37,659 bases of DNA from Bacteroidota bacterium. Its GTDB lineage: Bacteria > Bacteroidota > Bacteroidia > Bacteroidales > B39-G9. This document shows, one piece after another, positions 1 to 37,659 of this stretch (positions are counted from its first letter, which is position 1; each line of letters starts with the position of its first letter). The notes under the pieces are model-generated. The model was not told the DNA's origin, ran no database searches, and saw only the letters and a list, made by a program, of their open reading frames with translations. The position numbers and the translations under genes are program-made. The stretch lies in NCBI GenBank assembly GCA_015222055.1, contig JADFUR010000085.1, positions 1-37,659 of the forward strand. Reading direction: 5' to 3'.

Positions 1-56
1 ACAATTATTATAAACCAATAAGTAAAAAAAATAATTAATATAGATGTAATTTTAAT

Positions 57-64
57 TATTTTTG
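57..64 (+). promoter_or_regulatory. Possible -7 box upstream of rpsA
   Basis: TATTTTTG matches the Bacteroidota -7 consensus TAnnTTTG. No TTTG lies at the expected distance upstream, and the leader to rpsA would be about 120 nt. A weaker TATTTTG lies nearer the gene, around position 147. Weak call based on one element. Confidence 0.3.
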
Positions 65-193
65 CTATAAATTAATTAAAACAATTGATTTGCAATTTTT
101 TATAAAAAAATGCTTATAACTTTTGTTAGTTTGAATAATAAAGATTTATTTTGCAAAATATATATAATGTCTAACTAATTAATTAATAATTAA

Positions 194-2233
194 ATGATTG
201 AAAAAGAAGAAAACAAATTAGAAAAAGAAGAGCTTGTTGCGAAAAGCGAAGAGGCTGCAACTAAATCTGAAGCAGAGGAAAGCTCAGCTAAAGAAGAAGT
301 TCTAGAAAAAGAAACAGAACAAGCACCAACTGAAAAAGTTGAAGAACCTGTTGTTAAAGAAAAAAAATCAGAAGAATTTGATTGGGATGAATACGAAAGA
401 GAAAAGGATATTTATTCTTCAAAAGAAAGAGATGATTTAGAAAAGATGTATGATGAAACATTATCATCAATTTCTGAAAATGAAGTTATTGACGGTACTG
501 TTGTAAGTTTGAACAAAAGAGAAGCATTAATTAATATTGGTTATAAATCAGAAGGAGTAATTAATATTAATGAATTTAGATACAATGCTGATTTAAAAGT
601 TGGTGATACAGTTGAGGTTTATGTTGAGAGTCAAGAAGACAGAAATGGTCAGTTAATTCTTTCTCATAAAAAAGCAAGAGCACTTCGTTCATGGGATAGA
701 GTCAACCAAGCTCTTGAAAATAACGAAATTATTAAAGGATTTATTAAATGCCGTACAAAAGGTGGTATGATTGTAGATGTATTTAGCATTGAAGCATTCT
801 TACCTGGATCACAAATCGACGTTAAACCAATACGTGATTATGATATTTTTGTTGGTAAAACAATGGAATTTAAAGTTGTTAAGATAAACAAAGAATTTAA
901 AAATGTTGTAGTTTCTCACAAAGCATTAATTGAAGCTGAATTAGAAACACAAAAACAAGAAATTATTTCTAAACTTGAAAAAGGCCAAGTTCTTGAGGGA
1001 ACTGTTAAAAATATTACTTCTTATGGTGTATTTATTGACTTAGGTGGAGTTGATGGTTTAGTTCATATCACAGACTTGTCATGGGGTAGAATTAATCATC
1101 CAAGTGAAATCGTTGAATTAGATCAAAAATTAAATGTTGTTATTCTTGATTTTGATGATGCTAAGAAACGAATTGCTTTAGGTTTAAAACAATTAACACC
1201 TCATCCATGGGATTCTTTAGATACTAACTTAAAAGTTGGTGATAATGTAAAAGGTAAAGTCGTTGTTTTGGCTGATTATGGAGCATTTGTTGAGATTGCA
1301 CCAGGCGTTGAAGGATTAATTCATGTTTCGGAAATGTCATGGTCACAACATTTAAGAAGTGCACAAGAATTCTTAAAAGTTGGTGATGAACTTGAAGCAC
1401 AAATTTTAACTCTTGATAGAGAAGAACGAAAAATGTCTTTGGGTATGAAACAACTTAAACAAGACCCTTGGGAAAATATTGATGCAAAATATTCAATTGG
1501 TTCAAAACACACAGCTAAAGTACGCAACTTTACTAACTTCGGTATTTTTGTTGAGATTGAAGAAGGCGTTGATGGTTTAATTCATATTTCAGATTTATCA
1601 TGGACTAAAAAGATTAAACATCCTGCAGAATATACCAAAATTGCAAGTGATATTGACGTAGTTGTTCTTGATATTGATAAAGAAAATAGAAGATTAAGTC
1701 TTGGTCACAAACAATTAGAAGAAAATCCATGGGATGTATTTGAAACTATCTTCACTATTAACTCAATTCACAAAGGAACAATCATCGCAATGAAAGAGAA
1801 TGGTGCTGTTGTTGCTTTACCTTATGGTATTGAAGGTTTTGTAAGTAAGAAAAATTTAATTAAAGAAGACAAAACTCTTGCTAAACTTGATGAAGAATTA
1901 AATTTCAAAGTTGTTGAATTTTACAAATCAGCTAAAAAAATTGTTGTTTCTCATACAAAAATATTTGAAGATGATGTAAAAGCTGATAAAGTAGCAAAAA
2001 GAAAAACTGCTTCTAAAGCAACTAAAAAGATAAATGAAAAAATTGAAAAAACTACTTTTGCCGATATCGCAGAACTTGTAGCTCTTAAAGACGAATTTGA
2101 AACTGAAGCTAAAGCAGAAAAAAAGACTGCTAAAGCAAAGGCTAAAAAGAAAGTAGAAGAAAAAGCAGAAGAAATAGAAAAAAATATTTCTAAAAAAGAA
2201 GAGAAAAATGATGTAGATAAAGAAAAGAAATAG
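194..2233 (+). CDS. rpsA: 30S ribosomal protein S1 (six S1 domains)
   Basis: RNA-binding protein of the small ribosomal subunit that helps mRNA docking and initiation. Six S1/OB-fold repeats can be read at about residues 95-165, 177-248, 262-333, 347-420, 434-507 and 521-590. Repeats 3-5 are the most canonical (YGVFIDLGGVDGLVHITDLSW type). An acidic/lysine-rich N-terminal extension (1-60) ends in FDWDEYE, a motif I associate with Bacteroidota S1. A Lys/Glu/Ala-rich tail of about 90 residues follows domain 6, so 679 aa is longer than the roughly 560-600 aa usual for the family. The start is the first ATG after an AT-rich leader with no Shine-Dalgarno sequence, as is normal in this phylum. A STAS gene follows after 60 bp and may be cotranscribed. 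Confidence 0.96.
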   Translation: MIEKEENKLEKEELVAKSEEAATKSEAEESSAKEEVLEKETEQAPTEKVEEPVVKEKKSEEFDWDEYEREKDIYSSKERDDLEKMYDETLSSISENEVIDGTVVSLNKREALINIGYKSEGVININEFRYNADLKVGDTVEVYVESQEDRNGQLILSHKKARALRSWDRVNQALENNEIIKGFIKCRTKGGMIVDVFSIEAFLPGSQIDVKPIRDYDIFVGKTMEFKVVKINKEFKNVVVSHKALIEAELETQKQEIISKLEKGQVLEGTVKNITSYGVFIDLGGVDGLVHITDLSWGRINHPSEIVELDQKLNVVILDFDDAKKRIALGLKQLTPHPWDSLDTNLKVGDNVKGKVVVLADYGAFVEIAPGVEGLIHVSEMSWSQHLRSAQEFLKVGDELEAQILTLDREERKMSLGMKQLKQDPWENIDAKYSIGSKHTAKVRNFTNFGIFVEIEEGVDGLIHISDLSWTKKIKHPAEYTKIASDIDVVVLDIDKENRRLSLGHKQLEENPWDVFETIFTINSIHKGTIIAMKENGAVVALPYGIEGFVSKKNLIKEDKTLAKLDEELNFKVVEFYKSAKKIVVSHTKIFEDDVKADKVAKRKTASKATKKINEKIEKTTFADIAELVALKDEFETEAKAEKKTAKAKAKKKVEEKAEEIEKNISKKEEKNDVDKEKK

Positions 2234-2293
2234 TATATTTGACTAAAGTAAAGGAAAAATCAGAAAGGTTAAATTTCTTAATAAAAAAATAAA

Positions 2294-2647
2294 ATGGAAT
2301 TTAAAATTGAAAAAAAAGGATATTATACTTTAATAGAGGTATTAGTTGATAAACTTGACACACATGTTGCACCATCACTGAAATCAGAATTAGTTTTGAT
2401 TGCAGGTAATGGAGAAAAAAATATTATACTTGATTTAAATAATTGTAGATATTGCGATTCCTCAGGTTTAAGTGCTATTTTAGTTGCAAATCGTTTATGT
2501 AAAAATGCTAACGGTATTTTTGTTCTTTCTGGTTTACAAACTGCAGTCGAAAGACTTATTACTATTTCACAGTTAGATACTGTTCTTAATATTTCTGCCG
2601 ACATAAATAAAGGTGAAGATATTATAAAAAAAGAACAAAAAGATTGA
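2294..2647 (+). CDS. STAS-domain anti-sigma factor antagonist
   Basis: Single STAS domain (117 aa) of the SpoIIAA/RsbV type. The core motif YCDSSGLSAILVANRL (about residues 53-68) includes the D-S-S-G-L signature whose serine is phosphorylated by a partner anti-sigma kinase in known systems. Only one domain is present, with no signal peptide, so the protein should be cytoplasmic. It lies 60 bp after rpsA and 15 bp before rnz, so the three are probably one transcript. No anti-sigma kinase or sigma factor lies nearby, so the partner is unknown. Family assignment is firm; the regulated pathway cannot be read from here. Confidence 0.88.
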   Translation: MEFKIEKKGYYTLIEVLVDKLDTHVAPSLKSELVLIAGNGEKNIILDLNNCRYCDSSGLSAILVANRLCKNANGIFVLSGLQTAVERLITISQLDTVLNISADINKGEDIIKKEQKD

Positions 2648-2662
2648 TACAAGTATCTAACA

Positions 2663-3577
2663 ATGTCTTTTAAACTATCTATACTAGGATGTAGCTCTGC
2701 TCTTCCTACTTCTAAAAGATTTTCTACCGCTCAAGTTATAAATATGCTTGAGCGGTTTTTTTTAATAGACTGTGGTGAGGGAACTCAAATACAGATGCGT
2801 AAATTTAAAATCCCTTTTGGGAAAATTAACAACATATTTATTAGTCATCTTCATGGAGATCATTTTTTTGGCTTATTAGGATTAATTTCAACCTTTAATC
2901 TTCTTAATAGAGAGAGTGATTTAAATATTTTTTGCCCAGCGGATTTAGAAAATATTTTAAATTGTCAATTTAATTATTTCGAAAACAATTTAAATTTTAA
3001 AATAATATATCATCCATTAAACTTCAATATTCCTGAAATTATTTATGAAGATAATAATCTCACAGTAAAATCTTTTCCTTTAAGACATAAAATACCAACT
3101 TGTGGATTTCTATTTGAGGAAAAACAAAAACCAAGAAATATAATTAAAGAGAAAATTCAGCATTTAAATATCCCAATAAAAGATATTGTTAAGATTAAAC
3201 AAGGTGAAGATTTTGTCGCAAATAATGGTGAAATATATAAAAACGAAGACTTAACATTTCCGCCATCCAAACCCCGTTCTTATGCATACTGTTCAGATAC
3301 AGCTTATTATGAAGATGTGATTCCTGTAATTAAAAATGTTGATTTGCTTTATCATGAAGCTACTTTTATGAATGATATGATAGAGAGGGCAAAACAAACT
3401 CTTCATTCAACGTCTGTAGATGCAGCTAAAATCGCAAAAAAAGCCGATGTTAAACAACTTATTATTGGGCATTTTTCTGCTCGCTATAAAAATATTGAAC
3501 CTCTTTTGAATGAAGCAAAAGAAATTTTTCCAAATACTATAGCCGCTGACGATGGAATGCTTGTTAGTGTAAAGTAG
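2663..3577 (+). CDS. rnz: Ribonuclease Z
   Basis: tRNA 3'-processing endonuclease of the metallo-beta-lactamase fold. The N-terminal LGCSSALPT segment, the zinc motif SHLHGDHFFGL (H62, H64, D66, H67), YCSDTAY, HEATF (about residue 230) and the C-terminal GHFSARY histidine motif appear in family order. The length of 304 aa is normal for the short bacterial RNase Z. The only tRNA gene in the window (21177-21250) has no encoded CCA, which fits a need for 3' trimming followed by CCA addition. It starts 15 bp after the STAS gene and is probably cotranscribed with it. Confidence 0.95.
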   Translation: MSFKLSILGCSSALPTSKRFSTAQVINMLERFFLIDCGEGTQIQMRKFKIPFGKINNIFISHLHGDHFFGLLGLISTFNLLNRESDLNIFCPADLENILNCQFNYFENNLNFKIIYHPLNFNIPEIIYEDNNLTVKSFPLRHKIPTCGFLFEEKQKPRNIIKEKIQHLNIPIKDIVKIKQGEDFVANNGEIYKNEDLTFPPSKPRSYAYCSDTAYYEDVIPVIKNVDLLYHEATFMNDMIERAKQTLHSTSVDAAKIAKKADVKQLIIGHFSARYKNIEPLLNEAKEIFPNTIAADDGMLVSVK

Positions 3578-3681
3578 ATAGTTCACATTTAATAATATTA
3601 AATGTTAAGAAGGCTCATTTTTTCAAATGCCAATATTTTATTATATAAACTTTTAGCTTTTAATTTAATAAACTAATCTCA

Positions 3682-3712
3682 TTTGGATAATTAATAAAAA
3701 ATTGTACTTTTA
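3682..3712 (+). promoter_or_regulatory. Bacteroidota-type promoter of the C1 peptidase gene
   Basis: TTTG at 3682-3685 is followed after exactly 19 bp by TACTTTTA at 3705-3712, close to the TTTG-N19-TAnnTTTG consensus (last base A instead of G). A start site near 3718 would leave a leader of about 30 nt before the ATG at 3750. Confidence 0.6.
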
Positions 3713-3749
3713 TTGCTTAGAATATTGTAAATTAATTTAATCTCAAGTT

Positions 3750-4991
3750 ATGAAACGTATAATAAGTATAAGTATAGCACTACTTTTCATTAGTAGTTTT
3801 GCTTTTGCACAACAGAAAAACGACAAAAGTAAATTCAAAGAATACGAACCTGGTTATTACCAAAATTCTATCTTGAAAGACGTTAGAGCAGTCAAGAAAA
3901 AAATGACTTCAAAAGAGAAATACAAACATTTCCAAATGGATCACTCAGGATTAGATTTGCCTAAAAAAATTAGTTTGTATAAAAAGCAATGGTCTAATCC
4001 TTCTATATCACAAGGTAATGCGGGCACATGCTGGTGTTTTTCTACAATGTCATTTTATGAATCTGAAGTTTTTCGTCTTACAAATAAAAAAGTGAAAATT
4101 TCCGAAATTTATACAGTTTATTGGGAGTATGTTGAAAAGGCTAGAGGATTTGTTACAGAAAGAGGAAATTCAGTATTCGCTGAAGGTTCTGAAGGGAATG
4201 CAGTAGCACGAATGTTTAAAAAATATGGTGCAGTTCCTCAAAGTGAATATACAGGATTATTGAATGATCGCAAATTCCATTCTCATGCTGCTATGTATAA
4301 AGAAATGAATAAATATCTAAAAACAGTTAAAAAAACTAGTGCTTGGAATGAAGAGCAAGTTATTTCAACAATTAAAGATATTATGAAACATTATATTGGA
4401 ATTCCTCCAACAGAGTTTAATATTGATGGAAAAACATATACACCTGCAACATATTTGAACGATTACTTGAAAATTAATCCTGATGATTATGTTGAAATTT
4501 TATCTTACGAGCAAGAACCATTTTGGAAACAAGTTGAATATACCGTTGAAGATAACTGGTGGCATAGTAAAGAATATTATAACATACCTTTAGAAGATTA
4601 TATGAAAGTCTTGAAAAAAGCTGTTAGAAATGGTTATACAATGAGTATTGGTGGAGATGTTTCTGAAGCAGGCTTTGTTAGAAGTACTAATTGTGCTTTA
4701 ATTCCTTCTTTTGATATTCCTTCTGCTTACATTAATGGCGATGCTCGTCAGTTCCGTTTTTCAAATAGAACAACCACAGACGATCATGGAATGCATCTTG
4801 TTGGATATATGCAAAAAGATGGCAAAGATTGGTACCTTATTAAAGATTCAAGCTCAGGATCAAGAAATAACGATGAAAAAGCTCCTGAATTTGGATATTA
4901 TTTCTTCCATGAAGATTATGTTAAACTTAAAATGATGGGATTTACAATTCACAAAGATGCTGTAAAAGACATTTTGAAGAAGTTTAAATAA
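3750..4991 (+). CDS. Exported C1-family (papain/bleomycin-hydrolase-like) cysteine peptidase
   Basis: The signal peptide at residues 1-20 ends in AFA, so the enzyme is exported to the periplasm or beyond. The papain-fold active site is visible: oxyanion Q88 and nucleophile C94 in QGNAGTCWCFS, and the general base H346 in DDHGMHLVGYM. The third position, normally Asn in a KNSWG-type motif, reads IKDSSSGSRN, with D366 in place of Asn. The length of 413 aa, with a long insert between Cys and His, resembles the aminopeptidase C/bleomycin hydrolase branch (C1B) more than plain papain. It is monocistronic, with its own promoter upstream and a strong hairpin terminator downstream. The substrate is unknown; peptide scavenging is plausible. 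Confidence 0.85.
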   Translation: MKRIISISIALLFISSFAFAQQKNDKSKFKEYEPGYYQNSILKDVRAVKKKMTSKEKYKHFQMDHSGLDLPKKISLYKKQWSNPSISQGNAGTCWCFSTMSFYESEVFRLTNKKVKISEIYTVYWEYVEKARGFVTERGNSVFAEGSEGNAVARMFKKYGAVPQSEYTGLLNDRKFHSHAAMYKEMNKYLKTVKKTSAWNEEQVISTIKDIMKHYIGIPPTEFNIDGKTYTPATYLNDYLKINPDDYVEILSYEQEPFWKQVEYTVEDNWWHSKEYYNIPLEDYMKVLKKAVRNGYTMSIGGDVSEAGFVRSTNCALIPSFDIPSAYINGDARQFRFSNRTTTDDHGMHLVGYMQKDGKDWYLIKDSSSGSRNNDEKAPEFGYYFFHEDYVKLKMMGFTIHKDAVKDILKKFK

Positions 4992-5007
4992 TTTTATTTA
5001 ATTTCAT

Positions 5008-5040
5008 AAAAGTCCTCAACAATATGAGGACTTTTTTTTT
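5008..5040 (+). terminator. Rho-independent terminator after the C1 peptidase gene
   Basis: Perfect 11-bp stem (AAAAGTCCTCA at 5008-5018 with TGAGGACTTTT at 5025-5035) with a 6-nt loop and a T-run to 5040. The guaA -7 box begins directly after it. Confidence 0.93.
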
Positions 5041-5041
5041 A

Positions 5042-5049
5042 TATATTTG
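5042..5049 (+). promoter_or_regulatory. -7 promoter box of guaA
   Basis: TATATTTG is a perfect TAnnTTTG match 23 bp before the guaA ATG, giving a leader of only about 16-18 nt. The expected -33 position falls in the preceding terminator stem and has no TTTG. Confidence 0.6.
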
Positions 5050-5072
5050 CAAAATAAATTAATATAAAACAG

Positions 5073-6602
5073 ATGCAAGATAAAATTTTAATTCTAGATT
5101 TTGGCTCTCAATATACACAATTGATTGCACGTCGTGTTCGAGAACTTAATGTTTATTGTGAGATTTTTCCATATAATAAAATTCCTGAAATTGGTAAAAA
5201 CATTAAAGGCGTTATTTTGTCGGGAAGTCCATTCTCAGTTCGAGATAAAAATGCTTTAATACCAGATTTGTTAAAAATAAAAGGAGAGAAACCTTTGTTA
5301 GGTGTTTGTTACGGAGCACAGTATCTAGCACATTTTTTTGGAGGAAAAGTTTCTCCATCAGATAAACGTGAGTATGGTAGAGCTAATATGAAATTTATTG
5401 ACAATAAAAACGAATTGTTTACAAATGTTTCAGCAAATACTCAAGTATGGATGTCGCATGCCGACACAATAACAAAATTGCCTGATAATTTTAAAGTTAT
5501 TGCAGGTACCGATGATGTTGAGTTTGGTGCTTTTAAAATTATTGATGAGGAAACTTATGGAATTCAATTTCATCCAGAAGTTTACCATACTGTAGAAGGA
5601 AAAAAAATAATTAAAAATTTTGTTGTTGATATCTGTTCTGCAAAACAAGATTGGACTCCCGATTCATTTGTTTCGTCTACAGTTACAGAATTGAAAAATA
5701 AAATTACTAACGATAAAGTTGTTCTTGGCCTATCTGGTGGTGTTGATTCAACAGTTGCTGCAACATTGTTGCAGAAGGCTGTAGGTGAAAATCTTACATG
5801 TATATTTGTAGATAACGGCTTATTAAGAAAAAATGAATTCTCTCAGGTTTTGACATCATACAAAACAATGGGGCTAAATGTAATCGGAGTTGATGCTAAA
5901 GATAAGTTTTTGTCTGATTTAGAAGGTGTTTCTGACCCTGAAACTAAGAGAAAAATTATAGGACGTAATTTTATTGAAGTTTTCGATAAAGAAGCAAATA
6001 AAATTCAAAACGTAAAATGGCTTGCTCAAGGAACAATTTATCCCGATGTTATTGAATCAATTTCTGTGAAAGGTCCTTCAGCAACTATTAAGTCGCATCA
6101 TAATGTAGGTGGTTTGCCTGATGTAATGAAGCTTAAAATTATTGAACCTCTTAAATTATTATTTAAAGATGAGGTGAGAAGAGTTGGTAGATCTTTACAC
6201 ATTAGCGATGAATTTCTTAATCGGCATCCTTTCCCTGGTCCGGGATTATCAATAAGGATTATAGGTGAAATTACCCAACAAAAAATTTTAGTTCTCCAAG
6301 AAGTTGATGATATTTTTATTTCAGGACTTAAAGAAAGTAACCTTTACAATACTGTATGGCAGGCAGGTGCCATTCTTTTGCCTGTTCAATCAGTTGGAGT
6401 GATGGGTGATGAGAGAACTTATGAAAATGTAGTTGCTCTTCGCTCGGTATCTTCAACCGACGGAATGACTGCTGACTGGTCTCATCTACCTTATGAGTTT
6501 TTAAGCAACATATCTAATAAAATTATTAATAATGTAAAAGGTGTTAATAGAGTTGTTTTTGATATTAGCTCAAAACCACCTGCTACAATTGAATGGGAGT
6601 AA
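5073..6602 (+). CDS. guaA: GMP synthase (glutamine-hydrolysing)
   Basis: Converts XMP to GMP with ATP and glutamine, the last step of de novo guanine nucleotide synthesis. The class I amidotransferase domain (about 1-185) has nucleophile C79 in GVCYGAQ and the H166/E168 pair in QFHPEVY. The ATP-pyrophosphatase domain has the PP-loop LSGGVDST (219-226). The C-terminal dimerisation domain ends in the family-typical KPPATIEWE. At 509 aa it is full length. It stands alone between two terminators with its own -7 box 23 bp upstream. Confidence 0.98.
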
Positions 6603-6638
6603 GTCTGCAAGTATAGAATGAAAAGTTTATTAAGTTAT

Positions 6639-6669
6639 AGAGACGTACCAAAATGCGTCTCTTTTTTTA
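6639..6669 (+). terminator. Rho-independent terminator after guaA
   Basis: 7-bp stem AGAGACG (6639-6645) with CGTCTCT (6656-6662), a 10-nt loop, followed by a T-run. Confidence 0.85.
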
Positions 6670-6834
6670 TGTTAAATAACAGCAAAATTTAATAAAATAG
6701 CGTATTAATTAAGGCAAGAAAAGATTGTTGCAAAACATGTTAAATATCATTTATTAATTCATTAATTATTTCATAACTTTAGAGAAAAATTTTTTTTAAA
6801 TAATATTTTATAATTTATTAAAACATAAATGGTT

Positions 6835-7914
6835 ATGAGAAAACATATTTTTAATGCAGGTCCTTGTAAGTTATCTGATGCTACTTTGGAGAATACTTCA
6901 AAAGCAGTTTTAGATTTAAACGGTATTGGTCAATCAATAATGGAAGTATCTCACAGAAGTAAAGATTTCCAAGCTGTAATTGACGATGCTGTTGATTTAT
7001 TTAAAGAATTACTTAAAATTCCTGAAGGTTATTCTGTTTTATTTCTTGGTGGTGGAGCAAGCACACAGTTTGCAATGATACCTTATAATTTTTTGAATAA
7101 AAAAGGTGTCTATCTTGACACAGGTACATGGTCAACAAAAGCAATAAAAGAAGCTCAAATTTGGGGCGACGAAAAAGTTGAAGTTATTGCTTCATCAAAA
7201 GATAAAAATTTTATGTATATTCCTAAAGGATATACAGTACCTGCTGATGCAGATTATTTCCATATTACAACAAACAACACAATTAAAGGAACAGAAATTA
7301 GAGAAGATTATACTTCACCTGTTCCATTTTTGGCTGATATGTCATCAGATATTATGAGCAGACCTGTTGATGTTGCAAAATATGATATGATTTATGGTGG
7401 TTGCCAAAAGAATTTAGGGCCAGCTGGAGTTACTTTTGTTATTATTAAAGATGAATTGCTTAACAAAGTTGTTGACAGACCAATTCCTACAATGTTAAAG
7501 TATAAAACTCAAGTTGACAAAGGTTCAATGTTTAACACTCCTCCTTGTATCAATATTTTTGCTGTAAGAGAAACTTTAAAATGGGTTAAATCGCTTGGTG
7601 GTGTTGAAGAAATGGACAAAAGAGCACAACAAAAAGCTGATTTATTATATGGAGCAATGGATAACAGCAAAATGTTTAAAGGAACAGTTGCAAAAGAAGA
7701 CCGTTCAAGAATGAACATCTGTTTTGTAATGAATGATGAGTATAAAGAAAAAGAAACTGAATTTATTAGTTTTGCTGCACAAAAAAACATTATTGGAATT
7801 AAAGGACACCGCTCAGTTGGTGGATTTAGAGCATCATGTTATAATGCAGTTACACTAGAAGATGTACAAGCATTAGTAGATGCAATGAATGAATTTGAAA
7901 AATTAAACGCATAA
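6835..7914 (+). CDS. serC: Phosphoserine aminotransferase
   Basis: PLP-dependent transaminase making 3-phosphoserine from 3-phosphohydroxypyruvate and glutamate (fold type I, class V). Visible motifs are the N-terminal [10 protein letters not shown], the GGGAST cofactor-phosphate region, [12 protein letters not shown] (substrate/PLP contacts) and the Schiff-base lysine in [12 protein letters not shown]. An ATG six bases earlier (6829, giving MVM...) is also in frame. I chose 6835 because family members begin one or two residues before KH-x-FNAGP. An AT-rich leader of more than 200 bp holds TAACTTTA at 6774-6781, a one-mismatch -7 box. serA follows after 111 bp. Confidence 0.96.
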
Positions 7915-7949
7915 TTTTTTGTTTAGTCAACAAGCATGAGGAACGACTA

Positions 7950-7968
7950 AAGTAATATGAAATTACTT
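7950..7968 (+). other. Small hairpin in the serC-serA spacer
   Basis: AAGTAAT (7950-7956) pairs with ATTACTT (7962-7968) around a 5-nt loop. Outer AGTCA (7925-7929) can pair with TGACT (7983-7987), making a two-tier structure. No T-run follows, so it does not look like a terminator. It may be an mRNA stability or processing element, or chance in AT-rich DNA. Confidence 0.35.
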
Positions 7969-8025
7969 CGATTTGGCTGTAGTGACTGTTTCTTAATTAA
8001 TTAATTAATTTAAAATTTTATTATT

Positions 8026-8949
8026 ATGGCAAAAGTTTTAGTAGCAACAGTAAAACCATTTGCACCAGCAGCTGTGGAGCAAATAAAATTAATTGCAGAC
8101 AAAGCCGGATATGATGTTCAATTACTTGAAAAGTATGCAAACCAGTCTGATTTTGTTAATGCAGTAGCTGATGTTGATGCACTAATTGTTAGAAGCGATA
8201 AAGTAACAAGAGAAGTTATTGAAAAAGGAAATAATTTAAAAGTTGTAGTACGTGCAGGTGCCGGTTATGACAACCTTGATTTAGAGGCTGCTACCGAGAA
8301 AGGTGTTGTTGCTATGAACACACCCGGACAAAATTCTAATGCAGTTGCAGAACTTGCAATAGGAATGATGATTTTTAATGCTCGTAATGGCTTTAATGGT
8401 AAAGCAGGTAAAGAGCTTAAAGGAAAATCAATTGGTATTCATGCATATGGTAATGTAGGAAGAATTGTTGGTAACCTTGCTAAAGGTTTTGGGATGAAAG
8501 TTTATGCTTTTGATCCATTTCTTTCAAAAGAAGCAATTGAAAAAGATGGAGTTATTGCTTTATCTTCTGTAGAAGATTTGTATTCAACTTGTCAGTATAT
8601 TTCTTTACATATTCCTGCAACCGAAAAAACAATTAATTCAATTAATTTTGATTTATTATCAAAAATGCCTAAAGGGGCTACTTTGGTGAATACTGCTAGA
8701 AAAGAAGTTGTTTGTGAAGAATCTTTATTGAAGATTTTTGACAAAAGAGATGATTTTAATTACATCTCTGATATAGCACCAGATTGTAAAGATGTTATAT
8801 CTGAAAAATATGAAGGAAGATGTTTCTTTACACCTAAAAAAATGGGGGCACAAACAGCCGAAGCAAATATTAATTCCGGTGTAGCTGCTATTAATCAGAT
8901 TATAAATTATATCGAAAAAGGCGACAAAACTTTTCAAGTAAATAAATAG
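8026..8949 (+). CDS. serA: D-3-phosphoglycerate dehydrogenase, short Lys-type (no ACT domain)
   Basis: First step of serine synthesis: NAD-dependent oxidation of 3-phosphoglycerate. The D-2-hydroxyacid dehydrogenase layout is visible: RAGAGYDNLD (77-86), NTPGQNSNAVAEL, a nucleotide-binding loop IGIHAYGNVGR (136-146) and the substrate arginine R225 in NTARKEV. At 307 aa it lacks the C-terminal regulatory domains of the E. coli enzyme, so serine feedback through an ACT domain is not expected. Where most homologues have the catalytic His (TPHIGAST), this one reads TPKKMGAQTAEAN (K271/K272). As I recall, Bacteroidota SerA and the Entamoeba enzyme share this Lys form. Part of the serC-serA-DUF1015 cluster. 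Confidence 0.93.
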   Translation: MAKVLVATVKPFAPAAVEQIKLIADKAGYDVQLLEKYANQSDFVNAVADVDALIVRSDKVTREVIEKGNNLKVVVRAGAGYDNLDLEAATEKGVVAMNTPGQNSNAVAELAIGMMIFNARNGFNGKAGKELKGKSIGIHAYGNVGRIVGNLAKGFGMKVYAFDPFLSKEAIEKDGVIALSSVEDLYSTCQYISLHIPATEKTINSINFDLLSKMPKGATLVNTARKEVVCEESLLKIFDKRDDFNYISDIAPDCKDVISEKYEGRCFFTPKKMGAQTAEANINSGVAAINQIINYIEKGDKTFQVNK

Positions 8950-8965
8950 CATAATATTTAGTATT

Positions 8966-9064
8966 TTAATTGTTAATTTACTGAGTTCCGACTAAAAATA
9001 TAAACGTCAGTAGGATTTTTCAAGGTGTTTTAATTAGGTAGGTAGTAAGTAAATTAACAATTAA
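8966..9064 (+). repeat. 17-bp perfect inverted repeat between serA and the DUF1015 gene
   Basis: The left arm at 8966-8982 (TTAATTGTTAATTTACT) is the exact reverse complement of the right arm at 9048-9064, around a 65-nt loop richer in G and C than the arms. The right arm has no T-run, so it is not a normal terminator. It would form a long stem in the message between serA and the next gene, or act as a cruciform/binding site in DNA. Confidence 0.7.
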
Positions 9065-9090
9065 TAATTTATAATTAATAATTTATAATT
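9061..9090 (+). repeat. 14-bp direct repeat, two copies
   Basis: TTAATAATTTATAA occurs twice in tandem (9061-9074, 9075-9088), followed by a partial third unit, directly before the DUF1015 start. It overlaps the end of the inverted repeat. Probably AT-rich slippage. Confidence 0.6.
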
Positions 9091-9099
9091 AATATAATT

Positions 9100-10341
9100 A
9101 TGGCTGTAATAAAACCATTTAAAGGAATTCGTCCAGCTAAGGATAAAGTTAAAGAAGTTGCTTCACGTCCTTATGATGTCTTAAATAAAGAAGAAGCAAG
9201 AGAAGAAGCAAAATCAAAATATTCATATCTACATGTAGTTAAACCAGAGATTGATTTACCTGATGATGTTAATGAATATTCTGATGCTGTTTATCAAAAA
9301 GGGAAAGAGAATTTTTTTAAGCTAATGGACGAGAAAGTTCTTCAACAAGATAATGAAGAATATTTATATATTTATGCTCAAACAATGAACGGTAAAACTC
9401 AATATGGTATTGTTGGTTGTGCTGCTGTTCAAGATTACATGAATAATGTGATTAAAAAGCATGAATTAACTCGTAAAGATAAAGAACAAGACAGAATGAA
9501 TCATGTTCGCGTAAGCGGAATGAATTATGAACCTGTGTTTTTTACTTATCCTGCTGTTAAAGAAATTGATGATATTGTTGCTGACGTTGTAAAATCAGAG
9601 CCTGAGTATGATTTTGTGTCTGAAGATAATTTTGGTCATCACTTCTGGGTTATTCGCGATAGAGAAAAAATTAATCGTATCGTTGAATTATACTCAAAAG
9701 TGCCAGCTTCATATGTAGCTGATGGTCATCACAGAACTGCTGCTGCTGCTTTGGTTGGAAACGAAAGAAAGAAAAATAATCCAAATCATACAGGAAAAGA
9801 AGAATATAATTATTTTTTAGCTGTTCATTTTCCTGCTGAGCAATTATCAATTATTGACTATAACAGAGTTGTAAAAGATTTGAATGGACTTTCTGAAGAA
9901 GAATTTTTCGGAAAATTAAATGAGGCTTTTGATGTTACAGAAAAAGGATCAGATGTATTTAAACCTGAGGAACTTCATACTTTTAGTATGTATCTTAGTG
10001 GTAAATGGTATTCTATGAAAGCCAAACAAGGCACTTACGATGATAAAGATCCTATTGGAGTACTTGATGTCACAATTCTTTATAATCATGTATTGAGTGG
10101 CTTATTAGGTATAAAAGATTTGAGAACTGATAAGAGAATTGATTTTGTAGGTGGTATTCGTGGTTTGGGAGAACTTAAAAGAAGAGTTGACAATGGTGAA
10201 ATGAAAGTCGCTTTTGCTCTTTATCCTGTTTCTATGGATCAATTAATTAATATTGCTGATACAGGTAATATTATGCCTCCAAAAACAACTTGGTTTGAAC
10301 CTAAGTTAAGAAGTGGATTAATTGTTCACAGTTTAGATTAG
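9100..10341 (+). CDS. DUF1015 family protein in the serine cluster
   Basis: 413 aa cytoplasmic protein of the DUF1015 family. Recognisable segments are the N-terminal FKGIRPAKDKVKEVASRPYDVL, the KKHELTRKDKEQDRMNHV motif (119-136), and ADGHHRTAAAAL with D208, H210, H211 and R212. The family has no function I can state as proven, but it is often found beside serA/serC. The DGHHR motif resembles the G-x-x-R active-site loop of ParB/sulfiredoxin-fold proteins, a fold that includes free-serine kinases, so a role in serine phosphorylation or dephosphorylation is an inference worth testing. It ends before a terminator shared with the convergent mgsA. Confidence 0.85.
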   Translation: MAVIKPFKGIRPAKDKVKEVASRPYDVLNKEEAREEAKSKYSYLHVVKPEIDLPDDVNEYSDAVYQKGKENFFKLMDEKVLQQDNEEYLYIYAQTMNGKTQYGIVGCAAVQDYMNNVIKKHELTRKDKEQDRMNHVRVSGMNYEPVFFTYPAVKEIDDIVADVVKSEPEYDFVSEDNFGHHFWVIRDREKINRIVELYSKVPASYVADGHHRTAAAALVGNERKKNNPNHTGKEEYNYFLAVHFPAEQLSIIDYNRVVKDLNGLSEEEFFGKLNEAFDVTEKGSDVFKPEELHTFSMYLSGKWYSMKAKQGTYDDKDPIGVLDVTILYNHVLSGLLGIKDLRTDKRIDFVGGIRGLGELKRRVDNGEMKVAFALYPVSMDQLINIADTGNIMPPKTTWFEPKLRSGLIVHSLD

Positions 10342-10363
10342 ACAAAAATCAAATAAATAATTT

Positions 10364-10396
10364 AAAAGGCAAGTAAATTTTTATTTGCCTTTTTTA
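10364..10396. terminator. Bidirectional terminator between the DUF1015 gene and mgsA
   Basis: AAAAGGCAA (10364-10372) pairs with TTGCCTTTT (10385-10393). Inner bases extend the stem to about 13 pairs including one G-U. T-runs on the right and A-runs on the left let it serve both convergent genes. Confidence 0.88.
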
Positions 10397-10410
10397 ATTA
10401 AAAAAAATCT

Positions 10411-10776
10411 TTATATTTTTTCAGAAATAATAAAATTAGCACTTTTTCGGTTTAATGCTATTGGAATATTATTAATTACTGCAGTTCTAATTAATGTTTG
10501 AATATCATGCTCGTGTCCATGAGGTGTTTGTGCATCAATGAAAAATATTAATTTGTCAATTTTTCCTTCTAACATTTTGGCAGCTAATAAAATATCACCA
10601 CCACTAGGACCATGTCCAAACCCTTCTACATTTAATTCTAACACATTGTTTAGCAATTCGGCTGTGTGTGACGTTCCAATTAGTTTATAGTGTTTTAAAA
10701 TTTTTTCATTTTCCTTAGCCCATTCTAAAAGAATGTTTTTCTTTTTGTTGTGGGCAACTAAAGCAACTGTTTCCAT
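10411..10776 (-). CDS. mgsA: Methylglyoxal synthase
   Basis: Converts dihydroxyacetone phosphate to methylglyoxal and phosphate, a bypass of lower glycolysis. Aligned by eye to the E. coli enzyme: VAHNKKK near the N-terminus (H19 kept, the adjacent D20 is Asn here), GTSHTAELL phosphate loop, GHGPSGGD containing the catalytic base (D71 equivalent), LIFFIDAQ (D91 equivalent), GHEHDIQTLIR (H98 and D101 equivalents) and IPIALNRKSANFII. At 121 aa it is shorter than the roughly 150 aa of the E. coli enzyme, mostly at the two ends. It lies downstream of the two-TM gene on the same strand with a 45-bp gap. Confidence 0.92.
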   Translation of the reverse strand: METVALVAHNKKKNILLEWAKENEKILKHYKLIGTSHTAELLNNVLELNVEGFGHGPSGGDILLAAKMLEGKIDKLIFFIDAQTPHGHEHDIQTLIRTAVINNIPIALNRKSANFIISEKI

Positions 10777-10821
10777 AATAATTATTTATTATAATTCAAT
10801 ACAATGTTAAGCAACTTTTTT

Positions 10822-11307
10822 TTATTTCTTTAATTCACTTTCAATTAATTCAATATTTTTTCTTTCGGCAATCTTTTTTATTATCAGTTTTATTTGCATC
10901 ACATATTCAGAATCAATAATTGAGACTAATATAAGATTCTGTGGTTTATCCTCAGTAGTTATTTTTATATATCCACTACGAAATGTCAAATTTATTTTTT
11001 TAATATCTTTCCATAATATTTGTTTTTCTTTGTTTATTGTTTTTATTCTAATTTGTTCTTCATTAATGTGCACAAATGATTTGCGACCAAAAAAATCATT
11101 AAATATATAGCCTTTTCCTTGTGTTATAAATATTAAACCATATAATAGAAAGAGAAACAAAAGAGCCAAGGAATAAGTTCTAATTGGATATTTTTCACAA
11201 ATAATAATAAATATCAATGTGAATGAAATTAACATCAGTAATATGCCGAAAATTATTTGAAACTTTGATTTTTTAAAATGCCCATATAGGCTTTGATTGT
11301 ATTCCAT
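10822..11307 (-). CDS. Membrane protein with two TM helices and a PH-like C-terminal domain
   Basis: Not recognised as a named family. Two adjacent hydrophobic helices (about residues 17-37 and 46-67) form a hairpin at the N-terminus. A soluble C-terminal part of about 90 residues has alternating hydrophobic strands (SFVHINEEQIRIKTINKEKQILWKDIKKINL) of the type seen in bacterial PH-like (YcxB-like) domains, including the common W-x-D-I pattern. Likely an inner membrane protein. It is immediately upstream of mgsA and may share a transcript with it. Function unknown. Confidence 0.7.
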   Translation of the reverse strand: MEYNQSLYGHFKKSKFQIIFGILLMLISFTLIFIIICEKYPIRTYSLALLFLFLLYGLIFITQGKGYIFNDFFGRKSFVHINEEQIRIKTINKEKQILWKDIKKINLTFRSGYIKITTEDKPQNLILVSIIDSEYVMQIKLIIKKIAERKNIELIESELKK

Positions 11308-11438
11308 TTTTTATTTATTAAAAATAATTATTAATTATAATAGTATTATCAAAATTAATTTTTTTTATTTAATTATCAAATTAATTATTTTTTTTAAAAG
11401 AAACTTTTTAAATCTTTATCATTTACAAAGTCTATTTT

Positions 11439-11473
11439 AAAAAAATAGAAATACAAATGTGTATCTCTATTTT
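11439..11473 (-). terminator. Terminator of the M49-like gene
   Basis: Read on the minus strand, AAAATAGA and TCTATTTT arms (plus strand 11442-11449 and 11466-11473) with an inner ATAC/GTAT pairing form a hairpin followed by a T-run (plus-strand A-run 11439-11445). It lies 39 bp beyond the stop codon at 11512. Confidence 0.8.
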
Positions 11474-11511
11474 AAAATTAATAATTTTTTTAGTAAGTCG
11501 AACTGAGGTTA

Positions 11512-13158
11512 TTAATAATATAGCCCAATTACGTTTTTACCTTGAGAAAAAGTAACGTCAACAGGAATTCCTGCATTAGCAATATTGTTAAGAGATTTTT
11601 GTAATCCGGAATTTATTTTGCCATATTTTTCAATTAGCTTGCTCGCTCCATCATAATCACCATTACCTTGAATTATTAGTATTTTTTTAGATAGATTTAA
11701 ACTTGCATTTTTCATATTTTCAAAGTCAATCTTATATTTTCCATTACTATTTATAGTAAAGGCATTATTTTTTTTAAAATAATTATAGATAATAAGATTT
11801 GCAATAGCTTGTGAGTTTGAAGCACCAAAACGCACCGAACGAATAATGTCTGCCATAAAAGTAACGTAATTATCCATTATGTCTTTATCGTTTAATATAC
11901 CGCCCATTTCTTGAAGTTTAGTAATAAAAAAAAGGCTAAGTATATTTGCTTTAAGTTCGTTTGCGATATTATATTTTTCGCGAAGGGCTTGCTTTATAGA
12001 TCCTCTATTATTAATTGTGTTTGTTATTCCTAAGCTGTTACCAACTTCGTAGAACATTGAAATTTCAAAAAAAGCATCAAATTTAACATTGTTCAGTTGA
12101 TTGGCATCAATCATTTCATTACTTATTGGTTTTAAAATTTTTTTAAATTTTGCGTTCATCACATTTTTAAATTGTAATTTACGACTTCCTTTATTATAGC
12201 CTTCTTGTCCAACAAAAGGATAGACAACAGATATTTTTTTACTTCCTGCGTTGCAATCGCCCGCAGCATAAACTACATCGTAAACACCAATATCTGAATT
12301 AACAACTGGTATTTCGTTTTTATATTTTTCATCAACAGGAAGCATTTTTTGTAATTCAGGCAATATGTCAACAAATTTATTTAATTTTTTAGTCCATTTT
12401 TCATCTTTCACAAGAACGTAGGCTTCGTAAGATGCTTTTGCACCCAAAAGAAGGTCTTCGTAAGTTTCAACAGGTCCAATAATTATGTCAATGCGATTGT
12501 TTTTCATATCTACCCATGCAATATCGCTTGCCAGATAATTATCGGTTGAGATTGCTTTTGCTCTTAATGTTAAATAATTTTTGAGATTCTTATTTTCTGT
12601 TATTGCAGATGCTTTTTTTAATATTTCTGAAATTTTATTTACGTCGTTCTTGTAGGCTTTATGGTAAGGAATTGTTATTAGATTGCCGTTTTTTTTGCGT
12701 CTTATTATTGTGTACATACTATATTTGTCATCTGAATTTAAGGCATCAAATTCCCAAAATGTCATGTTTGATGGATAAAAACGAGCACCAACAGGTTTAA
12801 TGCCGTATTTTTCAACAAAAGGTTTATTGCCATCTAGTCTGTCCCATGTGCCATAATTTAATAAAGCAAATTTTTGTATTTTATTGTCCTTAATATCGTT
12901 AGTTAGCTTTTCTTTATTTCCGAATGATTGTTTCCAGAAAATATTATCAGCATGTTTTGCAGCATCAATAAACAAACCAAGCATTTGTTTTTCCTTTGCA
13001 GTAAGATTGCTAATATCTGATGTGAGTTTTACTTCAACATACTCAGATAATTTTTTATGAATATTTTTAGCACAATCATTATTTTTTGTTGATTTGTTGC
13101 AACTAAAAAAAGATAGTGAAACTAAAAGAATTAAAACAACTATATTTTTTTTAGACAT
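11512..13158 (-). CDS. M49 (dipeptidyl-peptidase III)-like lipoprotein with a degenerate zinc site
   Basis: 548 aa with a lipoprotein signal (SFFSC, Cys20), so it should be membrane-anchored outside the cytoplasm. The body follows the Bacteroidota M49-like pattern: IIIGPVETYEDLLLGAKASYEAYVL (227-249), AAGDCNAGSKKISVVYP (298-314) and GSRKLQFKNVMNAKFKKIL (324-342). The zinc site expected at residues 370-375 (HExxH or HExxxH) reads YEVGNS: Y370, E371, N374, S375. The glutamate is kept but both metal-binding histidines are gone. E401 in ANELKAN corresponds to the downstream Glu ligand. The frame is open for 548 codons, so this looks like a maintained non-catalytic paralogue rather than a pseudogene. 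The family call is fairly sure; the role (peptide binding, scaffold) is unknown. Confidence 0.8.
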   Translation of the reverse strand: MSKKNIVVLILLVSLSFFSCNKSTKNNDCAKNIHKKLSEYVEVKLTSDISNLTAKEKQMLGLFIDAAKHADNIFWKQSFGNKEKLTNDIKDNKIQKFALLNYGTWDRLDGNKPFVEKYGIKPVGARFYPSNMTFWEFDALNSDDKYSMYTIIRRKKNGNLITIPYHKAYKNDVNKISEILKKASAITENKNLKNYLTLRAKAISTDNYLASDIAWVDMKNNRIDIIIGPVETYEDLLLGAKASYEAYVLVKDEKWTKKLNKFVDILPELQKMLPVDEKYKNEIPVVNSDIGVYDVVYAAGDCNAGSKKISVVYPFVGQEGYNKGSRKLQFKNVMNAKFKKILKPISNEMIDANQLNNVKFDAFFEISMFYEVGNSLGITNTINNRGSIKQALREKYNIANELKANILSLFFITKLQEMGGILNDKDIMDNYVTFMADIIRSVRFGASNSQAIANLIIYNYFKKNNAFTINSNGKYKIDFENMKNASLNLSKKILIIQGNGDYDGASKLIEKYGKINSGLQKSLNNIANAGIPVDVTFSQGKNVIGLYY

Positions 13159-13268
13159 GGCTATATTTTTTAGTGAATATTTAGTTAAATTTAAGAAAAA
13201 AAAAGCAAAAAGTCAATTTTTTTTTTTGATATGACTTAAATTTTTTAAAACAATATAAAAAATAGCAC

Positions 13269-13299
13269 AAAAAAAAGAGTAAGTATAACTTACTCTTTT
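13269..13299 (-). terminator. Terminator after the TPR gene
   Basis: Perfect 12-bp stem (plus strand 13273-13284 with 13288-13299, arms AAAAGAGTAAGT/ACTTACTCTTTT) with a 3-nt loop. On the minus strand it is followed by a T-run. It separates the TPR gene from the M49-like gene. Confidence 0.92.
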
Positions 13300-13321
13300 A
13301 TATATTTTTATAGAAATAAAA

Positions 13322-14014
13322 TTATAATAATTCTAGTTCTTTTTTAATTTTATCAGCCTTATCTTTCATTTCAATGTTTGAATAGATATTTATTAGAGCT
13401 TTAAGAACTGTTTTGTTTTTTGTGTTATATGTATAAGCTTTTTCCATAAACGTTAATGCTTCTTGAAATTTTAAATTTGCTTTTGCATATTCAGCTTTGA
13501 ATTTTTCAGGATCTGTTTTATTCATCCCACTTTCATTTGCAGCTTTTTTAATTTTATTTCCTTCTTTATAAAATACTAAACCTTGTTTGAAAAAACACGA
13601 AGACATTAATTTGTTTAAATTTTTATCTTCCCCATATAATTTCAAGCCATTATTCAGAGTTGTTTCCATTTCTTTATAATTTTTATTTTTGCTTAAAATT
13701 TGAGCTTTATAAATAAATGGTTTTGATTTTTTATAATTCAATTCAATTGATTTATTAAAATAAGGCAAAGCTTCGTCATATTTTTTAGATTTGAAAGCAC
13801 AGTAACCAGTATTATAAACTAATGGAGTATCAACTTTGTTTTCTGCCTCTAATAATACTATAGCCTGCTTAAAGGAGCTGAAAGCTTCATCGTAATTTTT
13901 GATTTTGTATGCTTCATTTCCTTCTTTAATAAACGCATTTGCATTTTTCTTTTCTTGTGCTGTTAGGCTGATAATACTGAATATTAGAAGTGCAATAAGT
14001 GTTATTTTTTTCAT
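13322..14014 (-). CDS. Exported tetratricopeptide-repeat protein
   Basis: 230 aa with an N-terminal signal peptide (ISLTAQ, cleavage near residue 20). Tandem TPR units can be read: ANAFIKEGNEAYKIKNYDEA (about 25-58), PLVYNTGYCAFKSKKYDEAL (about 63-95), KPFIYKAQILSKNKNYKEM and a C-terminal pair around FQEALTFMEKAYTYN. TPR arrays bind protein partners; none can be named. It is the last gene of a four-gene minus-strand run (lipoprotein, small secreted protein, barrel-like protein, TPR) and is followed by a strong terminator, so it is probably the operon's end. Confidence 0.85.
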   Translation of the reverse strand: MKKITLIALLIFSIISLTAQEKKNANAFIKEGNEAYKIKNYDEAFSSFKQAIVLLEAENKVDTPLVYNTGYCAFKSKKYDEALPYFNKSIELNYKKSKPFIYKAQILSKNKNYKEMETTLNNGLKLYGEDKNLNKLMSSCFFKQGLVFYKEGNKIKKAANESGMNKTDPEKFKAEYAKANLKFQEALTFMEKAYTYNTKNKTVLKALINIYSNIEMKDKADKIKKELELL

Positions 14015-14110
14015 TTGTTAGAATATTAAATAATTATTATATGAATATAATTGTTTTTAAAAGTGTAAAAATAAAATAAAAAATCAAAAATAAAAAAATA
14101 TAAAGTAAGC

Positions 14111-14779
14111 TTATTCAGTAAAAAAATAATTGTTTGGTGAAATAAAATTTGACGAGAAGCGATTATTATCATATTGAGGAAAATAATTTAGATTGTTTAA
14201 GTTGTTGTATCTATTAGAAATGCTAATTTGTGCTCCAACATGCATATTCTTATTTATAGAATAATTAATACCCAAAGTCATTTCTTTTTCGTTAAAATTA
14301 AACGCATCCGAATTTAATTTATTACTTCTAAAATTGTTGGTGCTATAAACAACGCTACTCGTAAGTGCTATTTTGCTACTAAGTTGATATTGCCCTTGAG
14401 CGAATATTGTATATCTTGTAATGTTTGTCGATAAAGTATGCTGAATTTCTTTATTTGAAATGGGGCAACAGTTTAACGAACCATTCATATATGCAGTGCC
14501 AAAATATAAATTTAATTTATCATTAACGGAATAATTAAAATTTGGAGCTACATAATAATTCAAAAAAGTATTGTCGTTTACTGATGATATACTAGTACCT
14601 AATGTAACAGAATAGTTCAGTTTTTTATTTTTGAAAATGGAGTTGGGTTTATTATTAATACTATTAAGAGAAGTATCGGTAGTATTTACCATAATTGGCA
14701 TAAAGTCAGAATTTTGTGCGATTAAGCCTGAACCTAAAAGGAAAATAAATTGAAAGATTAGAAACTTTTTTAAAAGCAT
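14111..14779 (-). CDS. Exported hypothetical protein, outer-membrane-barrel-like
   Basis: I take the start at 14779 (MLLKKFLIFQF...) rather than the upstream ATG at 14821, because this gives a clean signal peptide ending SGLIAQ and avoids overlap with the preceding gene, which stops at 14785. The mature part has alternating strand patterns (KLNYSVTLGTSIS, APNFNYSVNDKLNLYFGTAYMNG, RYTIFAQGQYQLSSKIALTSSVVYS, EMTLGINYSINKNMHVGAQISIS) ending in aromatic residues, typical of a small outer-membrane beta-barrel. It ends in YFFTE. The spacer to the upstream gene is 5 bp, so translation is probably coupled. Function unknown. Confidence 0.75.
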   Translation of the reverse strand: MLLKKFLIFQFIFLLGSGLIAQNSDFMPIMVNTTDTSLNSINNKPNSIFKNKKLNYSVTLGTSISSVNDNTFLNYYVAPNFNYSVNDKLNLYFGTAYMNGSLNCCPISNKEIQHTLSTNITRYTIFAQGQYQLSSKIALTSSVVYSTNNFRSNKLNSDAFNFNEKEMTLGINYSINKNMHVGAQISISNRYNNLNNLNYFPQYDNNRFSSNFISPNNYFFTE

Positions 14780-14784
14780 AATAA

Positions 14785-15225
14785 TTAATTTTCTAAATAA
14801 CCAATCAAAACAGCGACACATCCAGATTTTTTACTTTCATTCTTAGTATTAGGAACATGAATTGAGATAATGGTTTGTAAATTTGTGTTGAAATAAAAAT
14901 CCCAAATATTGCTTAAATTATTTTTTTTATTGTCAAAAATAATATTTCTGTTTATATCAAAGATTTTAAACTCAATTTTTGGAAGATTATTATCTGAACA
15001 AACTAAAATTCTATAATCTTGATTAGAAAAAAAAGTCTTATATAATTCAATAGTTTCTCCTTGGGTAAGTTTTTGTGTTACATAAATACCATTGTGAGTA
15101 TATGGTTTCAATTTCGTTTTAAAGATGTCTTGTTTAGCAAATTGAATGCATTGAGCATTAGTCAATAATGAAAATAAATTTAGCAATAAAAATAATAGGA
15201 GTACTTTTTTTAGTGATAATTTCAT
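14785..15225 (-). CDS. Small secreted hypothetical protein
   Basis: 146 aa with a clear signal peptide (LLLFLLLNLFSLLTNAQ, cleavage near residue 24). The mature part is short and strand-rich (YVTQKLTQGETIELYKTFFSNQDYRILVCS; NIWDFYFNTNLQTIISIHVPN) with cysteines at about positions 25, 77 and 138. I do not recognise the family. It sits between the lipoprotein gene (43 bp upstream) and the barrel-like gene (5 bp downstream), suggesting an envelope complex made by the same operon. Confidence 0.75.
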   Translation of the reverse strand: MKLSLKKVLLLFLLLNLFSLLTNAQCIQFAKQDIFKTKLKPYTHNGIYVTQKLTQGETIELYKTFFSNQDYRILVCSDNNLPKIEFKIFDINRNIIFDNKKNNLSNIWDFYFNTNLQTIISIHVPNTKNESKKSGCVAVLIGYLEN

Positions 15226-15268
15226 TTAAAAGTAATAATTTGTAAATATTTAATGAAAAGTAAATTGT

Positions 15269-16189
15269 TTATTGAACAATAATATTTCTAATACTGTCTA
15301 CTTTAGTACAAAGTTTGTTGAAAATTTTATCACTCATAAAAATATCAGTTTTGGCTTTTAAAGTAGTAATTTTCGTTTCATTGTCAGTTATTGGCTCAAT
15401 TTTAGTGCTAACAATTTGAATTTCGTCATAAACCGATTTTATAATGTTCATATCAATAAGAAGAGAATTAATAGATTTGTTGTCTTTATATTCGCTAAGC
15501 AAATTTATGAGAGTGTTAAGAGAGATTTTTTGATCTACAATTCTGTCGATTAATTCGTTATTGTTTTGTGATTTTTTTGTTAGTTGAGTAGCAATATAAA
15601 GACCTTCTACCCATCCTCCAACAATAATCATAGCAGCTATTTCAGGTCTTCCGTTTTCTTTTAATACAGAGTTTGAATTTGTGAAAATTTCTGAAATAAT
15701 TCCCATACAAGAATCTCTATTATTGACATTATTCTCTAGTCGGGTGGCAAAATTTTCGTCAACGAGATTCATCAATCCTAAATCTTCTGCAAGAGTTTTG
15801 GATGTGGATAAATATTTAATTGAGGTTTGTGTTTGGTCAAATAAACTTGCGTAACTTAAGTCCGCACCATAAATACCTAAGTTTAATGCTTTGCTTTTGC
15901 TTGTGTTATAATTAGTAGAATTCTCTGTTGGGTTTAATATTGTTTCGTCGAATGTCGTTTCTGCTCGTTTAATTAACATAGCTGTTTCGATGGGAGAAGG
16001 TAGTGCATAAAATATTTGTTTAGCTTTATTAAAATCATTTGTTAATTTTTCATCTTCATTAATTGATTTTTGAACTTTATCGTTTATTTTTTTATCTTTC
16101 TCATCAGACTTACAAGAAAAAATAAATAATGATATTGTTAGTAATGTTAATATTGAAATTAACTTGTAGCTAAGTTTCGAAATTTTCAT
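15269..16189 (-). CDS. Lipoprotein of unknown function
   Basis: Signal peptide with lipobox LFIFSC followed by KSDEKDKK, so a lipid-anchored envelope protein. The mature part is mostly helical (NKAKQIFYALPSPIETAMLIKRAE; NLGIYGADLSYASLFDQTQTSIKYL; AAMIIVGGWVEGLYIATQL), a pattern I recall from widespread uncharacterised Bacteroidota lipoproteins. I chose Met at 16189 over the one at 16198 because a -7 box at 16210-16217 would leave only about 5 nt of leader for the latter; both are possible. First gene of the four-gene exported-protein run. Confidence 0.78.
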   Translation of the reverse strand: MKISKLSYKLISILTLLTISLFIFSCKSDEKDKKINDKVQKSINEDEKLTNDFNKAKQIFYALPSPIETAMLIKRAETTFDETILNPTENSTNYNTSKSKALNLGIYGADLSYASLFDQTQTSIKYLSTSKTLAEDLGLMNLVDENFATRLENNVNNRDSCMGIISEIFTNSNSVLKENGRPEIAAMIIVGGWVEGLYIATQLTKKSQNNNELIDRIVDQKISLNTLINLLSEYKDNKSINSLLIDMNIIKSVYDEIQIVSTKIEPITDNETKITTLKAKTDIFMSDKIFNKLCTKVDSIRNIIVQ

Positions 16190-16209
16190 ATTTTTCATAT
16201 TTTATATAG

Positions 16210-16217
16210 CAAATATA
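16210..16217 (-). promoter_or_regulatory. -7 box of the exported-protein operon
   Basis: On the minus strand TATATTTG (plus strand CAAATATA) is a perfect TAnnTTTG match, 20 bp before the chosen start codon. No TTTG is seen at the -33 distance. Confidence 0.5.
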
Positions 16218-16671
16218 ATATTTTAGTAAAAATAATATATTTTTCATTAAAAAAAAAGCCTAAAGATTTTAAAAAATATTTTATTCGCGTTTTTTATATT
16301 AATTCAATAATATATCAAAAAAAAATCGTTTTAATATTATGTGCTTGAAAAAAATACACACCAATAATCATATATAGTAAGCAATAAGAGCAATTTTTTA
16401 GAAATAATCGGAATAGTTGACTTACTAGTATTAAATTAAGCGTATTTTTTTTATCTCATAAATGATTTTAATTGTTTTGTCTGTTCAATTTTTTTCCTAA
16501 TTTTGCTTTCAAACAAATTTAAAAATAATTTTCTAAAACCTGCTTTTATATTCATAGTATTAAACTTAAGGTTGGGATGAAAAAATAATTGTTTAAGTTT
16601 TAATTGCAGGTCTATTATTTAATTTTTAATTAACTTTTAATTTTCATCCAACTTTTATAAAAGAATTAATT
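16218..16671. other. Long AT-rich intergenic region with a structured leader
   Basis: No credible gene. It separates divergent transcription of the exported-protein operon (minus) and the C69 peptidase (plus). The right part holds two crossing inverted repeats: AAACTTAA (16562-16569) with TTAAGTTT (16593-16600), and GTTGGGATGAAAA (16571-16583) with TTTTCATCCAAC (16641-16652, one bulged G). No good TAnnTTTG box was found for the C69 gene. Confidence 0.5.
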
Positions 16672-18360
16672 ATGAAAAAAATATTTTATTTAATTTTTTT
16701 CACTTTTTCATTATTAATGAATAGTGAATTAAATGCATGTACTAATTTTTTAATTACAAAAGGAGCAAGTACTGATGGTTCAACAATGATAACTTACGCA
16801 GCAGATTCTCACACTTTATTTGGTGAGTTATATTTTACTCCAGCTGCTGATTATTCTGAAGGAGCTATGTATGATGTTTATGAGTGGGATACAGGAAAGT
16901 TTTTAGGAAAAATTCCTCAAGTAAGCCACACTTATTCAGTAGTTGGAAATATGAATGAATATCAAGTTGCAGTTGGAGAAACAACCTATGGAGGAATTAA
17001 GCAACTTCATCATCAGCCAAACGCTCTTATTGATTATGGCTCTTTAATGTATCTTGCTTTACAAAGAGCCAAAACTGCACGCGAGGCGATTAAAGTTATG
17101 ACTGAATTAGTTGCAGAGTTTGGATATTATAGTGAGGGAGAATCTTTTTCTATTTCTGACCCTAACGAAGTTTGGGTAGTAGATATGATAGGAAAAGGTG
17201 ATGGCCAAAAAGGTGCTGTTTGGGTTGCTCGTCTAGTTCCTGATGGTTATGTATGTGCTCATGCTAATCAGGCAAGAATTACAACTTTCCCATTTCAAAA
17301 AGTAAATGATTTTACATCCAAAACTCAAAATACTTATAATTCAGCTGATGTAATTTCTTTTGCTAGAGGAAAAGAGCTTTTTAAAGGAAAAGATAAAGAC
17401 TTTAGTTTTTCTGATACTTATGCTCCTGTAGATTTTGGTGCAGCTCGTTTTTGCGAAATTAGAGTATGGGCTATGTTTAGAGCCGTTAACAGCAAAATGG
17501 ATAAGTATTTTGATTATGCTAAAGGAATTGTAAAAAAAGGTAAAAATGGTTATGCAACAAACAGAATGCCATTGTGGATTAAGCCAGATAAAAAAGTTTC
17601 TGTTCATGACGTTATGAATCTTATGCGCGATCACCTTGAAGGTTCTGAATTAGATATGACAAAAGACATTGGTGCAGGACCTTATGGTTTACCATATCGT
17701 TGGAGAGGTTTAACATGGAAAGTTGACGATGTTCAGTATTGTAACGAAAGAGCAACTGCTACACAACAAACAGGATTTTCTTTTGTTGCTCAATCGCGTT
17801 CATGGTTGCCAAATCCAATTGGAGGTATTTTTTGGTTTAGTGTTGACGATGCTGCTAGTAGCGTTTACACCCCTATGTATTGTGGTATGACAAGAATTCC
17901 TGAAACCTATGCAGTTGGAAACGGAAATATGTTGAAATTTTCTGAGAATTCAGCTTTTTGGGTATTTAATCAAGTTGCAAATTTTGCTTATTTAAAATAT
18001 AATGTCATAATGAAAGATGTTAGAAAAAAGCAAAATCTGTTGGAAACAAAATATATTGCATATACTCCTGCAATTGATAAAGCAGCTGTTGAACTTTATA
18101 ATTCTAATAAAGAACTTGCTTGTGAGTTTATTACTGATTATTCTGTAACACAAGGCAATAATACTGTTAAGGAATGGAAAGAATTTTACCAATTTTTATT
18201 TTTAAAATATAAAGATGGTAATGAGATGAAGGAAGAAAACGGTGTTTTTAAAACAAATGGATCAGGACAAGCTGCTGGACCTAACCAACCAGGTTATCCT
18301 GAATGGTGGTATCGCGAAATTATTAAACAAACAGGTGATCAATTTAAAGTTATTGAGTAA
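16672..18360 (+). CDS. Exported C69-family dipeptidase
   Basis: N-terminal-nucleophile dipeptidase family (PepD-like). The signal peptide ends LNA directly before C23 in ACTNFLITKGASTDGS, so signal cleavage would expose Cys23 as the catalytic N-terminal nucleophile. The same residue also fits a lipobox (LNAC), but the family chemistry favours a free Cys. Further family segments are VAVGETTYGG, EGESFSISDPNEVWVVDMIGKG and RVPDG/CAHANQARITTFPF-like stretches. At 562 aa it is typical for Bacteroidota members. Single gene, ended by a terminator at 18567-18606 beyond a palindromic element. Likely role: periplasmic dipeptide hydrolysis. Confidence 0.9.
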   Translation: MKKIFYLIFFTFSLLMNSELNACTNFLITKGASTDGSTMITYAADSHTLFGELYFTPAADYSEGAMYDVYEWDTGKFLGKIPQVSHTYSVVGNMNEYQVAVGETTYGGIKQLHHQPNALIDYGSLMYLALQRAKTAREAIKVMTELVAEFGYYSEGESFSISDPNEVWVVDMIGKGDGQKGAVWVARLVPDGYVCAHANQARITTFPFQKVNDFTSKTQNTYNSADVISFARGKELFKGKDKDFSFSDTYAPVDFGAARFCEIRVWAMFRAVNSKMDKYFDYAKGIVKKGKNGYATNRMPLWIKPDKKVSVHDVMNLMRDHLEGSELDMTKDIGAGPYGLPYRWRGLTWKVDDVQYCNERATATQQTGFSFVAQSRSWLPNPIGGIFWFSVDDAASSVYTPMYCGMTRIPETYAVGNGNMLKFSENSAFWVFNQVANFAYLKYNVIMKDVRKKQNLLETKYIAYTPAIDKAAVELYNSNKELACEFITDYSVTQGNNTVKEWKEFYQFLFLKYKDGNEMKEENGVFKTNGSGQAAGPNQPGYPEWWYREIIKQTGDQFKVIE

Positions 18361-18413
18361 GTTTGTATAAAGTTTGTTCACGATTTTTATGATAAATTTT
18401 TAAATCAGTGAGA

Positions 18414-18554
18414 CTATGATTTTGATTACAAAATCATATAGCCGAACTGATCCCGAGCGGTAGTCGAGGGATCTCAATGGTTATATTCCCCGCACCTTGG
18501 TGCGTATGTAAATTAAAATATTCCATTGAGATACCTCGTCAGCTTGCTGCGAGG
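18414..18554. repeat. Compound palindromic (REP/BIME-like) element
   Basis: Five nested or adjacent inverted repeats in 140 bp: TATGATTTTG/CAAAATCATA (18415-18438); GATCCC/GGGATC (18449-18473); ATCTCAATGG (18471-18480) with CCATTGAGAT (18523-18532); inside that CGCACC-TT-GGTGCG (18491-18504); and CCTCG.CAGC/GCTGCGAGG (18534-18554). GC content is clearly above the surroundings. Looks like a dispersed intergenic palindrome family rather than a gene-specific element. Confidence 0.7.
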
Positions 18555-18566
18555 AGTTTCATTAAC

Positions 18567-18606
18567 AAAAAAGCACATAATTTATATAAAAACTGTGTGC
18601 TTTTTT
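18567..18606 (+). terminator. Terminator after the C69 peptidase region
   Basis: AAAAAAGCACA (18567-18577) pairs with TGTGCTTTTTT (18596-18606), an 11-bp stem with an 18-nt loop and a T-run. It lies about 200 bp past the stop, after the palindromic element. Confidence 0.75.
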
Positions 18607-18791
18607 CAATTTTTTATTGTTAATAAAACAATCATTTTTTATTTTATTTATTTAAAATCAAGAAGTTGAAAATATTTTTTGTTTGTTAATAATAAGGCTA
18701 ATTAATTGCAAAAAAATTATTACATATCAAAAATATTTTGTAATATTGCGGTCTGAAAAAAAATTGAAAATAATTCAAAATATCATACAGG

Positions 18792-19139
18792 ATGGATTTA
18801 ATGAAAGTTGTTGAGAACGAGTTTGCAGTAGCAAATGATTTACCTAATTTTAAAAGTGGCGATACAATAACAGTTCACTATAAAATTAAAGAGGGTAGCA
18901 AAGAAAGAATACAGCAATATAGAGGTGTTGTTATTCAACGTAAAGGCGATAAAGTATCAGGAACATTTACAGTACGCAAAATATCTGGCAACGTAGGTGT
19001 TGAAAGAATATTTCCTATTTGCTCACCTTTAATTGATAAGATTGAAATTAATAAAATTGGTAAAGTACGTAGATCAAAAATATTTTATATACGTAAATTA
19101 ACAGGTAAAAAAGCAAGAATTAAAGAAAAAAGATATTAA
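18792..19139 (+). CDS. rplS: 50S ribosomal protein L19
   Basis: 115 aa, full length. Family motifs: NLP[17 protein letters not shown], [43 protein letters not shown], and the C-terminal [22 protein letters not shown]. It sits near the 30S/50S interface in the large subunit. Start ATG 18792 gives the usual MDL- opening; Met4 is a less likely alternative. It stands apart from the trmD-rplS group seen in other phyla. TAATATTG at 18741-18748 is a one-mismatch -7 box. A strong terminator follows. Confidence 0.98.
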
Positions 19140-19157
19140 TCAAAAATATAAATTAAC

Positions 19158-19195
19158 AAAAAAGGGTGTCGTAAATTTTACGACACCCTTTTTTT
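19158..19195 (+). terminator. Terminator after rplS
   Basis: Strong hairpin: AAAAAAGGGTGTCGTA (19158-19173) pairs with TACGACACCCTTTTTT (19179-19194) around a short AT loop, followed by more T. Confidence 0.95.
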
Positions 19196-19726
19196 GTTTT
19201 AAGCAAAGTCTACAAGCCGATGAACCTAAAAGATTTGCTCTTTCAGATTTGTAATTAGAAAGTTCTGGAAAAAAATTATTCATTGTCTGTAGTACTTAAC
19301 AACGTTTTTTTATGCTTTTTTTAGAAGTTTTAATGTTTGTCAACTGATGGACTATGAAAAGTCAAAAAAAACCGATTTTTGTTTATACCTGTCATTAGCA
19401 ACGGCATTTATGCCGTTGAAACGAAAATGTAAATTAAACCGGCTTTAGCCGAAAATAATTTTGGGTTAAAACCCAATAAAACCCAATAATACCCACAACA
19501 GTATACAACGACATGAATGTCGTTGCTAATTATTTTTGAAAAAATTATCTGTTGACCGACACAAGCTTTCGTCTCGCCTATCGCCCCATCGCCCAAGTCT
19601 CAAAAAACTTTTTGTCTTTCTCTTATAACTTTTAATAATCTCATATTAAAATTATTATTAAACACAATTCTTTTATTATTTAGATTAGAAACATGTACAA
19701 CAGATAATCCTAGTGTTTCTATAGAA
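19196..19726. other. Intergenic region with palindromes and a degraded gene start
   Basis: No intact gene. It holds the compound palindrome at 19394-19530, a CGCCCCATC/CCCAAGTC-type motif at 19579-19600 that recurs near 20097-20124, and, from about 19620, an open stretch in frame with the following delta-60 fragment. That stretch reads like a worn lipoprotein signal (LILKLLLNTILLLFRLETC) but has no ATG. Confidence 0.5.
19394..19530. repeat. Compound palindromic element with 10-bp terminal inverted repeats
   Basis: Outer arms ATTAGCAACG (19394-19403) and CGTTGCTAAT (19521-19530) are perfect inverted repeats. Inside are four hairpins, each with a 2-nt loop: AACGGCAT/ATGCCGTT (19400-19417), CGGCT/AGCCG (19440-19451), TTGGGTT/AACCCAA (19461-19476) and CAACGACAT/ATGTCGTTG (19506-19525). 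No coding potential. Looks like a small non-autonomous or REP-type element. Confidence 0.75.
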
Positions 19727-20026
19727 TTGGATAAAACTTTTGGCGGCAGTTATAGTGATATGGCTAATTCTATTATACAAACTACTGATGGCAAATATAT
19801 GGTTGCCGGTTACACTTACTCAAAAGGAGCAGGGGGAGATGATTTTTGGGTAATAAAACTTGATGAAAACGGCAATAAAATATGGGACAGGACTTTTGGT
19901 GGTGATAATTGGGATATAGCTAAGTCAATTATCCAAACCACAGATGGCGGATATGCAGTTGTAGGTTGTACGAAATCAAAAGGAGAAGGAGGTTGGGATT
20001 GTTGGGTAATTAAATTTAAGGAATAA
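19727..20026 (+). pseudogene. Fragment of a delta-60-repeat/T9SS-type surface protein
   Basis: About 99 codons encode two units of the repeat DKTFGG-x-YSDMANSIIQTTDGKYMVAGYTYSKG / WDRTFGGDNWDIAKSIIQTTDGGYAVVGCT, each ending FWVIKL or CWVIKF. In Bacteroidota these units usually occur many times in large exported proteins with a C-terminal sorting domain. Here only two remain, there is no ATG (first possible start TTG at 19727), no intact signal peptide, and no sorting domain before the stop. I read it as a remnant. It is flanked by palindromic elements on both sides (19394-19530 and 20061-20083). Confidence 0.6.
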
Positions 20027-20060
20027 TACAATTATTGAAGAAATTGAAACCAAATTTATA

Positions 20061-20083
20061 CTTTCGGATTAAAAATCCGAAAG
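20061..20083. repeat. Dispersed palindrome, copy 1 (CTTTCGGATT arms)
   Basis: Arms CTTTCGGATT and AATCCGAAAG, 3-nt spacer AAA, followed by AGCGG. The same arms recur at 29272-29294. No T-run, so not a standard terminator, although it sits between two convergent reading frames. Confidence 0.75.
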
Positions 20084-20131
20084 AGCGGTGTTTGACTTGT
20101 CTCCCCATCTCCAAGTCGCCCCATGGCAAAC

Positions 20132-21049
20132 CTACTTAATAAGAGTCGATTTCGGTTTTTCGTTTTGGTAAGTTTCTATTAAAATTGCACGTTGTACATT
20201 ATCATCATAGTTCAGTATCCATTTATTATTATTTAATAGATTTTTGTAAGCAATACTACCAATATATTTGCTTCTCGACAAACTTATTACAACACCTTGA
20301 AGTGACCAACGGTAAAATTCGTATTCATAGTCTGAGTTTTCTGTCCATTTTTTCATTGGACTATATTCAGGATTAAAGTGCAGCTTATTATTTACAATTT
20401 TAATAATATCTTTAATTTTATTATCAGAAATATTTTGACGTTCAATTGAATATATTATGTTATAACCAATAATTTTAATTTTTATATCAGGGTTTTCAAT
20501 AAGCTCACAATCTTCAATAGTATATTTTTTATAATTATAAATTCCTTTTGTCTTTAAAATAGTTCTCTCAATTTTATCGCCAATAGTAAAACCTGACATC
20601 AGAAAATTCACGTGTTTAAAATGATTTGTTTCAATAAAATGAATATTTTTGTTTTTTGAAGAACAAATTACAGGGAAATTAGCTTTATATAAAATAAGTT
20701 TTGGTTCATTATTTATATACTTTAAATCGTATCCAACATTATTCTCAATTATTGTGTCACCGGAAACATGGTAAGTCATATTATCGTCATATTTTCCTAT
20801 ATCAATTTTCATTTTGTAACGAATTGTTGAGTCTGATATAAAAATTGGAAATAATAAAGTGTCGTCAATCATTTTGTTTTGAGCTTTGTCATATTTTTTT
20901 GTCGACATGCTCGAATCATTTCTAAAAATTAAGTCATTGCTAATATACCAAGAGTTATTTTTAAAATATTTATAATTTTTTGTGTCGGTATTATTTTTAC
21001 ATGATAATGTGAAAATAATTATAGTTAATAAATAAATATATTTTTGCAT
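20132..21049 (-). CDS. Lipoprotein of unknown function
   Basis: The start at 21049 gives MQKYIYLLTIIIFTLSCKNN, a clean lipoprotein signal with Cys after LS. The upstream ATG at 21085 would add 12 charged residues before it and is less likely. The mature region (about 285 residues) is strand-rich, with many short polar and aromatic segments (YHVSGDTIIENNVGYDLKYIN; YEFYRWSLQGVVISLSRSKYIGSIAYK). I recognise no domain. It is a single gene, and its end faces the delta-60 remnant and palindrome. Function unknown. Confidence 0.72.
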   Translation of the reverse strand: MQKYIYLLTIIIFTLSCKNNTDTKNYKYFKNNSWYISNDLIFRNDSSMSTKKYDKAQNKMIDDTLLFPIFISDSTIRYKMKIDIGKYDDNMTYHVSGDTIIENNVGYDLKYINNEPKLILYKANFPVICSSKNKNIHFIETNHFKHVNFLMSGFTIGDKIERTILKTKGIYNYKKYTIEDCELIENPDIKIKIIGYNIIYSIERQNISDNKIKDIIKIVNNKLHFNPEYSPMKKWTENSDYEYEFYRWSLQGVVISLSRSKYIGSIAYKNLLNNNKWILNYDDNVQRAILIETYQNEKPKSTLIK

Positions 21050-21132
21050 TTGATGCGATTTTATTTTTTTTATTATATTTTGCAATATACAAAAATTGTA
21101 TTTAAAATTATTAACAAAAAAATCTAAATTTA

Positions 21133-21163
21133 TTTACAAGATTGCTTTTTTTAATTACCTTTG
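21133..21163 (+). promoter_or_regulatory. Promoter of tRNA-Arg
   Basis: TACCTTTG (21156-21163) is a perfect TAnnTTTG box. TTTA at 21133-21136 lies exactly 19 bp upstream in the -33 position (one mismatch to TTTG). A start site near 21170 would leave a short leader before the tRNA. Confidence 0.6.
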
Positions 21164-21176
21164 CAACACAAAAAAA

Positions 21177-21250
21177 GGCCCCGTAGCATAATTGGATAGT
21201 GCACCTGACTACGAATCAGGAGGTTGTGGATTCGAATTCCTCCGGGGTCA
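21177..21250 (+). tRNA. tRNA-Arg (anticodon ACG)
   Basis: Cloverleaf read by eye: acceptor GGCCCCG pairs with CGGGGTC (one G-U), D-arm GCATAATTGGATAGTGC, anticodon stem CCTGA/TCAGG with loop CTACGAA (anticodon ACG), T-loop TTCGAAT. The discriminator is A at 21250. CCA is not encoded (the next bases are CAAAG), so it must be added after 3' processing. A hairpin terminator follows directly. Confidence 0.95.
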
Positions 21251-21251
21251 C

Positions 21252-21287
21252 AAAGGCAAGTTAGGTTTTACTTAATTTGCCTTTTTT
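21252..21287 (+). terminator. Terminator after tRNA-Arg
   Basis: AAAGGCAA (21252-21259) pairs with TTGCCTTT (21277-21284), extended inward by further pairs including two G-U, with a 5-nt loop and a T-run. Confidence 0.9.
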
Positions 21288-21327
21288 GTTTTAAATATTA
21301 AACACATTTAAATAAAATTATTTCATC

Positions 21328-22002
21328 ATGAGCATCTCAAATAATATTAATCAAATTTTATCTCAAATTACTGATAATGTAAAACTTGTAGCTGTTTCAA
21401 AGACCAAACCTGTTGAAGATATTTTAGAAGCATATAATGGCGGTTATAGAATATTTGGTGAAAATAAAGTTCAAGAACTATCTAATAAATTTGAGGTATT
21501 ACCAAAAGATATTGAGTGGCACATGATTGGACATCTGCAATCAAACAAAGTAAAATTTATTGCCCCCTTTGTATCTTTAATTCATGCTGTTGATAATTAT
21601 AAGCTATTAAAAACAATTAATAAAGAAGCATTAAAAAATAACCGAATAATTAATTGCTTATTGCAAATTCATATCGCCAAAGAAGAAACAAAGTTTGGTT
21701 TTTCTTTAGATGAAGTAAGTCAAATGCTTGAAAAAGAAGAGGCTAGTAGTTTGACAAATGTAAATATTATAGGTGTGATGGGAATGGCAACTTTTACTGA
21801 CGATAATGATGTTGTTGGTTCTGAGTTTCAATATTTAGCAAATTGTCTTAAAGAGTTGAAAAGTAAATATTTTAATAATAAGCCTGATTTTAAAGAATTA
21901 TCAATGGGTATGTCAGGCGATTATAAAATTGCTGTTGAAAAAGGAAGCACAATTATTAGAGTAGGAAGTTCAATATTTGGCGGAAGAAGTTATCAAATAT
22001 AA
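21328..22002 (+). CDS. YggS/PLPBP family pyridoxal-phosphate homeostasis protein
   Basis: PLP-binding protein of the alanine-racemase-like barrel fold that buffers PLP and affects amino-acid pools in other bacteria. No enzyme activity is established for the family. Motifs: KLVAVSKTKP with PLP lysine K25, YRIFGENKVQEL, EWHMIGHLQSNK, GVMGMATF, LSMGMSGDY and the phosphate-binding STIIRVGSSIFGGR. At 224 aa it is full length. It lies directly downstream of tRNA-Arg but is separated from it by a terminator. Its stop is 8 bp from the end of the convergent HEAT-like gene. Confidence 0.93.
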   Translation: MSISNNINQILSQITDNVKLVAVSKTKPVEDILEAYNGGYRIFGENKVQELSNKFEVLPKDIEWHMIGHLQSNKVKFIAPFVSLIHAVDNYKLLKTINKEALKNNRIINCLLQIHIAKEETKFGFSLDEVSQMLEKEEASSLTNVNIIGVMGMATFTDDNDVVGSEFQYLANCLKELKSKYFNNKPDFKELSMGMSGDYKIAVEKGSTIIRVGSSIFGGRSYQI

Positions 22003-22010
22003 AATAAATT

Positions 22011-22547
22011 TTAAATTACTTCTTTATCTAAATTTATATCTTTCACAATTTTAACCAACTCATTTAGGAGCGTTTGTTTTTCATTATTTTTTTCAAGAAT
22101 AATACTATCTTTTAATTTTTTTAAGGCAATATTTTTTTCATTTTCATCAACAATTTCTTGCATATTTTCAATTACGGTAAATGCTTCTAATGCGATAAGA
22201 TATTCTGAAGTCAGGCATAAATCAATAAAAATATTTAAATATTTACTATAATCCAATCCAGATTCCCAACACGATGATATTAAAGTGTGCAAAATGTTAA
22301 AATATTTTTTATTTTTTATTGCTTTAATAATATGAGGAACAGCTTTTTTATCCTTTAAATCGTTTAGAAGATTAGTTATTGATTTCTTTATTTCTTCGTT
22401 ATTTGTATTGTTCAATAACAAAAGTAATTCAGGAATTATAGCCGTACTACCTTCTTTTCTGACTTCTTTTAAGGTACTTAATACTAACTCTGCATTGTCT
22501 GATTTAATCCCATTAATGAGCTCTGTAATTCTTTTTTTATCTTCCAT
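22011..22547 (-). CDS. HEAT-repeat-like helical protein
   Basis: About 178 aa, all-helical, no signal peptide. Consecutive helical pairs of about 35 residues (TALIPELLLLLNNTNNEEI-like, SITNLLNDLKDKKAVPHIIKAIKN, LTSEYLIALEAFTVIENM) give an armadillo/HEAT-type scaffold. I start at ATG 22547 (MEDKKRITELING) because the upstream ATG at 22571 adds a non-conserved-looking MQAKNQII. Such proteins usually bind other proteins; no partner is visible. Convergent with the YggS-type gene. Confidence 0.7.
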   Translation of the reverse strand: MEDKKRITELINGIKSDNAELVLSTLKEVRKEGSTAIIPELLLLLNNTNNEEIKKSITNLLNDLKDKKAVPHIIKAIKNKKYFNILHTLISSCWESGLDYSKYLNIFIDLCLTSEYLIALEAFTVIENMQEIVDENEKNIALKKLKDSIILEKNNEKQTLLNELVKIVKDINLDKEVI

Positions 22548-22718
22548 AATTATTTGATTTTTGGCTTGCAAAAATATAAAATAAACTTAAGAGTAAAAAG
22601 CCTAGAAAGTAAAAAAGTTCATAAACTTGAACAATGTAGCAATTTAGACACTTTGGTTAAATATTAATAAGATAATATTTGTTAACTGGTTGGTTAAAAG
22701 TCTGTTTTGTGTAATAAT

Positions 22719-23780
22719 TTACATTTGGTATATAGAACCGCCAATATTGTCATATGTGGCTCCTGTAACTGAAGATAAACAGTTTATTTGTTTTTCATAT
22801 CTTAAAACACCAAGAAAGGCAAATATTAAAGCTTCTTTAAAATCGATGATGTCATTATTTGGAATAATAATTTTGTTTTTCGATTTTAGTTTTATCAATT
22901 CTATTAGAAATTTATTGTAGGCTCCACCTCCAGTAATTAGAAGATTATTATTGGTTTTTTTATTTGTAATATTTGTAATTTGAAAAGATATGTGTTCGTA
23001 TATTGTTCTTAATTTATCTTCAATAGTTAAATCATATTTATCTATTATTGGAATAAAATTATTAACAAGCCATTCTTTTGCTAAGGATTTTGGAAACGGA
23101 TTGCTGTAAAAGTCAATATTGTTTAATTCATTAAGTAATATTTTATTTACATTTCCTTTTTTTGCTGTTTCGCCGTTTTTATCAAAAGTTTTGTTAATGC
23201 TATTTACCAAAAAATTTATAATTATATTGACGGGGCAAATATCAAAAGCAATTCGTTTTTTGTTTTCATTAAATGATATGTTTGCAAAGCCCCCAAGATT
23301 TAAACAAAAGTCAAATTCGGGAAAAAGAAATTTGTCGCCAATAGGAACCAAAGGAGCTCCCTGACCACCCATTGCAACATCAAGAGATCGAAAATCACTA
23401 ATGGTAGTTATTCGTGTTGTTGCAGCAATAGCAGAACCCGCTCCTAATTGAAAAGTGATGTTTTTTTTAGGTTGATGAAAAATAGTATGACCATGAGATG
23501 ATATAAAATTAACTTTTTGTATTTTATTTTTATTTATAAATGCATTAATACTACTGCCTAAAAATTGACCATAATTTGTGTGAAGTTCAACAAAATTAAA
23601 AGCATTTAAGATGTTGGCTGATTGTAGCTTCTCTCTCCAAATTTTTGTATATGGAATAGTTTCTGCTTTAATGATGTTGTAATTCCATTTTTGAGATACG
23701 AACTCAAAATTACATAAAGCAATGTCTAAACCATCAAGAGAAGTGCCAGACATAACGCCAATAGCTGAAAATTTTTTCAT
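22719..23780 (-). CDS. anmK: Anhydro-N-acetylmuramic acid kinase
   Basis: Phosphorylates and opens 1,6-anhydro-MurNAc released by murein turnover, feeding it back to MurNAc-6-P. Motifs in order: GVMSGTSLDGLDIALCNF (ATP phosphate loop), SSHGHTIFHQP, FQLGAGSAIAA, SDFRSLDVAMGGQGAPLVPIGD, CLNLGGFANISF and LLITGGGAYNKFL. At 353 aa it is full length. It lies 35 bp downstream of an M23 peptidase gene on the same strand, so cell-wall cleavage and fragment recycling are probably cotranscribed. Confidence 0.95.
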   Translation of the reverse strand: MKKFSAIGVMSGTSLDGLDIALCNFEFVSQKWNYNIIKAETIPYTKIWREKLQSANILNAFNFVELHTNYGQFLGSSINAFINKNKIQKVNFISSHGHTIFHQPKKNITFQLGAGSAIAATTRITTISDFRSLDVAMGGQGAPLVPIGDKFLFPEFDFCLNLGGFANISFNENKKRIAFDICPVNIIINFLVNSINKTFDKNGETAKKGNVNKILLNELNNIDFYSNPFPKSLAKEWLVNNFIPIIDKYDLTIEDKLRTIYEHISFQITNITNKKTNNNLLITGGGAYNKFLIELIKLKSKNKIIIPNNDIIDFKEALIFAFLGVLRYEKQINCLSSVTGATYDNIGGSIYQM

Positions 23781-23815
23781 ATATTTTTATTTTGTCATTT
23801 TTTAATTTCTAAACC

Positions 23816-25588
23816 CTACATCTCATTTTGTTGACCAATTGATTTCTTCACAAAGTTTAATGAATGTGAATATGTTGTTATATTTCCAACTCTGTCGCTT
23901 ACTTTTAATATAAGAGAATGAATATTTTTTTTCCCAATTTTTTCGTCAAAAACATAAGTTAATAAATGATTTTTTGCATCATATTCAAACAACACCCAAT
24001 TTTCATCAATAAAACCATTATAAGTATTTATACCTGAAAGATTATCAGTTATTTTGAATTTAATGTTTTTTAAAGTGTTTAAGTTTGTGCTCTCTGTAAA
24101 ATTTAAAGGAATTATTCTGGGCGGAATGGTGTCAATAGCTACTGTAAAATTGCCCAATTTATTTGTTTTTATTTCTATAAAATTTTGTTCGTGTTTCCAT
24201 TTTTTTTCAATAGCATACATCTTGTTTTTTTTATCGACATATGCAATAATAGTCTTATTAATTAAACTATCAGACAGACTATCAATTTTTATCGACAGCG
24301 AATATTTTTCTTTAATAGGAGTGTAGCAATTGTGAATATGATAGACAGGAGTCAAACTTCCTTTAACTGGCTCTGATTTACTATATTGAAAAAATAATGT
24401 GCTATAAAGAGAATTTTCAGGAAAAAATATTTTAACATCATCATTAGCAAAAAAATTAATTTTCCCGTAAGGCATTATTTGTGTGCATAAACGATAACTA
24501 GTATCAATAATACTTTTTTCTTGCGAAGAACTTTTGAGATCAAAATTTAATATTGAAGTATTATTATACACATCCTTTACAATAAATTTTACTTTATGAA
24601 TGTTATTATCTGAGAAATTAACAATTCCTCTGTCTTTTACTTTTTTATATATGCTTATACTATTATTGGCTTGTACAAAACATTTGTGAAATCTGTTTTT
24701 GTGCCTTATATTTTCATTATAGTCGGTATAACTTTTTATATTTTTAGTTTCAGAAAAAGAAAATTCATCAAACTTATTATAAAAAATTAAGTTGCTGTCA
24801 ACCCTTAATTCAATTGAATAAATACCACATTTATTACGAGAATTATTTAGGAAATCGTTTGTCTTTAATGCAAAACCAATTTTGTTGTGAGCAATTATTG
24901 CGTTTTTTTGCTTCAAAAAATATTTCCCATTATTACCGATTACCTGAAATGTATTTTTATTATTAGATTTGTTCACATAACTATATTCATCAAGAGGATA
25001 AATATATAACTTGTAAATTCGAGGTTTAATATTATCAATAATATTAAATTTAAATAGAAGAGGATTAATTGGATGTTCTGTTTTTTTATTCCTTAGTTCA
25101 AAATGAAGATGTGGACCTGCAGATGATCCACTATTTCCCGACAATGCAACGACTTCTCCTTTTTGAATTGGAATTTCATTTTTTTTTGGAAAAATATCTA
25201 TAGCAAAAGTTTGCTCAAGATACTGTTTATCTTTAACGTATTTGTCAATATGTATATTGAACTCATTTAAATGTCCGTATACAGAAACCGTTCCATTTTC
25301 GTGGGATATGTATAAAGCTTTTCCATAACCAAAGGGTGATATTTTAATGCGAGAGACATAACCATTAGCTACAGCATAAATTTTTTTGCCAATTACACCT
25401 TGAGTTTTTATATCAATTCCGGAATGAAAATGAGTTGCACGTAATTCCCCAAAATTGCCTGTCAGTCTTAATGGAATATCTAAAGGTGAACGAAAATATT
25501 TTTTAGAAAAATTCGTTTGGCTATATGAACTACCAATTATTGATATAGAAAAAATAAGTACTGCTATTTTTTTAAAAAATTGAGACAT
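23816..25588 (-). CDS. Exported M23-family metallopeptidase (murein endopeptidase)
   Basis: Signal peptide (cleavage near SYSQ, residue 24), then an M23/LytM domain at about residues 35-180. Zinc ligands H55 and D59 in HFHSGIDI and the HLH motif (H160, H162) in SGSSAGPHLHFELR are present, with H106 in YGHLN. All canonical catalytic residues are there, so it should be active. The 400-residue C-terminal part is strand-rich, with Ig-like segments (LSGINTYNGFIDENWVLFEYD; KKNIHSLILKVSDRVGN), probably for substrate or envelope binding. It precedes anmK by 35 bp. Confidence 0.92.
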   Translation of the reverse strand: MSQFFKKIAVLIFSISIIGSSYSQTNFSKKYFRSPLDIPLRLTGNFGELRATHFHSGIDIKTQGVIGKKIYAVANGYVSRIKISPFGYGKALYISHENGTVSVYGHLNEFNIHIDKYVKDKQYLEQTFAIDIFPKKNEIPIQKGEVVALSGNSGSSAGPHLHFELRNKKTEHPINPLLFKFNIIDNIKPRIYKLYIYPLDEYSYVNKSNNKNTFQVIGNNGKYFLKQKNAIIAHNKIGFALKTNDFLNNSRNKCGIYSIELRVDSNLIFYNKFDEFSFSETKNIKSYTDYNENIRHKNRFHKCFVQANNSISIYKKVKDRGIVNFSDNNIHKVKFIVKDVYNNTSILNFDLKSSSQEKSIIDTSYRLCTQIMPYGKINFFANDDVKIFFPENSLYSTLFFQYSKSEPVKGSLTPVYHIHNCYTPIKEKYSLSIKIDSLSDSLINKTIIAYVDKKNKMYAIEKKWKHEQNFIEIKTNKLGNFTVAIDTIPPRIIPLNFTESTNLNTLKNIKFKITDNLSGINTYNGFIDENWVLFEYDAKNHLLTYVFDEKIGKKNIHSLILKVSDRVGNITTYSHSLNFVKKSIGQQNEM

Positions 25589-25651
25589 TCTTTGAAAAAC
25601 TTTAGGAAATTTAATAAAATAATTATATCTTTAATTCACAAAATAAGTTAA

Positions 25652-25659
25652 TATTTTTG
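25652..25659 (+). promoter_or_regulatory. -7 box upstream of the coiled-coil/zapA genes
   Basis: TATTTTTG is a perfect TAnnTTTG match about 105 bp before the coiled-coil gene. The -33 region has only CTTTA. The predicted leader contains the A/T tandem repeat at 25669-25705. Confidence 0.45.
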
Positions 25660-25668
25660 CAAGATTTT

Positions 25669-25705
25669 AATAAAAAATAATAAAAAATAATAAAAAATAA
25701 TAAAA
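25669..25705 (+). repeat. 10-bp tandem repeat in the leader
   Basis: TAAAAAATAA repeated three times exactly (25671-25700) with partial units at both ends. It lies between a probable promoter and the start codon at 25765, so its copy number could change the leader length. Confidence 0.8.
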
Positions 25706-25764
25706 TTAAAAATATTTGTTAATTAAGCAAAGCAATGTTAACTTTGTAATAGAAATGTAACGAA

Positions 25765-26058
25765 ATGATTGAAGATCATAATGACTTAATAACTAGCCTA
25801 AAGAATAAAATAAAGAAGCTTGTTATTAAGTATGAAGATAAGAAACAAAAATATAATTCTCTTTTAGCTGACAATACTGATCTAAAAAAGGATTTAGAAT
25901 CGCAAAAAAATGAATTTGAACAATTAAAAATTAAATTTAAAAAATTAGAACTAACAAAAGCTTTTTTGTCATCGAGTGAAGATACTCATGATGCAAAGCT
26001 TAAGATAAATGGGATTGTGCGGGAAATTGATAATTGTATTGCTCTTTTAAATAGGTAG
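25765..26058 (+). CDS. Small coiled-coil protein preceding ZapA
   Basis: 97 aa. Residues 1-75 form one continuous heptad-rich helix (LITSLKNKIKKLVIKYEDKK; LLADNTDLKKDLESQKNEFE), followed by a short helix DAKLKINGIVREIDNCIALL. No signal or membrane segment. It is 11 bp upstream of zapA and clearly in its operon. By shape and position it could be a ZapA/FtsZ-ring partner comparable to ZapB, but I see no sequence identity that proves it. Confidence 0.75.
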   Translation: MIEDHNDLITSLKNKIKKLVIKYEDKKQKYNSLLADNTDLKKDLESQKNEFEQLKIKFKKLELTKAFLSSSEDTHDAKLKINGIVREIDNCIALLNR

Positions 26059-26069
26059 TGGTTATATAA

Positions 26070-26363
26070 ATGGATGAAAAATTTACAATTAAAGTTAATA
26101 TTGTTGATAGGTATTACCCTTTAAAAATTGAAAGAAAAGACGAAGAAAAAGTCAGAAGGGCTGCTAAAAGAATAAATGATACTGTATTACAATATAAAAA
26201 AATTTATACCGATAAGGATAGTCAAGATTTTTTAGCTATGGCAGCTTTACAATTTGTAATAAAAGTTGTAGATATGGATGCAGAAAAAGATGTATTACCA
26301 ATTGTAGAAAAATTAGCCGAGATAGAGCAAGAATTAAATGAATATTTAGAAAAAGAGGAATAA
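26070..26363 (+). CDS. zapA: Cell division protein ZapA
   Basis: 97 aa FtsZ-ring stabiliser. The N-terminal FTIKVNIVDRYYPLKIERKDEEKVRRAAKRIND and the following helix with DSQDFLAMAALQFVIKVV match the ZapA domain, ending in a coiled-coil tail (LAEIEQELNEYLEKEE). Cytoplasmic; bundles FtsZ filaments in studied relatives. It lies 11 bp after the coiled-coil gene and just before the 6S RNA and rny. Confidence 0.9.
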   Translation: MDEKFTIKVNIVDRYYPLKIERKDEEKVRRAAKRINDTVLQYKKIYTDKDSQDFLAMAALQFVIKVVDMDAEKDVLPIVEKLAEIEQELNEYLEKEE

Positions 26364-26388
26364 TCGTTCTTTAAAATATAGAAATCAT

Positions 26389-26588
26389 TGCCCGCATTGA
26401 TTCTTTATTGTACTTAGAAAACTCAACATTATCACAATTGGAGTTTAGCTCATAATATCTATGACAGGCCTCAACCTTCGGGTTTTTCATTAATTTGAAA
26501 ACATTGGAAGTCAGAAATAGGATGGCGATTCCACCCATGTTTACAGGGGTTTTTTTAAGAATAAAGAAATTAATGCGGGTTTTTTTTT
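26389..26588 (+). ncRNA. ssrS: 6S RNA (Bacteroidota type)
   Basis: About 200-nt region between zapA and rny that folds into one long rod. CCCGCATT (26391-26398) pairs with AATGCGGG (26572-26579), and TTCTTTATT (26401-26409) pairs with AATAAAGAA (26560-26568). Imperfect inner helices include AACC-TTCG-GGTT near 26472-26483. The closing helix is followed directly by a T-run, so it doubles as the terminator. 6S RNA mimics an open promoter and binds the housekeeping RNA polymerase holoenzyme. The position between zapA and rny is where I recall 6S RNA in this phylum. Exact ends are uncertain. Confidence 0.75.
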
Positions 26589-26608
26589 AATTTAAAATAT
26601 ATAAAAAT

Positions 26609-28150
26609 ATGAATTATATTCTAATAATAATCGCAGTAGTAATGTCCTTTGCAATAGGAGCTACTATTACGTATTTTATGCAACAAAAGGCTTTCAAAAC
26701 GAGAAGCAAAAACATTATTAAAGATGCGGAGATTGAAGCAGAAGTAATTAAAAAAGAAAAAATTTTACAAGCCAAAGAGAAGTTTTTTCATTTAAAAACA
26801 GAACATGAAAAAATTATTAATGAAAAAAACAGTAAAATTTTAGTAGCTGAAAATAGAATTAAACAAAAAGATTCTTCATTATCGCAAAAATTAGAAGATT
26901 TTCAACGCAAAAAATCTGAAGTAGATGCAATTCGTAATAATTTAACCATTCAAATTGATGTTGTTGATAAGAAGGAAGAAGAGTTAGAAAAGTTGCATAG
27001 ACTTCAAGTTGAGCAGTTAGAATCTATTTCAGGATTGTCTGTTTCTGATGCCAAATCACAGCTAATTGAATCCTTAAAAGCAGAATCGAAAACCGAAGCT
27101 ATGTCTTATATTAATGACATAATGGAAGAAGCTAAAATGACTGCTAATAAAGAGGCTAAAAAAATTGTTGTTGAAACAATTCAAAGAGTTGCAACTGAAA
27201 ATTCTGTTGAAAATTCTGTTTCTGTATTTCATATTGATAATGATGATATTAAAGGACGTATTATTGGTCGTGAAGGTAGAAATATTAGAGCATTAGAAGC
27301 TGCTACTGGTGTTGAAATTATTGTAGACGATACTCCCGAAGCAATTATATTATCTTGTTTTGACCCTGTACGTCGCGAGATTGCCAGATTGTCGTTGCAC
27401 CAATTAGTTACTGATGGACGTATTCATCCGGCAAGAATCGAAGAAGTAGTTAATAAGACGCAAGCTAAAGTTGAAGAAGAAATTGTTGAAGTTGGTAAGA
27501 GAACAACAATCGATTTAGGTATTCACGGATTACATCCTGAATTAATACGATTGATTGGTAAAATGAAATACCGTTCTTCATATGGTCAAAATTTATTACA
27601 GCACTCTCGCGAAGTAGCAAATTTATCAGCAATTATGGCTGCCGAGTTAGGTTTAAATCCTCGTGTTGCCAAAAGAGCAGGATTATTACATGATATTGGT
27701 AAAGTGCCAGACGATGAGCCAGAATTACCACATGCTATTTTAGGAATGAAAATTGCCGAACGATATAAAGAAAAAATTGACATATGTAATGCAATTGGTT
27801 CTCATCATGATGAAATTGAGATGACAACTTTAATTGCTCCTATTGTTCAAGTTTGTGATGCTATTTCAGGTGCTCGTCCAGGTGCACGACGTGAAGTTGC
27901 TGAAGCGTATATTAAACGACTTAAGAATTTAGAATCTTTAGCTTTATCATATCCTGGTGTTATGAAAACATATGCGATTCAAGCAGGACGTGAACTCAGA
28001 GTTATCGTTGGTAGTGAGAAAGCTAGCGACAAAGATGCTGAAAAATTATCATTTGAAATTGCACAAAAAATTCAAGACGAAATGACTTATCCTGGACAGG
28101 TTAAAGTTACTGTCATAAGAGAAACAAGAGCAGTTAATTATGCTAAATAA
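26609..28150 (+). CDS. rny: Ribonuclease Y
   Basis: Membrane-anchored endoribonuclease that starts mRNA decay. One TM helix (about residues 3-23), a long coiled coil (about 25-165), a KH domain around [22 protein letters not shown], and an HD domain with H332 in HSREVANLS and H361/D362 in LLHDIGK. At 513 aa it is full length. Immediately downstream of the 6S RNA, whose terminator ends about 20 bp before the ATG, so rny may have its own promoter or depend on read-through. Confidence 0.96.
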
Positions 28151-28224
28151 AATTTTAATTTGTTTAGATAATGATTTTGAAGAATTAGAAATTTTAAAGA
28201 CATATTATTTTATAAGCAATTTTA

Positions 28225-29214
28225 ATGAGTTCAAGAATAATAAATAATTCGAAAGTCCTTGTTACCGGAGGTGCTGGTTTTATAGGTTCAAATTTAATAG
28301 AGTCGTTATTAACTCAGGATAATAAAGTCGTTTGTTTAGACAATTTATCAACCGGAAAAAAAGAAAATATTGATCCCTTTTTATCTTACAATAATTTTGA
28401 ATTTATCAAAGGAGATATTAGAGATATAGCCACATGTAAAAAAGCTGTAAAAGGTGTTGATTATGTTTTACAACAAGCAGCTTTAGGTTCTGTACCTCGT
28501 TCAATTGAAGATCCAAAAACAACAAATGATGTAAATATTGGAGGCTTTGTTAATATGCTTATTGCATCAAAAGACGAAGGTGTTAAACGTTTTGTTTATG
28601 CTGCAAGTTCGTCAACTTATGGCGATCATCCAGCTTTGCCTAAGCACGAAGATATAATTGGAAATCCTCTGTCTCCTTATGCAATTACAAAATATGTTGA
28701 TGAGCTTTATGCTAAAAATTTTTCAGATTTATATGGAATAGAAACAATAGGACTTCGTTATTTTAATGTTTTTGGAAGACGACAAGATCCAAATGGTGCT
28801 TATTCTGCTGTTATTCCTAAATTTGTTAAAGGATTAATAAATAAAGAACAATTAACAATCAATGGAGATGGCTTAACTTCACGTGATTTTACTTATATAG
28901 ATAATGTTATTCAGGCAAATCAATTAGCTGCACTTGCAACTAATAAAAAAGCTTTAAATACAGTTTATAATGTTGCTTATGGCGAAGCAACATCTTTAAA
29001 TGAATTGTTCACTACATTAAAAGATTATTTATCTGATTTTGATAGTGAAATACAAAACATTAAGCCAATATATGGTCCGGAGAGACCGGGAGATGTTAAA
29101 CATTCTTTAGCATCTATAGAAAAAGCCAGAAAATTGTTAGATTATAATCCAAAATATAGTTTTAAGCAGGGAATAAATAATGCTGTAAAATGGTATTGGG
29201 ATAATTTAAAATAA
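28225..29214 (+). CDS. UDP-N-acetylhexosamine 4-epimerase (WbpP/TviC type)
   Basis: Extended SDR enzyme that interconverts UDP-GlcNAc(A) and UDP-GalNAc(A). NAD-binding GGAGFIG (15-21); catalytic S-S-T motif SSSTYGDHP (128-136); Y152 and K156 in PLSPYAITKY. Long stretches closely match what I remember of Pseudomonas WbpP: VLQQAALGSVPRSIEDP, GLRYFNVFGRRQDPNGAYSAVIPKF and SRDFTYIDNV. First gene of the nucleotide-sugar cluster, 74 bp after rny. Exact substrate (neutral or uronic sugar) cannot be decided from sequence. A palindrome-bearing gap separates it from the aminotransferase gene. Confidence 0.9.
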   Translation: MSSRIINNSKVLVTGGAGFIGSNLIESLLTQDNKVVCLDNLSTGKKENIDPFLSYNNFEFIKGDIRDIATCKKAVKGVDYVLQQAALGSVPRSIEDPKTTNDVNIGGFVNMLIASKDEGVKRFVYAASSSTYGDHPALPKHEDIIGNPLSPYAITKYVDELYAKNFSDLYGIETIGLRYFNVFGRRQDPNGAYSAVIPKFVKGLINKEQLTINGDGLTSRDFTYIDNVIQANQLAALATNKKALNTVYNVAYGEATSLNELFTTLKDYLSDFDSEIQNIKPIYGPERPGDVKHSLASIEKARKLLDYNPKYSFKQGINNAVKWYWDNLK

Positions 29215-29271
29215 TTTTTCATGTAAGAGATAATTACTGTTTTATCAGTGATATAAATTTAAATTTTAGCT

Positions 29272-29342
29272 CTTTCGGATTTATAATCCGAAAGTTTTAT
29301 GTTCCTTTTTTTATTTAGGCTTTTGGAATATAAATCTGAAAG
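29272..29342. repeat. Dispersed palindrome, copy 2, with a degenerate third copy
   Basis: 29272-29294 has the same arms (CTTTCGGATT, AATCCGAAAG) as 20061-20083, with spacer TAT. About 30 bp later, CTTTTGGA...TCTGAAAG followed by AACGG (around 29320-29346) looks like a worn copy, with a tail resembling the AGCGG after copy 1. Lies between the epimerase and aminotransferase genes. Confidence 0.65.
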
Positions 29343-29381
29343 AACGGTTAACGTTAAACACTAAACTTTTGTTTTTTTTAT

Positions 29382-30512
29382 ATGAAAGAAATTAGAATGG
29401 TTGACCTAAAAGGTCAGTATGATAAAATAAAAATTGAGATTGATAGTGCTATCCAAAATGTTATTGATACATCTTCATTTATTAAAGGAAACCACGTAAA
29501 AGAATTTCAAAAAGAGCTAGAGAATTTTCTTCCAGTTAAACATGTAGTTGCATGCGGAAATGGTACTGATGCTTTGCAAATTGCTTTAATGTCGTTGAAT
29601 TTAAAGCCCGGAGATGAGGTAATTACATCGGGTTTTACATTTATTGCTACGGCCGAAGTAATTGCTTTATTAGGTTTAAAGCCGGTTTTAGTTGACGTAG
29701 ATCCAAATACTTTTAATTTGGATGTAACTAAAGTTGAAAAAGCTATAACAGAAAAGACAAAGGCAATTATACCGGTTCATCTATTTGGTCAGTGTGCCGA
29801 TATGAATACATTAAGCATAATTGCAAAAAAACATAACCTTTATTTAATTGAAGATGCAGCCCAAGCTCTTGGAACAAATTACTATATAAATAATTCTATT
29901 ACAAAAAAGGCAGGAACTATTGGAGATATCGGATGTACTTCTTTTTTTCCGTCGAAAAATCTAGGCTGTTTTGGCGATGGCGGTGCAATCTTTACTAATA
30001 ATGACGATTTATTTCAAAAAATATCTGCAATAGCTAATCATGGTATGAAAAAGAAATATTATCATGAATTAATTGGTGTTAATTCACGCTTAGATAATAT
30101 TCAGGCTGCAATATTAAGAGTTAAACTAAAGCATTTAAATGAATATAATCTTGCACGACAAAAAGCAGCAGATTTTTATGACAAGGCTTTTATAAATAAT
30201 CCTAAACTACAAATACCAGTTCGTGCTAAATATTCAACACATATTTTTCATCAATATACTTTGCTTACGAAAGATGTTGATAGAGAAAAAATTCAAGATT
30301 ATTTAAAATCGAAAAATATTCCTTCAATGGTTTATTATCCTGTTCCAATTCATAAACAGGAAGCATTTAAAAATTATATTTTCTCACATAATGATTTCCC
30401 TGTTACCGAAGATTTATGCAAGAGAGTGATTTCATTGCCTATGCATACTGAGTTAACAGAGGAGCAATTAAATTATATTGTTGATAATGTTAATGAGGCA
30501 ACTCAAATTTAA
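29382..30512 (+). CDS. WbpE-type nucleotide-sugar aminotransferase (DegT/DnrJ/EryC1/StrS)
   Basis: PLP enzyme expected to transaminate UDP-2-acetamido-3-keto-glucuronate at C3. Motifs: MVDLKGQYDKIKIEID, ACGNGTDALQIALMSL, SGFTFIATAEVIALLG, PVHLFGQCADMNTL, IEDAAQALG, and the Schiff-base lysine K192 in FFPSKNLGCFGDGGA. These match my recollection of WbpE closely. At 376 aa it is full length. It is 11 bp upstream of the acetyltransferase gene, the next enzyme in the pathway. ATG 29397 (MVDLK) is an alternative start. Confidence 0.9.
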   Translation: MKEIRMVDLKGQYDKIKIEIDSAIQNVIDTSSFIKGNHVKEFQKELENFLPVKHVVACGNGTDALQIALMSLNLKPGDEVITSGFTFIATAEVIALLGLKPVLVDVDPNTFNLDVTKVEKAITEKTKAIIPVHLFGQCADMNTLSIIAKKHNLYLIEDAAQALGTNYYINNSITKKAGTIGDIGCTSFFPSKNLGCFGDGGAIFTNNDDLFQKISAIANHGMKKKYYHELIGVNSRLDNIQAAILRVKLKHLNEYNLARQKAADFYDKAFINNPKLQIPVRAKYSTHIFHQYTLLTKDVDREKIQDYLKSKNIPSMVYYPVPIHKQEAFKNYIFSHNDFPVTEDLCKRVISLPMHTELTEEQLNYIVDNVNEATQI

Positions 30513-30523
30513 AATGTAGACAA

Positions 30524-31096
30524 ATGGAAAATTATTTTTCACATCAAACAGCGGTTATTGACGAAGGATGTAAGATTGGTAAAGGAACAAAAATATGGCA
30601 TTTTTCGCATATTATGAAAGATGCAAAAATTGGATTGAGTTGTAATATTGGTCAAAATGTTGTTGTCTCCGACAATGTTATTTTAGGCAATAATGTTAAA
30701 GTGCAAAACAATGTTTCTGTTTATACAGGAGTGATTTGTGAAGATGATGTTTTTCTTGGTCCTTCAATGGTTTTTACTAATGTTTTAAACCCACGTAGTT
30801 TTATTAATCGCAAAAGTGAGTTTAAACCTACAATTGTTAAAAAAGGAGCTACAATTGGAGCTAATGCAACAATAGTTTGTGGTATCACAATTGGCGAATA
30901 TGCTTTAATAGGGGCGGGAACTGTTGTTACTAAAGATATAAAACCATTTTCTTTGGTTGTTGGTAATCCTGCAAAACAAATTGGATGGGTAAGCGAAAAC
31001 GGCGACAAGCTTTTTTTTAGTTGTGAGGGTATAGCAATTTGTTCGGAAACTAATCAAAAATATCAATTTGTTGATAATGAGGTTGTAAAATTATAG
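30524..31096 (+). CDS. WbpD-type N-acetyltransferase (left-handed beta-helix)
   Basis: 190 aa hexapeptide-repeat acetyltransferase expected to acetylate the 3-amino group to give UDP-GlcNAc3NAcA. Repeats run from IDEGCKIGKGTKIWHFSHI through IGANATIVCGITIGEYALIGAGTVV, ending with the typical cap PFSLVVGNPAKQIGWVSENGDKL. The H in WHFSHIM is the likely general base region of the WbpD/WlbB group. Tight spacing (11 bp) to the aminotransferase gene. Confidence 0.9.
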   Translation: MENYFSHQTAVIDEGCKIGKGTKIWHFSHIMKDAKIGLSCNIGQNVVVSDNVILGNNVKVQNNVSVYTGVICEDDVFLGPSMVFTNVLNPRSFINRKSEFKPTIVKKGATIGANATIVCGITIGEYALIGAGTVVTKDIKPFSLVVGNPAKQIGWVSENGDKLFFSCEGIAICSETNQKYQFVDNEVVKL

Positions 31097-31111
31097 AATC
31101 AATATAGATTT

Positions 31112-32035
31112 ATGAAAAAAGCGTTTTTTATTATATTAACAATACTTTCAATTACGGCAAGTGCTCAGATAGATTCTTCTTTAAAAGTTAAACCCAAATA
31201 TTATCCAAACTGGACATTATTAATTCCTGGAGCAACACACTTTTACGATAATAGGATTCTTGAAGGCTTGGTGTTTTCTGCTACTGAGATTGGTGGTATA
31301 ACTTTAGGTATTATTTATGACGATAAATTAAAATCAAACAGTACTACACCTTATTATAATTTTCCATTGTTGATTGGTATGCAAGCATACAATATTGACA
31401 AATGTGATTGGATGAGAAACAGAATGGAATTATTAAAATATTATTATCCTGATTTCAAATACGATCCCGTAAAATTCAACGATTTATTAAAAGCTCCCTT
31501 TAAAGCTGAAAATATATTTACTTCTATTACAGGAGGTGCTATTATTGTTGCTTTGGCTGAGTTGTTTATAGGTGGAAGGCATACTAACAATTATGGTGAT
31601 ATTGATAAAATGAGTTTTTTTAATCGTTATATTGATAAAAATTCCGCATTAGCAATTTATGGTGCAACATCACTTGCAACAAGTTACGGAGCAGGCATTG
31701 CTGAAGAGTATTATTTTAGAAATGCAGTAATGCCTTTGCTAGATTATAAATACGGCAAAAAAAAAGGTCTGATTTATTCAAGTTTGGCTTTTGGTTCAAT
31801 GCATTTTTCCAATGTTTTATTTTCTAATAATCCTGATTATGGTGCAACATTGCTTCAGGTAGCTGAGGCTTCAATTATTGGTTATTTTTTGGGAAGAGAT
31901 GTGCAGAATAGAGGCTATAAAATTGGACCGGCTGTTTCTGCTCATATGTGGTATGATTTTACATTAATGGTAGGATCTTTTTTAATTGACCCCAAAAATA
32001 ATTATTTAGGAGTAGATATTAAATTTAAAATATGA
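31112..32035 (+). CDS. CPBP-family intramembrane metalloprotease
   Basis: 307 aa with an N-terminal signal-like segment (SITASAQ) and several hydrophobic helices. The CPBP (CAAX protease/ABI) signature is complete: EExxxR as E198 E199 YYF R203, FxxxH as F227-H231, and HxxxD as H278-D282. The N-terminal half (PNWTLLIPGATHFYDNRILEGLVFSATEIGG) resembles lipid/membrane-protein segments in Bacteroidota but I cannot name it. It starts 15 bp after the acetyltransferase gene and so is likely cotranscribed, which is odd for a protease. Substrate unknown. Confidence 0.82.
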   Translation: MKKAFFIILTILSITASAQIDSSLKVKPKYYPNWTLLIPGATHFYDNRILEGLVFSATEIGGITLGIIYDDKLKSNSTTPYYNFPLLIGMQAYNIDKCDWMRNRMELLKYYYPDFKYDPVKFNDLLKAPFKAENIFTSITGGAIIVALAELFIGGRHTNNYGDIDKMSFFNRYIDKNSALAIYGATSLATSYGAGIAEEYYFRNAVMPLLDYKYGKKKGLIYSSLAFGSMHFSNVLFSNNPDYGATLLQVAEASIIGYFLGRDVQNRGYKIGPAVSAHMWYDFTLMVGSFLIDPKNNYLGVDIKFKI

Positions 32036-32090
32036 AATATCATAAATTATATTTTATAATATAAAAAGAATTATAAAAAATATATTTTAC

Positions 32091-32098
32091 TATTTTTG
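32091..32098 (+). promoter_or_regulatory. -7 box of the WbpB-type gene
   Basis: TATTTTTG matches TAnnTTTG exactly, 21 bp before the ATG at 32119. This suggests a separate start inside the sugar cluster. No TTTG at the -33 position. Confidence 0.5.
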
Positions 32099-32118
32099 TT
32101 TCAAGTAAAAAAATATAA

Positions 32119-33135
32119 ATGAGTAATAAAATTAGATTCGCAGTTGTTGGTCTTGGGCATATTGGTAAACGACATGCTCAAATGATAATTAATAACACTG
32201 AGGCAGACTTAGTTGCTTTATGTGATATTAAAGCTAAAGAGGAATTAAATATTGATACTGTTAAAGTACCTCTTTTTAATACAATTGATGATTTGTTAAA
32301 TTCAAAAATTGATTTTGATGTTGTTAATATTTGTACTCCAAACGGAGTGCATGCAGAACAATCATTAAAGGCTTTAGAGAATAAGAAACATGTAGTTTGT
32401 GAAAAACCTATTTCTTTAACAAAAGCGAGTGCCGAAAAAATCATTTTTAAATCTTTGCAAGTCTCAAAGCATGTTTTTTCTGTTATGCAAAACAGATATT
32501 CACCACCTTCAATATGGTTGAAAAATATTGTCGATAATAAAATACTTGGTGATATATATATGGTTCATCTCAATTGTTTTTGGAATCGTGATGAGAGATA
32601 TTATCATAAAGGGAATTGGCATGGAACAAAAGATTTAGATGGAGGAACTTTATTTACACAGTTCTCTCATTTTATTGATATGATGTATTGGCTGTTTGGT
32701 GATATTACTAACATAAAAGCGTCCTTTAAAGATTTTAGCCATAATCAATTAACTGAATTTGAAGATTCCGGTGTTGTATCTTTTGATTTCGTCGATGGTG
32801 GCTCAGGAAGTTTGAATTATTCAACTTCTGTTTTTGATACAAATTTTGAGAGCAGCATAACAATTATTGGAGAGAAAGGAACAATAAAGGTTGCCGGACA
32901 ATATATGAATGAGGTTGTTTATTGTAATATTAAAGATTATGAAATGCCTAAGTTGGAAGCTACTAACCCTCCAAATTCCTACGGCGAGTATAAAGGCTCA
33001 GCAGCTAATCATCAATACGTTATTCAGAATGTTATTGATACTATTAAAGGGAAATCTGCAATAACAACAAATGCCTTAGAAGGATTAAAAGTTGTTGATA
33101 TAATTGAAAGAATTTATTCGTTAAAAGAAAAATAA
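32119..33135 (+). CDS. WbpB-type UDP-sugar 3-dehydrogenase (Gfo/Idh/MocA family)
   Basis: Expected to oxidise C3 of UDP-GlcNAcA before transamination. Rossmann loop AVVGLGHIGKRHAQ (8-21), the EKP motif in VVCEKPISLTK (E95, K96, P97), and the substrate-side TQFSHFIDMMYWLFGDI with the conserved His/Asp. At 338 aa it is full length. In Wbp/Wlb systems this enzyme works with the WbpE and WbpD types, both of which lie just upstream. Own promoter likely. Confidence 0.88.
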   Translation: MSNKIRFAVVGLGHIGKRHAQMIINNTEADLVALCDIKAKEELNIDTVKVPLFNTIDDLLNSKIDFDVVNICTPNGVHAEQSLKALENKKHVVCEKPISLTKASAEKIIFKSLQVSKHVFSVMQNRYSPPSIWLKNIVDNKILGDIYMVHLNCFWNRDERYYHKGNWHGTKDLDGGTLFTQFSHFIDMMYWLFGDITNIKASFKDFSHNQLTEFEDSGVVSFDFVDGGSGSLNYSTSVFDTNFESSITIIGEKGTIKVAGQYMNEVVYCNIKDYEMPKLEATNPPNSYGEYKGSAANHQYVIQNVIDTIKGKSAITTNALEGLKVVDIIERIYSLKEK

Positions 33136-33380
33136 TTTTGAGACTTCAAACCGTTAAATTAGTTTTGTAATTATTCACAATTTATTATGAATTGTATAAA
33201 TATATTAATTGTTTATTTTAAAAGGTTACGTTTCTGTTAGTATAATAAATTGGTTAATTTACTTATATTTAATGCTACATAAATTTTTCATGGTCTCAAC
33301 AATAAAATAATATAGCAATATTACAATAAACAATGTTAGAGAACTTTGTTTTATTATAAAACGTTTTTAAATTATAGAAC

Positions 33381-34670
33381 ATGCATAAAGATATTATTAC
33401 AAAGAAAAAAAAGATTGCCATAATTGGCTTGGGTTATGTTGGATTACCTATTGCACTTGAATTTGCAAAGCGATTTTCGGTTATTGGTTTCGATATTAAG
33501 CAGGACAGAGTTGATTTGATGAAAAAGAAAATTGATCCAAGTAATGAACTAATTTCAAGCGATTTTGACAACTGTGATATATTATTCACATCTTCTATTG
33601 AAGATTTAAAACCCGCTTCTTTTTATATTATTGCAGTTCCTACTCCAATTGACGACCACAAAATGCCTGATTTAACACCACTACTGAAAGCTTCTCACTC
33701 AGTTGGTAAAGTTATTGGCAAAGGCGATTATATTGTTTACGAATCTACAGTTTATCCCGGATGCACAGAAGAAGATTGTGTTCCAATTCTTGAGCAAGAA
33801 TCTAAGTTAAAATTCGGTGATGATTTTAAAGTTGGTTTCTCCCCTGAGAGGATTAATCCTGGAGATAAATTACATACCCTTACAAGCATAAAAAAAATTG
33901 TTTCAGGAAGTGATAATGAAGCATTAGAAAATATTGCTAAAATATACGGAGAAATAATTAAGGCAGGCATTCATAAAGCACCAACAATAAAAGTTGCTGA
34001 AGCTGCTAAAATTATTGAAAATACTCAACGCGATGTAAACATTGCATTAATGAACGAACTTTCGATGATTTTTGGTAAAATGGGAATAAACACATTTGAT
34101 GTGCTTGAAGCAGCAGGAACAAAATGGAATTTTTTAAAATTCTTTCCCGGACTTGTTGGAGGACATTGCATTGGTGTTGATCCTTATTATTTATCATATA
34201 AAGCTAAAGAATTTGGATATCATGCACAGATGATAAATTCAGGAAGAGCAATAAACGATTCAATGGGAAGTTATGTGGCTTCACAAACTGTTAAAAAAAT
34301 TATTGCTAACAATTATAATGTAAAAGGAGCAAAGGTTCTTATTATGGGTGCTACTTTTAAAGAAGATGTTAGCGATATACGTAATTCAAAAGTTGCAGAT
34401 ATTGTTAACGAGCTTAATACTTATGGTGTTGATGTTAGTGTAACAGATCCATATGCAGATTCCAAGCAAGTTTTTCATGAGTATGCTTATAAGTTAGTTG
34501 ATAAACTAGAGAATGATTATAATGCTATTATTGTAGCTGTAAATCATAAGCAATATTTAGATTTTGATGAAGATTATTTTAAGACACTAACTAGTGAAAA
34601 TGGAATTTTAGTTGATATTAAAGGTATTTATAAAGGGAAAATTTCAGATTTAACTTATTGGAGTTTATAG
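33381..34670 (+). CDS. UDP-N-acetylhexosamine 6-dehydrogenase (WbpO/TviB type)
   Basis: Two-step NAD-dependent oxidation of UDP-GlcNAc or UDP-GalNAc to the uronic acid. N-terminal IAIIGLGYVGLPIALEFAKRF (12-32), PTPIDDHKMPDLTPL, YESTVYPGCTEE, FSPERINPGDK, and the catalytic C263 in GGHCIGVDPYYL. C-terminal domain with KVLIMGATFKEDVSDIRNSK and VDIKGIY. At 429 aa it is full length. It supplies the acid that the WbpB/E/D-type enzymes modify. It is separated from the WbpB-type gene by 245 bp in which I see no gene and no clear promoter. Confidence 0.93.
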   Translation: MHKDIITKKKKIAIIGLGYVGLPIALEFAKRFSVIGFDIKQDRVDLMKKKIDPSNELISSDFDNCDILFTSSIEDLKPASFYIIAVPTPIDDHKMPDLTPLLKASHSVGKVIGKGDYIVYESTVYPGCTEEDCVPILEQESKLKFGDDFKVGFSPERINPGDKLHTLTSIKKIVSGSDNEALENIAKIYGEIIKAGIHKAPTIKVAEAAKIIENTQRDVNIALMNELSMIFGKMGINTFDVLEAAGTKWNFLKFFPGLVGGHCIGVDPYYLSYKAKEFGYHAQMINSGRAINDSMGSYVASQTVKKIIANNYNVKGAKVLIMGATFKEDVSDIRNSKVADIVNELNTYGVDVSVTDPYADSKQVFHEYAYKLVDKLENDYNAIIVAVNHKQYLDFDEDYFKTLTSENGILVDIKGIYKGKISDLTYWSL

Positions 34671-34735
34671 TGTAGAATAAGTATTGTACGAAGTAGTGAT
34701 TTTTCACTTATAATTTTTTTTATAAAATAAATATT

Positions 34736-34780
34736 AAAATCCTGTCAAGTTTAATTAACATGACAGGATTTTTTTTTTTT
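34736..34780 (+). terminator. Terminator of the nucleotide-sugar cluster
   Basis: AAAATCCTGTCA (34736-34747) pairs perfectly with TGACAGGATTTT (34761-34772), followed by more T to 34780. The A-run on the left may let it serve the convergent DUF2147 gene too. Confidence 0.93.
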
Positions 34781-34811
34781 AATATTCTAGAATGGAAAGT
34801 TAAAAAAATGT

Positions 34812-35282
34812 TTAACTTTTTCGAATTTCTTTTTCGCGAATCCATTCAACTTCTTTTCCAAGAAGAGAAAATCCTATAAAACCTTTTACGTGGAGAATCG
34901 TTATATCATTTTTTTCAAACCACATAAAGCAACTATATGTTTTCCCTGTTTTTGGGTCATAAATAGTGCCTTTTTCCCATTCTTGTTTTTTTGTATTAAA
35001 TTTAAAAGATTTTAATAATTGCAAACCCAATATTTTTTTTGTTCTTAATTTCTCATTAGGATTCTCATCATCAATTTTTACAGTACCATCTTCTTCAAGA
35101 GGCTCTTTCAGCCATTTAATATTACCATAATATTTGCCGTTTGCAGCTTTAAAGACTTTCACCTGACTGTCGCCATCTTGTGTTAACCAATATCCAACAA
35201 CATCAGTAGCATTTTGTGCCGTAACATTACAAATGCCGATTAATGAAATTAATACGGAAATAAATAAAATTTTTATTTTCAT
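34812..35282 (-). CDS. Exported DUF2147 protein
   Basis: 156 aa with a signal peptide (CNVTAQ, cleavage near residue 23). DUF2147 features: DVVGYWLTQDGDSQVKVFKAANGKYYGNIKWL at the N-terminus, then KKILGLQLLKSFKFN, GTIYDPKTGKTYSCFMWF and HVKGFIGFSLLGKEVEWIR. A lipocalin-like small beta-barrel is expected; biochemical role unknown. Single gene; convergent with the sugar cluster. Confidence 0.9.
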   Translation of the reverse strand: MKIKILFISVLISLIGICNVTAQNATDVVGYWLTQDGDSQVKVFKAANGKYYGNIKWLKEPLEEDGTVKIDDENPNEKLRTKKILGLQLLKSFKFNTKKQEWEKGTIYDPKTGKTYSCFMWFEKNDITILHVKGFIGFSLLGKEVEWIREKEIRKS

Positions 35283-35376
35283 CTGTTTCTGATTTAGTTA
35301 ATAATATCTTTTTTAATTTATTTTGCAGAATTTAGATTTTATTTCTGATACAATATAGTGTTTTTTTTAAAAAAGC

Positions 35377-35490
35377 AACATATTTATATAATTAAAATTG
35401 TTCATAATTGGATATGTGTTTATCAATTTTGTTGTTTAAATTAGCCATTGTAATTTGTTTTTGATTTTTAGTTTATTATTGATAAATTTA
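35377..35490 (+). repeat. Direct repeat, left copy, flanking the RAYT module
   Basis: Starts AACATATTTATATAATTAAA and ends in TGATAAATTTA. The same ordered blocks (AACATATTTnTATAATTAAAA, ACATAATT or CATAATT, TTGTTGTTTAAAT, TTTTGATTTTTAG, TTATTA.TGATAAATTTA) recur at 36902-37012. The first about 33 bp also recur at 36584-36616. Imperfect by substitutions and short indels. Confidence 0.75.
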
Positions 35491-35547
35491 TAGGAATAAT
35501 TTAAATAAGATTAAAAAAATAATTTGTAATTATTGCCATTATTAATT

Positions 35548-36087
35548 ATGATAAATAATCAGAAAAGAAAATTATTTCAAAATAAATATCGTATAGATAC
35601 CTGCCGGTTAAAAGGATGGGATTATTCTTCCAATGGTGCATATTATATTACCATTTGTGTTCAGAACAGACAATTGATATTTGGTGAAATAAAAGATAAA
35701 AAAATGATTTTAAATCATCGTGGCGATATTGTCAAAAAATGTTGGTTCGATTTACCAAACCATTATCCCAATTTAATATTGGATGCATTTGTTGTAATGC
35801 CAAACCATATTCATGGAATAATGATAATTGATAATACCGTATTTGAAAATAACGGTATTGTACAAACGGGTTTGAAACCCGTCTCAAAACACGGGATATT
35901 TGAATTTGTTCGTGCATTAAAAACATTTTCGTCACGTAGAATAAACGAAATTGATAAAACAAAAGGAAAAAAACAATGGCAATTACGTTTTTACGACCGT
36001 GTTATTCGCAACGATGCAGAAATGAAACGAATCCAAAATTATATTAATGATAACCCTGCAAATTGGGATAATGATAAATTTAAATAA
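35548..36087 (+). CDS. REP-associated tyrosine transposase (RAYT, Y1 HUH superfamily)
   Basis: 179 aa single-domain HUH transposase (IS200-like/Y1 family). Motifs: YRLKGWDY-like start (R20 LKGWDYSSNGAYYITICV), FVVMPNHIHGIMII with metal-binding H87 and H89, the helix FEFVRALKTFSSRRIN, and the catalytic tyrosine Y165 in NYINDNPANW. I start at ATG 35548; an in-frame TTG lies 15 bp upstream. The frame is intact, so it may be active. Residues 95-113 are encoded by two inverted repeats, the second of which equals the minus strand of the REP palindrome found twice downstream. Such proteins usually act on REP palindromes near their own gene, as seen here. Confidence 0.92.
   Translation: MINNQKRKLFQNKYRIDTCRLKGWDYSSNGAYYITICVQNRQLIFGEIKDKKMILNHRGDIVKKCWFDLPNHYPNLILDAFVVMPNHIHGIMIIDNTVFENNGIVQTGLKPVSKHGIFEFVRALKTFSSRRINEIDKTKGKKQWQLRFYDRVIRNDAEMKRIQNYINDNPANWDNDKFK
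35833..35885 (+). repeat. REP-like palindromes embedded in the RAYT coding region
   Basis: First hairpin AATACCGT (35833-35840) with ACGGTATT (35852-35859). Second hairpin ACGGGTTT-G-AAACCCGT (35866-35882). The 20 bp ACGGGTTTGAAACCCGTCTC (35866-35885) is identical to the minus strand of the REP core at 36272-36298 and 36665-36691. It encodes TGLKPVS (residues 107-113). Confidence 0.85.
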
Positions 36088-36258
36088 TTGGGGAATGTTG
36101 GTTGGATGATAATATTAACGGGAATTGAAACGTCGACGGGATTATAACGTTTGTGTTTTTAATGATGATGGGAAACGTTAACGTGAATTGTGATCAGGAT
36201 TGACGTTGTCGTTTATGAAAATGTTTACGGTGGTGGTTTCGGTTTGGTTTTTTTCGTA

Positions 36259-36312
36259 TTGTGTCGTGTCGTAGAGACGGGTTTCAAACCCGTCTCTACA
36301 TTGCCCGACAAA
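36259..36312. repeat. REP-like element, copy A
   Basis: 54 bp identical to 36652-36705. The core is a perfect palindrome with 13-bp arms, TAGAGACGGGTTT (36272-36284) and AAACCCGTCTCTA (36286-36298), around a single C. Flanking TGTCG on the left and CGACA on the right extend the pairing across an internal loop. Confidence 0.92.
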
Positions 36313-36583
36313 CCCGCAATACCACCCGCCAAAACCATGTACCATCGTCCGACAAAATCATCGTCGTCACCGCCAATCCCGATGCCATGAACATCACCGC
36401 CCAACCAAAAACCAACAACACCGATGCCAACGCAACACCTTCAAAACGCAACAAAAAAACATTTTTAATATCAAAAAAACGCAAACACCAAACCATCACC
36501 GCATTTATGCCTCTTTCCCGTATTTTTCGAATTAAAAAAAAACGGGAAAATAAATTAAAATTAAATGGTGATTTTTTTAAAAC

Positions 36584-36616
36584 AACATATTTATATAATT
36601 AAAATTATACATAATT
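36584..36616 (+). repeat. Direct repeat, short middle copy
   Basis: AACATATTTATATAATTAAA followed by ATTATACATAATT, matching the first part of the left (35377) and right (36902) copies. It marks the junction between REP units A and B. Confidence 0.75.
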
Positions 36617-36651
36617 GTTGTAATGTATTGGATTGTTTCGTATTTTTTGTT

Positions 36652-36705
36652 TTGTGTCGTGTCGTAGAGACGGGTTTCAAACCCGTCTCTACATTGCCCG
36701 ACAAA
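36652..36705. repeat. REP-like element, copy B
   Basis: Identical over 54 bp to copy A. Palindrome core at 36665-36691. Its CA-rich tail aligns with that of copy A but lacks a 44-bp stretch that in A lies between two CCGACAAA sequences. Confidence 0.92.
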
Positions 36706-36901
36706 ATCATCGTTGCCACCGCCGAACCAAAAATCACCGACCGATGCCAACGCAACACCATAAAATCCAACAAAACAAACATTTTCAATATCAAAAAAAC
36801 GCAAACACCAAACCATCATGCATTTATGCCTGTTTCCCGTATTTTTTGTATTAAAAAAAACGGGAAAAAAAATTAAAATTTAATTCCATTTTATTTCAAA
36901 A

Positions 36902-37012
36902 AACATATTTCTATAATTAAAAATATACATAATTCCATGTATATTTAGCAGCATTGTTGTTTAAATATTCTATTCGATTTGTTTGATTTTTAGATTATTA
37001 ATGATAAATTTA
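36902..37012 (+). repeat. Direct repeat, right copy
   Basis: Begins AACATATTTCTATAATTAAA and ends TGATAAATTTA. Aligns along its full length with 35377-35490 with substitutions and small indels. Together they bracket the RAYT gene and both REP units. Confidence 0.75.
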
Positions 37013-37061
37013 CTGGGAAAATATAAATTTTTATCAAAAGGTATTCTCTTTTGTTTAATTA

Positions 37062-37312
37062 ATGATAAGAACTAATTATCTTAATTCGAGAAACGGACAA
37101 ATAAATATAGAAAATTCAATTTCAATGCAAGAACGATTTAATTTTATTGTGGACGGATTAAGAGCTCATGCAAAAGCAATTGAAAAAATAGGACTTTCAT
37201 AACTTGTTAAAGTATATATATCACGGGAAAACATACAAAACCATTATCTTATATAGATTTAATGGGTCAAGCAGACATTTTAAAAAGGTTAAATGATATT
37301 AAAGTTGATTAA
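37062..37312 (+). pseudogene. Decayed small gene (one nonsense codon and one frameshift)
   Basis: From ATG 37062 a frame reads MIRTNYLNSRNGQ...MQERFNFIVDGLRAHAKAIEKIGLS and stops at TAA 37200-37202. The same frame continues directly as LVKVYISRE. After the A-run at about 37222-37226 the sense moves to another frame: KHTKPLSYIDLMGQADILKRLNDIKVD, ending TAA 37310-37312. Restoring one codon and one A would give an 83-84 aa protein. I do not recognise the family. It lies next to the RAYT repeats. Confidence 0.4.
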
Positions 37313-37659
37313 AAGCGTTAAAGCAATTAAAAGTTTATGAAAAGCATGTAAAAAGGACAATAAAAGTAAGTTTAAAGTTGCTTTTTTTGAAATTTTTATA
37401 TGCCAATCTAAGCTTTAAAAGCTTACAACATTAGTCTTTTCCAATTATTACTACATCAAAACTTTGCTTTAAAGTTCCTTTTATATTTTTAACTTACATT
37501 TATGTGCAAAAAATTATTGTGCTTTTATAAACATTTATAAACTTGACCCGAAAAAATTCCGAATATAATTTAGATAGGTTTTTTAAATTTTATTAGATTC
37601 AAATAGCCTTTGAATAGAGTTTGAATAGAAAATAATAGCCTTTGAATAGAGTTTGAATA
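37313..37659. other. AT-rich terminal region without a visible gene
   Basis: No credible reading frame on either strand. Contains AAGCTTTAAAAGCTT (around 37411-37425), a repeated TTATAAAC motif near 37526-37541, and the tandem repeat at the right edge. A gene beginning past the window cannot be excluded. Confidence 0.5.
37602..37659 (+). repeat. Tandem repeat cut by the window edge
   Basis: A 26-bp unit starting AATAGCCTTTGAATAGAG and ending TTTGAATA occurs at 37602-37627 and 37634-37659, exact, with a 32-bp period. Each unit itself holds two TTTGAATA steps. The array continues or ends beyond the window. Confidence 0.8.

Follow-up and report, generated by a model that had tools for sequence, protein, structure and literature searches.

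In-frame REP insertions are predominant in the subclass 2.4 tnpA_REP genes (Bertels group 4), where they generally lie between the HuH and Y motifs, in a region modelled as peripheral; the REPs of this subclass are of the double-foot type, and it is abundant in Cyanobacteria and Bacteroidetes (Quentin et al., 2018; PMC6006769). GTAG REPs have also been described inside coding sequences of several gene categories, many of them concerned with DNA synthesis or repair (Di Nocera et al., 2013; PMC3733652); the repeats overlap the ends of tyrosine transposase genes, and the part of that report at hand describes none in mid-gene. The Rickettsia palindromic elements are likewise palindromic, inserted in genes and translated. 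One of them, RPE-1, is longer (PMC3733652). As to the foot itself, E. coli TnpA_REP tolerates no change of GTAG, a change to GTAC leaves binding by the S. maltophilia TnpA intact and abolishes cleavage, and Marinomonas TnpA_Mb still cuts GTAC substrates, at a shifted site (PMC8266576); in the part of this source at hand, none of the three enzymes is said to belong to subclass 2.4.

Because in-gene, in-frame REPs are reported for subclass 2.4 (PMC6006769), the core of our finding is already in print, and the window analyzed here (37,659 nt, one whole contig, JADFUR010000085.1, of the draft genome of a Bacteroidota bacterium, GCA_015222055.1) is a further, well-documented example of a published phenomenon and no new phenomenon. 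The window shares with that subclass an HUH-Y1 enzyme with NHxH and WQ motifs, double-foot GT[AG]G..C[TC]AC REPs beside the gene, and a REP in frame between HuH and Y, where the protein is peripheral and variable; it differs in that the in-gene copy is eroded and lacks a GTAG foot, in that the REP core is present at three copies in the draft genome, and in that the Y motif reads YINDNP and not YIxNNP (PMC6006769). The case is a compact one, in which a mobile DNA palindrome is translated as part of the gene presumed to move it, and with the comparative data given below a remark already in print becomes a question that can be tested: is an in-gene REP merely tolerated, or is it kept as DNA that links transposase and substrate? 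We know of no transposase gene that serves as host to a Rickettsia palindromic element.

The RAYT gene and its flanking REPs

Judged by profile and structure matches, the gene in the window is a RAYT, or TnpA_REP, of the HUH-Y1 kind (Table 1); an in-frame TTG lies upstream of its ATG, at 35533. The Pfam Y1_Tnp profile matches at 26.6 bits, above its cut-off of 23, and the NCBIfam REP_Tyr_transpos match (57.7 bits, E 1.2e-15) stays below the curated cut-off of 80, which is NCBI's naming threshold and no biological criterion. H87, H89, W144, Q145 and Y165 show no variation across 40 aligned sequences (the window protein and 39 relatives), and the NH[IFV]H and WQ features of subclass 2.4 are present, as NHIH at residues 86–89 and WQ at 144–145. 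The Y motif, YINDNP in the window RAYT, is YIxNNP in L011–L016, members of the same 7-row clade. In the AlphaFold2 model (mean pLDDT 89.2) the HUH motif lies on strand 87–94, followed by a short helix (97–101) and a further helix from residue 117; the mean pLDDT is 59 over residues 101–110 and 81 over 111–120, and TGLKPVS (residues 107–113) belongs to the segment between the HUH strand and the following helix, a segment modelled with low confidence at its start. Foldseek ranks 4er8_A, a REP-bound TnpA_REP, first among PDB structures for this model (prob 1.00, E 1.5e-07, TM 0.60/0.65); a sequence search of solved structures returned only 4er8_A (E 0.077) and cytosine deaminases (E 0.93–0.97). 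The window protein is thus like this E. coli-type TnpA_REP in fold, HUH and Y, but only 19% identical to it, and the E. coli REP stem is bulged (PMC8266576).

GTAG-footed REPs flank the gene on the downstream side only; none was found upstream of it. A diverged tandem duplication (36242–36312/36635–36705 at 94%; 36395–36616/36717–36934 at 87%) contains both REP A and REP B, and for that reason the pair may derive from one copy. DNA upstream of the gene, at 35361–35506, recurs downstream at 36565–36617 and 36889–37028 (77% over 146 columns, with a second, shorter copy at 87.5%), and the RAYT–REP block is bracketed by these direct repeats.

TABLE 1 Features of the RAYT locus in the window, and RAYT remnants elsewhere in the host genome
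Feature	Position	Strand	Basis or remark
RAYT (TnpA_REP, Y1 HUH transposase) gene, 179 aa from ATG	35548..36087	+	Profile and structure matches
HUH motif MPNHIHG, residues 84–90 (H87, H89)	35797..35817	+	Alignment of 40
First inverted repeat, ATACCGT / ACGGTAT, 7-bp arms, 11-nt loop	35834..35858	+	No REP sign
Eroded in-gene REP, 25/29 bases of GTAGAGACGGGTTTGAAACCCGTCTCTAC, read V-Q-T-G-L-K-P-V-S-K	35860..35888	+	Sequence comparison
Intact 17-bp core, ACGGGTTTGAAACCCGT	35866..35882	+	One of three copies found in genome
W144–Q145 codons, WQ motif	35977..35982	+	Invariant, alignment of 40
Codon of catalytic Y165 (YINDNP)	36040..36042	+	Invariant, alignment of 40; function by homology
Diverged tandem duplication carrying REP A and REP B	36242..36934	.	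Copies 94% and 87% identical
REP A, 29-bp double-foot palindrome, GTAGAGACGGGTTTCAAACCCGTCTCTAC	36271..36299	+	Both feet intact
REP B, same 29-mer as REP A, 393 bp further	36664..36692	+	Within duplicated DNA
Broken or truncated RAYT remnants L156, L157, L162, L163	C12:75251, C48:27681, C112:18709, C112:34951		

An eroded REP inside the RAYT gene

The first-pass annotation of this DNA had described two inverted repeats at 35833–35885, the second of which shares 20 bases with the minus strand of the flanking REPs and is translated as TGLKPVS, and the sequence is exactly so. The 20 bases of ACGGGTTTGAAACCCGTCTC (35866–35885) are identical to the minus strand of REP A, and the core that they contain, a perfect palindrome around one central base, sits between the HUH motif and Y165. 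Over its full length the in-gene copy differs from the intact form at 4 of 29 bases, every one in the outer stem. It has lost both GTAG feet and four outer pairs, reading GTAC on the plus strand and TTTT on the minus strand where GTAG is expected, and retains the 17-bp core intact; folded as DNA, the hairpin has an energy of −6.7 kcal/mol, against about −14 for REP A. With regard to subclass 2.4, then, REP A and REP B have the double-foot form and the in-gene copy fits in place and frame, its own feet being eroded. Since the GTAG feet and the four outer pairs are gone, cleavage of the in-gene copy is probably impaired; the GTAC on the plus strand leads to the guarded prediction that the copy may still be bound. 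Loss of cleavage is not certain, because one TnpA_REP, that of Marinomonas, still cut GTAC-footed substrates.

A search of the host genome for the palindrome, proposed in the first-pass annotation, found the core elsewhere, though just beside the RAYT gene: with at most one mismatch it occurs at three places in 3,752,272 bases, all of them in the RAYT locus (the reversed control pattern gave 0), and in a draft of 118 contigs collapsed REP copies are possible and this count may be low. A dispersed, high-copy REP family was not found in the draft genome, and we reject it for this host because the core lies at three places in one locus.

Palindromes in the linkers of close relatives

A scan of genome contigs gave six relatives, 51–63% identical to the window RAYT, which together with it form the 7-row clade (SH-aLRT 98, quick tree). 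In relatives the same linker, for which an alignment had also been suggested (residues 95–113), holds the palindrome once in some and twice in others, while others again have an unrelated palindrome or no palindrome at all. L011, L012, L015 and L016 carry a perfect 29-bp palindrome, its central base variable, in the same linker as the window gene and read VETG[FL]KPVST; L013 has two variants of it and L014 none. The linker of L013 reads ETGLRPVS twice, and two more copies lie just downstream of its gene (3134–3192 region). L012 (JAKIUY010000020.1) comes from a MAG labelled Victivallaceae, the other close relatives being in Bacteroidales or Bacteroidetes MAGs, and its placement reflects either horizontal transfer or misbinning.

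L014 and L016 are 92% identical in protein, and L016 is longer by 114 bp, which hold the REP and tandem spacer. The notion that TGLKPVS is kept by protein conservation alone, which the first-pass annotation had named as the result that would count against a REP, fails on this pair, since L014 lacks the peptide. A clean empty site with target junctions was not found, the L014/L016 pair giving no clean insertion junction, and as their difference includes the tandem spacer and cannot be polarised it may be an insertion or a deletion. Within the window clade, flank codons for the same residue agree at 51–69% (93% for L014/L016), while in the palindrome stretch 28–29 of 30 nt agree among L011, L012, L015 and L016, and the eroded window copy agrees with these four at 25 of 30 nt.

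A survey of linker palindromes

The window RAYT protein (P0001) had matches in 158 of 393 genomes of the same order (E ≤1e-10), and a linker-free consensus of the window clade had matches in 153 of 395 genomes drawn from the phylum (E ≤1e-15). From 155 loci, 105 distinct RAYT frames remained after motif patterns and an open-frame filter, four copies of the window locus being left out; the loci were chosen by similarity to the window protein or the clade consensus and are a partial subset of the matches, so that the sample is non-random, and the in-frame state of the element in all 105 RAYTs follows from the filter by construction. Hairpins scoring at least 10 were present in the linkers of 67 of the 105 RAYTs, against 1 of 105 in upstream coding sequence of equal length and 0.60 per 105 in codon-shuffled linkers; at a score of at least 8 the figures were 77, 4 and 3.6. 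The other 38, among them the window gene (score 8), have no linker hairpin at a score of at least 10, and such a hairpin is therefore not required. Among 69 linker hairpins scoring at least 10, a foot-like G[TC]AG[AG] was read in frame 0 (VET..) in 39, a count that includes at least one foot that is not a true one (L025), and in frame 1 (RD..) in 11; it was lacking in 19 and occurred in none of the 69 in the frame that would make TAG a stop.

The palindromes of 68 rows, window included, fall into 26 families. The 11 families with at least two members (53 rows) require 19 changes on a linker-free RAYT tree made by a quick method, whereas 200 shuffles averaged 35.9 and never fell below 31; on this tree, palindrome families follow RAYT clades. 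Presence or absence of a palindrome requires 27 changes, where shuffles average 30.7 and 31 of 500 reach a value this low: presence turns over fast and clusters only weakly. Moreover, the linker core recurs at ≥95% identity within ≤1.5 kb of its own gene in 16 of the 68 cases, where 0.6 would be expected from the flanks of other loci.

The pattern GTAGRGRC..GYCYCTAC was present in 39 of 46 genomes, a partly circular figure in that these are part of the genomes with a linker palindrome and were picked for it, and in 3 of 20 comparison genomes, the first on the list to lack a P0001 match. Reversed as a control, the pattern occurred in 1 of the 46 and 4 of the 20, so that in the latter group the forward pattern is at background. 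In 18 genomes enumerated in full (16 of the 46 and 2 of the 20) we found 72 double-foot palindromes, of which 24 lie in RAYT linkers with both halves of the gene found, 6 within 600 bp of a RAYT, 6 beside one half only and 36 elsewhere; once one palindrome is subtracted for each of the 16 RAYT genomes, 8 of 56 are in RAYT linkers.

Several comparisons bear on whether it is DNA or peptide that is alike. Three families have members in two reading frames, F01 with 13+1, F03 with 4+2 and F05 with 2+3, so that the same DNA yields different peptides. Across 137 same-family pairs, codons for the same residue agree at 91% inside the palindrome and 52% in the flanks, a comparison that is partly circular because families are defined by palindrome similarity; between nearest neighbours taken regardless of family the answer is mixed, the palindrome being more alike than the gene in 30 of 53 pairs below 90% protein identity. 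The cores of 54 nearest-neighbour pairs are ≥80% alike in 26 and ≤65% alike in 26, with 2 in between; to judge from these pairs, palindromes are kept or replaced whole and seldom drift. In family F01, 5 of 14 base pairs are changed on both arms (12 cells), against 3 one-sided cells.

RAYT copies and remnants in the host genome

A search of the host genome with a RAYT of the VETQNFASL type gave 11 matches, grouped into eight loci: the window, an intact copy on C35, one on C3, a fragment on C6, and broken or truncated copies on C12, on C48 and, twice, on C112. The palindrome GTAGAGACGCATAATTATGCGTCTCTAC is present in all four of these broken or truncated remnants, with one change in that of C48; a fifth copy, on C97, has no RAYT match. 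Compared pairwise, the remnants are identical at 27–28 of 28 positions of the palindrome, at 76–84% over the 60 bp upstream and at 67–76% over the 30 bp downstream, where the alignment is short and gappy. The protein matches at C12 and C112:18709 are weak (3.4e-4 and 8.2e-4) and rest partly on residues coded by the palindrome; linker-free queries miss both, and their upstream DNA nonetheless aligns at 76–84%. In the linker-free test three of the four remnants scored other than 'in linker' (two as other, one as N part only). The palindrome thus seems to outlast the reading frame in these remnants, and four sequences are too few to separate upkeep from recent spread followed by decay. Neither the survival of palindromes in RAYT pseudogenes nor the use of two frames within a single family is mentioned in the literature searched, supplements apart, and we claim no priority for either.

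The intact second RAYT of the host (L006, G000:C35:22267–22962, minus strand) has a different palindrome, of 36 bp, in its linker, followed by short tandem GRPIND/ERPIND repeats. The third RAYT (L005, G000:C3:70080–70519, minus strand) has an internal stop and has lost its linker, with the break at GTAGG; the loss looks as if a deletion had begun in a REP foot.

Probable origin and possible upkeep of the in-gene REP

Very probably, the in-gene element is a cognate REP, now eroded, that sits in a tolerant loop of a RAYT resembling subclass 2.4. By identity and position it is a double-foot REP of the RAYT's own family, set in frame within the variable loop between the HUH strand and the helix that follows, and it would be tolerated there as a DNA passenger with no conserved peptide, presumably without harm to the protein. 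It may have arrived in an ancestor common to the relatives named above, the RAYT transferring a cognate REP into the gene as a single strand; the window copy has decayed since then, keeping the core and losing the feet and four outer pairs, with REP A and REP B intact downstream. The suggestion of the first-pass annotation that a REP was inserted without loss of frame and turned into a loop of the protein has strong support, from the linker variation among relatives, from the conservation of DNA beyond that of protein and from the low-confidence stretch of the model. A chance palindrome is scarcely credible, and we reject it. Hairpins with 8-bp arms and a loop of ≤3 number one in the gene and arise likewise in 14% of dinucleotide shuffles, so that the hairpin by itself is just mildly unusual; chance is ruled out, however, because 20 bases are identical to the two flanking repeats, whose core occurs nowhere else in 3.75 Mb, and because perfect 29-bp copies occupy the same site in four relatives. 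Also highly improbable is that TGLKPVS serves as a functional protein loop, the palindrome being a by-product of its codons: the peptide is in frame in the window gene and in most of the clade, but the same position codes unrelated peptides from the 26 palindrome families, three families are read in two frames, synonymous bases are held, L014 lacks the peptide and the loop begins at low model confidence. Conservation as protein is rejected on these grounds.

Autoregulation, the other suggestion made for this gene, we regard as improbable. In this reading the RAYT would bind its hairpin in either the gene or the mRNA, and expression would be repressed or the gene itself cut. Strong linker hairpins are common (67/105 RAYTs) and often cognate to flanking repeats (16/68), the window hairpin still folds as DNA, and GTAC-footed REPs are still bound by the S. 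maltophilia TnpA and cut at shifted sites by Marinomonas TnpA_Mb (PMC8266576); on the other hand, the window copy has GTAG on neither strand, the RNA fold of the whole RAYT message is not unusual (z −1.43, 11 of 100 shuffles being as stable), and 38 of 105 RAYTs are without such a hairpin at a score of at least 10. Possibly, although we hold this tentatively, the linker palindrome is kept or refreshed as DNA, the RAYT gene being a lasting home of the REP, which is compatible with an eroded cognate REP in a tolerant loop. REP-for-REP exchange, gene conversion, palindrome repair by template switching, or selection as a RAYT substrate could each bring this about, and it is to these routes taken jointly that the same tentative standing applies. 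The near identity of the palindrome in the four remnants, whose flanks agree at 67–84%, the paired changes in F01, the bimodal likeness of nearest-neighbour cores and the share of double-foot palindromes found in RAYT linkers (24/72, or 8/56 after the subtraction) are all consistent with upkeep. Against it, the window copy is decaying and L014 has none, the remnants are few and two of their protein matches come partly from palindrome-coded residues, the downstream alignment is short and gappy, the broken copy on C3 has lost its linker, and a recent spread with later loss of the frame would leave much the same picture. That the linker of Bacteroidota RAYTs in general is no chance target but a lasting home in which REPs are kept or exchanged as DNA, whatever the protein does, and outlive the frame, the window showing a late, decaying stage, we consider unlikely; if true, it would mean that a RAYT carries its own substrate and that RAYT and cognate REP travel as one unit.

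Other inverted repeats and palindromes

The first inverted repeat in the window gene has no second copy in the genome when up to 3 mismatches are allowed. The gene has 5 pairs of perfect 7-bp arms with a loop of ≤12, two of them within the REP core (the shuffle mean is 1.84, and 70% of shuffles have at least one); as a DNA fold the repeat is better than most, 4 of 200 shuffles being as good. With a single genome occurrence and arms within reach of chance, it is rejected as a REP; it is not to be dismissed as nothing, yet its sequence has no sign of being one.

In another genome of the survey, a 906-aa frame (L212:850–3567, G039:C82) with N6_Mtase and two Methylase_S stretches, HsdM–HsdS-like, holds three double-foot palindromes in open frame (at 1520, 2218 and 2440) and is adjoined by a RAYT with a like linker REP.
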